This document shows, piece by piece, positions 1 to 64,000 of a stretch of DNA of 64,000 nucleotides. Source of the DNA: Pontibacter actiniarum (GTDB lineage: Bacteria > Bacteroidota > Bacteroidia > Cytophagales > Hymenobacteraceae); NCBI RefSeq assembly GCF_003585765.1, contig NZ_CP021235.1:3038001-3102000 (forward strand), in the 5' to 3' direction. Position 1 is the first letter of the stretch. Every line of letters starts with the position of its first letter. The notes beneath the pieces were generated by a model, which saw nothing but the letters and a program-made list of their open reading frames with translations, had not been told where the DNA came from and searched no databases. The translations under genes and the position numbers were made by a program.

Positions 1-2205
<2,205 letters not shown>

Positions 2206-2260
2206 ACAAAACGCACAACACTAGCCAAGACCTCTAACCTCATTGGAAATAGCATCATTC

Positions 2261-3607
2261 ATGTCTCCATTAAAGATCGCCGCGCTGCTGTTAGCTGTAG
2301 CAGCGCTGTTTGCACCCCAGGCAGCCCATAGCCAGGAACTCCTAACACTTCAGGAAGCGGTCAGCCTTGGGCTGCAAAAGAACTACAGCATCCGCATTGC
2401 CGCCACACAGGACGATATAGACGCAAACAATGCCACATTGGGCAACGCCGGCTTTCTGCCGACGGTAACCGGCCGCGCCTCCCGCGACTTTACGGACTTT
2501 AACACCCGCAACCAGTTTGAGAGCGAGACGCCCCGCGAGATAGATCACTCCAAGACCAACACCACCGCCGCCAGTGTTGCGCTGGCCTGGACGGTTTTTG
2601 ACGGTGGCCGCATGTTTATTGAGTACGACCGCCTGCAGGCCATCGAACGGTCCGGGCAGCTACTGACCAAAACCACCATAGAGAACACCATCGCCGATAT
2701 CTCGGACGCCTATTACAATGTGGTGCGGCAGGCCCGCAAGATACAGTCGCTGGAGGACGCTATTGCCATTTCGGAGCAGCGCGTGGCGATAACGCAGGAG
2801 CAGTACAACGTAGGCGTGAGTGCCAAAGTGGAAATACTGCGCGCCCAGGTAGATTACAACGCTGACCGGTCGGAGCTGCTGCGCCAGCTGGAGGTGCTGC
2901 AGAACGCCAAGATTAACCTAAACCAGCTGCTTGGCCGCGACCCCGGCATCAACTTCACCCCGGCCGACTCTATTGAGGTGGACCGGCAGATCGCGTACGA
3001 TGGCGGCCAGGCCAACCTCCTGAATGAGAACCCCAGCCTGCAGCGCCTGCAGGTGCAGCGCGAGATAGCCCTGAACGAGTTACAGCTGGCAAGGGCGCAG
3101 CGCTACCCAAGCATCGGCTTTTCGGGCAGCTACGGCTATAACAGATCACTTCAGGACCCTGTAATCTACGGTAACATCCAGGGCACCAACGAGAGCCGAC
3201 GCTACGGCTTTAACTATGGTCTGACCCTTTCTCTACCTATTTTCAACGGCTTCAACATCAACCGCCAGGTACAGAACGCACGGGTAAACATAGAATTGAA
3301 CGAACTGCAGTTTGCCCAGGAGCAGAACAGGCTGGCGGCAGAGCTGGCCCGCGCCTACAGCCAGTACACCAACCGCCTGGAGCTGCTACAGCTGGAAGAG
3401 GACAACGTAAAGCTGGCAGAGCAAAACGCCGAAATCGCCCTGGAGCGCTACCGCCTGGGCCTGCTTACGGCCATCGAACTGCGCGAGGCGCAGCGGAATG
3501 AGCTGGTGGCCCAGAACCGCCTCATCGATATTAAGTATGAAGCCAAAGCGGCGGAAGTAGAGATAAAGCGCCTGACCAGTTCGCTGCTGCAGGATGAGCA
3601 GCTCTAG
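2261..3607 (+). CDS. TolC family outer-membrane efflux protein
   Basis: Outer-membrane channel component expected to pair with the RND permease just upstream. The protein is 448 residues from the ATG chosen here. An in-frame TTG 18 bp earlier is possible, but the ATG places a clean Sec signal peptide (MSPLKIAALLLAVAALFAP...AHSQ) at the N-terminus. Two long helical-hairpin repeats follow, typical of the family. They are rich in Gln, Glu, Asn and Ala and carry repeats of the kind YNVGVSAKVEILRA and YRLGLLTAIELREAQ, the duplicated helix motif of TolC. Length and layout are normal. Gene order permease then TolC is common in Bacteroidota. Confidence 0.95.
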   Translation: MSPLKIAALLLAVAALFAPQAAHSQELLTLQEAVSLGLQKNYSIRIAATQDDIDANNATLGNAGFLPTVTGRASRDFTDFNTRNQFESETPREIDHSKTNTTAASVALAWTVFDGGRMFIEYDRLQAIERSGQLLTKTTIENTIADISDAYYNVVRQARKIQSLEDAIAISEQRVAITQEQYNVGVSAKVEILRAQVDYNADRSELLRQLEVLQNAKINLNQLLGRDPGINFTPADSIEVDRQIAYDGGQANLLNENPSLQRLQVQREIALNELQLARAQRYPSIGFSGSYGYNRSLQDPVIYGNIQGTNESRRYGFNYGLTLSLPIFNGFNINRQVQNARVNIELNELQFAQEQNRLAAELARAYSQYTNRLELLQLEEDNVKLAEQNAEIALERYRLGLLTAIELREAQRNELVAQNRLIDIKYEAKAAEVEIKRLTSSLLQDEQL

Positions 3608-3636
3608 GCCCGCCGCCTAAGAACGGCACCGTATGC

Positions 3637-3674
3637 AAGTATAAAAGTATAGCCACGGTTATACTTTTATACTT
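3637..3674. terminator. Perfect AT-rich inverted repeat after tolC
   Basis: Arms of 15 nt (3637-3651 and 3660-3674) pair perfectly around an 8-nt loop. Each arm is built from the AAGTATAA octamer that is frequent across the window. Position between two co-directional genes suggests a transcription terminator, but the stem is AT-only and has no long T-run, so it could also be an operator-like site. Confidence 0.5.
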
Positions 3675-3708
3675 TTAGCCCTATCTTCGGCTCCGATAAA
3701 GCAACAGT

Positions 3709-4986
3709 ATGGAGCCAGAACTCTTTCAAATACTCGGGATTTCGCTTGGGTTAGGATTGCTCGTGGGCCTGCAGCGGCAGCATGAGCAGTCTGAGCTGGC
3801 AGGCATCCGCACTTTCCCGCTCATCAGCATTTTCGGCACCATCTCCGGCCTGTTGGCGCAGGACTTTGGCGGCTGGGTAATAGCCATGGGGCTTGCCAGC
3901 CTAACTGCCCTTGTGGTTGCGGCCAACTACATGCGCGTTAAAGCACCCCATGTGGACGTTGGCCTGACAACCGAAGCAGCGGCCTTGCTCATGTATGCCG
4001 TGGGTGCTTACCTGGTGCTCGGCGATAAAACAGTGGCCGTGGTTGTAGGCGCCACGGCGGCCGTGCTGCTGCACCTAAAGGACACCCTGCACAGCTTTGT
4101 CAGGCGGATCGGAGAAAAGGACCTGAAGGCCATCATGCAGTTTGTGGTTATCTCGCTCGTAATCCTGCCGGTGCTCCCTGACCAGGCTTACGGCCCCTAC
4201 GACGTTCTGAACCCCCACAACATCTGGCTGATGGTCGTGCTGATTGTGGGCATTGGCCTGCTGGGCTACTTTGCCTACAAGATTTTCGGGCAGAAATCGG
4301 GGACGCTGCTCGGCGGCATACTTGGCGGCCTGATTTCCAGCACGGCAACCACGGTAACGTATGCCCGCCGCACCAGTGATGACCAACACACGAGCTCCAA
4401 ACTGGCAGCTATCGTGATTTTTATAGCCTCGGCTGTCTCCGTTGCCCGTGTTATAGTAGAGGTGGCCGTGGTAGCGTCGGGTACCCTGCCCACGGTAGCG
4501 CCTCCCCTGGCCGCAGTGTTTCTGTTTATGCTCGTGCTGGGCGGGGGCATGTACCTCTTTAAGGGAGACAACGCAGACCAGATGCCTGAGCAGGGAAACC
4601 CGGCGCAACTCAAAACAGCGTTGGTGTTCGGCGCCATATACGCTGCCGTGCTGCTGGCCACTGCTTTTGCCAAAGATTACCTGGGCGACAGCGGCCTCTA
4701 CATTGTCGCCGTAATTTCGGGGCTTACTGATGTGGATGCCATCACCCTTTCTACTGCGCGGCTGATGAGCACAGATAATGTGGGGCTAGACAGCGGCTGG
4801 CGCATCATACTTATCGCGGCCCTGTCTAACCTGACTTTTAAGGCCGGGCTGGTCGGCGTACTTGGCAGCCGCTCTGTGTTTGGCAAAGTGGCCCTGCTTT
4901 TCGGGGCTGTGCTGGCCTTCGGCATGTTGGTGCTTTGGCTGTGGCCAGAGAACTTTACTTTGCTGGAGGATCTCCTGGCAGTGTAA
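3709..4986 (+). CDS. MgtC/SapB family membrane protein with DUF4010 domain
   Basis: A 425-residue polytopic inner-membrane protein. The N-terminus (about residues 5-130) matches MgtC/SapB style: GLGLLVGLQRQ, then GIRTFPLISIFG with a conserved Arg-Thr-Phe. The C-terminal half (about 180-410) has repeated hydrophobic segments and SGLTDVDAITLS, as in the DUF4010 half of this family. About 11-12 membrane segments are predictable by eye. Function is unknown; MgtC relatives are linked to magnesium limitation and ATP synthase control, but that should not be transferred to this two-domain form. It stands alone, preceded by an inverted repeat and followed by a gene-free gap. Confidence 0.88.
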   Translation: MEPELFQILGISLGLGLLVGLQRQHEQSELAGIRTFPLISIFGTISGLLAQDFGGWVIAMGLASLTALVVAANYMRVKAPHVDVGLTTEAAALLMYAVGAYLVLGDKTVAVVVGATAAVLLHLKDTLHSFVRRIGEKDLKAIMQFVVISLVILPVLPDQAYGPYDVLNPHNIWLMVVLIVGIGLLGYFAYKIFGQKSGTLLGGILGGLISSTATTVTYARRTSDDQHTSSKLAAIVIFIASAVSVARVIVEVAVVASGTLPTVAPPLAAVFLFMLVLGGGMYLFKGDNADQMPEQGNPAQLKTALVFGAIYAAVLLATAFAKDYLGDSGLYIVAVISGLTDVDAITLSTARLMSTDNVGLDSGWRIILIAALSNLTFKAGLVGVLGSRSVFGKVALLFGAVLAFGMLVLWLWPENFTLLEDLLAV

Positions 4987-5248
4987 GCCAACTTCAGCAC
5001 TTGCCTTCCACAGCCCCCGAACCTTATCAGGGAAGGAACATTTGGGTTAGAGTTGGCTCCCCGGCCCTATGCCTCCACCAGTCGGTGCGCTGCATCCAAC
5101 AGCACCATCCCCTACCGTCCACCACCCGGTGTGCCCTGGTCGAAGCTGACAGTATATTTCCCCTGTAGCTTGCTTACACAAAGAAGCCTAGAGATAATAG
5201 TTGCTGATATCAGCGGCGGACAGAACCTGAAAGCACTAGCACTACAGC
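4987..5248. other. Gene-free gap between convergent genes
   Basis: About 260 bp between the MgtC-like gene and the terminator of the GH97 gene. I see no conserved ORF, RNA or repeat in it. Confidence 0.6.
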
Positions 5249-5295
5249 CAAAAAAAGAAGGCCCGGTGCATGGGATGCACCGGGCCTTCTTTTTG
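5249..5295. terminator. Bidirectional terminator
   Basis: A long GC-rich hairpin (arms GAAGGCCCGGTGCA and TGCACCGGGCCTTC, loop TGGGA) is flanked by A-run and T-run on its two sides. It can stop transcription from both the plus-strand MgtC-like gene and the minus-strand GH97 gene. Confidence 0.88.
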
Positions 5296-5314
5296 AATCA
5301 GCAGTTCGGAGGGG

Positions 5315-7808
<2,494 letters not shown>

Positions 7809-7809
7809 C

Positions 7810-7839
7810 AAAAAAGCCCAGGCTGTGTAGCCTGGGCTT
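7810..7839 (-). terminator. Terminator of tRNA-Ser
   Basis: Hairpin with 10-bp stem (AAGCCCAGGC / GCCTGGGCTT) followed on the minus strand by a T6 run, directly after the tRNA 3' end. Confidence 0.88.
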
Positions 7840-7841
7840 TG

Positions 7842-7926
7842 CAGAGAGTGAGGGATTCGAACCCCCGGACCTGTTACAGTCAACGGTTTTCAAGACCGCC
7901 GCGTTCGACCACTCCGCCAACTCTCT
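7842..7926 (-). tRNA. tRNA-Ser (anticodon TGA)
   Basis: 85 nt, read on the minus strand. The acceptor arms AGAGAGT and ACTCTCT pair, with discriminator G as expected for serine. The D-arm region starts TGGCGGAGTGG. The anticodon loop CTTGAAA gives anticodon TGA. A long variable arm, typical of class II tRNAs, precedes the T arm GGGGGTTCGAATCCCTC. The CCA end is not encoded. A promoter lies just upstream and a terminator just downstream, so it is a single-gene transcript. An apparent peptide ORF across this locus is only a reading of the tRNA. Confidence 0.97.
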
Positions 7927-7941
7927 GTCTTATTTCGTGTA

Positions 7942-7973
7942 CAAAAGTAGAGGCTTTGTTTGATATTACCAAA
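7942..7973 (-). promoter_or_regulatory. Promoter of tRNA-Ser, Bacteroidota type
   Basis: On the minus strand TTTG (7970-7973) is followed after 20 nt by TACTTTTG (7942-7949), an exact match to the TAnnTTTG -7 element. The predicted start is about 10 nt upstream of the mature tRNA 5' end. Confidence 0.8.
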
Positions 7974-8043
7974 TCACCGCCCTAAAAAATTTATACCATA
8001 CATGCTCCAACCGCATCAACAAACTGGTAATCAACCAGAAAAA

Positions 8044-9882
8044 TTATTCAGGCAGCTGCACAAAAACACTTGCCCCCACACTTTGGATGTAGTAGCGGTC
8101 CTTCCTGTAGCCGCTAAGCTCCTCGATGGCTACTTTCAGCTGGACCTGCTCCCCCTGCACGACAAAGGTCATGTCGGCGGGCTTTACCTGCTCCTGCTGC
8201 CCTCGCGCCAGCTTCTGAACAACCGGGAGCAGGTCCAGCTTTAGGGTCTCCTGCTCAAACCGGAAGTACACAGTAGTTGCGTCTTCATCCATTGATACCA
8301 ACAGGGGTGCTCCTCCCAGCGTATACTCCCTCCTTTCGCTGCCCCCTTCTACGTTCCTCAGGTGGAACTGCAGAGCATACGCGTACCCCTGGATGTCGTG
8401 TACAGCCTCGCCAGCCCCCGGTGGCTGCGAATCGAAATAGAAGTACGTTTCTCCTGCACGTGGACTCCCCGGCGTATACGCCAGCCCCATTAAGTCCAGC
8501 ACCTTGCCGCGGGCGGCAAAGTTTCGTTGCCAACGGTTGTCCAGAGAGTCTGTTGCCGCAGCTATACTATCCTGCAGGCTTCCATTAAACCACGGCTGCA
8601 GCGCTTCGAACCCGTGGCGGCGGGCCAGGTAGTCGGCGATGGAGCTCACCTCCTGCTCCACCTCCTCGCTTACCGGCGGGTGCTGTTGCTGCACTTTTCC
8701 GCCTACCAGCACCCCGTTTTCCTGCAGGAGGGCCTCCAGCCTGTTTACCTGGCTCCACTCCGACACCCGAAAGGCGTTGACAGGCCCAAAAGCCGCCAAA
8801 ACAGCCACGATACTCAAGGTAACAGGTATAAACTTGATGTTCTTCTGCCGGCTGAACAGGAAGTACAGCGCCGTGGCGAGCAGCCATAAGGCCAGCGCTG
8901 CCACAATGTACCGCCCTTCTGTAACGCCATACTCCGACACCCGTCGCCAAATGGCCAGCATCAACAGGATAATGAGCGGGAAAAGGGCACGGTAAAACCA
9001 CCGGGCAAAGGTGCGCATCCAGGTGTTGCCCTCCTCGTTCCGGATGGGATGTATCAGGAGCAGCGACAGGATACCGGCAATGGAAAAGCACAGCACCAGC
9101 ACCGACACCCACCCCTCCGGCCACGCCCACTGTACTATAATCTTCCCGAAGTAAGCGTAAAGGATGAGCAGGTACAAGCTTACCAGCGGCAGGAGCACAA
9201 ACTGCGTGAATACCTTCAGGCCTTTCGGGTATTGGTGCGTTTGCTCCAGCTCCCGCACATTGGCAGGCACCCCGGCCAGGAAAAACCAGGTGTTAAACAC
9301 GCCCACCATAAAAAGCCACAGCTGCGCATAAAACTCCCCGTCCACCTCCACAGCGAAAAGCTCCTCCATGGCCAGCACGGCCACCACCAGCCCCAGGAAC
9401 AGCACCCCCGTATAGAGGGCAGACGTTAAGAGGCGCAGAAACAGCGTTTTGTTAAACTGCCAGAAAGCATTTTCCTCGCGCCTGTTCAGGAACATGGCGT
9501 AGGAGGCCGCCAGGTGCAGCGCCAGGGCCAGCATCAGGTAACGCAGCCAGTGCCTGTCTTCGAGCTCCGGGGGAAGGAAGTAAAAGTACAGCCCAAGCAG
9601 TAGCAGCCCTGCCAGTTGCAGCAGCAGCCGCCATTGCAGCGCCAGTTTATACTTGCGAACCAGCAGCTCCAGGGTAAAGAACAGGATCAGGCCCAGCGAG
9701 CTCACCAGCATCAGCTTTTCGAGGTACAGGGAGCGCTGGCGCTGCTCAAAGCTCAGCTCCGCCAGGGTAACGCCTGCCGCCGTGCCGGTGACAGCAGCGA
9801 GCAGCACCAGCGGGTAAGCCAGCAGCGTAGTTACCGCCCCGCGCCAGAGCTGCTGCAGTGAGATCTGTTTAAATAGGCCCAT
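8044..9882 (-). CDS. DUF4153 domain-containing membrane protein
   Basis: A 612-residue protein from the ATG at 9882; a GTG ten codons upstream is less likely. About ten to twelve hydrophobic helices fill residues 15-390, including NTWFFLAGVP and FTQFVLLPLVSLYLLIL, which are characteristic of the DUF4153 family. A soluble C-terminal part of about 220 residues follows and probably faces the periplasm. Function is unknown. It sits between the tRNA and yihY on the same strand, about 90 bp from yihY, so cotranscription with yihY is possible. Confidence 0.85.
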   Translation of the reverse strand: MGLFKQISLQQLWRGAVTTLLAYPLVLLAAVTGTAAGVTLAELSFEQRQRSLYLEKLMLVSSLGLILFFTLELLVRKYKLALQWRLLLQLAGLLLLGLYFYFLPPELEDRHWLRYLMLALALHLAASYAMFLNRREENAFWQFNKTLFLRLLTSALYTGVLFLGLVVAVLAMEELFAVEVDGEFYAQLWLFMVGVFNTWFFLAGVPANVRELEQTHQYPKGLKVFTQFVLLPLVSLYLLILYAYFGKIIVQWAWPEGWVSVLVLCFSIAGILSLLLIHPIRNEEGNTWMRTFARWFYRALFPLIILLMLAIWRRVSEYGVTEGRYIVAALALWLLATALYFLFSRQKNIKFIPVTLSIVAVLAAFGPVNAFRVSEWSQVNRLEALLQENGVLVGGKVQQQHPPVSEEVEQEVSSIADYLARRHGFEALQPWFNGSLQDSIAAATDSLDNRWQRNFAARGKVLDLMGLAYTPGSPRAGETYFYFDSQPPGAGEAVHDIQGYAYALQFHLRNVEGGSERREYTLGGAPLLVSMDEDATTVYFRFEQETLKLDLLPVVQKLARGQQEQVKPADMTFVVQGEQVQLKVAIEELSGYRKDRYYIQSVGASVFVQLPE

Positions 9883-9972
9883 ACCGTCGTTCTGTAGCTT
9901 ATGCAGCACCACCCGGCACTGCGCCAGGCCAAGTTAAGGATAAAACGGGAACGGCACAGCGCCGGGCTGTAC

Positions 9973-10944
9973 TTAGGGGGCGCTCAGGACTTTGCCTGAG
10001 TGTGTGGTAGGGGTGCGCACCAGCCGCTTGGTGACGGTATCGATGCTGACGTTGATCTCGAACCCAAGTATAAGAATCATGGAAACGAAGTCAAGCCAGA
10101 TCATCAAACCGATCAGGGCCCCGATGGAGCCGTAGAACTTGTTGTAGGTATCGAAGGCGCTGATGTAGAGGGAGAAGCCCATCGACACCAGGAAGATAAG
10201 CCCGGTAGCCACCACGGCACCTGCCGAGAAGAACGGCCACTTGTCCTCTATGGCCGGCACAAAGTAGTAGATAAGCGACGTTGCCAGGAGGAACAGCAGC
10301 ACGATGGCGATGTACTTCAGAATCACCAGCAAGGTATAGGTATAGCTCTCCGTTACCACCTCGTAAAACACCAGCACATCCAGAATCCACTGGCCAAAGA
10401 AAATAGCCGCCACCGCCGTGAGCAGAATCATGCTCAGCACCACGGTCAGCACTGTGGCGATTGCCCGCTTGCGCAGGTAACTGCGCTTGTAAAAGGTATG
10501 GTACTTCTTGTCAAAGGCATCCATCAGCGACATAATGCCGTTGGTGGAGAGCACCAGCGCGAACAGGAAACCGAAGGAGAGCAACCCGCCGCGCGGCTTG
10601 TTTACGATATCCTCGATGGTGGAGTAGGCCGCCGTGTACATCTCCTCGGGCATAAAGTCGGCCAAAAAGTCGAGGATACTCTCGCCCAGGTCCAGCGACA
10701 GAATGCTGGGTATGTAGGGGATGAGCGTAAAGAGGAAGATGATGGTCGGGAAGGTAGCCAGCGTGAAGTTGAAGGCCATGTAGGAGGCGCGCTTGGTAAT
10801 GGAGTCCAGGCGCAGTTCCCCTATCAGCACATCGGCAACATCATACACCGAAGACCTGCCGTCGTTAAAGCGCCATCGCTTCAGGAAAACGATGAACTTA
10901 CGGTAGGCGCGGCGGCGCTTCAGGTATTGCTGGTTAAGCCTCAT
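9973..10944 (-). CDS. yihY: YihY/virulence factor BrkB family inner-membrane protein
   Basis: A 323-residue polytopic protein with about six membrane helices. The early segment RASYMAFNFTLATFPTIIFLF matches the conserved YihY region (A-x-x-x-A-x-FxLaxFP), and the late GSIGALIGLMIWLDFVSMILILGFE carries the family's conserved glycine-rich helix. Despite its old name it is not ribonuclease BN. The cellular role is not established. Its ATG overlaps the stop codon of the upstream thioesterase by one base (TAATG), so translation is probably coupled. Confidence 0.92.
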   Translation of the reverse strand: MRLNQQYLKRRRAYRKFIVFLKRWRFNDGRSSVYDVADVLIGELRLDSITKRASYMAFNFTLATFPTIIFLFTLIPYIPSILSLDLGESILDFLADFMPEEMYTAAYSTIEDIVNKPRGGLLSFGFLFALVLSTNGIMSLMDAFDKKYHTFYKRSYLRKRAIATVLTVVLSMILLTAVAAIFFGQWILDVLVFYEVVTESYTYTLLVILKYIAIVLLFLLATSLIYYFVPAIEDKWPFFSAGAVVATGLIFLVSMGFSLYISAFDTYNKFYGSIGALIGLMIWLDFVSMILILGFEINVSIDTVTKRLVRTPTTHSGKVLSAP

Positions 10945-11354
10945 TAATTAAAATACTCGTCCAACTTACTGTGTATGAGCGCAGGCACCTCAGTTGGGCG
11001 GCCGGTCTTCATATCGACGAACACCATGATGGTCTCGCCAATCGTCAGCAGCGTTTCCGCCTCGTTGTACACCTCATACTCAAACTTTATACGCGAGCCG
11101 TGCGGCTTGCTTTTTAGCAGCAGCTTGATCGTCAGCAGGTCGTCGTACTTGGCCGGGCGGATAAATTTGCTTTTCAGCTCCAGCACCGGCATCATGGTCC
11201 CTGTCGCTTCCAGCTCTTTATATGCAATGCCCAAACGGCGGAACACCTCGGTGCGCGTCACCTCGTAGTAGGCGGCGTAGTTTCCGTGGTACACATAGCC
11301 CATTTGGTCGGTTTCAGCGTATCGGACGCGTATTTGTACTTCTGATTCAAACAT
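10944..11354 (-). CDS. YbgC-type acyl-CoA thioesterase (hotdog fold)
   Basis: Small cytoplasmic thioesterase of 136 residues, a normal length for the 4-hydroxybenzoyl-CoA thioesterase family. The active-site block RYAETDQMGYVYHGNYAAYYE near the N-terminus contains the catalytic Asp16 and the VYHxxY motif of YbgC-like enzymes. It hydrolyses acyl-CoA, but the physiological substrate is unknown; in other bacteria YbgC relatives associate with the Tol-Pal envelope system, which is absent here. It is the first gene of a probable two-gene unit with yihY. Confidence 0.93.
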   Translation of the reverse strand: MFESEVQIRVRYAETDQMGYVYHGNYAAYYEVTRTEVFRRLGIAYKELEATGTMMPVLELKSKFIRPAKYDDLLTIKLLLKSKPHGSRIKFEYEVYNEAETLLTIGETIMVFVDMKTGRPTEVPALIHSKLDEYFN

Positions 11355-11505
11355 TGTAGTTGTGGTTGCTGCTTATTAACTGTTGCGCATACGGCACATG
11401 TGCCTTTCCGGCAATTGCCACAAAGTATAAAATTGGGCACAGAGGTGCAAGCATCTACGGCTGGATCATGCTGCCGGTTTGCGGCCAGCACCGATCAGCA
11501 GGCGC

Positions 11506-12582
11506 TTACTTTAAGATGTTCCGCTCATTCAGCGCGCGGTGGAAACGCCTGGCATTTGCCCGGTGCTCCGCCTCGGTAGCGGCAAAGGCGTGGTAACCGG
11601 AGAAGTCCTCCTTCGCACAGAAGTAGATGTAGCTGTGGTCTTCCGGGTTCAGGACGGCGTCGATGCTGGAGATGACCGGCACGTTGATCGGGCCCGGTGG
11701 CAGGCCCTTGTACCTGTAGGTATTGTAAGGAGAATCGTAGGCCAGGTGCTTGTTCAGCACGCGGCGGATGGAGAAGTCGCGCACGGCGAACACCACCGTC
11801 GGGTCAGCCTGCAGCAGCATCCCCTTCTCCAGGCGGTTCAGGTACACCCCGGCCACACGCGGCTTTTCATCGTTCTTCAGCGTCTCGGCCTGCACGATAG
11901 AGGCCAGCGTGGACACCTGCTGCTGCGTCAGGCCCAGCTTCTCGGCTTTGGCCTTCCGCTCCGGCGTCCAGAACTTGTCGTACTCTGTTTTCATTCGCTT
12001 CATCAGGTCCGGCGCCGTGGTGGTCCAGTACACCTCGTAGGTGTTCGGGATAAACATGCTCACGATGTTGGTCGTGTCGAAGCCCAGTGTCTGCAGGTAC
12101 TCCTGGTTGTTGAGCAGGCTATCCAGCTCCTGCTCGCTTGCCTCCAGCTCGGTGGCCAGTTTGGCGGCCAGCTGGCTGCGCAGGCGCACATTGCTGAAAG
12201 TCAGGTTAAGCGGCGTTTGCTCGCCCAGGCGCAGTGTCCCGATCAGTTGGCGGTTGCCCCAGCCGTTCTCCAGCTTGTAGCGGCCGGGCTTCACGAGCTT
12301 GTCATAGTCCATCAGCTTCGACATAAAGCGCAGCGACAGCCTGTCTATGATGGCGCCGCTGGCCTCCACGGAGTCCATGGCCTGCTCGTAGGTGGCACCT
12401 GTCGGGATGAGCACGTATACTTCCTGGCCCTTGGTATCCACATTCGGCGTGTAGATAATCTGGTAAGCGTAGTAGGAGAAGCTTACAAACAGGAACAGAA
12501 ACAGCGCCGCCAAGGCTGGCTTCAGCATGCTTTTCTCTTTCCGTTTTCTTTTCATGGTGGTGTTATTCACTTCTTTGGCCAT
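11506..12582 (-). CDS. mltG: Endolytic peptidoglycan transglycosylase MltG (YceG family)
   Basis: Cuts nascent glycan strands at the inner membrane and helps set their length. The 358-residue protein has a basic cytoplasmic N-terminus (KRKRKEK), one membrane anchor at about 20-42, a LysM-like segment and the YceG catalytic domain. The catalytic Glu is at about 233 in LASIVQAETL, and RVAGVYLNRLEKGMLLQADPTV is strongly conserved. It starts at the ATG at 12582. It reads away from the carboxylase gene, so the 370 bp between them must hold divergent promoters. Confidence 0.95.
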   Translation of the reverse strand: MAKEVNNTTMKRKRKEKSMLKPALAALFLFLFVSFSYYAYQIIYTPNVDTKGQEVYVLIPTGATYEQAMDSVEASGAIIDRLSLRFMSKLMDYDKLVKPGRYKLENGWGNRQLIGTLRLGEQTPLNLTFSNVRLRSQLAAKLATELEASEQELDSLLNNQEYLQTLGFDTTNIVSMFIPNTYEVYWTTTAPDLMKRMKTEYDKFWTPERKAKAEKLGLTQQQVSTLASIVQAETLKNDEKPRVAGVYLNRLEKGMLLQADPTVVFAVRDFSIRRVLNKHLAYDSPYNTYRYKGLPPGPINVPVISSIDAVLNPEDHSYIYFCAKEDFSGYHAFAATEAEHRANARRFHRALNERNILK

Positions 12583-12952
12583 AGTGTAAGTAAAAGGCCC
12601 GGAGCATAGTTATGGTTCCGCACCCATTTATTCTGGCTCCAAAATTAACACATCCGCAGCTAATTAAGAATGAGAGCGTGAGAAACTTAGTAGAGGCACC
12701 CCTGCCTGTTGCGCCAAAACGGCGCGTGCGTGTAAAAAAGCACACTTTCGCCCCGCCGTTACTTTGCTTTGGCACCCGCGGGCCGCAGCGGCAGGCCGCC
12801 CAGGAAACCTGCCCGTGGCGGTGCGGCGGCAAAATGGCGCTCCGCGATCACCTATATATCCAAAAAATTATACAACCGTACCGGATTTAGCGGCAGAGTT
12901 TTTAAATTTGAGGAAACTAACAATAGAACCTTATACTTTTTTATACCAACAC
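12583..12952. other. Divergent intergenic region mltG / acyl-CoA carboxylase
   Basis: 370 bp without a supportable gene. The GC-rich middle (about 12700-12850) gives open frames in several phases, none with recognisable protein. The right end contains a candidate promoter for the carboxylase gene. Confidence 0.6.
12903..12910 (+). promoter_or_regulatory. Candidate -7 element for the carboxylase gene
   Basis: TAAATTTG matches TAnnTTTG exactly and lies 43 bp before the ATG. A clear TTTG -33 element is not visible, so the call is tentative. Confidence 0.45.
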
Positions 12953-14512
12953 ATGGCAGGAGAAATCAGAGAGGCCCAAATAGAAACGCTGGAGCGCAAG
13001 AACGCTGAGGCGCTGCTTGGAGGCGGACAAGACCGCATTGAGGCACAGCACAAAAAAGGAAAACTGACAGCACGGGAGCGTATCCACCTGTTAATGGACG
13101 AAGGCTCCTTTGAGGAGATAGGTAAGTTTGTGATGCACCGCTCCAAGGATTTCGGCCTGGACAAGCAGTACTTCCTGGGCGACGGCGTGGTGACCGGCTA
13201 CGGCACCATCAACGGCCGCCTGGTGTATGTTTTCTCCCAGGACTTCACGGTGCTGGGCGGCTCCCTGTCTGAGACCCACGCCGAAAAGATCGTAAAGATC
13301 ATGGAGCTGGCCATGAAAAACGGCGCCCCGGTTATCGGCCTGAACGACTCGGGCGGTGCCCGTATCCAGGAAGGCGTGGTGTCACTGGGCGGCTATGCCG
13401 ATATTTTCTACCGCAACACCCTGGCCTCCGGCGTTATCCCGCAGATTTCGGCCATCATGGGCCCTTGCGCAGGCGGCGCGGTATACTCCCCGGCCATCAC
13501 TGACTTTATCATGATGGTGCAGGACACCTCGTATATGTTCGTGACCGGCCCGAACGTGGTAAAAACCGTGACGCACGAGAACGTTACCTCCGAGGAACTG
13601 GGCGGTGCCAGCACCCACAGCACTAAGAGCGGTGTGACCCACTTCTCCTGCGCCAACGAGGTGGAGTGCATCAACTACATCAAAACACTGCTGAGCTACA
13701 TTCCGCAGAACTGCGAGGAGCTGCCGCCCTCACTGCCGTACGAGCCGCAGGCAGATGAAACACGTGAGGTGCTCGACACCATCGTGCCGGAGAACCCGAA
13801 CCAGCCCTACGACATCCGCGAGGTAATTGAGGGCATCATCGACGCCGACTCCTTCTTCGAGGTGCACAAGAACTTCGGGGAGAACATTGTGGTGGGTTTT
13901 GCCCGCCTGGGAGGCCGCAGCATTGGTATTGTAGGCAACCAGCCTGCCGTGCTTGCCGGGGTACTGGACATTAACGCCAGCACCAAGGCGGCTCGATTTG
14001 TGCGCTTCTGCGACAGCTTTAACGTACCGCTGCTGGTACTGGAGGACGTGCCGGGCTTCCTGCCGGGCACCGACCAGGAGTGGCGCGGCATCATCACCAA
14101 CGGAGCCAAACTGCTTTACGCTTTCTGCGAAGCCACCGTGCCGCGTATCACAGTGATTACGCGCAAGGCCTACGGCGGCGCCTACGACGTGATGAACTCC
14201 AAGCACATCGGGGCCGACATGAACTTTGCCTGGCCAACGGCCGAGATTGCCGTAATGGGCGCACAGGGTGCCGCTGAGATCATCTTTAAGCGCGAGATTG
14301 CCGCCGCCGAAGACCCGGAGGCAAAGCTGGCAGAGAAGGTGCAGGAGTACAAAGAGAAGTTCGCCACGCCGTACCGCGCTGCCCACCGTGGCTTCATCGA
14401 CGAGGTGATTATGCCGTCAGAAACCAGGGCCAAGCTGATCAAGGCCTTTAAGATGCTGGAGAACAAGGCGGTAACGCTGCCTCGTAAAAAGCACGGCAAC
14501 ATTCCGCTGTAA
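12953..14512 (+). CDS. Acyl-CoA carboxylase beta subunit (propionyl-CoA carboxylase type)
   Basis: Carboxyltransferase subunit that moves CO2 from biotin to propionyl- or methylmalonyl-CoA. The protein is 519 residues, normal for the family. The chosen ATG gives [16 protein letters not shown]; the frame is open further upstream, but that part does not resemble the family. Two crotonase-like halves are visible: glycine motifs [19 protein letters not shown] and [16 protein letters not shown] in the first, and [20 protein letters not shown] with [10 protein letters not shown] in the second, forming the acyl-CoA and biotin oxyanion holes. The biotin carboxylase and biotin carrier genes are not adjacent. 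A methylmalonyl-CoA decarboxylase alpha subunit is the alternative reading. Confidence 0.95.
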
Positions 14513-14534
14513 ACTTACATAAACTATACTTGTG

Positions 14535-14568
14535 GCCAGTGCCAAGGGGGGAGAACCGTGGCACTGGC
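14535..14568 (+). terminator. Hairpin between carboxylase and M42 peptidase genes
   Basis: Ten-bp perfect stem (GCCAGTGCCA / TGGCACTGGC) around a 14-nt loop. There is no T-run, so it may be a weak terminator or an mRNA-stabilising hairpin. Confidence 0.4.
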
Positions 14569-14604
14569 TTACTTGATCCTAACCACACCAACACCTGAAA
14601 ACCC

Positions 14605-15675
14605 ATGAGACAAGAATCCTTTGACTTCCTGCAGAAATACCTGAACAACTCCTCTCCTACCGGCTTTGAGGTAGAAGGCCAGAAACTGTGGCTGGAGTAC
14701 ATCAAACCATACATTGATGAGTATTTTGTGGACACCTACGGCACTGTTGTAGGCGTTGTGAACCCGCAGGCAGAGTATAAAGTAGTGATTGAGGCGCACG
14801 CCGACGAGATCAGCTGGTTTGTGAACTACATCACACCGGAGGGATACATTTACCTGAAGCGCAACGGCGGCTCGGATGCCCTCATCGCCCCTTCCAAGCG
14901 CGTGAACATCCACACCAGCAAAGGCATTGTTAAGGCAGTGTTCGGCTGGCCGGCCATTCACGTGCGCAAGGTGGAGAACGACAAAGCCCCTACCCTGGAC
15001 ACGGTGTTCCTGGACTGCGGCGCCAGCAACCGCGAGGAAGTAGAGGCCATGGGTGTGCATGTGGGCTCTGTAACCACCTTCGAGGACGAGTTCATGGTGC
15101 TCAACGACAGGTACTATGTGGGCCGCGCCCTGGATAACCGCATCGGTGGCTTCATGATCGCCGAGGTGGCGCGCATGCTGAAGGAGAACGGCAACCAGCT
15201 GCCATTCGGCCTGTACATCGTAAACTCCGTGCAGGAGGAAATTGGCCTGCGCGGCGCCGAGATGATCGCCCACCGCATCAAGCCGGATGTTGCCATCGTG
15301 ACGGACGTAACGCACGACACGCAGTCGCCGATGTACGACAAGAAGAACAGCGGCGACATCCACTGCGGCAAAGGCCCTGTGATTGCCTACGGTCCGGCGG
15401 TGCAGAACAATGTGCGCGACCTCATCATCCGCACCGCGCAGGAGAAGGAGATCCCGTTCCAGCGTTCGGCTGTTTCACGTGCCACCGGCACCGATACCGA
15501 CGCCTTCGCTTACTCTAACGCCGGCGTGGCCTCAGCCCTGATCTCGCTTCCGCTCAAGTACATGCACACCACGGTAGAAACCGTGCACAAGGACGACGTG
15601 GAGAATGTGATCAAGATGATTTACGAAACCGTACTCAAGATTCAGGACAAGCAGGACTTCCGCTACCTGAGCTAA
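14605..15675 (+). CDS. M42 family metallopeptidase (glutamyl aminopeptidase type)
   Basis: Cytosolic di-metal aminopeptidase that forms large tetrahedral complexes in known members. The 356-residue protein has the M42 ligand set in order: EAHADE (His and first Asp region), GRALDNRIGG (bridging Asp), SVQEEIGLRGAE (catalytic Glu and metal Glu), VTDVTHD (Asp), and a late LKYMHTTVE (His). SPTGFE near the N-terminus is also typical. It starts at the ATG at 14605, about 90 bp after the carboxylase gene. It is followed by a strong terminator. Confidence 0.95.
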   Translation: MRQESFDFLQKYLNNSSPTGFEVEGQKLWLEYIKPYIDEYFVDTYGTVVGVVNPQAEYKVVIEAHADEISWFVNYITPEGYIYLKRNGGSDALIAPSKRVNIHTSKGIVKAVFGWPAIHVRKVENDKAPTLDTVFLDCGASNREEVEAMGVHVGSVTTFEDEFMVLNDRYYVGRALDNRIGGFMIAEVARMLKENGNQLPFGLYIVNSVQEEIGLRGAEMIAHRIKPDVAIVTDVTHDTQSPMYDKKNSGDIHCGKGPVIAYGPAVQNNVRDLIIRTAQEKEIPFQRSAVSRATGTDTDAFAYSNAGVASALISLPLKYMHTTVETVHKDDVENVIKMIYETVLKIQDKQDFRYLS

Positions 15676-15700
15676 GATTTCACTTTTAGCCGAGTAAATA

Positions 15701-15742
15701 AACCTCACAATGCCACTCCAGGCTTGTGAGGTTTTGTTTTTT
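15701..15742 (+). terminator. Rho-independent terminator
   Basis: AACCTCACAA and TTGTGAGGTT pair around a 13-nt loop, then TTGTTTTTTG follows. It lies directly after the M42 gene. Confidence 0.88.
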
Positions 15743-15828
15743 GTGCCGTACCCCTTACCTTAAAAGGTGCGCTGCCAGGTTCGCTACCTGCGTTCGCCAT
15801 GTCTAATACTTAACTCATTGTTGCTCTA

Positions 15829-16620
15829 GTGACCTACACCGATCAAATGGGCCATCAGCTCATGCTGCCGCAACCGCCGCAGCGCATTGTCTCTTTAGTG
15901 CCCTCCCAAACTGAGCTTTTGTTTGACCTGGGCTTAGCCGACCGTGTGGTGGGCGTAACGAAGTTTTGCATCCATCCCCGCGAGCAGGTAAAGCAGAAGG
16001 TGAAGACCGGAGGCACCAAGAACTTTAACTTTGACAGAATTGACGAACTGCAGCCTGACCTGATTATCGGCAACAAGGAGGAGAACTACAAAGCGGGCAT
16101 TGAGCAGCTCCAGCAGAAGTACCCGGTTTGGATGAGCGATATCTATACTTTAGCGGATGCTCTGGAGATGCTGCAGCAACTGGGGAAGCTAACCGGCACC
16201 GAGGCCAGGGCGGCGGCACTGGAGCAAGGTATAGAGTCGGGGTTTGCACAGCTGCGGCCGGTGCAGCCAGGTATAAAAACAGCTTACTTTATCTGGCGCA
16301 AGCCTTACATGGCCGTGGGTAGCCACAACATCATTGACCATATACTTGGGCGATGCGGCTTTGTAAATGCTTTTGCCCACCGGCAACGCTACCCAGAGGT
16401 AACGCCGGATGAGCTGCAGCAGGCAAGTCCGCAGCTTATCCTTTTATCCTCGGAGCCTTACCCTTTCAAAGAAAAGCACATGGCCGAATTCCAGGAGCTG
16501 TGCCCGCAGGCAAGTATAAAAGTGGTGGATGGCGAGATGTTCAGCTGGTACGGCAGCAGGCTCTTACACGCACCCGCGTACCTGCAGCAGGTAATAGATG
16601 AAGTGCAGGAAGCCTTGTAA
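15829..16620 (+). CDS. Helical-backbone metal/corrinoid receptor (BtuF-like substrate-binding protein)
   Basis: Class III substrate-binding fold with N-lobe motif PQRIVSLVPSQTELLFDLGL and GVTKFCIHP, as in BtuF and siderophore-binding proteins, then PDLIIGNKEEN and a C-lobe with KTAYFIWRKPYMAVGSHN. The 263-residue protein starts at GTG 15829, or at ATG 15847. Neither start gives a signal peptide or lipobox, which is odd for a periplasmic receptor; it may be cytosolic or a scavenging form. No ABC permease or ATPase gene is adjacent. Ligand (cobalamin, heme or metal chelate) cannot be told. Confidence 0.85.
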   Translation: MTYTDQMGHQLMLPQPPQRIVSLVPSQTELLFDLGLADRVVGVTKFCIHPREQVKQKVKTGGTKNFNFDRIDELQPDLIIGNKEENYKAGIEQLQQKYPVWMSDIYTLADALEMLQQLGKLTGTEARAAALEQGIESGFAQLRPVQPGIKTAYFIWRKPYMAVGSHNIIDHILGRCGFVNAFAHRQRYPEVTPDELQQASPQLILLSSEPYPFKEKHMAEFQELCPQASIKVVDGEMFSWYGSRLLHAPAYLQQVIDEVQEAL

Positions 16621-17235
16621 GCAAGCTGCACACAAGGTATGTAATTTGTGGCTGCTGCTTTTCAACCTTCCCCAGCCCCTTCCGAGAGAGATAAATTTAT
16701 AGTTGTCAGTTTAGAAGTATAAGCCCTTCAGGCTTGACTGTTCAGATGTATATTTCCTCTGCTCCTTTTTCTTGTGGAGGAACCCCGATTCCGAGCTCCT
16801 CGGAGGAGGATAACTCTGCTGATACCATTCCACAAGTATAGTTTTTAAAGCGAGCGGTATCGCGCGGCCAGGTCACGCCCTGTCCCTACAAAGCTGTTGG
16901 AGAAGCTAAGGCAGCTTTGGCTATCTGCACTAATCCCACTCCTTGGGTTGAGCGCCTTGTGCCTGTTGCGGTGCCCGCAAGGGCAGCCCGCAGCGGAGCT
17001 AATAGAGGGCCCCTACCCCTGGAGCAGCTTCAGGCACACAGCGCGATGCCCTTATCGAGGGCCGCTACCCTTAGGACGAGGCCCCGCGGCCGTGAGCGCT
17101 CCAAAGCAAGAGGTGAAACGATAGGCGTGTGGGAGCTGGAGGATGAACGGGAGCTAGACAGAGTAGCTTGGTTGAGATTGTAGAAAGTAATGGGTATGCA
17201 AGTATAACTGTAGCAAGTGTAGCCAACGCTGAACA
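16621..17235. other. Gene-free stretch before the double-hairpin repeats
   Basis: About 600 bp with no recognisable gene. It holds a small hairpin (TCCGAG-CTC-CTCGGA near 16790) and GC-rich stretches (16970-17110) that look like decayed coding sequence or repeat debris. Several AAGTATAA octamers occur (16715, 17200). Confidence 0.5.
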
Positions 17236-17306
17236 GGTATGGCTCTGCAAGCCAGTCGAGTTGCAAACTCGACATCATTTTAAAGCACGAGTTACAAACT
17301 CGCGCC
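17236..17306. repeat. Double-hairpin repeat, copy 1
   Basis: Conserved lead GGTATGGCTCTGCAAGCC, then stem A (GTCGAGT 17255-17261 with ACTCGAC 17267-17273), a spacer, stem B (CGAGT 17288-17292 with ACTCG 17298-17302) and the tail CGCCA. A tandem CCAGCAGGGG pair follows (17305-17324). Copy 2 has the same layout with different stem sequences. Confidence 0.75.
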
Positions 17307-17416
17307 AGCAGGGGCCAGCAGGGGAATTTAAGTATAAGCAAAGGCAGTCAGAGGCACAAGCGGACGCTTGCGCCAGGGAAGTAGATGGTTCAGCCTTTGG
17401 TAAACAGCAGGTATAA

Positions 17417-17488
17417 GTATGGCTTTGCAAGCCTATTGAGTCACAGACTCAATAGTATAGTAAGACACAAGTCTGAAGACTTGCGCCA
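17417..17488. repeat. Double-hairpin repeat, copy 2
   Basis: Lead AGTATGGCTTTGCAAGCC, stem A (TATTGAGT 17434-17441 with ACTCAATA 17447-17454), spacer, stem B (CAAGTC 17468-17473 with GACTTG 17478-17483), tail CGCCA and a G-run. Pairing is kept relative to copy 1 although most stem bases differ, which indicates selection for structure, as in REP/BIME-like or small MITE elements. Confidence 0.75.
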
Positions 17489-17527
17489 GAGGGGGCAGGT
17501 AGAGCCCAATTGAATCCAGAAGCAACT

Positions 17528-17554
17528 AAAAAGCAGGCAGGAACAAAACCTGCC
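17528..17554 (-). terminator. Terminator of the aro operon
   Basis: On the minus strand GGCAGG-TTTTGTT-CCTGCC is followed by TGC and a T5 run, about 10 bp after the aroA stop codon. Confidence 0.8.
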
Positions 17555-17563
17555 CCTCCTTCC

Positions 17564-18796
17564 TTACTCCTGCTGCATAACAACCTCAAAACCTACTTTC
17601 CCCAGGTCCTCCCAGTACCTTGGGTATGACTTGCGCACCACACTTGGCTCCTGTATCTCCACAGGCTCCAGCAGGGCGAGCGGCGCAAAGGCCATTGCCA
17701 TGCGGTGGTCCTGGTACGTGCGGAAACTCAGCTGCTCTTTGTGCAGTATACCCGGCTCCAGGTGAAATACACCTGGCGAGATCTCCTGCAGCGATGAGTT
17801 CATACTTAGCACCTCAATCTGCAGCGCCTGAATGCGGTCCGTTTCTTTGATGCGAAGGCTTTCCAGGCCTGTCATGTCCAGGTGAATACCCAGGCCGGCG
17901 CAAAGCGCCACCACCGTCTGCGCCAAATCCGGGCAGTCGGAGAAGTCAAGCGACAGGTGCCGCTCGTGCTCTTTCTTCAGCAGCCTTACGCCCTCACCGG
18001 TAAACTCCGTATACACGCCCAGGCGGTACATGATGTCGACAACAGCGCGGTCGCCCTGGAAGGACTGCTCCTTCAGGCCCAGCAGCGTAATATCCGCCTC
18101 CTTAGACAGGGCCACCAGGCTGTACCAGTAGCTGGCCGCCGACCAGTCAGACTCCACCGTAAACGCTGCGGATGTATACTGCTGCGGCTTTACTGTAATC
18201 GTGTTTTCGGTAAAATCGGCCGACACCCCAAAGTGCTGCATCAGCGAAAGCGTCATCTCGATATAAGGCCTTGAACCGATTTTGCCTTCCAGCTCCAGCT
18301 CCAGCCCCTCCGGCAGCAGGGGCGCCACCATCAGCAAAGCCGAGATGTACTGGCTGCTGATGTCGCTACGCACTTTCAGCTGCTTTTTGCCACTCCCACT
18401 GAACTTCCCGATTTTTAGGGGCGGGTATCCTTCCTCCCCCAGGTACTCTATACTTGCACCAAGCTCCTGAAGCGCCTCTACCAGCACCTTAATGGGCCGC
18501 TGGCACATACGCTCTGTTCCCGTCAGTGTCTTCTGCTGCCCCGTAATGGCATAGAAAGCCGTCAGGAAACGCATGACCGTACCGGCATCTTCGGCGTCTA
18601 TCGTCTCAGCGTCGCTTTTCAGCAAGCGCTGCAGCAGCTGTGTGTCGTTGGCCTCGGATAGGTTGTGCAGCTGCGACTCCTGCCCTGACAGTGCCGCAAT
18701 AATCAGGGCACGGTTCGCTTCGCTCTTGGAGGCAGGCAGTTTTATACTTCCGTTCAGTACTCCGGACGGGTGGCTCAGGGTGAGGCTTTGGCTCAT
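17564..18796 (-). CDS. aroA: 3-phosphoshikimate 1-carboxyvinyltransferase (EPSP synthase)
   Basis: Sixth step of the shikimate pathway: transfers enolpyruvyl from PEP to shikimate 3-phosphate in the cytosol. The 410-residue protein is slightly short for the family (about 430), as is usual in Bacteroidota. It has the substrate loop LPASKSEANRAL, DAGTVMRFLTAF, the phosphate-binding RSDISSQYISALLM, KETDRIQAL and the late YQDHRMAMAF. The N-terminal PEP loop GTVMRF departs from the canonical GNAGT context. Its ATG overlaps the aroB stop by four bases (ATGA), so translation is coupled. Confidence 0.96.
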   Translation of the reverse strand: MSQSLTLSHPSGVLNGSIKLPASKSEANRALIIAALSGQESQLHNLSEANDTQLLQRLLKSDAETIDAEDAGTVMRFLTAFYAITGQQKTLTGTERMCQRPIKVLVEALQELGASIEYLGEEGYPPLKIGKFSGSGKKQLKVRSDISSQYISALLMVAPLLPEGLELELEGKIGSRPYIEMTLSLMQHFGVSADFTENTITVKPQQYTSAAFTVESDWSAASYWYSLVALSKEADITLLGLKEQSFQGDRAVVDIMYRLGVYTEFTGEGVRLLKKEHERHLSLDFSDCPDLAQTVVALCAGLGIHLDMTGLESLRIKETDRIQALQIEVLSMNSSLQEISPGVFHLEPGILHKEQLSFRTYQDHRMAMAFAPLALLEPVEIQEPSVVRKSYPRYWEDLGKVGFEVVMQQE

Positions 18797-19830
18797 AGTA
18801 AGGTGTAGTAGCGTAAGGATTCAATAATTTCCTGCACGGTGATTGGCTGGTCGTACACGGCTTTGCCGATGCCGCTCAGCAGGGTGCAGTTAATGGTAGA
18901 CTTGGTGTTTTTCTTGTCCTGCAGGGCAAGCTGGGCGATGTGCTGGATATCCTGCTCTGCCAGCGTTGCTTTCTCGTAAACCGACACCAGAAAGGTCTCG
19001 ATCCGGCTCAGCTCCTGCTCTGATAGTAGCCCGTGCTTTTTGCTGATCCAGGCTTCGCAGAGCATGCCCACGGCCACGGCCTCGCCATGCAGCAGGGCGC
19101 GCTCCTGCTGCTCCAGCAGGTAACTCTCCACCGCATGGCCCACGGTGTGGCCAAAGTTCAGCACCTTGCGCAGGCCGCCCTCCAGCGGGTCAGCCTCCAC
19201 CACGCCGGACTTTATGTTTACCGAATGGCGGATCAGCCCCTCCCAGTCCTCTGTAAACAAGCCGATATGGCGCTGCTCCATAAACATGTCCTTATCGGCT
19301 ATCAGCCAGTGCTTGATAATCTCGGCATAGCCGGACTTCAGCTCCCGCTGCGGCAGGGTCTGCAGAAAGGCAGGGTCGATAAACACCGCCTGCGGCTCCT
19401 GGTACACCCCAATATGGTTCTTAAGCCCGTGGAAGTCGATGCCGGTTTTACCGCCCACGCTCGCATCTACCTGTGCCAGCAACGTGGTGGGCACCTGTAC
19501 AAAGAAAATCCCGCGCTTAAAGACCGCCGCACAAAAACCGCCCATATCACCGATGACGCCCCCGCCAAGGTTCACCAGCACCGACCAGCGGTCCAGGTTT
19601 AGCTCCGTCATGCGTTGCCAGATATGCTCGCAGGTTTGCAGCGTTTTGTTTGCTTCGCCACTTTTTACCTGAATTAAGTCGTGCTCCGGCAGGTGCCGCT
19701 TCAGTTGCGGATAGCAGTGGTGCAGCGTGTTTTCGTCCACCAGCACCGCCACCCTGCTAAACGCACGGTTCTTTAGCAGCTCCGGCAGCTCCTGCAGCGC
19801 ATCCCGGCCTATATGTATGGTCTCAGTCAT
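18793..19830 (-). CDS. aroB: 3-dehydroquinate synthase
   Basis: Second step of the shikimate pathway; NAD- and divalent-metal-dependent cyclisation of DAHP. The ATG at 19830 gives MTETIHIGRDAL, which fits family N-termini; ATG 19860 would add ten residues without homology. Visible motifs are SGEANKTLQ, the NAD-binding LGGGVIGDMGGFCAAVFKRG, QVPTTLLAQVDASVGGKTGI, ELKSGYAEIIKHW (metal and catalytic residues) and the His-containing NFGHTVGHAVE. Length is 345 residues, normal. It lies between the DAHP synthase fusion and aroA on the same strand. Confidence 0.96.
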   Translation of the reverse strand: MTETIHIGRDALQELPELLKNRAFSRVAVLVDENTLHHCYPQLKRHLPEHDLIQVKSGEANKTLQTCEHIWQRMTELNLDRWSVLVNLGGGVIGDMGGFCAAVFKRGIFFVQVPTTLLAQVDASVGGKTGIDFHGLKNHIGVYQEPQAVFIDPAFLQTLPQRELKSGYAEIIKHWLIADKDMFMEQRHIGLFTEDWEGLIRHSVNIKSGVVEADPLEGGLRKVLNFGHTVGHAVESYLLEQQERALLHGEAVAVGMLCEAWISKKHGLLSEQELSRIETFLVSVYEKATLAEQDIQHIAQLALQDKKNTKSTINCTLLSGIGKAVYDQPITVQEIIESLRYYTLL

Positions 19831-19964
19831 GTCAGTTCGATAGGCAGAGCAGGCTAGCATCAATAAACCTGGCTACCAAAAAGTTAGGTTATCTCCGGTT
19901 GCTTCGCGAGGCAAAGATGGAATGCTTCGGCTACCCGGCAAGCAACAATTTAGCAATTCAGCCA

Positions 19965-21062
19965 TTAAATCCCATCCAGAACCTTTGTTTGTTTGCGGAT
20001 CGATTCCACGTGGATCAGTTTGTAGAGCTCTTCCACAAAAGCGGGGTTAACGCCGGCCTCTTCGGCCCACTCGGGGCGGCTCCGGAAAATCTCCTTCCAG
20101 CGCTCCAGCTGCAGCACCTGCACGTTGTTCTGCTTTTTATACTCCCCGATCTGCTCTACCAGGGCCATGCGCCGGGCCAGCGCCGCGATAATCTCATGGT
20201 CGGCGGCGTCTATCTGCAGACGCAGCTCCTCGGCGCGGTTTACCAGCTCGGCATCATCGTAGGTGCTCTTACGCACCTGCAGCTGGCCTATAATCTCCGC
20301 CAGCCGCGCCGGCGTTACCTGCTGGGCCGCATCGCTCAGGGCCTGCTCCGGGGTCGGGTGCGTTTCGATCATCACACCGTCGTACCCTAAATCCAGCCCC
20401 TTCTGCGACACCGGGAAAACAAGGTCGCGCCGCCCCCCGATGTGGCTTGGGTCCACGATCACCGGTAGGCCCTGGTAGCGGGCCTTCAGCTCAATGGGGA
20501 TCTGCCAGAGCGGCACGTTTCTGTACTTGGTCTGCTGGTATGAGGAGAAACCGCGGTGTATGGCCGCCAGGTCTGTGATGCCCGCATGGTAAAAGCGCTC
20601 AATGGCCCCGATCCACAGCGCCAGGTCCGGGTTTACGGGGTTCTTCACCATCACCGGCACCTGCACCCCCTGCAAGGCATCGGCAATCTCCTGCACGGCA
20701 AAGGGGTTTACGGTAGTGCGCGCGCCGATCCACAGCACATCAATCTCCTGCTTCAGCGCCTCCTCCACGTGCCGGGCGGTGGCCACCTCGGTCGTTACTT
20801 TCAGGCCCAGCTCGCGCTTCACCCGGTTCAGCCACGCCAGCCCCTGCGAGCCAACGCCCTCAAAACTGCCGGGGCGCGTGCGCGGCTTCCAGATGCCTGC
20901 CCGGAACAAGTGTACGCCCTGCTGTTTCAGCGCCTCCGCCGTTTGCATCACCTGCGCCTCGGTTTCGGCACTGCACGGCCCGGCAATGACCAGTGGGTGC
21001 CCCTGCCCCGCCTGCAGCGCTGTAAAAAAGGAATGTGGGTTATTAAACTTCATCAATTGCAT
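19965..21062 (-). CDS. Bifunctional DAHP synthase / chorismate mutase
   Basis: First enzyme of aromatic amino-acid synthesis, fused to a chorismate mutase. Residues about 1-260 are a KDO8P-type (class I beta) DAHP synthase: VIAGPCSAETEAQV, FRAGIWKPRTRPGSFEG, WIGARTTVNPF, VPVMVKNPVNPD, VDPSHIGGRRD and the metal/PEP-site GVMIETHPTPEQALSD. Residues about 270-360 form an AroQ-type mutase: LRLQIDAADHEIIAALARRM, VEQIGEYKKQNN. The mutase half probably acts as a prephenate-sensing regulatory module, as known in related fusions. The ATG at 21062 or at 21053 may be the start. It heads the aroB-aroA cluster. Confidence 0.95.
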   Translation of the reverse strand: MQLMKFNNPHSFFTALQAGQGHPLVIAGPCSAETEAQVMQTAEALKQQGVHLFRAGIWKPRTRPGSFEGVGSQGLAWLNRVKRELGLKVTTEVATARHVEEALKQEIDVLWIGARTTVNPFAVQEIADALQGVQVPVMVKNPVNPDLALWIGAIERFYHAGITDLAAIHRGFSSYQQTKYRNVPLWQIPIELKARYQGLPVIVDPSHIGGRRDLVFPVSQKGLDLGYDGVMIETHPTPEQALSDAAQQVTPARLAEIIGQLQVRKSTYDDAELVNRAEELRLQIDAADHEIIAALARRMALVEQIGEYKKQNNVQVLQLERWKEIFRSRPEWAEEAGVNPAFVEELYKLIHVESIRKQTKVLDGI

Positions 21063-21071
21063 TTGTTGTTA

Positions 21072-21079
21072 CAAAGGTA
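21072..21079 (-). promoter_or_regulatory. Candidate -7 element of the aro operon
   Basis: On the minus strand TACCTTTG matches TAnnTTTG. It lies so close to the start codon that the mRNA leader would be only about 5-14 nt; the second Met (21053) would then be favoured. No clear -33 element. Confidence 0.45.
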
Positions 21080-21284
21080 GCCTATGTGGCGGTAAAAGGT
21101 AGCAGGCGGCGTGTAAAAATAGCCGGCAGAGGCTACTTTAGCCCCTCCCGCAACACCGCAGCGGCAGCCTGGTATATCCAGCCCAACCTGCTTACTGCCA
21201 CCACCCTATACAAACAGCCAGGTAGCGGCAGGAGTTTGCAGAATCCCAAAGTATAAAATAAGTAAAAGCAGTCGCTCCAAATGG

Positions 21285-21314
21285 TTGCGTCCTATAACCG
21301 AAGCACTATCTTTG
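21285..21314 (+). promoter_or_regulatory. Promoter of proline dehydrogenase gene
   Basis: TTG (21285-21287), 19-nt spacer, then TATCTTTG (21307-21314), an exact TAnnTTTG. The start codon is 19 bp after the -7 box, giving a short leader. Confidence 0.75.
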
Positions 21315-21333
21315 CACCGCTAATACTACTTAC

Positions 21334-22521
21334 ATGAACCCGATTACTAAAGTCTCTTTCGACGACACAGCGGTCGCTTTTTCATCAAAATCAGACGCTG
21401 AGTTATATAAGATGTACCTGCTGTTTAAGTCTATGAACAGCAACATGTTTGTGAAGGCTGGCGGGGCCCTGCTGAACACCGCGCTGAAGCTCCACATGCC
21501 TGTCAAGTTTATCATCAAGCCGACCATTTTTAACCACTTCTGCGGCGGTGAGACGATTGAAGAGTCGGAGCGCGCCATACAGGAGCTGGCCAAGTATAAC
21601 ATCGGCACCATCCTAGACTACTCTGTGGAGGGCGAGGGCGATGAGAAAAGCTTCGATGCCACCCGCGACGAGCTGCTGCACGCCATTGAGAAGGCGCACG
21701 GCAACAAGAACATCCCTTTCTCGGTGTTTAAGATCACCGGTCTGATCGACATCAACCTGCTGGAGAAAGTGCAGAAGCGGCAGGAGCTTTCGGTAGAGGA
21801 GCGCGCGGCCTACGAGCGCGGCCGCGACCGCGTAAACGAGATCTGCAAGCGCTGTTACCAGCGCGATGTGCGCGTGTTTATCGATGCCGAGGAGAGCTGG
21901 ATTCAGGAAACCATCGACAACCTGACCTATGAGATGATGGAGCTCTATAACAAGGAGAAAGCCAACATCTACAATACCTACCAGCTGTACCGCCACGACC
22001 GCCTCGATGTGATCAAGCGCGACTATGAGAACGCCATAAAGGGCGGCTACTACCTCGGGGCCAAGCTGGTGCGGGGCGCTTACATGGAAAAAGAGCGCAG
22101 ACGCGCGCAGGCCGAAGGGTACGAAAGCCCCATCAACCCCACCAAGCAAGCCTCTGACGAGCTCTTCGACAACGCCCTGCGCTTCTGCACGGCACACGTA
22201 GACCGCCTTTCTTTCTGCAACGGCACCCACAACGAGGACAGCTGCTACCTGCTGATGGAGCTGATGGACGAGCACAACATCGCCCCGAACGACCCGCGGG
22301 TATACTTCGCGCAGCTCTACGGCATGAGCGACAACCTGTCGTACAACCTGGCCCACGCAGGTTACAACGTGGCCAAGTATGTGCCTTACGGGCCGGTGGA
22401 GGCGGTGATGCCTTACCTGCTGCGCCGCGCCAACGAGAACACGGCCATTGCCGGGCAGAGCAGCCGCGAGTTCAGCCTTATCCAAAAAGAGATAGAGCGG
22501 CGCAAGAAGAAGAAGCACTAA
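21334..22521 (+). CDS. Proline dehydrogenase (monofunctional)
   Basis: FAD-dependent oxidation of proline to pyrroline-5-carboxylate, feeding electrons to the quinone pool. The 395-residue protein is the stand-alone form, without the P5C dehydrogenase part of PutA. TIM-barrel motifs of the family are present: GTILDYSVEG, FKITGL, VRVFIDAEESW, GAKLVRGAYMEKER, CNGTHNEDS, and the late substrate-binding YGPVEAVMPYLLRRANENTA with paired Arg. It starts at the ATG at 21334 just after its promoter. It is followed by a hairpin. Confidence 0.95.
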   Translation: MNPITKVSFDDTAVAFSSKSDAELYKMYLLFKSMNSNMFVKAGGALLNTALKLHMPVKFIIKPTIFNHFCGGETIEESERAIQELAKYNIGTILDYSVEGEGDEKSFDATRDELLHAIEKAHGNKNIPFSVFKITGLIDINLLEKVQKRQELSVEERAAYERGRDRVNEICKRCYQRDVRVFIDAEESWIQETIDNLTYEMMELYNKEKANIYNTYQLYRHDRLDVIKRDYENAIKGGYYLGAKLVRGAYMEKERRRAQAEGYESPINPTKQASDELFDNALRFCTAHVDRLSFCNGTHNEDSCYLLMELMDEHNIAPNDPRVYFAQLYGMSDNLSYNLAHAGYNVAKYVPYGPVEAVMPYLLRRANENTAIAGQSSREFSLIQKEIERRKKKKH

Positions 22522-22534
22522 ACCAAGCACCATA

Positions 22535-22571
22535 AACGAGAAGGCCAGCTGATGAAGCTGGCCTTCTCGTT
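22535..22571 (+). terminator. Hairpin after proline dehydrogenase gene
   Basis: A 16-bp perfect stem (AACGAGAAGGCCAGCT with its complement) and 5-nt loop. There is no T-run, but strength and position suggest termination. Confidence 0.7.
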
Positions 22572-22599
22572 CTGCTACGCGCTAAGCCGCAGCTGGTAT

Positions 22600-22640
22600 A
22601 AAAACAGCGGGGCCTCGCGCATTTGCACGAGGCCCCGCTG
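22600..22640 (-). terminator. Terminator of small lipoprotein gene
   Basis: On the minus strand a 13-bp stem (CAGCGGGGCCTCG / CGAGGCCCCGCTG) is followed by a T5 run. It lies about 45 bp after the stop of the minus-strand gene at 22685. Confidence 0.85.
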
Positions 22641-22684
22641 TGTGTTTCAGAACTATAAGCTAAAAGCTGTAGTTCTAGCTATGA

Positions 22685-22879
22685 TTACTCAACTACAGTA
22701 GCAGAGTCAGTAGCAACAGCAGCAGAATCTTCTACTACTACTTCTTCCTCAACAACTGGAGTTTCTTCTACAACTTCAGTTTCGATAGCTTCAGTCTCAG
22801 TAGCAGCTTCTTCGTTGTTGCAAGCTGTGAAAGAAGTAAGAGCAAGAGCTACGATAGCGAATTTGAATAAATTTTTCAT
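22685..22879 (-). CDS. Small acidic lipoprotein
   Basis: A 64-residue protein from the ATG at 22879 (MKNLFKFAIVALAL...). The N-terminus is a lipoprotein signal peptide ending in FTAC, with Cys at about position 20. The rest is low complexity, almost only Glu, Val, Ala, Thr and Ser. No known domain. It is divergent from the ECF sigma factor gene, so it could belong to that regulon, but this is inference. An abundant small surface lipoprotein is the simplest reading. Confidence 0.75.
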   Translation of the reverse strand: MKNLFKFAIVALALTSFTACNNEEAATETEAIETEVVEETPVVEEEVVVEDSAAVATDSATVVE

Positions 22880-23024
22880 TTTGTGTTTGTGATTAAGTGT
22901 TTTGGTTTCGATTTTGATCTTCATACCGGAATCGAGGATAGGTAACCCAGGTATCTAAAAGTTTTTAAAATTATTTTTTCGGTGGGTTACAAAATGCCCC
23001 CAAACGTATTAAAATTTGACTGGA

Positions 23025-23597
23025 ATGAAGAAGAGTTTGTATGAGACGGATGAGGCGATCATAGAAGGCATCCGGCGCAGCGACGACAGGGCGCTGGCCC
23101 ACCTGTACAAACTTTATTTCCCGATGATAGCTCATTTTATTTTGAGTAACAGCGGAACCGATGACGAGGCCAAAGACATTTACCAGGAAGGCGTGATTGT
23201 GTTCTACGAGAAGATAAAGGATGGCAGCCTGGAGCTGAGCTGCCAGATCAAAACCTACCTGTACTCGGTGTGCAGGAGGCTCTGGCTGAAACGCCTGGCC
23301 GAAAAGGGCCGCTACGCCACCAAGCTGGATGAGACAGATAGCTTCGTACCCGTTGACGAAGACACACAGCACCACGAAGAGCAGGAACGCCAGTTCGGGG
23401 TGATGGGTGACGCGCTGGCACAGCTCGGGGAGCCGTGCCGGAGCCTGATTGAAGATTACTACATACGCATGCAGAACATGCAGGACATTACCGAGAAGTT
23501 TGGCTACACCAACACCGACACAGCCAAGAACCAGAAGTACAAGTGCCTGCAGCGCCTGAAGAAAATATTTTTTGCCACCTATAAGCCTGAGGTATAA
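23025..23597 (+). CDS. ECF-type RNA polymerase sigma factor
   Basis: A 190-residue sigma-70 family protein lacking region 1 and 3, hence extracytoplasmic-function type. Region 2 covers about residues 25-95 (AHLYKLYFPMIAHFIL, DIYQEGVIVFYEKI, IKTYLYSVCRRLWL). Region 4 covers about 125-180, with the helix-turn-helix around ITEKFGYTNTDTAKNQKYKCLQRL. The ATG at 23025 is preferred over the TTG three codons earlier. The next gene, 44 bp downstream, encodes a membrane protein with an anti-sigma-like N-terminus, which is the likely regulator of this factor. Confidence 0.93.
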   Translation: MKKSLYETDEAIIEGIRRSDDRALAHLYKLYFPMIAHFILSNSGTDDEAKDIYQEGVIVFYEKIKDGSLELSCQIKTYLYSVCRRLWLKRLAEKGRYATKLDETDSFVPVDEDTQHHEEQERQFGVMGDALAQLGEPCRSLIEDYYIRMQNMQDITEKFGYTNTDTAKNQKYKCLQRLKKIFFATYKPEV

Positions 23598-23641
23598 CAA
23601 GGCTATGATATGAAGGCCCGCCGGCCGAGGAGAAGACACCA

Positions 23642-24730
23642 ATGCTAGAGTACCGCGCTTACGACGAGATAGAACGCTACCTGAACGGAGAAATGGCCGC
23701 AGAGGAAAAGGCTGCCTTTGAAGCGCTGCTGCGCCACGACGCCCGCTTGGCCGAGCAGGTGCGGGAGCACCGGCAACTGCTGCAGACCATGAAAAAGCTT
23801 GGGCAGCGCCAGCAGTTACGCCAGCAGCTCAACATCATCCACAGCCAGATAGACGCTGCGCAGCAGACCGCTGCCACGCCTGCCGGCTGGAAGGTGTTCT
23901 GGAACCGCCACAGGCAAACCGTGGCCGTGGCCGCCAGCGTGTCCCTGCTGTCGGTGTTCGGCACCCTCTGGAGCGTGCAGCAGCTAAAGGCCCCGGTGCG
24001 CCAGCAAACGGCCCACTATGTGGAGCTGCGCCGTGAGGTGGAGCGCCTGAAAAAGACGCAGACCGCGATCATCAACGGCATTAACGACGCCAGCAAGCCT
24101 GCTCCGCGCCCTGCGGCGTTCAGCGGCACCGGCTTTGCCATCTCCTCCGACGGCTACCTGGTAACCAGCTCCCACGTGGTGGAGGGCGCCGACTCCATTA
24201 TGGTGGAAAACAAGGCCGGCCTCAAGTATAAAGTGAGCGAGGTGTACCGCGACGAGATTCACGACCTGTCTATCCTGAAGGTAACCGAGCAGAACTTCGA
24301 TGGCTTCGGTAAGCTGCCGTATACCTTTAAAGTCGCCGAGTCAGACCTGGGCGAGCGGGTGTTCACCCTAGGCTATCCGCGCGAGGACATCGTGTTCGGC
24401 GAGGGCTCCCTGAGCTCCTCCTCCGGCTTTGAAGGCGACACCACCGCCTACCAGATCTCTATTCCGCTTAACCCGGGCAACAGCGGCGGCCCGCTGCTCG
24501 ACGACAAGGGCAACCTCATCGGCGTGATCAGCGGTAAGCAGGCGGGGCAGGAAGGCGCAGCCTTTGCCATCAAATCTGCGTATTTACTACAACTCATAGA
24601 TGAACTCCCTGCCACAGGAAAGGTGGATCCGTTGACGCTTCCAAAAAATAATGCACTTTCCGGTCAGTCACGCCCTCAGCAATTAAAAAAGCTGAAGGAG
24701 TATGTTTTTGTGGTGAAGGTTTACAACTAA
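23642..24730 (+). CDS. Membrane anti-sigma-like protein fused to trypsin-like (HtrA-type) protease
   Basis: A 362-residue protein. Residues 1-75 are helical and charged with IERYLNGEMAAEEKAAFEALL, the pattern of Bacteroidota anti-sigma N-termini. One membrane helix follows at about 92-110, then a coiled-coil-like linker, and from about 160 a trypsin-like domain facing the periplasm. The catalytic triad is intact: His178 (TSSHVVEG), Asp208 (IHDLSILKV) and Ser281 (NPGNSGGPLL). No PDZ domain is present, unlike DegP/DegS. Position directly after the sigma factor suggests that it holds and perhaps releases it on envelope stress. The anti-sigma role is inference. Confidence 0.85.
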   Translation: MLEYRAYDEIERYLNGEMAAEEKAAFEALLRHDARLAEQVREHRQLLQTMKKLGQRQQLRQQLNIIHSQIDAAQQTAATPAGWKVFWNRHRQTVAVAASVSLLSVFGTLWSVQQLKAPVRQQTAHYVELRREVERLKKTQTAIINGINDASKPAPRPAAFSGTGFAISSDGYLVTSSHVVEGADSIMVENKAGLKYKVSEVYRDEIHDLSILKVTEQNFDGFGKLPYTFKVAESDLGERVFTLGYPREDIVFGEGSLSSSSGFEGDTTAYQISIPLNPGNSGGPLLDDKGNLIGVISGKQAGQEGAAFAIKSAYLLQLIDELPATGKVDPLTLPKNNALSGQSRPQQLKKLKEYVFVVKVYN

Positions 24731-24889
24731 TTAGCAAGCCTACGTAACCTTTAAGTGTACCTTGCTTCCTCCTGTTCCTGCAGGTGGATTGGCAGCGCCG
24801 TAACTCAACATTTTTAGCAGAAATCAGTTAAATAGACTAGTTGAATCTATTACTCAAGTATTTGAGCAACTATAAATTAACTGAAAGCT

Positions 24890-25603
24890 ATGAAAAAGAG
24901 AATGATAATACCTGTAGCTCTTGCCGCTAGTATGCTAGTTGGCTGCGCGAGCTCAAACGATAGTATGAATGACACCACCGCCATGGACGACAACATGACC
25001 ATGAGCGAAACACAGACAATGGCCGGTGACACCGAAACCACCTATGACTATGATGTAGTGGCCGACCCGTCTGACACCTACACCGAGATCTTCCAAAACG
25101 CTAATGACCCGCAGGAGTACGATGAAATGTTTGACGACATCGACGACACGGAGAAATATGATGTAATGACGCTGGTAAGGAGAAACCCGAACCTGACGAC
25201 ATTCGTGAAACTGATCGAGAAAGCTGACCTGGTAAACGACCTGCAGCGCGTAGATAGGTTTACCCTCTTCGTACCTACCAACGAGGCATTTGCCAAGGTA
25301 CCGAAAGAGAAGCTGGAAATGCTGCTAATGCCCGATAACAAAGCACAGCTGATGCAGGTGCTGCAGGCGCATGTGCTGCCGACCGAGGTTTCCTCGCTAC
25401 AGTTAGAGGACAACTCGCGTATCCAGATGACGGATGACAGCTACATTCCTGTTGAAACCGATATGAACGGAACAGTGATCACCGTAGGCGGTGCCCAGAT
25501 CGTGCGTAACGACATTGAGGCGGCCAACGGTACCATCCATGTAATCGACAACGTGATCCTGCCAAGCGAGGATACCCGTGAAGATGACGTGATAGGTTAC
25601 TAA
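24890..25603 (+). CDS. Fasciclin-domain lipoprotein 1
   Basis: A 237-residue envelope lipoprotein: lipobox MLVGC with Cys at about 19, then an acidic low-complexity linker (MSETQTMAGDTE), then one fasciclin (FAS1) domain at about 90-232. FAS1 hallmarks are LTTFVKLIEKADL, FTLFVPTNEAFAKVP, the H-box LQAHVLPTEV, and IHVIDNVILP at the end. FAS1 domains mediate adhesion or protein binding. It is the first of three tandem paralogues; the linker peptide MSETQTMAGDT recurs in copy 2, showing recent duplication. It has its own terminator. Confidence 0.93.
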   Translation: MKKRMIIPVALAASMLVGCASSNDSMNDTTAMDDNMTMSETQTMAGDTETTYDYDVVADPSDTYTEIFQNANDPQEYDEMFDDIDDTEKYDVMTLVRRNPNLTTFVKLIEKADLVNDLQRVDRFTLFVPTNEAFAKVPKEKLEMLLMPDNKAQLMQVLQAHVLPTEVSSLQLEDNSRIQMTDDSYIPVETDMNGTVITVGGAQIVRNDIEAANGTIHVIDNVILPSEDTREDDVIGY

Positions 25604-25624
25604 CCGTACCATGCAATAGACCTT

Positions 25625-25665
25625 GAAGGCTCTCTTTTCGAAAGAGAGCCTTCTTTCTTTTAGGC
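25625..25665 (+). terminator. Terminator after fasciclin gene 1
   Basis: GAAGGCTCTCTTT pairs with AAAGAGAGCCTTC, followed by TTTCTTTT. Confidence 0.85.
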
Positions 25666-25728
25666 ACTTCCGTATAAGGGGTAACCTCTGCTTATGAAGA
25701 ACCAGATATCAACTAAAAGAAACAAGCT

Positions 25729-26421
25729 ATGAAGAAGTTAACGATGAAGCCCCTGGCCCTACTAGCTCTTGCCGCCGGCCTTTACGGCTGCGCCAGCTCA
25801 GAGGGAATCAACGAAGACACCACCGTCATGGAGGACACCTCCATGAGCGAAACACAGACCATGGCAGGCGATACCGACCTGACCGACGAGAACGAGGCCG
25901 GGGTCTATGCCGAAACGGCGACAGACGTAGCAGCCGCCAGCGAGATAGACTACAGCGAGATGTTCTCTACCGTGGAGAACACCGAGCAGTATGACCTGGT
26001 GTCGCTGGCGAAAATGGACCCGAACCTTACCACGTTCGTTATGCTGGTGGAGCAGGCGGGGCTGGCCAATGAGCTGATGCAGGGGGAGGCGTTCACGGTG
26101 TTTGCGCCCACCAACTCCGCCTTTGCCGTACTTCCGCAGGACTCGCTGAACATGCTCATGAAGCCGGAGAACAAAGCTCAGCTTATAAAGGTGCTGCAGG
26201 CGCATGTGTTACCTACAAAGGTAGGCTCCGCCAGCTTTAACAGCAGCCAGCGCATTGAGACAGGCGGAGGCGAGCATGTATCCGTTGAGGTGGACGATAA
26301 CAGCTCCTACATCGCCGTGGGCGGCGCCAGGGTCGTAAAGCCGGACGTAGAGGCCTCCAACGGCTACATTCACGTGGTGGACAAGATCATTACCCCGACA
26401 GAGGATGTCGGGCGCTACTAA
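25729..26421 (+). CDS. Fasciclin-domain lipoprotein 2
   Basis: A 230-residue paralogue of the preceding gene. Lipobox GLYGC, Cys at about 24, acidic linker containing MSETQTMAGDT again, then a FAS1 domain with LTTFVMLVEQAGL, FTVFAPTNSAFAVLP, LQAHVLPTKV and IHVVDKIITP. It is separated from copies 1 and 3 by terminators, so each copy may be transcribed on its own. Confidence 0.93.
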   Translation: MKKLTMKPLALLALAAGLYGCASSEGINEDTTVMEDTSMSETQTMAGDTDLTDENEAGVYAETATDVAAASEIDYSEMFSTVENTEQYDLVSLAKMDPNLTTFVMLVEQAGLANELMQGEAFTVFAPTNSAFAVLPQDSLNMLMKPENKAQLIKVLQAHVLPTKVGSASFNSSQRIETGGGEHVSVEVDDNSSYIAVGGARVVKPDVEASNGYIHVVDKIITPTEDVGRY

Positions 26422-26428
26422 ACCAAGG

Positions 26429-26470
26429 CAAAAAGGTTCTTCCACTACAAGGAAGAACCTTTTTGCTTTT
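26429..26470 (+). terminator. Terminator after fasciclin gene 2
   Basis: CAAAAAGGTTCTTCC pairs with GGAAGAACCTTTTTG, followed by CTTTTT. Confidence 0.85.
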
Positions 26471-26544
26471 TACCGCAGAAATATAGCAACGCTAACATTT
26501 TACGGCAAAATCAGTTAAAACACTTACACCAAACACAATAGACT

Positions 26545-27198
26545 ATGAAAAAAGCGAAGATATGTACCGCTGCTCTTGCGGCAGCAACCCTCCTGTGGGG
26601 CTGTGCCGGCTCCGACACCAATACGGCCGTAAACAGCGGCGACGGTACCGTGAGCGAATCAGTGGAGCAGCGCATCACCAACGACAAGCCCGGCTCCCAG
26701 GCCCCCATGGACCCGGACACGGACATGTCTGCGGAGGACACGAACAACAGCAACATCTCCGCCGACAACCAGGCAGGGCGCGATATGAACATAGTGGCCC
26801 TGGTGCAGCAGCACCCTGACCTCTCCACTTTTCTGGAGCTGATACAGGCCGCCGATATGGTTACCGTGCTGGAGAGCCCCGCCCCTTACACCGTTTTTGC
26901 ACCAACCAACCAGGCCTTCGCAGCGCTGCCCGCCGGAACCGTGGAGGCCCTGAAGCAGCCGGGGAACAAGATGGAGCTACGCCGCATCCTGCAGGCCCAC
27001 GTGCTGCCGAACCGCATTACCACCAACGAAATGCAGCCCAACATGCCCATGAAGACCGCGCAGGGAGAGCAACTGGTCGTGACGCGGCAGGGGCAGAACA
27101 TTAAAGTGGGCGAGGCGATGATCGTCGCCCCGGACGTGGAGGCCTCCAACGGGGTGGTGCATGTAGTAAACCAGGTGCTGCTTCCGCCCAAAAAGTAA
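26545..27198 (+). CDS. Fasciclin-domain lipoprotein 3
   Basis: A 217-residue member of the tandem family, more diverged in the linker. Lipobox LLWGC with Cys at about 21, Asp/Asn/Ser-rich linker to about 75, then FAS1 with LSTFLELIQAADM, YTVFAPTNQAFAALP, LQAHVLPNRI and VHVVNQVLLP. The protein ends immediately after the FAS1 domain with PPKK. Confidence 0.93.
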   Translation: MKKAKICTAALAAATLLWGCAGSDTNTAVNSGDGTVSESVEQRITNDKPGSQAPMDPDTDMSAEDTNNSNISADNQAGRDMNIVALVQQHPDLSTFLELIQAADMVTVLESPAPYTVFAPTNQAFAALPAGTVEALKQPGNKMELRRILQAHVLPNRITTNEMQPNMPMKTAQGEQLVVTRQGQNIKVGEAMIVAPDVEASNGVVHVVNQVLLPPKK

Positions 27199-27338
27199 GG
27201 CATAAAACAGCACTACAGGCTTGCCTGCGCCTCTTACGTAACTCGCAAGGCAGCAAACCCGTTAAAACAACAAAGTACGGATGATGCTATTCGGCACTGA
27301 GTGACTTTTACGAACTATAAAATATAATAACAAAAGCT

Positions 27339-27869
27339 ATGGTAAACAGAACAGATGATGCGGGAATGATGACCGCTATGTTTAGAGACAGAGAAAGTGC
27401 AGAGCGTGCGTACAATGAACTGCGCGCACGCGGATACGATAAAGACGATATCAATGTAATCATGTCTGATGAGGCCCGCAAGCGCCACTTCGACGACGAT
27501 GCCGAGGAAACTGAGCTTGGCAACAAGTCGCTGGAGGGTACTGGTGCCGGTTCGGCAATCGGCGGTACGCTCGGTGCGATTGTTGGCGCCGTGGCGGCAA
27601 TCGGTACTTCGGTAGCCATTCCGGGCCTTGGCCTGGTGGTAGCCGGTCCGCTGGCGGCTGGTTTAGCCGGTGCGGGTGCAGGTGGCCTGACAGGTGGCCT
27701 GATCGGTGCGTTGATCGGTGCCGGTATTCCGGAGGAGCGTGCCAAAGTATACGAAACAGGTATCAAGGAAGGCAACATCGTGCTTGGCTTTAAGCCGCAC
27801 TCTGCCGAGGATGCACGTTACTTTGAGACTCACTTCCAGAAACACAGAGGTGAGCACATTTACTATTAA
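27339..27869 (+). CDS. YflT-like general stress protein with glycine-zipper membrane segment
   Basis: A 176-residue protein. The N-terminus (about 12-50) has FRDRESAERAYNELRARGY, the YflT/stress-protein 17M pattern. The centre (65-135) is a Gly/Ala-rich glycine-zipper region of two hydrophobic helices, probably membrane-inserted. The C-terminus (about 140-170) carries GNIVLGFKPHSAEDARYFETHF, a second alpha-beta element. Related proteins are induced by general stress in other bacteria; no function is established. Single gene with its own terminator. Confidence 0.8.
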   Translation: MVNRTDDAGMMTAMFRDRESAERAYNELRARGYDKDDINVIMSDEARKRHFDDDAEETELGNKSLEGTGAGSAIGGTLGAIVGAVAAIGTSVAIPGLGLVVAGPLAAGLAGAGAGGLTGGLIGALIGAGIPEERAKVYETGIKEGNIVLGFKPHSAEDARYFETHFQKHRGEHIYY

Positions 27870-27905
27870 CAGCTACTGAAAGTAGAAAATAGGTATTTGA
27901 TAAAG

Positions 27906-27946
27906 GATATCCCGGTGCTTGGTTGCACCGGGATATCTTGTTTTTA
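27906..27946 (+). terminator. Terminator after YflT-like gene
   Basis: GATATCCCGGTGC pairs with GCACCGGGATATC, followed by TTGTTTTT. Confidence 0.9.
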
Positions 27947-28251
27947 CCCAGTTGTACTTTCCTGTTATAACTCTCTTCCCCTCTCTCCTGCCCCGGCTCT
28001 TAAGCCTGCCTTTTCCTCTAAAGAAGTGACTCGGATCACTTGCTATTAGAAAATTTTTACTTATTATTGAATTATGTAAAAGGATTATTAAAAGGTTATG
28101 TAGGCTGTTACACATGCCTGCCTAACTGGCTATAATCTTAAATAGCCCCTTGTGTACCTTCAAAAACATGAGCGTCAGGCTATTTGGCACTATTTCTGTG
28201 CCTGCAGGAGAATGCGCCTGCACATAAAGAACCCCTTAAGCGGAAAAACCA
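27947..28251. other. Intergenic region before the receiver-protein gene
   Basis: About 300 bp with no gene. It includes a small perfect inverted repeat AAGTGA-N6-TCACTT (28024-28041) that could be an operator, and AT-rich DNA at 28050-28110. No exact TAnnTTTG box was found. Confidence 0.45.
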
Positions 28252-28683
28252 ATGTATAAACTGAACCACATCCTCATTATTGACGATGATCAGATAAACA
28301 ATTTATTTTCTCAGATTATACTGGAGGATGCCGATGTGAGTAATCTGGTATCCACCTGCCACAGTGTGCCGGAGGCCCTGGACTTCCTCCGCTCCGCCGA
28401 AACAGACTCCGAGACTATTTTCCCGGATATGATCCTGCTGGATATCAGCATGCCTTCGCTGGACGGTTTTGACTTCCTGGACCGCTACTACGCCCTGGGC
28501 TACAACGAGCGCCACCGCACGTTCATTTCCATGTTCACCTCCTCCGAAGAGCAGGAGCATGTAAACCGGGTAGAGCAGTACGACGTGGTGGTTGGTTTTA
28601 TCAACAAGCCGCTGTCGCTCCCTACCCTCCACGCTATCCTGGCGCTGCAGGCCAGCAACCGTACAGAAAACAATTTCGAGTAG
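28252..28683 (+). CDS. Single-domain response regulator
   Basis: A 143-residue CheY-like receiver without output domain. Acidic pocket Asp11-13 (LIIDDDQ), phospho-acceptor Asp64 (ILLDISMP), Thr96 (MFTSSEE) and Lys119 (FINKPLS) are all present. The family in Bacteroidota often has the start HILIIDDD and acts with hybrid histidine kinases encoded elsewhere. No kinase is adjacent. Confidence 0.93.
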   Translation: MYKLNHILIIDDDQINNLFSQIILEDADVSNLVSTCHSVPEALDFLRSAETDSETIFPDMILLDISMPSLDGFDFLDRYYALGYNERHRTFISMFTSSEEQEHVNRVEQYDVVVGFINKPLSLPTLHAILALQASNRTENNFE

Positions 28684-28735
28684 TTTCGTATGCTAAGGGA
28701 CAAACTTTTGTTTTATCTCAAACGCATTATAAACT

Positions 28736-29341
28736 ATGAGAAATACCATGATAGCCGTGTGGTGTATGGCGTTTACCCTTACGCTTGCCTCCTGCGACTC
28801 CGGCTCTAACAACGAAAGCGCAACAGAGGCAAACGGTACAGCCAGTGTAGCAGGCACCGACACCTCCATCACCGAAGAAAACAAAAAGCTATTGGCCTTT
28901 GCCGCCCGCAACAACATGCTCCAGATCGAGCTGGGCAAAATGGCGGTGGCACAGGGCGCTACAGATAACGTGAAGTCCTACGGGCAGGACCTGGTGGAGT
29001 GGTACACCAACAAGCAGCAGGAGCTGCAGGAACTGGCCCAGCAGTATAATGTAAGCCTGCCGCAGCAACTGGAAAGCGAGCAGACCGAGCACCTGCAGGA
29101 GATACGCGAAGCCGATGCCAACGAGTTTGACGAGGAGTACTGGGAGAGCGTGACCAAAGCCCAGAAAGAAGCCATTGACGAGTATGACGATGAGCTGAAC
29201 AAGGTAACGGAGGCTGACGCCAGCGCCTTTACTTTGTGGGCCCGTAACACCCTGAAGGAGCTGCACGCGCAGCTGGAGCAGGCCGAGGCAAACCAACTGG
29301 AACTTAAGAACCGCGATGCCGGCATTACAGAGAGCATATAA
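28736..29341 (+). CDS. DUF4142 domain lipoprotein
   Basis: A 201-residue envelope protein. Signal peptide with lipobox TLASC, Cys at about 20, Ser/Asn/Thr-rich linker, then a four-helix ferritin-like DUF4142 domain (about 45-185) with FAARNNMLQIELGKMAVAQG at its start. Function unknown; the fold is shared with outer-membrane proteins seen under stress. It precedes a strong bidirectional terminator. Confidence 0.88.
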   Translation: MRNTMIAVWCMAFTLTLASCDSGSNNESATEANGTASVAGTDTSITEENKKLLAFAARNNMLQIELGKMAVAQGATDNVKSYGQDLVEWYTNKQQELQELAQQYNVSLPQQLESEQTEHLQEIREADANEFDEEYWESVTKAQKEAIDEYDDELNKVTEADASAFTLWARNTLKELHAQLEQAEANQLELKNRDAGITESI

Positions 29342-29358
29342 CCGCTTGGTACAAGTAT

Positions 29359-29403
29359 AAAAAAGCGTGCGGCCAGGGAAAGTCCTGGCCGCACGCTTTT
29401 TTT
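29359..29403. terminator. Bidirectional terminator
   Basis: A 17-bp perfect stem (AAAAGCGTGCGGCCAGG with its complement) with 6-nt loop, T7 on one side and A-run on the other. It serves the DUF4142 gene and the convergent esterase gene. Confidence 0.92.
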
Positions 29404-29410
29404 AATGCCC

Positions 29411-29962
29411 CTACAGCAACTCTTTCAGTTTGCTCCAGGTATGCTGGGCCAGCAGCTTCTGCCCCTCTGCGTTTGGGTGCACCCCGTCCGGCAGGTTCAG
29501 CTGCCGGTTGCCGGCCACCCCCTCCAGCAGAAACGGGATAAAGTGTACGTTGTTCTCCAGCGCCAGCTCCCGGAATAGCTTGCGGAACTCTGCAGCGTAG
29601 CGACCGGGCACGATGTCTGGTATCTCCATGCCGGAAAGTATAATTTTCACCTCCGGGCATTTGTTCCGCACTTTGCTGATGATTTCCTGCAGGTTCTGGC
29701 TGGTTTCGCGGGTGGGAATGCCTCTCAGCCCGTCGTTTGCGCCCAAAGCAAGTATAAAAATGTCGATCGGCTCGTTCACCCACCGGTCGATGCGGTGGGT
29801 GCCGCCGGCGGTGGTGTCGCCGCTGAGGCCGCCGTTCAGCACCTTGTATGCGGTGTATCCCTCCTGCTTCAGCCGCTCCTGTATCAGACTGGGGTATGCC
29901 TGAGAGGCGGGTAGGCCGTAGCCGGCCGTCAGGCTGTCACCAAATATGAGTATGTTCTTCAT
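29411..29962 (-). CDS. SGNH-family arylesterase / lysophospholipase (TesA-like)
   Basis: A 183-residue hydrolase. The chosen ATG gives MKNILIFGDSLTAGYGL, block I with the nucleophilic Ser; upstream codons in the frame lack homology. Further blocks are GGLSGDT (II, oxyanion Gly), LGANDGLRG (III, Asn) and PDGVHPNAEG (V, Asp and His). No signal peptide with this start, unlike E. coli TesA, so a cytosolic or differently exported form is possible. Ester or thioester substrate unknown. Confidence 0.92.
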   Translation of the reverse strand: MKNILIFGDSLTAGYGLPASQAYPSLIQERLKQEGYTAYKVLNGGLSGDTTAGGTHRIDRWVNEPIDIFILALGANDGLRGIPTRETSQNLQEIISKVRNKCPEVKIILSGMEIPDIVPGRYAAEFRKLFRELALENNVHFIPFLLEGVAGNRQLNLPDGVHPNAEGQKLLAQHTWSKLKELL

Positions 29963-30020
29963 CGTTGCACCTCCTGCCCTGTAGCCTTTGCCGGGCCTTG
30001 GGCTGTTCTCATTCTTAAGC

Positions 30021-30053
30021 AAAAACAAAGAGGGTTACCTGTGGCAACCCTCT
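30021..30053 (-). terminator. Terminator after four-helix-bundle gene
   Basis: On the minus strand AGAGGGTT and AACCCTCT pair, followed by a T-rich run (TTTGTTTTT). Confidence 0.75.
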
Positions 30054-30074
30054 CTCTGGTTCTGTTGATTGGTT

Positions 30075-30527
30075 TTAGTCAGCCGACTCTTTCATCTGGC
30101 GCAGGCGCTCGCAGGTAGCCAGAGAGGCTTGTTTCTGCTTTTCTACCATCTGCACTACGTTCTGCGGCAGCTCGCCTCTGTGGTCCAGGGCATCGTTATA
30201 GGCCTTCTGCGCCCACTCCTCGCCTGTCAGGTTTGATTTGATCACAGCCTCTTCGTCGCTGCCTGTGATGGATGATTTCACGTCCATCCAACCGCGGAAG
30301 ATCTTACCCTTCGCCGTGGTGCTGTTCTGGGTGCTTCCGCCCATGCTGCTGATAGAGCTGTTGATCTCGTTCGAGAAGTTCTGGCTCTGGTTGATCAAGT
30401 CTTTGTAGTAGGAGGCGTGCGCCGGGTCTTTGGTTACGCTGGCGGCATGCTTGTATCCTTCTATTCTATCGTTTACGAACTGGTTCAGCTCCTGTAAAAC
30501 ATCTACTGCTTTTTCACTGTTATTCAT
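30075..30527 (-). CDS. PA2169-type four-helix-bundle protein (DUF2383)
   Basis: A 150-residue soluble helical protein. The start SEKAVDVLQELNQFVNDRIEGY and the later WAQKAYNDALDHRGELP fit the DUF2383 ferritin-like domain. Ser/Asn/Gly-rich loop in the middle (about 58-70). Function unknown; relatives are found among stress-associated genes, which fits nearby YtxH, YflT-like and CsbD-like proteins in this window, but that link is inference. Confidence 0.85.
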   Translation of the reverse strand: MNNSEKAVDVLQELNQFVNDRIEGYKHAASVTKDPAHASYYKDLINQSQNFSNEINSSISSMGGSTQNSTTAKGKIFRGWMDVKSSITGSDEEAVIKSNLTGEEWAQKAYNDALDHRGELPQNVVQMVEKQKQASLATCERLRQMKESAD

Positions 30528-30764
30528 AGCTTTCGTATTTTAGTTTATAGTAACTTATAGTATCGGAAACGAAAAAAAAGGCCCATAAGTTATAATATCG
30601 CAGGCTTTGTCCCGTATGCTATACTTTAAGGCATTGTGCTGCAGCTTGGTGCCCGGCGTGGCTATGATATGACTTTTTTTTCTTATACATTACGATTCAT
30701 TGCCCCGTGGCTATAAGCGGCACCACTTTTGCGATATAACCTATAGTTCAACCTACATAAATAG

Positions 30765-32867
30765 ATGCTATCATTGACAACCCGTTTTAAAATCATACTG
30801 TCGGTATTGGCTGTCATCCTAGTGACAGGCTCTTTTATTCTCTATAAGCGCGACAACACGCCGGAGGGGAAGAACGAGATCCTGATCAAAGCCTTGATGC
30901 AGGGCCTTAGTACCGGCCACTACCAACCAGAGAAAGTAGACGACAGCTTTTCGAAGAAAGTATTTAAGCTTTACCTGGAGCGCCTGGACTACAACAAGAA
31001 GTTCCTGCTGGCGACAGACGTAGAGAAAATGCGCCAGTACGAAACTGCCATCGACGACGAGCTGCGCCAAGGCTCCTTCCAGTTTTTTGATATGTCTGCC
31101 GATATCTACGAGCAGCGCGTAAAAGACTCGGAAGCCTACTACAAGGACATCCTGAGCAAGCCTTTCAACTTCTCCGACAACGAGGAGATTGAGCTGGACG
31201 GCGAGAAGCTGACCTACGCAAAAAACCCTGCTGAGCTGAAAGAGGCATGGCGCAAGCAACTGAAGTACCAGACGCTGGTGCGCCTGGTAGACATGCAGGA
31301 GGAGCAGCAGAAGAAAATAGAGAAAGGCGAGAAAGTAGAGCAGAAGTCGTTTGAGCAGATGGAGAAAGAGGCGCGTGAGAAGGTGATGAAGACCTACAGC
31401 GACCTGTACAAGCGCCTTGCCAAGATCAACCGCGAAGACCACCGCTCTACCTACATCAACGCCATCACCAACGTATATGACCCGCATACCGGTTACTTCC
31501 CGCCAAAGGCCAAAGCTGATTTCGATATCAACTTCACAGGCCGCTTGGAAGGCATCGGAGCCTCGCTGCAGGAGAAAGACGGGCAGATAAAGGTACTGGA
31601 GATTGTTCCGGGTAGCCCCTCCTACTTGCAGGGTGACCTGAAGCCCGGTGATGCCATCCAGAAGGTTGGCCAGGGTGCCGAAGACCCTATTCTGGTAGAA
31701 GGCATGCGCCTGGACGACGCCATCCAGTACATCCGTGGTAAAAAAGGCACAGAGGTGCGCCTGACGGTGAAAAAGCCGGACGGCTCTATCAAGATCATCC
31801 CGATCGTGCGCGATGTGATCGTGTTTGAAGAAACGTACGCACAGTCTGCCCTGATCGAAGACAAAGAGAAAATCGGTTACATTAAGCTGCCCGGCTTCTA
31901 CGCCGACTTCGAGAACAAGAACGGACGCTTCAGCGGAGCCGATGTGAAGAAGGAAGTGGAGAAGCTGAAAAAGGCCGGTATGGAAGGCCTGATCCTGGAC
32001 CTCCGCAACAACGGTGGCGGCTCTTTGGCTGATGCCGTGGAAATGGCCGGTCTGTTCATTGAGCAGGGCCCGATCGTGCAGGTAAAAACAGCCTCCGGCA
32101 AAGCCGTAGTGCTTGACGACCGCGACACGCAGGTGCAGTACGGCGGTCCGCTCGTGATCCTGGTTAACTCCAACAGTGCCTCAGCCTCAGAGATTCTGGC
32201 TGCCGCCATGCAGGACTATAAGCGCGCCGTGATTGTAGGTAGCCCTACGTTTGGCAAAGGTACCGTGCAGCAGTTCTTTGAGCTGGACGAGGCCCTGCCA
32301 GCGCAGTTTAACGCCTACAAACCGTTTGGTGCCCTGAAGCTGACCACACAAAAGTTCTACCGTATTAACGGCGGCACCACACAGTTGCGCGGCGTAACGC
32401 CAGACGTGGTTCTTCCGGATGCCTATGCTTACCTGGAGTTTGGAGAGAAGGAGCAGGATTTCCCGCTTCCGTTTGATGAGATCTCCCCGGCCAAGTATAA
32501 GCCATGGAATAAAATAAACCTGGCACAGGTTAAGTCGCACAGCCAGCAGCGCATTGCCCACAACAACAGCTTTGAGCTGATCCAGCAAGCGGCGGAGCGC
32601 CTGAAGAAGCAGTCGGACAATACGACCCGCTCACTGCAGCTCGACAAGTATAAGGCTGAGCAGCAAAAGGCAGAGGCCGAAGCTAAGCGCCTGGAGGAGG
32701 CTCAGAAAGAAGTACCGGTGCTTAACGTGCATCGCCTGCAGCAGGACCTGCAAGCCCTGGGCGGCGACACGGCCAAAGTTGCCCGCAACAAAGAGTTTAT
32801 TAAGGACCTGAAACAGGACGTGTATGTGGAAGAGGCAGTAGCCATTATCCAGAACGACCTGAAGTAA
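30765..32867 (+). CDS. Carboxy-terminal processing protease (Prc/tail-specific, S41)
   Basis: A 700-residue periplasmic serine protease. N-terminal anchor/signal at about 8-26, a long helical N-domain (about 40-230), PDZ domain (about 255-350) and an S41A domain (about 360-560), then a charged C-terminal domain. The catalytic serine lies in NSNSASASEILAAAMQ and the lysine in SPTFGKGTVQ; their spacing (25 residues) equals that of Ser452 and Lys477 in E. coli Prc. Substrates are likely envelope proteins or peptidoglycan hydrolases. It starts at the ATG at 30765. Confidence 0.96.
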   Translation: MLSLTTRFKIILSVLAVILVTGSFILYKRDNTPEGKNEILIKALMQGLSTGHYQPEKVDDSFSKKVFKLYLERLDYNKKFLLATDVEKMRQYETAIDDELRQGSFQFFDMSADIYEQRVKDSEAYYKDILSKPFNFSDNEEIELDGEKLTYAKNPAELKEAWRKQLKYQTLVRLVDMQEEQQKKIEKGEKVEQKSFEQMEKEAREKVMKTYSDLYKRLAKINREDHRSTYINAITNVYDPHTGYFPPKAKADFDINFTGRLEGIGASLQEKDGQIKVLEIVPGSPSYLQGDLKPGDAIQKVGQGAEDPILVEGMRLDDAIQYIRGKKGTEVRLTVKKPDGSIKIIPIVRDVIVFEETYAQSALIEDKEKIGYIKLPGFYADFENKNGRFSGADVKKEVEKLKKAGMEGLILDLRNNGGGSLADAVEMAGLFIEQGPIVQVKTASGKAVVLDDRDTQVQYGGPLVILVNSNSASASEILAAAMQDYKRAVIVGSPTFGKGTVQQFFELDEALPAQFNAYKPFGALKLTTQKFYRINGGTTQLRGVTPDVVLPDAYAYLEFGEKEQDFPLPFDEISPAKYKPWNKINLAQVKSHSQQRIAHNNSFELIQQAAERLKKQSDNTTRSLQLDKYKAEQQKAEAEAKRLEEAQKEVPVLNVHRLQQDLQALGGDTAKVARNKEFIKDLKQDVYVEEAVAIIQNDLK

Positions 32868-32894
32868 GCAGGAACCCCACACTTACCTACAGAA

Positions 32895-32926
32895 ACGCCA
32901 GCTACCAAAATAGCTGGCGTTTTTTT
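32895..32926 (+). terminator. Rho-independent terminator
   Basis: ACGCCAGCTA pairs with TAGCTGGCGT around CCAAAA, then T7. Confidence 0.92.
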
Positions 32927-32961
32927 ATATTACCCTCTCAAACCTCAAAAAACAGATACAC

Positions 32962-34695
32962 ATGCGCTTACACTTACCCCGAAAAGCCAACCTACAGGCA
33001 TGGCTGCTGTTCATTACGCTGCTCCCCTCTCTCCTCAGCAGCTGCACCACCAGCTCCCAAAAGGAGACCCAACGTAGCGAACGCGGTTTTACGGCACAGA
33101 AAGCCATGGTTGTCTCGGCTCACCCTGAGGCCTCACGCATCGGCATGGAAATTATGCAGAAGGGCGGGAACGCCTACGATGCGGCGGTGGCAACGCAGTT
33201 TGCACTGGCTGTAGCCTTTCCGGTGGCGGGCAACATTGGGGGCGGTGGCTTTATGGTGTACCGCAGCGCAACTGGCCAGACCGGTGCCCTCGATTACAGA
33301 GAGACGGCGCCCGGGGCGGCGGTAGAAACCATGTACCAGGATAGCGCAGGCAACGTAATAGATGGCCTAAGCACCGACAGCCACCTGGCTGTGGGCGTGC
33401 CTGGCGCTGTGGACGGCATGGTGAAGGTGCACGAAAAGCTGGGGTCTTTACCCTGGGAAGACCTGGTGCAGCCGGCCATTGACCTGGCCAGGAATGGCGT
33501 GGTGCTGACACAGAAGGAGGCTGATGGGCTGAACGACGCCAAAGAGGCCTTCCTTGAAAACAACAAGCACGTACCGTACCTCGTGCGCGACAACACTTGG
33601 CAGGCGGGTGACACACTGCGCCACCCGGACCTTGCCCGCACATTGGAGCGCATCCGCGACAAGGGCCGCGCAGGTTTCTATGCCGGTGAAACGGCCGACC
33701 TGCTGGTAGAGGAAATGAAGCGCGGCGGAGGCATTATTTCACACCGCGACCTGGAAAACTACTCCTCGGTTTGGCGTCAGCCGGTGACCGGCACCTACAA
33801 AGGCTACAAGGTCATCTCCATGGCACCGCCCTCGAGTGGCGGTGTGGCGCTGCTTCAGCTGCTGCAGATGGTGGCTCCCTACAACCTGCAGGAGTACGGC
33901 TGGCAGAGCACCAAAGCCGTGCAGGCCATGACGGAGGCTGAGCGCCGCGTGTATGCCGACCGTGCCACCTACCTCGGTGATCCTGATTTTGTAAAAGTAC
34001 CGGTACAGGAGTTGCTCGACAAAGCCTACCTGGAGGAGCGCATGAGCAGCATGAGCTTTGCGCAGGCCACGCCATCCTCAGCCATCAAAGCGGGCGCGCT
34101 GCCAGTGTATGAGTCCGACCAAACCACTCACTTCAGTATTGTGGACCCTGCCGGCAACGCCGTTTCCATTACCACCACGCTAAACGGTGGCTACGGCTCC
34201 AAAGTAGTGGTGGAGGGTGCCGGTTTCCTGCTAAACAACGAAATGGACGACTTTAGCGCCAAACCGGGCGTACCCAACATGTTTGGGCTGGTGGGAGGCA
34301 AGGCCAACGCCATACAGCCCGACAAGCGCATGCTCAGCTCCATGACCCCAACTATTCTGGAGAAAGACGGCAAGCTATACATGGTAGTTGGCACACCGGG
34401 CGGCTCCACCATTATCACCTCAGTGTTCCAGACCATCTTAAACGTGCTGGAGCACGACATGACGATGCAGCAAGCGGTGGCGGCGCCGCGCTTCCACCAC
34501 CAGTGGCTCCCGGATGAAATACAGCATGAGCCAGCCGCGATACCAGCCGGGGTACGTTCAGAACTGGAAAGCAAAGGCTATAAATTACACGAGCGTGGCA
34601 CTTTTGGCCGGGTAGATGCGATTCTGGTGCTACCGAATGGCAGCCTAGAAGCCGGCGCCGACCCGCGTGGCGACGATGCCGCAGCAGGCTTCTAG
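32962..34695 (+). CDS. ggt: Gamma-glutamyltransferase (lipoprotein form)
   Basis: Cleaves glutathione and other gamma-glutamyl compounds in the periplasm; N-terminal nucleophile hydrolase that self-cleaves into two chains. The 577-residue precursor has a lipoprotein-like signal (LLPSLLSSC, Cys at about 28). Large-chain motifs are GGNAYDAAVATQFAL, GNIGGGGFMVY and DYRETAP (substrate Arg). The cleavage site precedes Thr388 in DQTTHFSIVD, the expected nucleophile. Small-chain motifs MLSSMTPTI and GTPGGSTI are present. Transcribed alone. Confidence 0.96.
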   Translation: MRLHLPRKANLQAWLLFITLLPSLLSSCTTSSQKETQRSERGFTAQKAMVVSAHPEASRIGMEIMQKGGNAYDAAVATQFALAVAFPVAGNIGGGGFMVYRSATGQTGALDYRETAPGAAVETMYQDSAGNVIDGLSTDSHLAVGVPGAVDGMVKVHEKLGSLPWEDLVQPAIDLARNGVVLTQKEADGLNDAKEAFLENNKHVPYLVRDNTWQAGDTLRHPDLARTLERIRDKGRAGFYAGETADLLVEEMKRGGGIISHRDLENYSSVWRQPVTGTYKGYKVISMAPPSSGGVALLQLLQMVAPYNLQEYGWQSTKAVQAMTEAERRVYADRATYLGDPDFVKVPVQELLDKAYLEERMSSMSFAQATPSSAIKAGALPVYESDQTTHFSIVDPAGNAVSITTTLNGGYGSKVVVEGAGFLLNNEMDDFSAKPGVPNMFGLVGGKANAIQPDKRMLSSMTPTILEKDGKLYMVVGTPGGSTIITSVFQTILNVLEHDMTMQQAVAAPRFHHQWLPDEIQHEPAAIPAGVRSELESKGYKLHERGTFGRVDAILVLPNGSLEAGADPRGDDAAAGF

Positions 34696-34709
34696 GCCGC
34701 TCGGTTTGC

Positions 34710-35108
34710 TTATACTTCCTGCTGTTTCCTTTTCCGGATAAAACCGGCCACATACACGCCCACCGCGGCGGCACTTGTTAAGGTCATAAGCCCGAATACG
34801 CCAGCCCTGCGCTGCCGTACTTCGGGCTTAAACTTTTGCTTAGCTGCTTCGGATGGGGCAATCGCTTTGGAGAAGAGCACTCCCGTCATAACACCCAACA
34901 AGGCCGTAACGCCTACTGCCGCATGCGCCACTGCTTTATCGCCGGATTTAACGCCCGGGCTCAGGAGCAGTAAGGCGCCTCCCGCCGCAGGCGGTATAAG
35001 CGCGGTCTTCGGTCGGTTCTCGTTCAGGAAGTAGCTGGTAAGGCCGGCTCCGATCAGCACGGCGGCATGTGTGTTATTGGCTATGTCAGGTCTGTCTGCA
35101 ATGTTCAT
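34710..35108 (-). CDS. Small membrane protein of unknown function
   Basis: A 132-residue protein with three to four hydrophobic segments (about 15-30, 38-52, 60-85, 105-122) and a basic C-terminus (FIRKRKQQEV). The pattern RPKTALIPPAAGGALLLL faintly recalls TMEM14-like small membrane proteins, but I do not recognise a family with confidence. It lies convergent to ggt and codirectional with the large nuclease gene downstream. Confidence 0.65.
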   Translation of the reverse strand: MNIADRPDIANNTHAAVLIGAGLTSYFLNENRPKTALIPPAAGGALLLLSPGVKSGDKAVAHAAVGVTALLGVMTGVLFSKAIAPSEAAKQKFKPEVRQRRAGVFGLMTLTSAAAVGVYVAGFIRKRKQQEV

Positions 35109-35175
35109 GTCTGGTATAAGTTTTATACTTGGTTTACCGCCTGCAGCCCCACGAGGTTATACTTTAGGCACAGGT

Positions 35176-35218
35176 AAAAAACAAAGGGGGCCTGCCGCAG
35201 CAGCGGCAGGCCCCCTTT
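35176..35218 (-). terminator. Terminator of the secreted nuclease gene
   Basis: On the minus strand a 16-bp stem (AAAGGGGGCCTGCCGC and complement, loop AGCA) is followed by TGTTTTTTACC. Confidence 0.9.
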
Positions 35219-35242
35219 CGGTTTGGTGTAAACTAAAACCGG

Positions 35243-38200
35243 TTATTTCTTCAGCATTCTGCTTACGAACACCTCTTTACCGGCGTTTACCTTCAGCACA
35301 TACAGGCCTTGCTGTAAGCTGGCCACCTGGCTGTTCAGCACTTGCTGCACCCCCTGCAACGATCCGTTGGCAGAGAACAGCATACGCCCTTCCAGGCTGT
35401 ACACAACCAGGTTTACGTTCTGCAGCGTTGCCACACGCTCCGGCAGCGATAGCCTTACATAATCCTGCACCGGGTTCGGGTACACGCGGAACTGGCCTTT
35501 TGTAGCGTCTGCTATACCAGTCGGGGTAGCGTCGTTATCCTCTATTGTTAGGGTAAAGGTACGCTGCTCTCCTACAGCCACCTCAGCGCCTGCGTTGTAG
35601 ATGTAGAACTGCACCTGCTCCTGCTCCTCTTTCTGCGTGTCATCCACAAGCTGCACCTCAAAGGCAGCAGAGGTAACGCCAGCTGGTATTGTGAGCGTGA
35701 TGGCGCCTTCGCTTGCGGCTGGTGCCGTGGTGTAGTCCTCAGCAGTGGCATTAGCGCCCTCCTGTACCTTTATCACTACCGTTTGCGCAGTAGCCTGTGC
35801 GGCTGAAAGCGTCAGGTTCACGTTAAACTTAACAGCGTCCTCTACCTTCGTAACCGCGGCCTCTGTGAAGGAAACCACCGGCGTTCCCGAGATGTTGAAG
35901 CGCGCCATAACCGGTACGTGATCGGAGGTAGTGCTTCTAAAGTTAGGGATGCTGGTCAGGACTTCGTTTCTGATAGAGATAGAGTTGGCAATATACTCAT
36001 CGGCCAACTCATCTGAAATGATGATGTGGTCCAGGAAGCTCTGGAATGAGCTGGAAGCATACGTAAAGCCACCGGCTACGCTCAGGTCATAGGTAAGCGC
36101 TTTGTAGTTCTCATCGTCTACAAACATTTTGTAGGACGAGCCTGGCGCGCCTGGCACCACCGACTCATCCACGTCATCGTTGTAGTCGCCCAGGATAATC
36201 AGGTTTGCATCGGCGTACTGCGCATCCAGCGAGTCCTTCAGCACCTGTACATCATACTTGCGTCTGTTGTACTGCGTAATATCGTCGCCGCTGTTCGCTT
36301 TCGCATGGATGTTGATCACGTTGATAGACTGCTTCACGCCTCCAATGCTCACCTCAAACTCCACCATGTACGGCAAACGGCCGCTTGCCCAGAAGGACGA
36401 GCTGTTGGCAGGGTAATCAGGTAACGTCACGGTGCCTGCCTTGATGTCTGCATAGAGCTTAGACAGCAGCAGTTTCTCTCTCTTAACCTTTATCATCTCC
36501 GGTTTGTAGAGGAAGCCGGGCTGCTGAGCCCCACCTGAGTTCATGTCCTCGTAGTTGTACCCGAGCTCCTGTGCCAGCTGCTTTACTTTCTCCAGGTCAA
36601 CCAGCTCCTGCAGGGCAATAATCTCAGGGTCCAGGCTCTCGATTACTTTCTTGGCATTGTCGTACTGCAACTGATCGTCAGATGGGCCGTTGCTTGGAGA
36701 TCCAAACCACTCCAGGTTCCATGTCACCACATCCAGGGTGTTGTTGTACACAACGGAAGAGCCCTGCAGTACGCCTCGCTCTTCGCTTAACGCTGTGCCG
36801 CTTGTAAAGGTGATCGCTCCTGAGAAGTTGTCGGAGGCGGTAGGTTTAAAGCGCACATACACGGTGTTCTCGTTGGCCGCCTCAGCAGGTGTGTAGGTCA
36901 GCGACTGCCCGAAAGCAGCGTTGTCTTTGGACAGCTCAAAGCCTGCAGGCACAGTCAGCACCACGTTGTCTTCATAGCCCTGCGCACTGAAAGTGAAAGT
37001 CTCCGCCTCTGATGTGTTGCCCTCGGTTACCGTACCAAAATTAACATTCAGGTTATCTGCTGTCAGGAAGTTGGAAACGTTTTCTATTCTGAAGTTATCC
37101 AGCGTCCAGCGCGATGCAGCAGTAGCAGTAGAAGTATAGATAAAAGCAACGTGTGTGTTGGCTGACTTGTAAGCGCTCAGGTTGATGTTTTCCAGTTGCT
37201 TCCAGGCGTCAGTGTTGTCGGCTTCCAGCGTCAGCAGGTCTGCCCATGTAGCATCCGCAGGTGAGCCAGTGCCCGAATAGTCGGTTGATACTCTTACCTG
37301 CAAGCCCGCACCGTTATACTTTGTGTGGTACTCCATAAACAGCAGCGGGATGTTCAGTTCTGCCAGGTTAAGTGCCGGGGAAATTAGCCAGTCTTCGTTT
37401 AGCTGTGCACCGCCGTTAAAGCCGTTCATCCGCACGCCGAAGGTACCGTTGCCGTTTTCATCATTTTTACCAAACTCGGAGCAGGCCCAGGCTTCACCTC
37501 CGGTTACGCTGTACTGTGTCCAGCCACCGGAGAGTATAACGCTGCCATCCGGGCAGTCATTAAAGTTCTCTACCAGTGGGTTTGTTGACGGTGCACTTGG
37601 CTCCTGCGTAGCGAAGCTCCAGCTATTGCCAAAGATTTGGTCGATTCCGTTTCCGGCGATATCTGTAAAGGCACCTTGGTCCACTGTTACTCTGTAAAAC
37701 TGACCTGGCTCTAAGCCTGCATCAACTGTAACCTTCCTGCCGTTGATTGTTACTTTCGTGGCATCCGTAGCGTCTATGGTATAGTTGTTTCCTTGGCTCT
37801 CCACCTCAACGGTGATCAGCTTTCCTTCAACGGCGGCAGCTATGTTTTCATCAAAGGTGATGACAAGCGGCGCGTTTACGAGCACGTTGGTTGATCCCGT
37901 CTCCGGAGACACGCTCACTAACGCAGGGGCTGTTTCATCGGCTGGGGGAGGTGTATCGGAAGCTGGCGTTACAGCAGCCCATGTTGTTCCGACGCGAACC
38001 TCATCTATAAGTACATTCGGAGTAGCAGAGCCATTTCTAAATGCTATGGCACCAAAGGCGTTAGGAGCTGAGGCGCTGCTGCTGTTAGTCACTCCACCTG
38101 ATGGCTCATCGCCCCCTAAGTTGGCAGGGTTAACCCATAGAGTAGCGATATCATTTTCGCCACTATTCATGTCATACTTTACAACCACAAGGTAAGTAGT

Positions 38201-38728
38201 ACCGAAGCTCAGGTCCTGCTCATACTCGGTTTGGTTACTTCCTGTACCCGAAGTGTTCTGTATTCCTAACCTAAAGCTTGTGCCGGAGTCAACCTGTTTG
38301 ATATGAAGGCGCCCGAACAAACTGCTGACACCAGTTGCTCCGGAAGTAGCAGCAAAGTGCATAAAGTAGTCAAAAGAGCTACTGAGCTTTGTGTTGTCCT
38401 CCACATTGATCAATGCTGAGAAGTAAGCTACTTCTGTACCAGTTGGCAGGCTCAGCGCAGCGTTGGCATCCTGTGAGGCTGCAGAACCGGACAGATATAC
38501 TTTATTGCCTACCGAAGGCTGCAAACCTGGATAAAAAAGGCTGCCTTCGCTCAAAGCAATGACTCCGTTCCCGCTGTGAAGCGTCCAGCCGTTGGAGCTG
38601 CTTACACCTCCAATTTCACCGGAACCGTTAAAAGGGTCATAGAACGTCTGCCCCAGCGCATCGCCGCTACCCAACAGGGCACAGCCAGCTACTACAACAG
38701 CTCCAAGCTTTTGTAAATGTTTAATCAT
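35243..38728 (-). CDS. Secreted multidomain endonuclease/exonuclease/phosphatase with T9SS sorting domain
   Basis: A 1161-residue exported protein. The ATG at 38728 gives a signal peptide MIKHLQKLGAVVVAG...ALGQ; 28 upstream codons look non-coding. Domain order: lectin/LamG-like beta domain (about 30-250), Ig-like SwmB domain (260-375, TAPALVSVSPETGSTNV), choice-anchor/jelly-roll domain (385-550), a beta sandwich (555-650), the EEP catalytic domain (660-945), a Calx-beta domain (950-1070) and a type A T9SS tail (about 1080-1161, FRVYPNPVQDYVRL and a final basic KK). EEP residues seen are WNLEWFG, ALQE, GDYND and SDHVPV. It is probably exported through the outer membrane and anchored or released; nucleic acid or phosphoester substrates are likely. 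Confidence 0.93.
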   Translation of the reverse strand: MIKHLQKLGAVVVAGCALLGSGDALGQTFYDPFNGSGEIGGVSSSNGWTLHSGNGVIALSEGSLFYPGLQPSVGNKVYLSGSAASQDANAALSLPTGTEVAYFSALINVEDNTKLSSSFDYFMHFAATSGATGVSSLFGRLHIKQVDSGTSFRLGIQNTSGTGSNQTEYEQDLSFGTTYLVVVKYDMNSGENDIATLWVNPANLGGDEPSGGVTNSSSASAPNAFGAIAFRNGSATPNVLIDEVRVGTTWAAVTPASDTPPPADETAPALVSVSPETGSTNVLVNAPLVITFDENIAAAVEGKLITVEVESQGNNYTIDATDATKVTINGRKVTVDAGLEPGQFYRVTVDQGAFTDIAGNGIDQIFGNSWSFATQEPSAPSTNPLVENFNDCPDGSVILSGGWTQYSVTGGEAWACSEFGKNDENGNGTFGVRMNGFNGGAQLNEDWLISPALNLAELNIPLLFMEYHTKYNGAGLQVRVSTDYSGTGSPADATWADLLTLEADNTDAWKQLENINLSAYKSANTHVAFIYTSTATAASRWTLDNFRIENVSNFLTADNLNVNFGTVTEGNTSEAETFTFSAQGYEDNVVLTVPAGFELSKDNAAFGQSLTYTPAEAANENTVYVRFKPTASDNFSGAITFTSGTALSEERGVLQGSSVVYNNTLDVVTWNLEWFGSPSNGPSDDQLQYDNAKKVIESLDPEIIALQELVDLEKVKQLAQELGYNYEDMNSGGAQQPGFLYKPEMIKVKREKLLLSKLYADIKAGTVTLPDYPANSSSFWASGRLPYMVEFEVSIGGVKQSINVINIHAKANSGDDITQYNRRKYDVQVLKDSLDAQYADANLIILGDYNDDVDESVVPGAPGSSYKMFVDDENYKALTYDLSVAGGFTYASSSFQSFLDHIIISDELADEYIANSISIRNEVLTSIPNFRSTTSDHVPVMARFNISGTPVVSFTEAAVTKVEDAVKFNVNLTLSAAQATAQTVVIKVQEGANATAEDYTTAPAASEGAITLTIPAGVTSAAFEVQLVDDTQKEEQEQVQFYIYNAGAEVAVGEQRTFTLTIEDNDATPTGIADATKGQFRVYPNPVQDYVRLSLPERVATLQNVNLVVYSLEGRMLFSANGSLQGVQQVLNSQVASLQQGLYVLKVNAGKEVFVSRMLKK

Positions 38729-39141
38729 AATTGTTTTGGGTTGAATTGATTTTGATAGGGTTGGTTGATACGCACAGGGGCCTCTGCTACAGCTAATGGT
38801 AAACGACTCCAAGTATAAAGGCTCCTGAACATATCATACAAAGCTACAAAGGTTTACAATATTATATGTTAACAATATATAAAGAAGCTATTAGGTGCAA
38901 TTTATACAAACAAATCCTGCCAGATTCCTTTGTATAGTTCAATTAACATACTGCATTTTGCAGCCCTTAAACCGGTAAGCTTCCGTGGGTTTCCGTCAGG
39001 ATTTTGCAGTAACTCACAAACTGCAACCGGCTTTTTAAATCACATCACAAAACATTGATTATCAAACTATTAAAACAGATAAAAACCTCACAAAAAAGCC
39101 CATTTTTGCAACTGATGCCGCCTCACATTTGTTGATAATGT
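38729..39141. other. Divergent intergenic region
   Basis: About 410 bp, AT-rich, between the nuclease gene and the unknown gene at 39142. It includes TAGCTTTG on the minus strand (38839-38846), a candidate nuclease promoter, and AT-rich palindromic stretches near 38860-38880. No gene is supported. Confidence 0.6.
38839..38846 (-). promoter_or_regulatory. Candidate -7 element of the nuclease gene
   Basis: TAGCTTTG on the minus strand, an exact TAnnTTTG, 110 bp before the start codon. The -33 element is unclear. Confidence 0.5.
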
Positions 39142-40170
39142 ATGAGAGAGAAAGAAGAAGACAAGGTGGTTTCGATGTTCCCGGAGGAGGAGCAGAACCA
39201 GGAAAAAGTATGGCAGAAATCCATACCTGCCCAAGTATTCCTGAATTACTTTTTCGCGATAAATTACCATATACAGCATAGCAGTGACAATGGCCTGGAG
39301 CAGCTCACGCTCCTGCAGGAGGAAAAGCCCGAGCTAAGCGAGCAGGACCTGGAGGATATAAAACGGCTGCTGCTGAACAGCTGGAGCACGGAATATGCCT
39401 TGCGCTCTACCGCAGAGCTGGGCGACGAGGCCTACATGCGCAATGCCCTGCACTGGACCTTTCCGCAGGCGTACTATGCCGTGTTCGCCGGTCTGCAGGC
39501 CTTCCTGCACACGCGGGGCGTGAAGACGAACAACGAGGCCTGGGTGCTGCGCGAAGCAGGGCGCCTGGTTGTGAAGAACATGTACCCGCGGGCCATCGGC
39601 TTTTATGCCGCCGGGCACTACGATGACTTTAATGTGCGCCGCCTGCCCCTGGCGCATTACAAGCCGGCCCTGCAAATTGCGGGCAAAGAGCTGGAGGCGC
39701 AGGCACAGATAGGGCAGTTTCTGCGCACCACGCGCCGCCAGAAGGCAAAGGCAGTGCGGCAGCAGGTACAGGCAAACCCCTCCACGGCCATCCGCAGCAG
39801 CAGAAGCGGCGAGGTACTGCAAAAGTTCGGACCGCAGCACTGGCAGCAGCTAACCTGGCGCATGGGCTATACCACCCTGTTTGACTTGCTGTCGCGGCTG
39901 CGCATTTCGTCTTCGCACCGCGAGGTTGAGCGCTTTGTACAGGCCGCTATCGACTTTAAGCTGTTTCATGAGTCGCTTCTTGAAATTGTCAGTTACCTGA
40001 ATGGCATCCACGAGTGCTATGTGGCACAGGCCATGGGGCTCGGCAACTACAGCAAATTTGTGCGGGAGCTTCCCAAGCACCTGCGTGGCTCTTTTGCAGA
40101 GGTAAGGCTGCAAAAGCAGATTATACCGCTGCTCGGCAACGAAGACTACGAGCTCGACCAGGCCGCCTAA
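39142..40170 (+). CDS. Protein of unknown function with a HEPN-like helical segment
   Basis: A 342-residue, mostly helical, soluble protein; the second Met at residue 12 is an alternative start. I do not recognise a family. The segment TFPQAYYAVFAGLQAFLHTRG (about 110-130) is reminiscent of the helix of HEPN domains (YYAxF..A.A.L...G). The middle (about 190-235) is basic with RTTRRQKAKAVRQQ. A C-terminal helical part contains HWQQLTWRMGYTTLFDLLSRLR. Single gene with its own terminator. The HEPN reading is weak and could be convergence. Confidence 0.7.
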   Translation: MREKEEDKVVSMFPEEEQNQEKVWQKSIPAQVFLNYFFAINYHIQHSSDNGLEQLTLLQEEKPELSEQDLEDIKRLLLNSWSTEYALRSTAELGDEAYMRNALHWTFPQAYYAVFAGLQAFLHTRGVKTNNEAWVLREAGRLVVKNMYPRAIGFYAAGHYDDFNVRRLPLAHYKPALQIAGKELEAQAQIGQFLRTTRRQKAKAVRQQVQANPSTAIRSSRSGEVLQKFGPQHWQQLTWRMGYTTLFDLLSRLRISSSHREVERFVQAAIDFKLFHESLLEIVSYLNGIHECYVAQAMGLGNYSKFVRELPKHLRGSFAEVRLQKQIIPLLGNEDYELDQAA

Positions 40171-40190
40171 ATTCACTTTCCTGTTTTCGG

Positions 40191-40224
40191 GCTCCTGCAG
40201 GCGTTTGCTTGCAGGAGCTTTTTT
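40191..40224 (+). terminator. Rho-independent terminator
   Basis: GCTCCTGCA pairs with TGCAGGAGC, followed by T6. Confidence 0.88.
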
Positions 40225-40438
40225 ATGCTTGGGCCTGGCGTAAAAATACACTTACAGCACTTCACCATTAGTTTAGGCTGCCGTTGTGCCAAACCGGCGG
40301 CACCTCTCCCCTTCTTCTCTCCCAAAACGAGCCCCGGCAATTTAACTGCCCAACAAATCGGTGATTGCCTTTAAAAGCTGCCGAATATTTAGCAATTTTG
40401 CAGTTTGATAAGAAGCAACCATTTAGTACATAAATCGC

Positions 40439-41983
40439 ATGCAACTAAGCGAACAGGAACTGCGCAGACGCCATGAGCGCGAAGAGCTGGAGAAAATGGG
40501 CATCAACCCATATCCATCTGAAACTTTTGATGTTACGGCCACGGCCAAAGAGATAAAGGAGAACTTCGATAAGGAGAAGAACAACTACCAGGAAGTAAGC
40601 CTGGCAGGCCGCCTGATGAGCCGCCGCATTATGGGCAAGGCATCTTTTGCGGAGCTGATGGACAGCACAGGCCGCATCCAGATCTACGTGTCACGCGATG
40701 ACATTGCTCCGGGCGAGAACAAGGACCTGTATAACACCGTATTCAAGAAGATGCTGGATATCGGTGACTTCATCGGTATCAAGGGCTATGCATTCGTAAC
40801 GCAGGTGGGAGAGATCTCAGTGCACGTAACAGAGCTGAAAGTGCTGACGAAATCGCTGCGCCCGCTGCCAATCGTGAAGCGCGAGGTAGACGAGAACGGT
40901 GTGGAGCATGTGTACGACGCGTTCAGCGACCCTGAGCTGCGCTACCGTCAGCGCTACGTAGACCTGGTGGTGAACCCGCACGTGCGCGAAACATTCCGTA
41001 AGCGTACGCAGCTGGTAAACTCTATGCGCCAGTTCCTGGGCGGCAAAGGCTACCTCGAAGTAGAGACGCCGATCCTGCAGCCGCTGTATGGCGGTGCGGC
41101 AGCGCGCCCGTTCAAAACGCACCACAACACGCTGGACATGACGCTGTACCTGCGTATTGCCAATGAGCTGTACCTGAAGCGCCTAATCGTAGGTGGCTTC
41201 GACGGGGTGTTCGAATTTGCCAAAGATTTCCGTAACGAAGGCATGAGCCGCTTCCATAACCCGGAGTTTACGCAGGTGGAGCTGTATGTAGCCTACAAAG
41301 ACTATAACTGGATGATGGACCTGGTAGAGGAAATGGTGGAGAAAGTAGCCATTGACCTGCACGGTACTACAGAAGTGAAAGTGGGTGATAACGTGATCAA
41401 CTTCCAGCGCCCCTGGAAGCGTTTCACCATGTTTGAGGCCATTAAGCACTTCACCAAGATCGACATCTCTGAGATGGAAGAGCCGGAGCTTCGCCAAACG
41501 GCAGAGAAGCTGGGCATTCATGTAGACCCGACCATGGCCAAAGGCAAGCTGATCGACGAGATCTTCGGCGAGACCTGCGAACCGTACCTGATCCAGCCAA
41601 CTTTCATCACGGACTACCCGGTAGAGATGAGCCCGCTGGCCAAGAAGCACCGCGACAAGCCAGGTCTGGTAGAGCGCTTTGAGGCCATCTGCAACGGCAA
41701 AGAGATTTGTAATGCCTTCTCTGAGCTAAACGACCCGATTGACCAGCGCGCCCGCTTTGAGGAGCAGCTGGAGCTGGGCAAACGTGGTGACACAGAGGCC
41801 ATGGTGCTGGATGAGGACTTCCTGCGCGCCCTGGAGTACGGCATGCCGCCAACAGCAGGCCTGGGTATCGGCATCGACCGCCTGAGCATGATCATGACCA
41901 ACTCGCACTCTATCCAGGATGTACTGTTCTTCCCGCAGATGAAACCGGAGAAGCAGGACAAGAAAGAAGAGGAGAAAAAATAA
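40439..41983 (+). CDS. lysS: Lysyl-tRNA synthetase, class II
   Basis: Charges tRNA-Lys in the cytosol. The 514-residue protein starts at the ATG at 40439. An OB-fold anticodon-binding domain spans about 50-150 ([21 protein letters not shown]). The class II catalytic core follows, with motif 2 [18 protein letters not shown] and motif 3 [11 protein letters not shown]. The C-terminus ends in a lysine/glutamate-rich tail ([10 protein letters not shown]). Single gene followed by a bidirectional terminator. Confidence 0.98.
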
Positions 41984-41997
41984 GCTCCCTGGGCATA

Positions 41998-42043
41998 AAA
42001 AGCAAAAGCGCCTGCTATCTGATAGCAGGCGCTTTTGCTTTTT
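41998..42043. terminator. Bidirectional terminator
   Basis: A very long stem, AAAAAGCAAAAGCGCCTGC and complement, with A- and T-runs on both sides. Serves lysS and the convergent YtxH gene. Confidence 0.92.
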
Positions 42044-42057
42044 ATGTAGGTTGCCTT

Positions 42058-42519
42058 TTATACGCCGGGCGTGTTTCTGGCTGTATTTGTCATGTTTCTA
42101 TCTTCCTGGGCATCCCATTTATTCGTGTCGGTGTATGGGCTCTTTTGCTTCTCGCCTTGCAGGTTCGGGGCCTGGTTCACATGTGCGTCCGTTTTGCTCC
42201 CCTTCATCTTGCTCGTCCAGTCGTTTACTTTGCCCCTGGTGCTGCTGTAGCCTTTGTTTACCTGGTCGCCCAGCTTAGACGCCTGCTCCGACACTTTCTT
42301 GCGCATTGATTCGCCTTTTTCCGGGGCAAGCAGCATACCGGCGATTACGCCCGCCGCAGCGCCTACAGCCAGCCCTGCGATTACCTGGCCCCCTCCGCTG
42401 CTCTTGCTCTTCTTGCTTTTGTAGTCTGTTCCCTGCTGTCTTATCTGGCGCACAGAAGACACCGTGTTGTAGTTCGATTTGTTCTCGCCAAGAGAGCGGC
42501 ATTCCATATGTGTTCTCAT
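42058..42519 (-). CDS. YtxH domain protein 1
   Basis: A 153-residue protein. A single hydrophobic helix (about 46-66, GLAVGAAAGVIAGMLLAPEKG) forms the YtxH hallmark. The N-terminal part is polar and basic; the C-terminal part is helical and charged, then disordered (Asn/Thr/Asp-rich). Start ATG 42519 or Met5. Function unknown; YtxH proteins are often stress-induced. First of three in tandem. Confidence 0.85.
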   Translation of the reverse strand: MRTHMECRSLGENKSNYNTVSSVRQIRQQGTDYKSKKSKSSGGGQVIAGLAVGAAAGVIAGMLLAPEKGESMRKKVSEQASKLGDQVNKGYSSTRGKVNDWTSKMKGSKTDAHVNQAPNLQGEKQKSPYTDTNKWDAQEDRNMTNTARNTPGV

Positions 42520-42631
42520 AGTTAAATTCTGTTATGGTTATTGGTTCTGATAAAAAGCCACACAAACAAGCGGGGCCACATATTTTATAACGCGAATGAA
42601 CAATTTAGGTTAACCAGCGCGTCAAAAGCAC

Positions 42632-42663
42632 AAAAGCGCCTGCTCTTCTTCAAGAGCAGGCGC
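42632..42663 (-). terminator. Terminator of YtxH gene 2
   Basis: On the minus strand GCGCCTGCTCTT pairs with its complement (loop GAAG), followed by TTTTG. Confidence 0.82.
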
Positions 42664-42762
42664 GTCCGCCGGTGCACAAAACCTCCTCAGCAAGCAGTGG
42701 CGTTAAGGCCCCTGCTTCGGTTAGAGTGTCACCTGTTTATCTTTCTGGCTTGGCTGCCTCTG

Positions 42763-43101
42763 TTAAGCGTTGCCGCCTGTAGCGCTGGAGCCAGTGCTAG
42801 AAGAGCCCGCACCAGTGCTGCCGGTGTTGCTTTGTGAAGCACCGCCGGCGTTATTGCCTCCGTTGGCAGAGTTGCCCCCTTGCTCAGAGGACTTGCCGAA
42901 CGTGTCGCCGCTCATTTTCTTAATCTCTTCCAGGCCGTCCTGCAGGTTCTTCTCCAGGTCTTTACTCATTTTACCGGCCCATTTTTTAAAGCTGCTTCTT
43001 GTAGCCTCTCCAGTATCTGGTGCCATCAGCAAGCCTGCTATCACACCGGCACTGGCGCCTGCGAGCATCGCCAGCAGTACCTTTCCGCTATTGTCTTTCA
43101 T
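42763..43101 (-). CDS. YtxH domain protein 2
   Basis: A 112-residue paralogue. YtxH helix at about 7-28 (LLAMLAGASAGVIAGLLMAP), charged amphipathic helix to about 65 and a low-complexity Ser/Gly/Asn tail of about 45 residues (SSTGSSATGG). Starts at the ATG at 43101. It lies about 150 bp downstream of the third paralogue on the same strand. Confidence 0.85.
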   Translation of the reverse strand: MKDNSGKVLLAMLAGASAGVIAGLLMAPDTGEATRSSFKKWAGKMSKDLEKNLQDGLEEIKKMSGDTFGKSSEQGGNSANGGNNAGGASQSNTGSTGAGSSSTGSSATGGNA

Positions 43102-43254
43102 AGTCGTTTATTTTATACTTTGTATCTGTTTATCAGTATGTGTTTTAATAACGGCTAACTGTAGCATTAAGTTATACCTATACAACAGAATTCAATTATA
43201 GCAGCTACAGAACCGCTATAACGGCGCGGCCGACGCGCCCAGCCAGAACCTTGG

Positions 43255-43674
43255 CTACTTTTTATTGAGGTCAGAGATCATGCGCACAATCTCGTCCTTT
43301 GTTTTGCCGAGCTTGCGCTGGAGGCGGTCATACAGTTCGTTTTCACCTCCTTGGCTGTACTCTAAGTCTTCCTCTGTCAGGTCATCGTAGTTGCGGCGCA
43401 GCTGGCTCTTCACATCGTCCCAGGAGCCGTGCATCACCAGTTGCTCGTCCTCGGCACCTGCCGTGCCTCCTGTTCTGCGCGCCTTCAGGTTTGCAGTCCA
43501 GCGCTTCACGTTGTTGTTTACGTCGTCTCCGGCTTTATTGAGTTGGCGCATTACCTCCTCGCGCGCCTCACGGCCATTGGTTGGCGCTAACAGCAGCCCG
43601 GCCACAATACCGGCACCAATGCCGCCTAGTGTCGCCAAAAGAATCTTGCCGCTGTCCTTATCCATCTTATCCAT
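43255..43674 (-). CDS. YtxH domain fused to CsbD-like domain
   Basis: A 139-residue protein. YtxH helix at about 9-30 (ILLATLGGIGAGIVAGLLLAP), then an amphipathic helix, then about residues 82-135 resemble CsbD: SWDDVKSQLRRNYDDLTEED followed by ENELYDRLQRKLGKTKDEIV. CsbD is a general-stress protein family. The fusion ties the two stress families together. Start at ATG 43674, or Met4. Confidence 0.85.
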   Translation of the reverse strand: MDKMDKDSGKILLATLGGIGAGIVAGLLLAPTNGREAREEVMRQLNKAGDDVNNNVKRWTANLKARRTGGTAGAEDEQLVMHGSWDDVKSQLRRNYDDLTEEDLEYSQGGENELYDRLQRKLGKTKDEIVRMISDLNKK

Positions 43675-43759
43675 AGTTGTTCGGGTTTATCTGATTTTGC
43701 TTTATGTTTCGCACTGTAGGAGATTGCAGGCCAAAGGCACAAACTCCGTTTTTATTCTC

Positions 43760-43767
43760 TAATTTTG
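43760..43767 (+). promoter_or_regulatory. Candidate -7 element for the Kazal lipoprotein gene
   Basis: TAATTTTG, an exact TAnnTTTG, 91 bp before the start codon; no clear -33 element. Confidence 0.45.
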
Positions 43768-43857
43768 TGCTTCAAAGTACATACGGCTAGCGTTCTTACA
43801 GGTTAGTACCTGCACCTACTTATGCCGTATACACACATATTTAACTGTTTCTATACT

Positions 43858-44094
43858 ATGAAAAAGATCCTTAGCGCTGCGTTAGCGCTTTCCCTGGCAG
43901 GCCTTTCCGCCTGCGCAAACAAGCCGCAGCAGAGCACCTGCATCGACCCCGCAAAGGTTAACCCGGATGCAATCTGCACCATGCAGTACGAACCCGTTTG
44001 CGGCTGCGACGGCCAGACCTACAGCAACCCTTGCATGGCCGAAAAAGCCGGCGTTACCTCCTATACCCAGGGCGCCTGCGCCGGGCAGGAATAG
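43858..44094 (+). CDS. Kazal-type domain lipoprotein
   Basis: A 78-residue protein from the ATG at 43858 ([19 protein letters not shown]): lipoprotein signal with Cys at about 19. The mature part is a single Kazal-like domain with six cysteines, including [21 protein letters not shown]. Kazal domains inhibit serine proteases, so this may protect the cell surface from proteases, but bacterial members are poorly studied. The cupin gene follows after 31 bp. Confidence 0.9.
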
Positions 44095-44125
44095 CCAATC
44101 TTAGAGACACTAGAACACGCATGCT

Positions 44126-44497
44126 ATGAGTGAGAAAAAATATTTTAAGCAAACCAAGCCGTTCCGTGTGCCCACCACCGACGGCAAACTGATAGAGGAG
44201 CACTTTGGCCACGCCTCCACGCAAACCGGGCAGTTCAGCGTGGCCCACATGGTGGCCCCTCCGCACTGGAGCGAACCGCACCAAACCCCGGCTTTCGATG
44301 AGATCACCATCGTAACGCGGGGCAAGAAGCAGATTGAGATAGACGGGGAGACCGTGGAGGTAGGCGCCGGAGAGTCCATACTTATCAAAGCGGGTGCCCG
44401 CATCCGGTACGCTAACCCGTTCGACGAAGAGACAGAATACTGGTCTATCTGCATTCCGGCCTTTGACATCAACTCCGTGAACCGGGAAGAGGAATAG
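44126..44497 (+). CDS. Cupin domain protein
   Basis: A 123-residue single-domain cupin. Motif 1 is represented by HWSEPHQTPAFDEITIVTRG and motif 2 by SILIKAGARIRYANP. Several His (positions about 47 and 52) and Glu could bind metal, though the motif 1 spacing differs from the canonical G(X)5HXH(X)3-4E(X)6G. No signal peptide. Ligand or reaction unknown. Possibly cotranscribed with the Kazal gene. Confidence 0.87.
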   Translation: MSEKKYFKQTKPFRVPTTDGKLIEEHFGHASTQTGQFSVAHMVAPPHWSEPHQTPAFDEITIVTRGKKQIEIDGETVEVGAGESILIKAGARIRYANPFDEETEYWSICIPAFDINSVNREEE

Positions 44498-44527
44498 ACT
44501 CGGCGGCTGAAAAAAGACACTGATTCC

Positions 44528-44576
44528 TAAAAACAGCGCGGCCTCTGCTACTATAGCAGAGGCCGCGCTGTTTTTA
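44528..44576. terminator. Bidirectional terminator
   Basis: Near-perfect stem of over 20 bp (AAAAACAGCGCGGCCTCTGC and complement) with A- and T-runs. Serves the cupin gene and fabI. Confidence 0.92.
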
Positions 44577-44612
44577 GGGTATAAGCCCCTGCAAGAGAGG
44601 CTCCATTTAAGC

Positions 44613-45425
44613 TTACTTAGAAATCATGTCCACGATATCCTCTGAAATACCCATGAAAGAGAATCCTCCATCGTGCATCAGGTTCTGCATCGTAACCATG
44701 CGGGTAAGGTCTGAGAACAGCGTGATGGTATAATCTGCACAGGCCTCCGCTGAAGCGTTGCCCAGCGGCGACATTTTATCGGCATAGTCATAGAAGGCAT
44801 CGAAGCCGCCCACACCTGTACCGGCTGTTGTTTTAGTAGGAGATTGTGAGATGGTGTTTACGCGCACATTCTTCAGCTTACCGAAGCGGTAACCGTAGTT
44901 ACGGGCAATAGACTCCAGCACAGCCTTCGCATGCGACATGTCCGTATAATCCGGGAACACGCGCTGCGCCGCAATGTAGGATAGCGCTACGATAGAGCCC
45001 CACTCGTTCATGGCATCCTGCTTCTCCGCTACCTGCATCACCTTGTGGAAAGACAAAGCCGAGATGTCCAGCGTTTTCTGGAACCAATCGTAGTTCAGGT
45101 CGCCGTAGGCTTTGCCTTTGCGGATGTTCGGGCTTGAGCCGATAGAGTGCAGCACAAAGTCGATCTTTCCGCCAAGTATTTCCTGCGCCTTTGTGAAAAG
45201 GTTCTCCAGGTCCTCTACCGACGTCGCATCAGCAGGAATAATCTCCGCATTGCACTGCTCTGCCAACTTGTTGATCTCACCCATACGCATGGCGATTGGA
45301 GCGTTTGTCAACACAAACTCCGCTCCCTCTTCCTTGGCACGCAGGGCAACTTTCCAGGCGATTGATTTTTCGTCCAGAGCACCGAAAATAATTCCTTTCT
45401 TTCCTTTTAGCAGATTATAAGCCAT
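44613..45425 (-). CDS. fabI: Enoyl-ACP reductase (NADH)
   Basis: Last reduction of the fatty-acid elongation cycle. The chosen ATG gives MAYNLLKGKKGIIFGAL, 270 residues, normal for FabI; upstream in-frame codons lack homology. Rossmann start KGIIFGALDEKSIAW, catalytic Tyr-x6-Lys in FPDYTDMSHAKAVLE, and the flexible substrate loop TISQSPTKTTAG. The loop has a Ser-Pro rather than the E. coli Ala sequence. It is the last gene of the bamD-to-fabI run and ends at a bidirectional terminator. Confidence 0.97.
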   Translation of the reverse strand: MAYNLLKGKKGIIFGALDEKSIAWKVALRAKEEGAEFVLTNAPIAMRMGEINKLAEQCNAEIIPADATSVEDLENLFTKAQEILGGKIDFVLHSIGSSPNIRKGKAYGDLNYDWFQKTLDISALSFHKVMQVAEKQDAMNEWGSIVALSYIAAQRVFPDYTDMSHAKAVLESIARNYGYRFGKLKNVRVNTISQSPTKTTAGTGVGGFDAFYDYADKMSPLGNASAEACADYTITLFSDLTRMVTMQNLMHDGGFSFMGISEDIVDMISK

Positions 45426-45506
45426 CTCTCTATAATTTGATTGTTCGTTGCATAAACATCGATTCCGGCACCCCCGGAAACGAAGCAGCAATATAGCAAT
45501 TCCTAC

Positions 45507-47204
45507 TTACAAGGAAAGCAACTCTTTTGCACTTTGATAGGCGTTTGCGCTAGGATTAGCACCGGCAATCATGTGTGCAATCTCGTTTACGCGCTCCTCC
45601 TCGTTCAGCTTCTTCACGCGGCTGATTGTGCGCTCGGCAGTGTCCTCTTTATACACGAAGTAATGCGCGTTGCCCTGGGCAGCGATCTGCGGCAGGTGCG
45701 AGATGGCGATAATCTGGTGCTTCTGCGCCATCTGCTGCATCATTTTGCCCACCTTCACGGCCACCTCACCCGAAATACCGGTGTCGATCTCATCGAAAAC
45801 GATGGTTGGCAGCGAGGTTTTGTCGGCCAGCATGTACTTTATACTTAGCATCAGGCGCGAGAATTCGCCACCCGAGGCCGCCTTTATCAATGTTTGCGGC
45901 TGGGCGCCCTTGTTGGCGCTGAACAGGATGTTGATATCGTCTGTACCGGTGGCGGTAGGCGCTACCTCGTTGTGCTGGATAACGATGCGGGCGTTCGGCA
46001 TGCCCAAGTCGGCAACCAAGGCGTAAAGCTCCTGCTCAAAGGTCTCGAAAGAGGCTCTGCGGCGCTCAGAAAGTACGGCCGCTTTCTCCTTCACGTCTTT
46101 CTCAGCCTTGGCCATGGCCTTTTCTGTATTGGCAATAGCCGTGTCCAGGTTCAGCACGCTTCCGACCTTCTCCTCCAGCTCTCGCTGTATTTCCAGCAGT
46201 TCCGCATTAGACTGCACCTGGTGCTTGCGCTGCAACGTATAGATCAGGTTCAGTCGCTCCTGTACCTCCAACGTTCTTTCAGGGTCAGCCTCGGTGTTTC
46301 GCTCGGCATCCTCCAACTCACCGGCTATATCGTTGAGCTCAATCATGCAGCTTTCGGTGCGGGTACGCAGTTCCTCAAACTTGCTTCCGAACTGCGCCAG
46401 CTGGCCAATCAGGTGCACCGTGTCTTTTAGCGCCGAGGTGATGTTGAACTCCGACTCCGTCAGGCTTTGCACCGACTGGGTCAGCTTGAGCTTGATATCC
46501 TCGGCGTTCTCCAGTTGCTTCAGCTCCTCCTCCAGCTCCTCCTGCTCCGTCTCCTGCAGGTTGGCCTCGGCTAGTTCGTTCAGCAGGAAAGCATGGTAGT
46601 CGTGCTCCTTCTGGGCCTGCGCCAGCTGGTCGGTCAGCTTTTTATAGTCGCTTTCAAGCTTCTTGTACTGGCGGTAGCTCTCGTTGTACTTGCGCAGGTA
46701 CGACAGGTTTCCGGCATAGATATCGAACGTGGTGTTACCCATGGCCGCCGTGTTGCCGGCATAGATGTCCAGGATGTTGAGCTGATAGCTCGTATCGCCC
46801 AGCTGCAGCGTATCGTGCTGCGAGTGGATATCCATCAGGTTCTCACCGATCTTGCGGATCACGTCCAGCGTTACGGGCGTGTCGTTCACGAAGGCACGGC
46901 TCTTGCCGCTCGGGCTGATCTCGCGGCGCAGGATACACTGGTTATCGAAGTCCAGGTCCTCGGCGGCAAAGATTTCCTGCAGGTTATAGCTGGATATGTC
47001 AAACACACCCTCAATCACACACTTCTCATCCTGCCTGAACAGCAGCTTTGTATCGGCACGGTTACCCAGCAAGAGGCCAATGGCCCCCAGCATGATGGAC
47101 TTACCGGCACCGGTCTCACCCGTGATGATGTTGAGCACCGGCGAAGGGTTCATCTCCAGTTTCTCGATCAGGGCGTAATTTTTTATTTTAAGATCTGTCA
47201 GCAT
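45507..47204 (-). CDS. recN: DNA repair protein RecN
   Basis: SMC-like ATPase that acts on double-strand breaks. The 565-residue protein has Walker A ITGETGAGKSIM near the N-terminus, a long coiled coil (about 160-380), the signature ASGGEFSRLMLSIKYML and Walker B TIVFDEIDTGISG, followed by ISHLPQIAAQ. ATG at 47204. It lies about 135 bp after the small unknown gene and 80 bp before fabI. Confidence 0.97.
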   Translation of the reverse strand: MLTDLKIKNYALIEKLEMNPSPVLNIITGETGAGKSIMLGAIGLLLGNRADTKLLFRQDEKCVIEGVFDISSYNLQEIFAAEDLDFDNQCILRREISPSGKSRAFVNDTPVTLDVIRKIGENLMDIHSQHDTLQLGDTSYQLNILDIYAGNTAAMGNTTFDIYAGNLSYLRKYNESYRQYKKLESDYKKLTDQLAQAQKEHDYHAFLLNELAEANLQETEQEELEEELKQLENAEDIKLKLTQSVQSLTESEFNITSALKDTVHLIGQLAQFGSKFEELRTRTESCMIELNDIAGELEDAERNTEADPERTLEVQERLNLIYTLQRKHQVQSNAELLEIQRELEEKVGSVLNLDTAIANTEKAMAKAEKDVKEKAAVLSERRRASFETFEQELYALVADLGMPNARIVIQHNEVAPTATGTDDINILFSANKGAQPQTLIKAASGGEFSRLMLSIKYMLADKTSLPTIVFDEIDTGISGEVAVKVGKMMQQMAQKHQIIAISHLPQIAAQGNAHYFVYKEDTAERTISRVKKLNEEERVNEIAHMIAGANPSANAYQSAKELLSL

Positions 47205-47340
47205 ATACTATGACACAAGACTATAGACATAAGAAGACTTTTGGCCTACGCTAAAGTTCGGTAATTCTGTTCTTTTTTTGACGTATGGGATTTACAGGTA
47301 ATTCTGGGGTAAGGTTGGCCGGCGGCTGCACCAGTAGGCG

Positions 47341-47607
47341 CTAATACGGGGCCTCTATGTCGTAGATCACCTCTTCGATCTGCTCCAGCGGCAGCGTATG
47401 CAGGTGAAGGCGCGGGTCCTGCAGCTGCAGAATTTCCGGGCTCAACTCTTTCAGCACGCCGTGCAACACGATTTTGCTGCGCGTAATTACCTGCACGCTT
47501 GGCCGCTGCAGCAGCTCCATTGCGCGGCCCTGTAGGTCTTTTCTGAAAATGCGGACTTGGCGTTTGCCCATAGGTGTACGTATAAACACAGCAGCTCCTT
47601 CTGCCAC
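47341..47607 (-). CDS. Small protein of unknown function, possibly Sm-like
   Basis: 88 residues from GTG 47607, or 76 from ATG 47571 (MGKRQVRIF). The core VQVITRSKIVLHGVLKELSP and LHTLPLEQIEEVIYDIE looks like an all-beta, short-barrel protein: repeated short strands and an IeEIiyD end recalling Sm/LSm-like folds. This is weak and only by eye. It sits between porD and recN on the same strand, and may be cotranscribed. Confidence 0.6.
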   Translation of the reverse strand: MAEGAAVFIRTPMGKRQVRIFRKDLQGRAMELLQRPSVQVITRSKIVLHGVLKELSPEILQLQDPRLHLHTLPLEQIEEVIYDIEAPY

Positions 47608-47644
47608 CGTGAAGTTACACCCTTTTCATGAAATTCTAAAAATT

Positions 47645-48550
47645 TTAGCGTTTTAGCAAAATCTCGTACTTGCTGTTGTTGGTAGGGTCTACCTGAGATA
47701 AGATGGTGTAGGCCTGTTGCTTCTGCGCCGGGGCCGCTGCCTTGAACATGTTTACCAGCTCATCGGCTTTAGCATCGAAAAAGGCCCGAAGTATGGCTGC
47801 GTTCGGTTTCTGCTGCTGCAGGCGCTGCATGTTCTCCAGCACGCCCAGCACGTTTTGGCGCGCGTCTTCCGGCTGCTCAGCCATCTGGTCCAGCCCCTGG
47901 CGGTGCATGGTGTACATGCCCTCCCGGAACGGCAGAAACTGCGGGTCCTGCACGTTGTCAATCAGCCAGTAGCGGTTACGGTTACTATCGAAGGCTTTCC
48001 AGCCCGGGTAGCCGGCACCCTGCGAAGAGGCCACGTTAAGTATAGAGCGCGCCTGGTCGAAGGCCGGGGCGCCCCCCAGGCGGCCAAAGCTGTCGTTGTC
48101 CATCCCGATAATCATGTAGGCATAGAAGGCCAGCATAGAGGACAGGTTGGAGGTGTAGCTGTTCTCGGCATACTCCAGCGGCTGGGCATCGTTAAAGCGG
48201 AAGGTCCAGTCTTTATCTATAAAGGAGAAGAGCGTGGACTCGTAGCCCGTGCCGTATGCCGGCCTCACCGACAGCACCTGCACATTGGCCTTAAAGGAGC
48301 CGATCTCAGGCATCTCCGTCAGGTTGATGAGCAGGCGGCATTTAATGCGCTCATCGGGGCGGTACTGCTGGTTGGTCCAGCGGCGGTTGTTCATAAACTC
48401 GAAAATGCGCGTTTGCATATCGGTGAATAACTGCCGGTCGGTGTACTGTACTTGCTCACTGTTTACCACCACATCACACTGCAGCTCCTGCGCCCTGGCG
48501 GACCAGGCGGTAAAAACCAGCATCAGCAAAACAAGTACTTTCTTAGCCAT
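47645..48550 (-). CDS. porD: Type IX secretion protein PorD (DUF4835)
   Basis: A 301-residue exported protein with a signal peptide (MAKKVLVLLMLVFTAWSARAQ). The mature part begins LQCDVVVNSEQVQYTDRQLF and contains LAFYAYMIIGMDNDSF and RYWLIDN, features of the DUF4835 family named PorD. The family is tied to T9SS; the precise role is not clear. Its ATG overlaps the coaBC stop by eight bases, so it is translated in an operon with coaBC, rpoZ and bamD, a known Bacteroidota arrangement. The window also has a T9SS cargo gene at 35243. Confidence 0.88.
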   Translation of the reverse strand: MAKKVLVLLMLVFTAWSARAQELQCDVVVNSEQVQYTDRQLFTDMQTRIFEFMNNRRWTNQQYRPDERIKCRLLINLTEMPEIGSFKANVQVLSVRPAYGTGYESTLFSFIDKDWTFRFNDAQPLEYAENSYTSNLSSMLAFYAYMIIGMDNDSFGRLGGAPAFDQARSILNVASSQGAGYPGWKAFDSNRNRYWLIDNVQDPQFLPFREGMYTMHRQGLDQMAEQPEDARQNVLGVLENMQRLQQQKPNAAILRAFFDAKADELVNMFKAAAPAQKQQAYTILSQVDPTNNSKYEILLKR

Positions 48551-49208
48551 GTAACCGTTCCCAGATTAAGTTTACTATATCCTGCGCCAACTCACTCTTC
48601 GGCTTCAGCTCAAAGCTGTGCGTAGCGTTTTCTTCTATAATGGTCACCTGATTGGTGTCATGCGCAAAACCTGCCCCGGGGTCGTTCAGGGAGTTAAGCA
48701 CAATCATGTTCAGGTTCTTCTTGCGGAGCTTTTCGCGGGCGTTGGCGCTCTCGTTGTGCGTTTCCAGGGCAAAGCCCACCGAAAACTGCCACTCCTTCTT
48801 CTGCTTGCCCAGCGCCGATGCAATGTCAACGTTCTTTACCAGCTCAATCGTGAGCTCGTCTCCGTCTTTTTTTATTTTTTTATCGGCCATTGTCTTTGGC
48901 CTGTAGTCGGCTACGGCGGCGGCAAACACCCATACATCCGCGGCCTCGGCGTACTTTAGCACCGCCCTGTACATCTCATCGGCCGTGGTTACAGCCACCA
49001 CCTCAATATTGGCGTGGTGTGTGCGCAGGTTCGTTGGCCCGGAGACTAACTGCACCTTCGCGCCCCGCTGTGCGAAACACTCTGCCAATGCGTAACCCAT
49101 TTTACCCGTAGAGTGGTTCCCGATGAAGCGCACCGGATCGATGGGTTCGTGTGTCGGCCCTGCCGTAAGCAGCACCGTTTTGCCTTTAAACGATTTTTCC
49201 GTCACCTG
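48543..49208 (-). CDS. coaB: Phosphopantothenate-cysteine ligase half of CoaBC (separated by frameshift)
   Basis: The CoaB half of the normally fused CoaBC enzyme of coenzyme A synthesis. Motifs include VLLTAGPTHEPIDPVRFIGN, HSTGKMGYALAE, FAAAVADYRP, KKIKK and NDPGAGFAHDTNQVTI, giving a complete CoaB domain. It has no good start of its own: the frame enters through the T7 run at 49209-49215, directly after the CoaC half. Removing one T joins the two halves as QKFFQVTEKS, in line with a single polypeptide. Either the base is a sequencing error, a real frameshift mutation, or the full enzyme depends on slippage. Confidence 0.88.
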   Translation of the reverse strand, partial: QVTEKSFKGKTVLLTAGPTHEPIDPVRFIGNHSTGKMGYALAECFAQRGAKVQLVSGPTNLRTHHANIEVVAVTTADEMYRAVLKYAEAADVWVFAAAVADYRPKTMADKKIKKDGDELTIELVKNVDIASALGKQKKEWQFSVGFALETHNESANAREKLRKKNLNMIVLNSLNDPGAGFAHDTNQVTIIEENATHSFELKPKSELAQDIVNLIWERLHG

Positions 49209-49746
49209 AAAAAAATTTCTGAAGCACTTGCACAATCTCCTCCGGCTCTGCCAGGCGCCCCTGCCCTACCAGGCCGCTGGCCAACTCGCCGTAGCCCGCC
49301 TCTATAATGTGGTTGCCGTAGCCCTGCAGCTTCCGGAAGTTATTCTGCACCGCCGGGTGCTGGTACATGTCCAGGTCCATGGCCGGGGCAAAGAACACGG
49401 GACAGCGCGCCGACAGGTAAGTGGCGCTAAGTAGGTTATCGCAGAAGCCGTTCGCCATTTTGGCCACGGTGTTGGCGCTTGCCGGGGCCACAACCAGGGC
49501 ATCGGCCCAGAGCCCGAGGTCCACGTGGTTGTTCCAAACGCCGGTCTCGTCTTTCACAAACTGGCTGAGCACGGGCCGTTTAGAGAGCGTGGCCAGTGTA
49601 AGAGGGGTTATAAACTCAGAGGCAGAAGCAGTCAAAATGACCTGAACTTCTGCCTCCGCCTTTACGAGTTGCCGAACCAGCAGCGCCGCTTTGTAGGCTG
49701 CTATACTTCCGCAAACTCCCAATATGATTCTTTTACCTTTCAGCAT
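49186..49746 (-). CDS. coaC: Phosphopantothenoylcysteine decarboxylase half of CoaBC (ends early by frameshift)
   Basis: The CoaC flavoprotein half of CoaBC, 186 residues. Motifs are ILGVCGSIAAYKAALLVRQL, NHVDLGLWADALVVAPASAN, FAPAMDLDMY and a His active site region. After QKFF it reads a short out-of-frame tail (SGDGKIV) and stops. The reading frame of the CoaB half begins one base off, at the T7 run. The ATG at 49746 lies 10 bp after rpoZ. If no slippage occurs, this makes a lone CoaC. Confidence 0.92.
   Translation of the reverse strand: MLKGKRIILGVCGSIAAYKAALLVRQLVKAEAEVQVILTASASEFITPLTLATLSKRPVLSQFVKDETGVWNNHVDLGLWADALVVAPASANTVAKMANGFCDNLLSATYLSARCPVFFAPAMDLDMYQHPAVQNNFRKLQGYGNHIIEAGYGELASGLVGQGRLAEPEEIVQVLQKFFSGDGKIV
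49209..49215 (-). other. T7 frameshift site inside coaBC
   Basis: Minus-strand AAATTTTTTTCAG. Reading CoaC frame, AAA TTT TTT TCA gives a premature end 7 codons later. A loss of one T (or +1 slip) restores the fused enzyme. Confidence 0.85.
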
Positions 49747-49755
49747 CCGCCTGTA

Positions 49756-50085
49756 CTACAGGTTGATGTCCTCCTCGGTTACTTCGTCTGGTTTTCTTAC
49801 GTACACCTTTCCTTCCAGAAACTCCTCAATAGCGAGGTTGGTAGGCTTTGGCAGGCGCTCGTAGTACTTGGAGATTTCGATCTGCTCGCGGTTCTCGAAT
49901 ACCTCCTCCAGGTTATCTACCGTAGTGGCAAACTCAGCCAGTTTAGAGTTTAGCTCTTCCTTCAGCTTTACAGCTACCTGGTTTGCTCTTTTAGAGATCA
50001 CAGCCACAGACATGTACATATTGCCGGTTTGCGCTGCAAAGTCGGCCATGTTGCGGGTAACGATTGATGATGGAACTGATGCCAT
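49756..50085 (-). CDS. rpoZ: RNA polymerase omega subunit (Rpb6-like)
   Basis: A 109-residue protein, the Bacteroidota form of omega: VPSSIVTRNMADFAAQTGN, then VAVISKRANQVAVKLKEEL, the conserved Arg/Ala-rich helix, and a longer acidic C-terminal part ending in EVTEEDINL. It supports assembly of RNA polymerase. Located between bamD and coaBC, with gaps of only about 10 bp, as in many relatives. Confidence 0.93.
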   Translation of the reverse strand: MASVPSSIVTRNMADFAAQTGNMYMSVAVISKRANQVAVKLKEELNSKLAEFATTVDNLEEVFENREQIEISKYYERLPKPTNLAIEEFLEGKVYVRKPDEVTEEDINL

Positions 50086-50097
50086 ATATAGTATGCT

Positions 50098-50922
50098 TTA
50101 TGAATTCTGTTGATTTGATTTTCTAAGGGATGCCAGGGAGCTCTGTACCGCCTCGTACACGCGCTCTGCTTCGCGCTTATACTTGCTGTCCGGGTACATG
50201 TCCACAAAGGCCTGGAAATAATCGACGGCTTGGTCGAAGCGCTCCTCCTGCTTATCCGGCACACTCTCCAAAGCGAAGCGGTACTGCGCATCCAGCCTCA
50301 GGAAAGAAGCCTCCTCCGCGTACGGAGACGAAGCGTGCTCCTGCAGGAAGTTGTTAAGGGCCACGGCCGCCGAGCGCCAGTAACGCAGCTGGTAGTACAG
50401 GCGCGCCTGATTAAAGTCCTTCTTATCCAGCTTCAGGTAGAGCTCCTCGATGGTCTTGTTTACCTGCGGGGCAAACTCGCTGTTCGGGTAGCGCACCAGA
50501 AACTCCTCATACGCCTCAATGGCCGTCACGGTTGGTGTCTGGTCCTCCTCGTAGCTGGGCGACTGCTGGTACAGCGACTGCGCCTGCATAAACATGGCCT
50601 CCTCGGCTAGCGGGCTGCGCGGATAGGTGGTAAAGAAGCTTCGGAAATAGGCATCGCTGAGGATGTAGTTGCCTTGCATGTAGTGCGACTTGGCACGGTA
50701 GAACTGAGCTTTCTCCGCCTCCTCGGTACCCGCCATCAGGTCGGTTACCTGGTCCAGCAGCTGAGAGGCACGGTAGTACTCCTCTTGCTCATAATACTCC
50801 AGTGCAGCCTGATACTTCTTGCTGACATCGTTGCTTTTCAGCAACTTTTGAAAGTTGCTACAGCCGGTGGCGAGCAGCAACAGGCAAAACAGTGCGATAC
50901 TATGGAAAAAGCCTCTATTCAT
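50098..50922 (-). CDS. bamD: Outer-membrane assembly lipoprotein BamD
   Basis: Part of the BAM complex that folds outer-membrane proteins. The 274-residue protein has a lipobox LLATGC (Cys about 21), then tetratricopeptide-like repeats (about 35-260): YQAALEYYEQEEYYRASQLL, AYFRSFFTTYPRSPLAEEAM and AVDYFQAFVDMYPDSKYK. ATG at 50922. It heads the rpoZ-coaBC-porD group. Confidence 0.94.
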   Translation of the reverse strand: MNRGFFHSIALFCLLLLATGCSNFQKLLKSNDVSKKYQAALEYYEQEEYYRASQLLDQVTDLMAGTEEAEKAQFYRAKSHYMQGNYILSDAYFRSFFTTYPRSPLAEEAMFMQAQSLYQQSPSYEEDQTPTVTAIEAYEEFLVRYPNSEFAPQVNKTIEELYLKLDKKDFNQARLYYQLRYWRSAAVALNNFLQEHASSPYAEEASFLRLDAQYRFALESVPDKQEERFDQAVDYFQAFVDMYPDSKYKREAERVYEAVQSSLASLRKSNQQNS

Positions 50923-51000
50923 GAACAGGCAAAATTATAGAATATCCAATTGATTTACAAAACAGATTAAGCAAAGGTGTTAGCTTTCTTTCCGCCTGCC

Positions 51001-52620
51001 CTACTTTTTCCTTCCTCCGGCCGTTTTCTTGGCCGATTTCGCCTTGCCCGCGGGTGCTTTTTTCTTTGGTTCCGGCTTTGGAGCGGCAGCGGCGGGCTTA
51101 GGCAGCACCTGCTCCTTTGTAGGCCGCAGTTCTGCCAGCCAGGCAAAGCCCTCTAGCTGCTTCTGCCCCTCCTCCAGCTCGTGGGGCGGTATAAAGCTGG
51201 CGTCCGGCTGCACCAGAAACGAGATTGTCTTCAGTTTATTTTCCCCGAACTTCAAAACCATGTCACTGCAGATGGCCTTGTTCATGCCGGTCACCGTGGT
51301 ATCTCCCTCTAAGGCAAAGTATAAGCTCTCCCCGTTGCCGTTCACATTTACCCTTTTAATATCCCCGTTCTGGAAGTAGGCGGTCATGTCGCGGCCCTTC
51401 ACCTGGTTGTAGTTCCGCAGGGTGTCTTCGGAGGCGATAAACGCGTTGCTGTACATGTACATGCGGTCGATGGTCTCGTTGCGCAGCTGGATGTGGATGG
51501 TATCGGCCACCAGCTGGCTCTGCTCGTTCCAGAGCACCGGCTTCACGTTCATGTGCATGATGGAGTCGGTTCGGTTATAGCTCAGGGAGTCGGCCTTGCC
51601 CTGCAGGTCAGACTTAAATATCTTCACGTTCGGGTAGGCAAAGATCATACTTGCCGTGCGGGCCCCTTTCGCCTCCTGCGAGTACAGTGTGTCGGCGGAA
51701 AGGTAGAGCGTGTCGTTTTCCATGATCGTCTCCATCACAGGGCGGCCGTATACTTTGGCCTCTCCCCTGTCGCGCCAGTAGCGGCCAATCTGCCCCCGTA
51801 TCGTTACGTCATCCTTGAGCGAGCGCAGCGACACGTTCTTTTCGGCGTAGCCGTAGCCCGTGTTCTGGTCATAAAACAGCTTATCGCCCCCTAAGCGGTA
51901 CTCTTTGGTCAGGATATAGGCGTTGCGCCCGAAGTTCGACACCTTGGTGATGGTGTTGTAGGTTCCCTCTTCGGCGTACAGGTCGCCCTGCTGCCCGGCA
52001 ATAAAGGTAGGCCCCTGGAAGTACACCACCTTGGTGAGCGTGTTGTACTTCATGTTCTGCGCCTTAATGTCGTAATCCGCGGTCTTCACCTTTACGTCCT
52101 GCTGAAAGTCCAGCATCTTGGTTTTGGTGTTGTAGGTACCCATGCGGCTCTCCAGGCGGTTCTCCGGGTCTACAATCACACCGCCCTCCGTATAGGTTGC
52201 CGTGCGCGTGTTCAGGTTATAATCCAGGCTAGGGGTGGTCAAGGTCATGCGCGGGTCCTTCATTACCACGTTGCCGATGATCCTGGCCGTGCGGGTGTCG
52301 CCGTTGTAGGTGGCGCGGTTGCCGGTGATGTTCACGGTGTCGGCCTGGTTGATGCGCACATTGCCGAAGGCCTCCAGCACGTTTTTCTCTTTGTACTGAT
52401 ACACGGAGTCGGCGTACAGGATGCCGTCCTTCTGCTTAAAGACAACATTGCCGATCAGCTTATCGATGCGCTGGCCGTTAAAGTTACCGCCAATCAGGCT
52501 ATCGGCCTGCTGCAGCTCTACCGGCACCTTCTCTCCCTGCTGCTGATTCTGGCGCTGCCCAAAAACGGTGGCGGCCATCAGGGTAAAGACGAGAGAAAAG
52601 AGTATTTTTGCGTTCTTCAT
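51001..52620 (-). CDS. OstA/LptA-like LPS-transport family protein
   Basis: A 539-residue periplasmic protein with a signal peptide (MKNAKILFSLVFTLMAATVFG). The rest consists of repeated short beta-jellyroll strands of the LptA/OstA type (GNVVFKQKDGILYADSVYQY, ATYNGDTRTARIIGNVVMKD), suggesting a long hydrophobic groove for LPS. The C-terminus is a Lys/Ala/Pro-rich, likely disordered tail (about 60 residues). Gene is next to bamD, in agreement with an envelope-assembly role. Whether it works as LptA or as a fused transport bridge is not known. Confidence 0.88.
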   Translation of the reverse strand: MKNAKILFSLVFTLMAATVFGQRQNQQQGEKVPVELQQADSLIGGNFNGQRIDKLIGNVVFKQKDGILYADSVYQYKEKNVLEAFGNVRINQADTVNITGNRATYNGDTRTARIIGNVVMKDPRMTLTTPSLDYNLNTRTATYTEGGVIVDPENRLESRMGTYNTKTKMLDFQQDVKVKTADYDIKAQNMKYNTLTKVVYFQGPTFIAGQQGDLYAEEGTYNTITKVSNFGRNAYILTKEYRLGGDKLFYDQNTGYGYAEKNVSLRSLKDDVTIRGQIGRYWRDRGEAKVYGRPVMETIMENDTLYLSADTLYSQEAKGARTASMIFAYPNVKIFKSDLQGKADSLSYNRTDSIMHMNVKPVLWNEQSQLVADTIHIQLRNETIDRMYMYSNAFIASEDTLRNYNQVKGRDMTAYFQNGDIKRVNVNGNGESLYFALEGDTTVTGMNKAICSDMVLKFGENKLKTISFLVQPDASFIPPHELEEGQKQLEGFAWLAELRPTKEQVLPKPAAAAPKPEPKKKAPAGKAKSAKKTAGGRKK

Positions 52621-52710
52621 TTAAATCTTTGAAAAAGGACTAAAGACATTTTAACAAGGGATGCGTTTCTTTTGCCCTTTGCCTAACAGTCTTCCGTCTA
52701 TTTTATACTT

Positions 52711-52718
52711 CAAAATTA
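52711..52718 (-). promoter_or_regulatory. Candidate -7 element for the OstA-like gene
   Basis: TAATTTTG on the minus strand, exact TAnnTTTG, about 90 bp upstream of the OstA-like start; no clear -33 element. Confidence 0.4.
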
Positions 52719-52743
52719 GGAAAAATTCACCAGCCGCTGCTTT

Positions 52744-54075
52744 ATGCTACAGAAAGTTTCAGGTTTCATACAATCCCACGGCCTCTGCCAGCCAGGGAGC
52801 AAAATATTAGCGGCCGTAAGCGGCGGCATCGACTCCACCGTGCTCTGCGAAGTGCTGCACCAGCTCAAGTACGACTTTGCCGTGGCACACTGCAACTTCG
52901 GGCTGCGCGCCGAGGAGGCCGAGGCCGACCAGTTATTTGTCAAAAAGCTGGCCAAAAAGTACGATGTGCCCTTCTTTACCGAAAACTTTAACACCCGCGC
53001 CTTTGCCGAGCAGGAGAAGCTCTCGACGCAGATGGCGGCCCGCACCCTGCGCTACGAATGGTTTGAGCAGGTGCGCCAGCAGGAGGGCTACGACCTTATC
53101 GCCACGGCCCACCATAGCAACGACCTGACCGAAACCATATTGCTGCACCTGACCAAAGGCACCGGCATTGCCGGCCTGCACGGCATCCCGGCCAGAAACG
53201 GGAGCATCATCCGCCCGCTGCTTTCTATCACCAAAGACGACATTTACGAGTATGTGACGGAGCGAAAGCTGATCTGGCGCGAGGACAGCTCCAACGAAAC
53301 CACCAAGTACCAGCGCAACAAAATCCGGCACGAGGTGATTCCGGTGCTCAAGGAGATAAACCCCAGCCTGGAGGAAACGATGCAGCACTCGGCCGAGCGC
53401 GTCAGCCATGCCGAAAGTATTGTGGCTGCGTACATTGCGGCCCTGCGCCAGCAGAGTGTAAGGGAGGCAGAGGAGGCGGTGTATGTGGCGCTGGAGCCCC
53501 TGCAAAACGCCAACGGCCTGCCCGTGGTGCTGCACGAGCTGCTGCGCCCCTACAATTTCAGCTACAGCGTGGTGCTGGAGCTGGTGGAGGCACTGGAGGG
53601 CATACCGGGCAAGCAGTTCGAATCGCCTACCCACACGCTGGTGAAAGACCGCGACCAGCTGGTGATTACCCAGCGCAACCTGAGCAGCTTCGGAAGCATA
53701 CTTATCAACGAGGGCGATACGGAGGCGGAAGCCGGAGGCTACTCGTTTAGCATCAAGTATATAGCCGCCGACAAGTACAAACTCAACACAAAGCCGCACG
53801 TGGCCGCCCTGGATGCTGCCCAACTGAAGTTCCCGCTCAAGCTCCGCAGCTGGCAGGAAGGCGACTGGTTTGTGCCGCTGGGCATGAACGGCAAAAAGAA
53901 AATCAGTGATTTTTTAATCGATAAGAAAGTACCTGCCAACCTAAAGAGCCAGACCCTGGTATTAGTATCAGACCAGTCTATTGCCTGGATCGTGGGCCAG
54001 CGCCTGGACAACCGCTTTAAAGTAAGCGACAAAACAGAGCAGGTGGTGGAGATCACTTTGGGACGCAAGATGTAA
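52744..54075 (+). CDS. tilS: tRNA(Ile)-lysidine synthase
   Basis: Modifies the CAU anticodon of tRNA-Ile so that it reads AUA. The 443-residue protein has a PP-loop ATPase domain (about 20-210) with AVSGGIDSTVL, HCNFGLR and TAHHSNDLTETILLHLTKGTG, then a middle domain and a C-terminal TilS domain (about 355-443) with LRSWQEGDWFVPLGMNGKKK. ATG at 52744. The AAGTATAA octamer often creates ATA codons in this genome, which need this enzyme, but that is an aside. Confidence 0.95.
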   Translation: MLQKVSGFIQSHGLCQPGSKILAAVSGGIDSTVLCEVLHQLKYDFAVAHCNFGLRAEEAEADQLFVKKLAKKYDVPFFTENFNTRAFAEQEKLSTQMAARTLRYEWFEQVRQQEGYDLIATAHHSNDLTETILLHLTKGTGIAGLHGIPARNGSIIRPLLSITKDDIYEYVTERKLIWREDSSNETTKYQRNKIRHEVIPVLKEINPSLEETMQHSAERVSHAESIVAAYIAALRQQSVREAEEAVYVALEPLQNANGLPVVLHELLRPYNFSYSVVLELVEALEGIPGKQFESPTHTLVKDRDQLVITQRNLSSFGSILINEGDTEAEAGGYSFSIKYIAADKYKLNTKPHVAALDAAQLKFPLKLRSWQEGDWFVPLGMNGKKKISDFLIDKKVPANLKSQTLVLVSDQSIAWIVGQRLDNRFKVSDKTEQVVEITLGRKM

Positions 54076-54257
54076 GACACAAGACAAAGGACTTTCTGAT
54101 AATGGAAGAAATGAGCTACTCCAGAAAAATAAGACTTTATTCGTCTTCAATCTTATGTCCTGTGTCTTTTATCTTAAAGTCACACTTTTAATAATAGATT
54201 TTTCTAATTTTACAGGAGTTAACCGAATCTCAAACTATAACAAAACTATATCCGACA

Positions 54258-55196
54258 ATGAAAGTAACCGTAGTTGGAGCAGGTAACGTTGGGGCTACAT
54301 GCGCCGATGTGCTGGCTTATCGCGAAATTGCGAACGAAGTAGTACTAGTGGATATTAAAGAGGGTTTTGCTGAAGGTAAGGCACTCGACATCTGGCAGAA
54401 AGCGCCAATCAACCTTTACGATACGCGCACTGTAGGTGTAACAAACGATTACAGCAAAACGGCTGGCTCTGATGTAGTAGTAATTACCTCCGGCCTGCCA
54501 CGCAAGCCAGGTATGACCCGCGACGACCTGATCTCTACCAACGCTGGTATCGTGCAGTCGGTAACAGAGAACATTGTAAAGCACTCTCCTGACGCGATCA
54601 TCATCGTGGTTTCTAACCCACTGGACGTGATGACTTACGCAGCGCACATCACTTCTAAGCTGCCACGCACGAAGGTAATGGGTATGGCCGGCATCCTGGA
54701 TACGGCACGTTACCGTGCGTTCCTGGCTGAGGCACTGAACGTATCTCCTAAAGACATCCAGGCGGTGTTGATGGGTGGCCACGGCGATACCATGGTTCCG
54801 CTTCCGCGCTACACTACCGTGGGCGGTATCCCGGTTACAGAGCTGATCGAAGAAGATAAACTGAACGCTATCGTTGACCGCACCAAGAACGGTGGCGGCG
54901 AGTTGGTGAAACTGATGGGTACTTCTGCCTGGTATGCACCGGGTTCAGCAGCTGCCCAGATGGTGGAGGCGATCGTGCGCGACCAGCGCCGTGTGTTCCC
55001 GGTTTGCGTGAAGCTGGAAGGCGAGTACGGCATTGACGGTGTATACTTGGGTGTACCGGTTATACTTGGCAAAAACGGTATCGAGAAGATCATCGAACTG
55101 CAGCTGAACGAGGACGAGAAGCAACTGCTGGAAACTTCTCGCGGCCACGTGAAAGAGGTGATGGACGCGCTGGACAACATGTCTTCCAAAGCGTAA
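54258..55196 (+). CDS. mdh: Malate dehydrogenase
   Basis: NAD-dependent malate/oxaloacetate interconversion of the TCA cycle. 312 residues, LDH-like type as in most Bacteroidota. Rossmann motif VVGAGNVGATCAD, substrate-specific Arg in GLPRKPGMTRDDL, then VSNPLDVMTY and the catalytic His in GGHGDTMVPLPRY. ATG at 54258. Single gene with a terminator shared with the convergent HD-PycTM gene. Confidence 0.97.
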   Translation: MKVTVVGAGNVGATCADVLAYREIANEVVLVDIKEGFAEGKALDIWQKAPINLYDTRTVGVTNDYSKTAGSDVVVITSGLPRKPGMTRDDLISTNAGIVQSVTENIVKHSPDAIIIVVSNPLDVMTYAAHITSKLPRTKVMGMAGILDTARYRAFLAEALNVSPKDIQAVLMGGHGDTMVPLPRYTTVGGIPVTELIEEDKLNAIVDRTKNGGGELVKLMGTSAWYAPGSAAAQMVEAIVRDQRRVFPVCVKLEGEYGIDGVYLGVPVILGKNGIEKIIELQLNEDEKQLLETSRGHVKEVMDALDNMSSKA

Positions 55197-55220
55197 GCAA
55201 CTCTTACTTATTGATACTGA

Positions 55221-55254
55221 AAGCGCCGCTCCTGTTCAGGAGCGGCGCTTTTGC
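55221..55254. terminator. Terminator between mdh and the HD-PycTM gene
   Basis: AAGCGCCGCTCCTG with its complement, followed by TTTTGCTTT on the plus strand. It probably also stops the minus-strand operon. Confidence 0.88.
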
Positions 55255-55280
55255 TTTATACTTTTGCACGGGATCGTACC

Positions 55281-56474
55281 TCAGCCCCCTATCACCAGGT
55301 GGGCCACAATAAAAGAAGCCACCGACACTATAAAGCCGAACATGAACACGATATACGCCACCCGCAGCTTCCTGTACTTGCGCTCCAGCACCACGCCCAA
55401 ATTGTAGTGGTCCCGGATCAGGCTGCCGTACAAGTAGTCCGGGTCATCCATCACCTGCTTTATCGCCCACTCATACTCGTCCACAGGCATGTTGTGGTAA
55501 CTCCCGAAGAACAATAAGTTAGCGCGTTTCTGTTTTATATCCTCCTGGCTAAAGCGGCCCTGGGTTAGTTTAGGCAGCGTGACAAGAATGGTAAACACCA
55601 CTGTTACCAGGGAAGTGAGCGTAAGAATAATAGTAGGTATGATTAACCGCGGCTCCTCCTCCAACTTTCGGAATACCACTGACACCAGCAACGACACAAT
55701 AATGGAGCTGATCGTAAGCAGTATCTGCGCCTTGCTATCGGCCATGTCGCTTAGGCGTATCTGGTTGTTAGACATAATCCGGAACATGGTCTCGATGCCA
55801 CGCTCCGGCTTCTTGTCTTTCTTCTTCTTGTCCTTCTTCTGCGTATCCTCTTCTTTTACCTCTGCCCCGGCAACAAAGGTATGCTCCTGTTGCTGCAGGC
55901 TTTCCAGGTTTTGTTTCTTGCCCTCCTGCAGCGCCTGTTTGCAAAAGTCGGTGTGGTAGCCGTGGCGCTCCAGAAACTGAATAGAGGCCCGTGTCCATAC
56001 TTCTTCCTGAATCTGGCGCTCCGTACGCAGCTCAGCCTCCTGCCTTACCTGCTCGTTTTTGAGCAGAAAATCCTTGGTGCCTAGATGAAACAGGTCTGCA
56101 TCGCAAAGGATCTGTGCCGGCAAAGATTTGGGTTCCTGAGGTACGTGGGTGGCCAGTATGCACTCTTCTACCCGTGCCCGCAGCTCCGGCAGCGCTCCTT
56201 TAGAAGCAAGGAAAGCATCCGCCAGCTCAGCACTTTTCTGCACATGCTCCTCCTCGGATGTAAACAAGTATCCAACATCATGGAGCCATGCCCCCAGCTT
56301 CACAGCCAGGTAGTCCAACTCGTTTAAAGTATAATAACCGGAAATCCGCTCTACTGCCGCTACGACATCTTCCGTATGTTTTATGGAGTGATAAGGCAGG
56401 GATATATCCTTATGCTCCTGAAAGAGGCCCCTTACGTGCGCCGCGGTTTCTAAAATCAGTTTTATTCCATCCAT
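55281..56474 (-). CDS. HD phosphohydrolase fused to Pycsar-effector-type membrane domain (PycTM/DUF5706)
   Basis: 397 residues. The N-terminal HD domain (about 1-150) has YHSIKHTEDVV (His29/33), LHDVGYL (His65-Asp66), ILATHVP (His110) and ILCDADLFHLG (Asp125/127), the metal-ligand set of HD nucleotide phosphohydrolases. A lysine-rich linker (DTQKKDKKKKDKKPER, about 210-224) follows. The C-terminal part has NQIRLSDMADSKAQILL and hydrophobic helices (about 248-267, 278-300, 370-395), the Pycsar effector transmembrane (PycTM) pattern. Known Pycsar effectors respond to cCMP/cUMP and disrupt the membrane during phage defence. This one is last in an operon with a cyclase-like GAF protein and a BamA-like protein; its ligand is unknown. 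Confidence 0.87.
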   Translation of the reverse strand: MDGIKLILETAAHVRGLFQEHKDISLPYHSIKHTEDVVAAVERISGYYTLNELDYLAVKLGAWLHDVGYLFTSEEEHVQKSAELADAFLASKGALPELRARVEECILATHVPQEPKSLPAQILCDADLFHLGTKDFLLKNEQVRQEAELRTERQIQEEVWTRASIQFLERHGYHTDFCKQALQEGKKQNLESLQQQEHTFVAGAEVKEEDTQKKDKKKKDKKPERGIETMFRIMSNNQIRLSDMADSKAQILLTISSIIVSLLVSVVFRKLEEEPRLIIPTIILTLTSLVTVVFTILVTLPKLTQGRFSQEDIKQKRANLLFFGSYHNMPVDEYEWAIKQVMDDPDYLYGSLIRDHYNLGVVLERKYRKLRVAYIVFMFGFIVSVASFIVAHLVIGG

Positions 56475-56492
56475 TACGATGTGTGTCAGTAT

Positions 56493-59090
56493 TTAAAAAC
56501 GGAAGCCAACCGAAAAGTATGGCAACGCTCCGTCCTCCGAGAAGCCTACTACCCCGTGCAGTAAGATCAGCTCAGCAGGAGACACATAAACTCCTCCGCC
56601 AAAGCCGTCGTGCCAGCCGCTGTCATGGTCGCCATAGTCGGCCCACACGCGCCCAACATCGTTAAACCCTATCAGGCCAAACGAGCCCGGAAACAGGAAG
56701 GAGTTAAAATCAAACAGCTTCAGGCGTAGCTCTATGTTGTGGTACAGCATTTGCTCGCCGGCAAAGCGAAAGTTACGGTAGCCTCTCAGGTTTTGCGTGC
56801 CTCCCAAGTATAACAACTGAAAGAAAGCTGCATCGCCAAACGTTGCGCCACCACCTACCCGGTTAGCCACAACAAAATTATTTCCTAAGCTAAAGTATAC
56901 CCCAATTTCAGACTGCAGTCGGCCATACTTGTCTTCATCGCCATTAAACTGCGTAATGCCGCGCAAATTGGTATCCCAGAAAATACCCTGCGTCGGCATT
57001 ATGCTGTTATCGCGGGTATCCAGGGTAAAGCCACCGATCAGGCCACCGTAGTATTTACTGCCAAAGAGGTCCTGCCCCGGGTTTTGCTCGCTATACACGT
57101 TTATAAAGCGCCCTTCATTATCCTCAGGGTTCATGCTGAAGAACTGACCGGTTATACCTGCATATGCTTTGAACTTTGGCGTGAGCAGGCATTGCAGCGT
57201 GGCCTGCGCCTCTATAAAGTCGTAGCGGGTGCGGTAGTAGCGAATTCTTTTATCCGTGATATCCAGAAACTCCGTGCCGTTGCCTACTCCAAAGAAGTTG
57301 CTCGTGTTATTTGGCGCCCGGGCATCCAGCTCCAGCCCCAGGTCATACTGGCCCACCAATTTAGGAAATTCTGCCTCATAGCTTCCGAAAAAAGCGTTTG
57401 TTGCCAGGGCATGCCCTATAACCAGGCGGTGTTTAGCGGCATAAGGCTCTCTGCGGAAGCCGTGCTTCGTGAACTGAAAACCGGCTCCCAGAAGAATACC
57501 ATCGTCCAGGTTATAGCCTACCGTTGCCAGCGGCATCAGCACATCATACTCGAAGCTGCGGCTGTTGTAGCTGTTCACCACGGTATCGTTTGCCAGCTTC
57601 AGCTTGGCCACACTACCTTCAGGCAAGGTGTTCTGCTCATCTTTGCGGTCATAGATAAGCAGGCGGCGTTTATTCCGGAAATTATCAGCCACCTGGAACG
57701 TATCGGCCTTCCCTCCTCCAATCAGGCGCACCTTAATATCAGATTTGGCATCGCCCTCCACCGTGAACAGGTCTTCGTCACCGCGGCCGTATAACCTTAG
57801 CTCGTCGGTAATATCTGGGTTAAAGGTACGCTGCATCAGCAGCTTATCGCGCTTGCCCTCTTTCTTGATCTTGTATACCTTCAGGTCAATGTTCCCGCCT
57901 GGCTGGTAGGTCAGGTTAAACTCTTCGTGCTTGTCTGATCCGGGAATGTCCACTTCTTCAGCCAGAAAGCGGTAGTACTCCATTGCCTGGTTCTCCAGAT
58001 CGTTTCGGCGGGCTATTAGTTTCTGGATGGTCTCCTCTCCTGACTGCTCATAGATCGGCTTCGGCATACGCTGCACAGCTTTTCTGATCAGTTCATCGGT
58101 AAGCTGCTGCTGCACATACTTTATTTCCTCGCGCCAGTCCTGCTCGCCAAGGTGCGTCAGAAAGCTGCGGTCGAAGTAGCGGGCGTTAAAGTTAAACCCT
58201 TTGATGTCCCGTATCTCACGATCAAAGCCCTGGAACTTCGGCATAATCCATTTTCTGGAACCGATCTTCGGAATCACACCTTCGTTGGTGAAAAACACCT
58301 GATCGCGGTCGCGGGGGATGGGCGCATACAGTTTGTTACTGTCCGCATCATCTAACTGCCGCCAGCGCCACTGATCTTCGTGCCGGTCCCAGTCGCCGAT
58401 CACGAAATCCAGCAGCCTTGCCCGCAGCACTGCCCGCTGGTTTACGCGTGTATCGTTATCTTCTTTCAGCTCCTCCAGCACCTTTTCGGTATTGTCTGTA
58501 TCGAGGCCCGGAGCCACAGGCTCGCGCTCCTCGAACAAGTACACCGCATTGGCAAACTCCTTCTGGTAGGCACCCAATGCAGGGTCGTCGGGCAGGTAAA
58601 CTATCTCCGGGTTGGCATGCAAAATATCGAGCGCCTCAGCCAGTGGCGGCACAACCAGAGCGCCATAAGGGTGTGCAGCAGAAATCTGGTCCTGCACGAT
58701 ATCTTTGGCTACCGTAGCCCGCAGGTACTCGGGCAAGGCCTTTTCAGGATCTTTCTGGATAGTGCGGAGCACCCATTCGTTTCCGCTGGGGTCCTCCAGG
58801 CGCAACGATTTTGTTTGCTGGCCGCCACCTTTCTTGGTAATACGGAGCCCCCCTTTCTCATTGCTCAACCGGAAGACGCGCATCTTCACCGGCGTTGCCC
58901 AAAGCTTGCGGTAGTTCTCGCCAAACCAGAAGCGGTGCGCCTGCTTTACCGAATCATACCCGGGGGCAATGGCCACGGTTATACTGTCCTGCTGTAGCGT
59001 TTGCTGCCCCTGAGCCAAAGCACACGTGCCTGTCAGCAGCAGGCCGGACAGCAGCACAAGGGTATGGTATAGCTTATTTTTGGATATCAT
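56493..59090 (-). CDS. BamA/TamA-type outer-membrane barrel with kinase-like N-terminal domain
   Basis: 865 residues from ATG 59090 (GTG 59114 is the alternative start; residue numbers here count from that GTG and are 8 higher than from the ATG). Signal peptide MISKNKLYHTLVLL...ALAQ. Residues about 70-390 resemble an atypical kinase: EWVLRTIQKDP (candidate Lys121), then LLDFVIGDWDRHEDQW (candidate catalytic Asp243/His245 region) and PIPRDRDQVFF (candidate metal Asp271). This pattern recalls PI3/4-kinase DRHxxN and FAM20/HipA-like motifs. The C-terminal half (about 540-873) is a surface-antigen-type beta barrel ending in YFSVGFRF with terminal Phe. An 18-bp gap precedes the HD-PycTM gene. The barrel is clear; the kinase reading is inference. 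Confidence 0.83.
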   Translation of the reverse strand: MISKNKLYHTLVLLSGLLLTGTCALAQGQQTLQQDSITVAIAPGYDSVKQAHRFWFGENYRKLWATPVKMRVFRLSNEKGGLRITKKGGGQQTKSLRLEDPSGNEWVLRTIQKDPEKALPEYLRATVAKDIVQDQISAAHPYGALVVPPLAEALDILHANPEIVYLPDDPALGAYQKEFANAVYLFEEREPVAPGLDTDNTEKVLEELKEDNDTRVNQRAVLRARLLDFVIGDWDRHEDQWRWRQLDDADSNKLYAPIPRDRDQVFFTNEGVIPKIGSRKWIMPKFQGFDREIRDIKGFNFNARYFDRSFLTHLGEQDWREEIKYVQQQLTDELIRKAVQRMPKPIYEQSGEETIQKLIARRNDLENQAMEYYRFLAEEVDIPGSDKHEEFNLTYQPGGNIDLKVYKIKKEGKRDKLLMQRTFNPDITDELRLYGRGDEDLFTVEGDAKSDIKVRLIGGGKADTFQVADNFRNKRRLLIYDRKDEQNTLPEGSVAKLKLANDTVVNSYNSRSFEYDVLMPLATVGYNLDDGILLGAGFQFTKHGFRREPYAAKHRLVIGHALATNAFFGSYEAEFPKLVGQYDLGLELDARAPNNTSNFFGVGNGTEFLDITDKRIRYYRTRYDFIEAQATLQCLLTPKFKAYAGITGQFFSMNPEDNEGRFINVYSEQNPGQDLFGSKYYGGLIGGFTLDTRDNSIMPTQGIFWDTNLRGITQFNGDEDKYGRLQSEIGVYFSLGNNFVVANRVGGGATFGDAAFFQLLYLGGTQNLRGYRNFRFAGEQMLYHNIELRLKLFDFNSFLFPGSFGLIGFNDVGRVWADYGDHDSGWHDGFGGGVYVSPAELILLHGVVGFSEDGALPYFSVGFRF

Positions 59091-59130
59091 AAATTTGCGT
59101 ATAGACTGCCACACCTATACTTATCTTAGG

Positions 59131-61464
59131 CTAAAGAGTTATATGCAGCCGCACAGCTTTTAGTCCGGCAATGCCTTGCAACGGTTCCAGCTCCAGGTAC
59201 TCAGCTTCCGGTTTCAGCTTACCTTCCTGCATAAGCTTTTCATACTGAACTTTGTACATTTCCAGCTCCTGCTCATTGGCATACACAACCGCGATCGTCC
59301 CCGGCTGGGTTAGCCGCTCATCGCTGTTGAGCAAGTGCACCTTGTCAATGCGTTTCTTTATCACCTCGTAGCGGATGCTGTAAGCGCCGTCCACATCAAA
59401 GATGCGCTCGTCTGGCCTAAAGCTCAGGTTGACTTTGTGCAGGTGCACCAGCAGCAGCTGCGTTGTCTGGAGCGGGTAGGGCAACTGCTCCTGCAGGTTA
59501 TGCACCACCTGGGCCATCTCCACGATGGTGTGCAGCTGCCAGGCAATAACGTCGGAGAGGCTTTCCTGCTCCTTGTACTTTAGCTCCGGTGCTACAGAGC
59601 GGCCAACGTAGAGGCTATACTCCAAGCCGTCGGTCTGGAAACGATCCATGTAGTACGGCAGCACCCCCTGCAGCTGCTGCTCTTTCAGCATCAGCACCCG
59701 TTTCAGCTTTTTGTTTAGCTCCTCGATGCTCTCCTCGTAGCGGTGGATGGTCTGGTGCAAATCGCTGTTCCCGTCCTGCAGCTTTGCCTTGAAGGCGGCC
59801 ACCGCCTCCGTGTTTATACCTTGCTCCAGCAGTTGCTCCACCGTAAGCTGCAAATGCTCCGATACATTCAGCTCATCCTCCAGGCTTGTGCTCCCGCCCA
59901 GTTGCCGTTGCCAGCGGTTTGTAGCACTGCGCAGCTCCTGCATACTTGCAGGAATAAGCTGGTGCAGCGCCTCTAGCTGTAGCAGCAGGTCGGTGCGGGT
60001 GGCATGCAGGCGCTCCACGCTTGAGTTGCGGATATCTACCGCAGCATAAAACGGCACCAGGTCATCGAACCGTATGGGCGGTGTGGGTACATACGTGCTG
60101 CCGCTCCGGGGCACCTGCCGCAGGGCTTCCCAGGCGGCCTCCCTGAACCGCCAAAGCATAGACGGATGAATGGCAGTGTACCTCCTCAGGATAAAGTTGT
60201 TGATCATCTGCTGGAACTTGTCCTGCAGGTAAAGCAGGAACTCCCGGTACATGGGCACAGCGCGCTCCACCTTGCGGCGCATCTGCAGGTTTACCAGGCC
60301 CGGCTCCGTACTCCCGATCTCGATCATGCCAATCAGCTCGCTCTTATGGTACACCGGAAAGAAAGCCATACTCCTGATGCCGTACTTATACAGGTACCGC
60401 GGCAGCTCCTCCTCCTCTCTGCCCGTGATGGCATCGTAGTAGATATCCGTGTTGAGCAGCCTGCGGCTGGAGCAGTAGGAAAACAGCGTTCTGAAGATTC
60501 TCTCCAACTCCCCGGAAGTGTGGTGCTCCCGGAGCTGGTTGAACAGGATGCTGGTGGAGGCAAAGCTATCGTGGTACACATACTGCTTGTTTACCTGCAC
60601 AAAAGGCAGAAAGCCCAGCCTCACCTTCTCTGTGCCCAGCAAGGTGGAGGTAGCCGCTACCATCTGCTTTACGAGCTGCCGCTCAGGCAGGGCATGCATG
60701 TTTACGAGAGTGCTGTTTAGCCGCAGCAGCGACTCTTCCTCTGTTTCGTCCTTCAGCTTAAATATGATAAAGCCCTCTATCACGATATCGTGCAGCGGCA
60801 GCGGCTCCTGCAGCTGGCCTACACGCTGTACATTACCCTGGGCAAACTCCAGCCACTCGTGCCGCAGCGGGGGCTTCTGCCCCACCCAGCGCACCTCCAT
60901 AAACTGATGGTTGCTGACCAGGCGGTAGTAGCGGTTACACGGCTGGCAGTTCTCCTCCAGCGTCATAAACTCCGCTGGCTCCGTGCCAAACGCCTCCCGC
61001 GGCACCTCATAGCTGCGGTGCAGCACTTCGCGGTACACCCCCTGCATTACCTTTTCGTTTTCACTGTGAGGCCCGCACGGCTGCAGCTTTACCTCTCCCT
61101 CGTGGCCGCTTAGCGCGAGCGCAGCAAAAGAGGGGGAGTAGGAGAAGAAGCGCAACGGCGACGGCACCCCCAACGCATACATCAGGTCCTTGTCCGCTTC
61201 AAAGGGGTAGACGTGGTTTAGCTTCAGGAGCTCGATCAGCTCCCGGTGCTCCTGCAATATGCCCCAGTCGTGGATAGGCTGCGTAAGGCGCTCATCCTGG
61301 TTGATCAGGTCGATGATACGCTGCAGGTACGCGCTGTAGGTGGGGTTGTGGCACGTGGCCAGTTGGCGCTCCAGAAAGCGGAGGTACGGCCCAAACGATA
61401 GCTCCCAGGTTAGGCTGGTCATTATACTTTGGTCCTCTGCTGCTGTTATTCCTAAAGTTTCCAT
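59131..61464 (-). CDS. GAF-domain protein with class III nucleotide-cyclase-like C-terminus
   Basis: 777 residues from ATG 61464. Cytosolic, no membrane helix. N-terminal helical part (1-250), GAF-like domain (about 255-425: IRSMAFFPVYHKSELIGMIE), then a C-terminal region. There LVPFYAAVDIRNSS (Asp477) and DRFQTDGLEYSLYVG (Asp612) match the two metal-Asp motifs of class III cyclases, with about 130 residues of coiled helices between them instead of about 45. RYEVIKKRIDKVHLL and QPGTIAVVY match the last motif region, but the transition-state Asn/Arg pair is not conserved. It could be a degenerate cyclase or a cyclase of altered specificity. First gene of the operon. Confidence 0.78.
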   Translation of the reverse strand: METLGITAAEDQSIMTSLTWELSFGPYLRFLERQLATCHNPTYSAYLQRIIDLINQDERLTQPIHDWGILQEHRELIELLKLNHVYPFEADKDLMYALGVPSPLRFFSYSPSFAALALSGHEGEVKLQPCGPHSENEKVMQGVYREVLHRSYEVPREAFGTEPAEFMTLEENCQPCNRYYRLVSNHQFMEVRWVGQKPPLRHEWLEFAQGNVQRVGQLQEPLPLHDIVIEGFIIFKLKDETEEESLLRLNSTLVNMHALPERQLVKQMVAATSTLLGTEKVRLGFLPFVQVNKQYVYHDSFASTSILFNQLREHHTSGELERIFRTLFSYCSSRRLLNTDIYYDAITGREEEELPRYLYKYGIRSMAFFPVYHKSELIGMIEIGSTEPGLVNLQMRRKVERAVPMYREFLLYLQDKFQQMINNFILRRYTAIHPSMLWRFREAAWEALRQVPRSGSTYVPTPPIRFDDLVPFYAAVDIRNSSVERLHATRTDLLLQLEALHQLIPASMQELRSATNRWQRQLGGSTSLEDELNVSEHLQLTVEQLLEQGINTEAVAAFKAKLQDGNSDLHQTIHRYEESIEELNKKLKRVLMLKEQQLQGVLPYYMDRFQTDGLEYSLYVGRSVAPELKYKEQESLSDVIAWQLHTIVEMAQVVHNLQEQLPYPLQTTQLLLVHLHKVNLSFRPDERIFDVDGAYSIRYEVIKKRIDKVHLLNSDERLTQPGTIAVVYANEQELEMYKVQYEKLMQEGKLKPEAEYLELEPLQGIAGLKAVRLHITL

Positions 61465-61591
61465 AGGCAATGCGATAATGTACTACAACCTCGTAATTCA
61501 GGTAAAGTTTAGCCTGGTCTGCCTTTCCCTTACGCAAATAAAGCCGCCGCAACAACATTCCTCCGCTGAGCTTGGGAAGTTTGGCACAAAC

Positions 61592-61626
61592 AAAAGCGGC
61601 TCCTTCTGCATGAAAGAGCCGCTTTT
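61592..61626 (-). terminator. Terminator of the mutL-rhomboid genes
   Basis: On the minus strand AAAAGCGGCTC and GAGCCGCTTTT pair, followed by TTTTGTTTGT. It marks the end of the upstream rhomboid gene before the GAF operon. Confidence 0.85.
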
Positions 61627-61645
61627 GCTTCTGAAGTAGGTAAAG

Positions 61646-62554
61646 TTATTCTTTTTGGCTTGCCTGGAAAAGCTTCTGCTTCTCCTCCTTCGAGAGGCTC
61701 TCGTAGCCGGAGCTCGAGATCTTGTCGAGGATGCGGTCTATCTCATTCTGGCTCGGTGTGCCGGGGCCGCTGCTGGCTCTGCTCCCATTGGGCTTGGCGC
61801 TGCCGCCGGTAAAACGCCTGTGCGTGATCTTGAGCTTTGGCTTGCGCTTAAAGAGGTTGCCGAAGAAGTCTGTGACCGCCAACACCGGCCGGCCCATGTC
61901 GTTGCCGCGCTGCAGCTGCTTAATAAAGATCCAGCCGATCAGGGCACCGCCAATGTGAGCGATATTACCGCCCGCATTATCGCCCACAGCCCCCGAAATA
62001 GAAAGCAGCACCAGAAAAGCCGCGATGTACTTGATCTTAACAGGGCCGATCAGGATCAGGTTAAAGGCAAAGTTCGGCAGCAGGGTAGCCGCCCCCACTA
62101 CAATCGCCAGCACACTCGCCGAGGCCCCGATCATAAAAGAGAAGGCCGCACGGTCTGCAAAGTACGGCACAAAGTTGTAGCTCAGCATGTAGAGCGCGCC
62201 GCCGGCTACACCGCCCAGCACGTACAGGCTCAGCAGCTTGCGGTCGCCGAGGTACTCGCGCAGCAGCTGCCCGAACCAGTACAGGTTGAGCATGTTGAAG
62301 ATGATGTGTAAAAAGCCCTCATGGGTAAAGAAGTAGGTGATCAATGTCCAGGGGCGGGTAATGAACACGAGCGGATCGGAGTTCAGCGCCAGGAAACGCA
62401 TGATGATGTTGTACACCCACGACCCGCTGGTCAGGACCAGGATGGTGCGTGTGATGATCAGCACCACAAACACAATCACGTTGATGAGTATGAGCTGCTT
62501 GAGTGTATTGTTGGGTTGCCGGAAGGCAGACTTTATATCGTTGATTATACTCAT
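61646..62554 (-). CDS. Rhomboid intramembrane serine protease 1
   Basis: 302 residues, six membrane helices. Catalytic Ser in IGASASVLAI and His in IAHIGGALIGW; TM2 has HEGFLHIIFNMLNLYWFG with the conserved His/Asn. The C-terminal tail (about 215-302) is basic then ends in EIDRILDKISSSGYESLSKEEKQKLF, a DUF6576-like cytosolic tail. ATG at 62554, 6 bp after the next rhomboid gene, so they are in one unit. Substrate unknown. Confidence 0.93.
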   Translation of the reverse strand: MSIINDIKSAFRQPNNTLKQLILINVIVFVVLIITRTILVLTSGSWVYNIIMRFLALNSDPLVFITRPWTLITYFFTHEGFLHIIFNMLNLYWFGQLLREYLGDRKLLSLYVLGGVAGGALYMLSYNFVPYFADRAAFSFMIGASASVLAIVVGAATLLPNFAFNLILIGPVKIKYIAAFLVLLSISGAVGDNAGGNIAHIGGALIGWIFIKQLQRGNDMGRPVLAVTDFFGNLFKRKPKLKITHRRFTGGSAKPNGSRASSGPGTPSQNEIDRILDKISSSGYESLSKEEKQKLFQASQKE

Positions 62555-62560
62555 TATGCC

Positions 62561-63340
62561 TTAGTAGTTACTGTAGTCATTACGTTGCCACATCCTCACC
62601 AGTATATACGCGAACAGCATCCCCCCCAGGTGCGCGAAATGTGCTACGTTGTCGCCAGGCACACGGTTAAAGCCGGAGTACAGCTCAAAGGCTCCGTAAA
62701 ACAGCACAAAGTACTTCGCCTTGATAGGTATGGGCAGAAACAGCAGCATGAGCTCCAGGTTCGGGAACAAAAGCCCGAAGGCCATCAGGATACCGAAAAC
62801 GGCCCCGGAGGCCCCTAGCATCGGGCTGTTGAAGACCTGGCTGTACACGTAACGCACTGCCTCCTTGCTTTCTTCTACATAGGTCGGGTTATCGGGGTTG
62901 CGGCGAAACTCCACGGCAAACTCTGTGTTGTAACGCCCGCTGTAGTGCTCCTCCATGTAGTTGTAGAACTTCATCGGCTCCGGGTCGAGCATGTAGGTGG
63001 CTGTTTCCTCTTCCAGGCCGTTGAGCTCGTAGGCGCGCACGCCCGAGTACAGCAGGCTTGCGCCAAGGCCGGTTATCAGGTAAAAGGCGAGGAAGCGCTG
63101 CGGCCCCCAGAAGCGCTCCAGCAGGGGCCCGAAGATAAAGAGGCTGAACATGTTGCTGAACAGGTGCGCCCACCCGCCATGCATGAACATGTGCGTGAAC
63201 AGCTGCACCGGCTGGAACATGTCGGAGCCAAAGTAGTACAGCGCGAAATTCTCTACGCTGATTAGCCCGCTGAGCTGAAGTAAAAAGACAACCACATTGA
63301 TGATCAGGAGGTTCCTGACCATGGGGGTGATATTGAACAT
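62561..63340 (-). CDS. Rhomboid intramembrane serine protease 2
   Basis: 259 residues. Catalytic pair: Ser in LGASGAVFG and His in FAHLGGMLFA; HGGWAHLFSNMFSLFIFG in TM2. An insert of about 60 polar residues (about 110-170, with MLDPEPMKFYNYMEE) separates TM3 from TM4, larger than in GlpG. ATG at 63340. Tandem arrangement with rhomboid 1 and mutL upstream is common in Bacteroidota. Confidence 0.93.
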   Translation of the reverse strand: MFNITPMVRNLLIINVVVFLLQLSGLISVENFALYYFGSDMFQPVQLFTHMFMHGGWAHLFSNMFSLFIFGPLLERFWGPQRFLAFYLITGLGASLLYSGVRAYELNGLEEETATYMLDPEPMKFYNYMEEHYSGRYNTEFAVEFRRNPDNPTYVEESKEAVRYVYSQVFNSPMLGASGAVFGILMAFGLLFPNLELMLLFLPIPIKAKYFVLFYGAFELYSGFNRVPGDNVAHFAHLGGMLFAYILVRMWQRNDYSNY

Positions 63341-63483
63341 GCTTCTTTCGTTCTATGGTACAGGCCCCGCGCTACTGCAACATCGCTGTAACACCCGGAG
63401 CTATGGCTTGCGGCGCCTCACCCCCGGGGAACTGGCCCACAGGCAAAGCAGCAGCTTACACGTTAACTGTTTACAATTTACAC

Positions 63484-64000
63484 TCAGCCCTTTAGAAAAA
63501 GCTCATGCAGTTGGCCAAGCTCCATGATCACCAGTGTTTTCTGCCCGCCCGGCGTGTAATTGGGCACCTGGCACGCAAAAAGCTTATCTACGAGAGAATT
63601 CATCTCCAGGTCGCTCATGCGCGCCAGCGAGCGCGAGGCCAGCCTTTTGGCCATGGCGCGGGCCAGGTTCTCGCTTTTATCAAGCTTTAACGTGGCCGAA
63701 TTGTTTTTGTACTGCTCAATCAGCTCCTCCAGCAGCTCTTTTTCATCTGCAGCATGCACATCGGCGGGTATACCGTTCAGGATGATGGTGTTGCCCCCAA
63801 AATCCTCAAACTGGAAGCCCATGTCCTTGAACTCAGCCGCCAGCTCTTTTATCAGCACGGCATCGGCCGCCGAGAGCTCCACCGTCTGCGGGAAGAGCAG
63901 CGCCTGCGAGGCACCGGTTTTCTTCTGCAGCGAGGCGTTATACTTCTCGTACAGAATGCGCTCCTGCGCCGCCTGCTGGTCGATGATCATCACACCGGAC
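63484..64000 (-). CDS. mutL: DNA mismatch repair protein MutL, C-terminal part (runs off the window)
   Basis: About 172 residues of the C-terminal dimerisation domain; the ATPase part lies beyond base 64000. Recognisable by SGVMIIDQQAAQERILYE, LFPQTVELS and NGIPADV. No DQHA(X)2E(X)4E endonuclease motif is evident: the DQQAAQERILYE has Gln for the expected His, and the CPHGRP-like C-terminal motif is replaced by CQVPNYTPGGQKT. So it may lack endonuclease activity or use a variant metal site. Starts beyond the window; stops at 63484. Confidence 0.9.
   Translation of the reverse strand, partial: SGVMIIDQQAAQERILYEKYNASLQKKTGASQALLFPQTVELSAADAVLIKELAAEFKDMGFQFEDFGGNTIILNGIPADVHAADEKELLEELIEQYKNNSATLKLDKSENLARAMAKRLASRSLARMSDLEMNSLVDKLFACQVPNYTPGGQKTLVIMELGQLHELFLKG

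Follow-up and report, generated by a model that had tools for sequence, protein, structure and literature searches.

The canonical Pycsar system consists of a PycC cyclase and a PycTM effector activated by a cCMP or cUMP product, and PycTM is known as a phage-defence suicide effector. A second related arrangement has been described for the DUF2652 proteins of Bacteroidota, nucleotide cyclase-like proteins for which the source (PMC4886424) tables one pair with an adjoining HD phosphohydrolase gene; the main text of that article does not contain the terms GAF, HD domain or polyphosphate.

The stretch of Pontibacter actiniarum DNA analysed here (64,000 nt of contig NZ_CP021235.1; the window) contains three adjoining genes that resemble both arrangements. 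The operon shares with Pycsar a PycTM domain and a cyclase-fold partner encoded in the same operon, but it differs by the fusion of PycTM to an HD domain and by a kinase-fold Omp85 barrel gene located between the other two. With the DUF2652 proteins it has in common, as far as the tabled pair goes, the adjacency of a cyclase-like and an HD phosphohydrolase gene, whereas its GAF protein does not match DUF2652. The frequent clustering of relatives of these genes in the phylum suggests that they form a little-studied cell-envelope signalling system. No description of the trio was found among the paper listings examined from the openly licensed literature (CC0, CC BY, CC BY-SA), so it may have been published elsewhere. 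The features are the following:

61588..61630, minus strand: terminator-like hairpin between the rhomboid gene and the operon (-33 kcal/mol, z -6.2)
59131..61464, minus strand: open reading frame of the GAF and class III cyclase-fold protein, 777 aa from ATG
60196..60750, minus strand: GAF domain, residues 239-423
59131..60075, minus strand: class III cyclase-fold domain of the structure model, residues 464-777, including a helical insert some 100 residues long
60034..60036, minus strand: codon of D477, first putative metal Asp, at the end of strand 465-478 (68/68 rows; model position)
59629..59631, minus strand: codon of D612, second putative metal Asp, in the turn between strands 604-610 and 613-620 (68/68 rows; model position)
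56493..59114, minus strand: open reading frame of the outer-membrane barrel protein, 873 aa from GTG 59114 or 865 aa from ATG 59090
57570..59027, minus strand: model of residues 30-515 of the barrel protein by themselves, with a kinase fold (about 77-385 in full-protein numbering) and then a strand-rich part
55281..56474, minus strand: open reading frame of the fusion of an HD phosphohydrolase domain and a PycTM domain, 397 aa
55218..55253, no strand assigned: terminator-like hairpin separating the operon from the convergent malate dehydrogenase gene (14-16 bp; z -6.0 on one strand and -4.4 on the other)

The layout agrees with a previous sequence-only reading, which had claimed three minus-strand genes separated by 40 and 18 bp and flanked by terminators: the three open reading frames are present, the gaps are those obtained from the ATG starts, and hairpins lie at both ends. 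The ATG at 59090 of the barrel gene opens a signal-peptide-like stretch. A simple hairpin scan did not report the hairpin at 61630-61588, which a folding-energy test recovers. The Bacteroidota-type promoter pattern has no match upstream of the operon and two elsewhere in the window, where 0.58 were expected. Around the operon lie mdh, rhomboid, OstA/LptC-like and BamD-like genes.

The first gene encodes a protein for which a GAF domain and a cyclase-like fold had been proposed. The GAF assignment holds for its family, since 16 of the 18 members of the family alignment match GAF in Pfam at E<=1, the window protein being outside these 16 and having no Pfam family above cut-off. The cyclase fold was upheld by structure prediction and structure search, and it is similar to 8jsz, although no more so than to other class III cyclases. 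D477 and D612 occur in all 68 rows and are located, in the model, at the places expected from the topology for the two putative metal ligands. The transition-state Asn/Arg (G-x-x-V-N-x-A-x-R) is out of canonical register; R698, K703, K704 and R705, invariant in the 68 rows, might act as substitutes for these residues. A PAS-like part at about residues 90-193 is suggested solely by the order of strands and helices.

Sequence comparisons did not place this protein among known cyclases. None of the 18 family members matches PF00211 at E 1, and the protein has no match to the PADLOC PycC models at E 0.1, which sets it apart from the cyclases of Pycsar. The matches of its PDB sequence profile below E 0.1 are confined to the GAF region, and hhalign against 20 cyclase regions of related genomes (one of them a wrong-frame ORF, L172) gave no match with the helical insert in or out. 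Phytochromes appear in many Foldseek rows for the GAF part, and a quick look for bilin binding found 17 of the 68 rows to have a Cys among their first 30 residues. Diguanylate cyclase is absent among the 50 structure matches listed, which carries no evidential weight.

The second gene encodes a signal-peptide-like N-terminus followed by a kinase-fold domain and an Omp85 barrel. The BamA/TamA-type barrel that had been claimed is borne out by a Pfam match (PF01103, 48.9 bits), and this C-terminal barrel (PF01103, PF19143) is shared with the Omp85 family (BamA, TamA). In contrast with that family, Pfam detects no POTRA domain family in the window protein at E 1, and the place of POTRA seems to be taken by a kinase fold, to which its relatives often add a metallophosphoesterase; the structure matches listed are kinase rows. 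The structure model and the structure search both support the kinase-like fold proposed for the N-domain. K121, D243 and D269 (each in 59/59 rows) correspond to the Lys, the catalytic Asp and the metal Asp, an assignment based on the DRH loop, a weak CtkA alignment (E 0.29) and general kinase motifs. The metal-binding Asn after DRH is replaced by Gln in 57 of the 59 rows and kept in 2. This replacement and the position before an outer-membrane barrel distinguish the domain from the PI4KII, CotH, CtkA and HipA-type kinases. The whole barrel protein, irrespective of the kinase-fold part, is matched by 6,428 of 7,996 scored candidates, and the genome itself has three further kinase-fold genes elsewhere, without a barrel.

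The third gene encodes the domains that had been expected, HD phosphohydrolase and PycTM. Pfam detects PycTM (PF18967) with 112.4 bits against a cut-off of 27.2 and HD (PF01966) with 29 bits, and the PADLOC PycTM models match the protein with E 7e-18. The HD metal motif H...HD...D is complete (H33, H65, D66 and D127, 30/30), and the domain profile matches the HD hydrolases 2pq7 (E 1.7e-7) and YedJ (3gw7; E 7.3e-6), which have the HD domain in common with the window protein, but not the PycTM fusion. Full-length HD-PycTM was found in 60 of 60 family genomes and in 16 of 80 phylum genomes sampled, yet the window operon is patchy at its own site, the mdh-rhomboid interval, where 2 of 30 genus genomes read have the whole operon and 8 the barrel alone. 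A defence island as the leading explanation was set aside on the 60/60 occurrence and on the flanking proteins: none was seen among the 10 tested, of which one about 8 kb off resembles defence ATPases and a tilS-like one matches QueC.

A neighbourhood survey, which the sequence-only reading had called for, revealed that relatives of the three genes often cluster in Bacteroidota. The HD, PycTM, kinase-fold and barrel profiles were built from two alignments (A2 and A3), and those for ppk1, SdiA-like, metallophosphoesterase, PAP2 and DUF2652 genes were each grown from a single locus gene; hmmsearch hits weaker than E 1e-5 were discarded, with minimum scores of 200 bits for the GAF protein, 50 for the cyclase and 100 for DUF2652. 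The association is not confined to one family: it is also seen in others and in a second class of the phylum, gene order and orientation vary, and the order and strand of the window are found in 4 of 121 loci scanned, including those of Spirosoma and Siphonobacter (L003, L004). As in Pycsar, canonical PF00211 cyclases of relatives adjoin or are fused to PycTM, occupying in the former case the slot of the GAF protein; the one cyclase-PycTM fusion found keeps FADIVGY, YYGDG and GDAVNVASR intact. Because of this replacement and this fusion, the proposed link by which the cyclase would make a signal and PycTM would respond gains strength. Other loci are incomplete: at 12 of 63 GAF loci, no partner that was looked for is present, 10 of 18 HD-PycTM loci, among them the second copy in this genome, lack a cyclase-type gene within 10 kb, two loci next to a second HD-PycTM in the genus (L135, L136) showed no cyclase and no barrel, and 15 of 20 PF00211 loci of relatives have no HD-PycTM within 1.5 kb flanks.

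A polyphosphate kinase is encoded at the same locus in many relatives. The ppk1 gene is present in 42 of 63 full-flank GAF loci and, within 10 kb, in 5 of 18 HD-PycTM loci of the phylum sample and 12 of 20 chosen family loci, and this frequency, together with HD-PycTM in every family genome sampled, is a further difference from Pycsar. SdiA-regulated/phytase-like and PAP2 genes are found nearby, ppk1 and an SdiA-like gene form a single ORF at one locus (L075), and 39 of the 50 full-flank GAF loci with a kinase-fold barrel have its metallophosphoesterase-bearing form. No ppk1 adjoins the window operon; both copies in its genome are elsewhere, one by the second HD-PycTM gene. With ppk1 and SdiA-regulated-like genes so frequent, the loci may have to do with phosphate or polyphosphate physiology rather than phage defence.

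We consider it probable, if by a small measure, that the operon is an envelope-linked cyclic-nucleotide relay, related to the Pycsar pair but distinct from it. The GAF/cyclase-fold protein, probably cytoplasmic, would use its GAF domain to sense a small ligand and would make a cyclic (mono)nucleotide by means of two Asp-bound metals. The target of this nucleotide would be the PycTM part of the HD-PycTM protein in the inner membrane; the HD domain of that protein would clear the signal or a related phosphorylated nucleotide, making the response graded and not lethal. The outer-membrane protein would display its kinase-fold domain, with a metallophosphoesterase in most relatives, to the periplasm, and through it the phospho-chemistry of the response would reach the outer membrane. 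This relay draws on predicted folds, conserved residues, the recurrent neighbourhood, the cyclase replacement and the single fusion, and from these we infer catalysis, product, receptor role, location and the place of the barrel in the chain. Against it stand the lack of a Pfam or PADLOC cyclase match for the GAF protein, the negative profile comparison with cyclase regions, the displaced transition-state Asn/Arg, the Gln at the kinase metal Asn (57/59), the incomplete HD-PycTM (10/18), GAF (12/63) and PF00211 (15/20) loci, and the site where the barrel occurs alone (8/30) more often than the operon (2/30). A periplasmic kinase would, moreover, be without ATP.

The phosphate-related genes could also be explained by a phosphate or polyphosphate metabolism locus, in which the cyclase-fold and PycTM domains would have lost their second-messenger roles, HD would be a nucleotide or polyphosphate hydrolase anchored by PycTM, and the kinase and phosphoesterase domains of the barrel would recycle surface phosphate. 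The ppk1 counts, the SdiA-regulated/phytase-like and PAP2 neighbours, the single ORF of L075 and the metallophosphoesterase form of the barrel all favour such a locus, but PF00211 cyclases in the same slot or, with intact motifs, fused to PycTM are difficult to accommodate without a cyclic nucleotide, and the window operon itself has no adjoining ppk1; we regard this explanation as rather unlikely.

Defence against phage by a Pycsar variant, with death or arrest of the infected cell, would be in line with the PADLOC PycTM match, with the adjacency or fusion of cyclase and PycTM genes at other loci and with the patchy operon, but it has little probability in our judgement, given that HD-PycTM occurs in all 60 sampled family genomes, that mdh, rhomboid, OstA/LptC-like and BamD-like genes surround the operon, that the flanking proteins offer just the distant ATPase-like one and the QueC match, and that the known Pycsar pair leaves no role for an outer-membrane enzyme. 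Equally improbable is that the genes are neighbours by history, the barrel being an independent outer-membrane enzyme with the GAF and HD-PycTM genes around it by no functional link. The solitary barrel at the mdh-rhomboid site and the three barrel-less kinase-fold genes would fit this, but the association across families and another class in varied arrangements, and the window order and strand in Spirosoma and Siphonobacter, argue against it.

The relay might also be part of something older, although this broader proposal is unlikely and is offered as speculation: an ancestral trans-envelope module of Bacteroidota, belonging to the core genome of some families, with a cyclase of any one of at least four interchangeable types that would signal to an inner-membrane PycTM receptor, often HD-fused, and from there to an outer-membrane barrel with an ATP-free periplasmic kinase fold, the donor being polyphosphate from the linked PPK1 or its product. 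On this view the Pycsar systems of phage defence would have branched off from the module or would put its receptor to parallel use.

HD-PycTM emerges as a hydrolase-fused protein, universal in the family genomes sampled and tied by neighbourhood to a kinase-fold outer-membrane protein. If the relay is true, PycTM proteins would have a housekeeping envelope role in a major bacterial phylum, many annotations as 'Pycsar system effector family' in Bacteroidota would be misleading, and it would become possible to test what a large family of kinase-fold Omp85 proteins does.

The operon is made up of three genes of the window:

61464-59131, minus strand, GAF protein with a predicted class III cyclase fold (777 aa ORF)
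59114 or 59090 to 56493, minus strand, outer-membrane barrel with an N-terminal kinase-fold domain (865-873 aa ORF)
56474-55281, minus strand, HD-PycTM protein (397 aa ORF)

The three minus-strand genes proposed in the sequence-only reading are present as ORFs; with ATG 59090 as the start of the barrel, the intergenic gaps measure 40 and 18 bp. The window corresponds to 3038001-3102000 of contig C1 in genome G000. The flanking terminators it had proposed correspond to a strong hairpin between the upstream rhomboid gene and the operon and a second one between the operon and the convergent malate dehydrogenase gene. The best matches of the barrel point to Pontibacter (80% to a P. oryzae protein). 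Near the operon there are OstA/LptC-like and BamD (YfiO)-like genes of envelope biogenesis (50098-52620, minus strand) and, about 8 kb away, an ATPase resembling defence proteins (45507-47204, minus strand; mad3, E 8e-27; AriA, PtuA and others also match, at weaker E).

The third gene encodes a PycTM domain (PF18967, 112.4 bits against a cut-off of 27.2; PADLOC PycTM model, E 7e-18) and an HD domain (PF01966, 29.1 bits), whose motif H33, H65, D66, D127 is conserved in 30 of 30 aligned rows. By sequence, the nearest HD hydrolases are 2pq7 (E 1.7e-7) and YedJ 3gw7 (E 7.3e-6), and the matches of this part to cyclic nucleotide phosphodiesterases were not significant (E 0.12 or more).

The sequence-only reading had proposed a neighbourhood survey, which we anchored on the best 80 of at least 540 confirmed relatives of the GAF protein; 63 of these 80 loci have full 10 kb flanks, and neighbour identities were confirmed by Pfam for examples. 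Among the 63, HD+PycTM was found in 49, the kinase-fold barrel in 50, both together in 49, ppk1 in 42 and a SdiA-regulated/phytase-like gene in 47, while 12 had none of these four (all 80 loci: 56, 56, 53, 43 and 55, and none in 20). The barrel carries a metallophosphoesterase in 39 of the 50 barrel-bearing full-flank loci and has the short form of the window in 16, five having both. Of 121 scanned loci, four have the gene order (GAF, barrel, HD-PycTM) and strand of the window: L003 Spirosoma sordidisoli, L004 Siphonobacter, the window itself and, from its genus, L120. Among the loci read there are also a PycTM-only ORF (204 aa, without HD) immediately after the GAF gene (L005, 9986-12908), a 1383 aa GAF/cyclase-fold protein with a long N-terminal extension without Pfam match (L158, 8902-13050), a 971 aa fusion of polyphosphate kinase and a SdiA-regulated-like domain (L075, 3405-6317), a cluster split into partial ORFs by frameshifts or sequencing errors in a metagenome genome (L025, 2142-9863), and a second, distant GAF gene copy of the own genome, with partners absent nearby (L085, 6095-8554).

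In a phylum sample of 80 genomes, own genome included, the GAF protein (>500 bits) was present in 12, full-length HD-PycTM in 16 (18 loci), the kinase-fold domain in 28 (38 matches) and ppk1 in 74. Within 10 kb of the 18 HD-PycTM loci we found a kinase-fold gene at 13, against a chance expectation, by arithmetic from copy numbers, of about 1% on average and about 2% in the two genomes with five copies; the GAF protein was found at 7, ppk1 at 5 and a PF00211-type cyclase at 1. Ten of the 18 had no cyclase-type gene within this distance, including the second copy of the own genome (L086), whose neighbours are ppk1 and a barrel of the metallophosphoesterase type. The own genome encodes three more kinase-fold proteins without barrel (530-587 aa; L188 7594-13988, L189, L190), one of them close to two PAP2 genes and a gene with HD alone. 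At L191 (8949-13094) kinase-fold, metallophosphoesterase and barrel are three consecutive separate ORFs.

We searched 41 genus genomes and read the malate dehydrogenase locus in 30. The full operon occupies this site in two (G000, the own genome, and G049), and the barrel alone in eight, confirmed on wider stretches; in 17 the rhomboid gene lies within 1.5 kb of malate dehydrogenase with none of the three genes between, and three have something else. Therefore, the barrel is able to stand at this site without the GAF protein and HD-PycTM. These barrel-alone loci, despite full-length HD-PycTM in 60 of 60 sampled family genomes, are the chief finding that argues against the trio being obligate.

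With a cyclase profile derived from relatives, we found PF00211 domains next to genes for PycTM or the barrel. Six genomes from another class (L180/L181, L182, L184, L185, L196, L243) encode cyclase-TPR proteins of 647-666 aa 29-73 bp downstream of a metallophosphoesterase-type barrel; an HD-less PycTM follows 27-58 bp later in L182, L184 and L185 and about 7 kb later in L181 and L243, and PycTM was absent from the stretch read at L196. At L151 a 374 aa cyclase is located between barrel and HD-PycTM. In the genus of the window, cyclase-TPR proteins of 662-673 aa are divergent from HD-PycTM in all six genomes showing this type (L175-L179, L246); 20 PF00211 loci from this search were read, and at the remaining 15 HD-PycTM was not found within 1.5 kb. 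Among the 30 top-ranking family loci, 17 have a DUF2652 protein convergent with HD-PycTM, 64-259 bp apart; the two that were aligned to the cyclase profile match it over both Asp motifs (20.9 bits each). DUF2652 was described in 2016 as class III cyclase-like (PMC4886424), and the neighbour table of that article contains one DUF2652-HD phosphohydrolase pair (HSW_3800/HSW_3799). Finally, a 382 aa ORF at L244 fuses a cyclase domain (PF00211, 40.6 bits), with FADIVGY, YYGDG and GDAVNVASR intact, to PycTM (113.8 bits). Because the partner at the same place is swapped for proteins of one fold that are distant or look unrelated, and because of this fusion, PycTM would work with a cyclase here; these are the strongest signs of the partnership. 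The central idea of the sequence-only reading survives, and the steps it placed in sequence stay a hypothesis.

Our interpretation of the operon is a relay from a cyclase to PycTM, in which a cyclic nucleotide would be produced and act, coupled to an outer-membrane kinase-fold enzyme. This proposed signal flow resembles that of Pycsar, but the GAF protein is matched by no PycC model; for this reason, and because the distribution of HD-PycTM seems to weigh against a defence island, we do not class the operon as Pycsar. The link to ppk1 and the cyclase replacement are new relative to the earlier reading, and the theme of the operon is likely phosphate or polyphosphate physiology.
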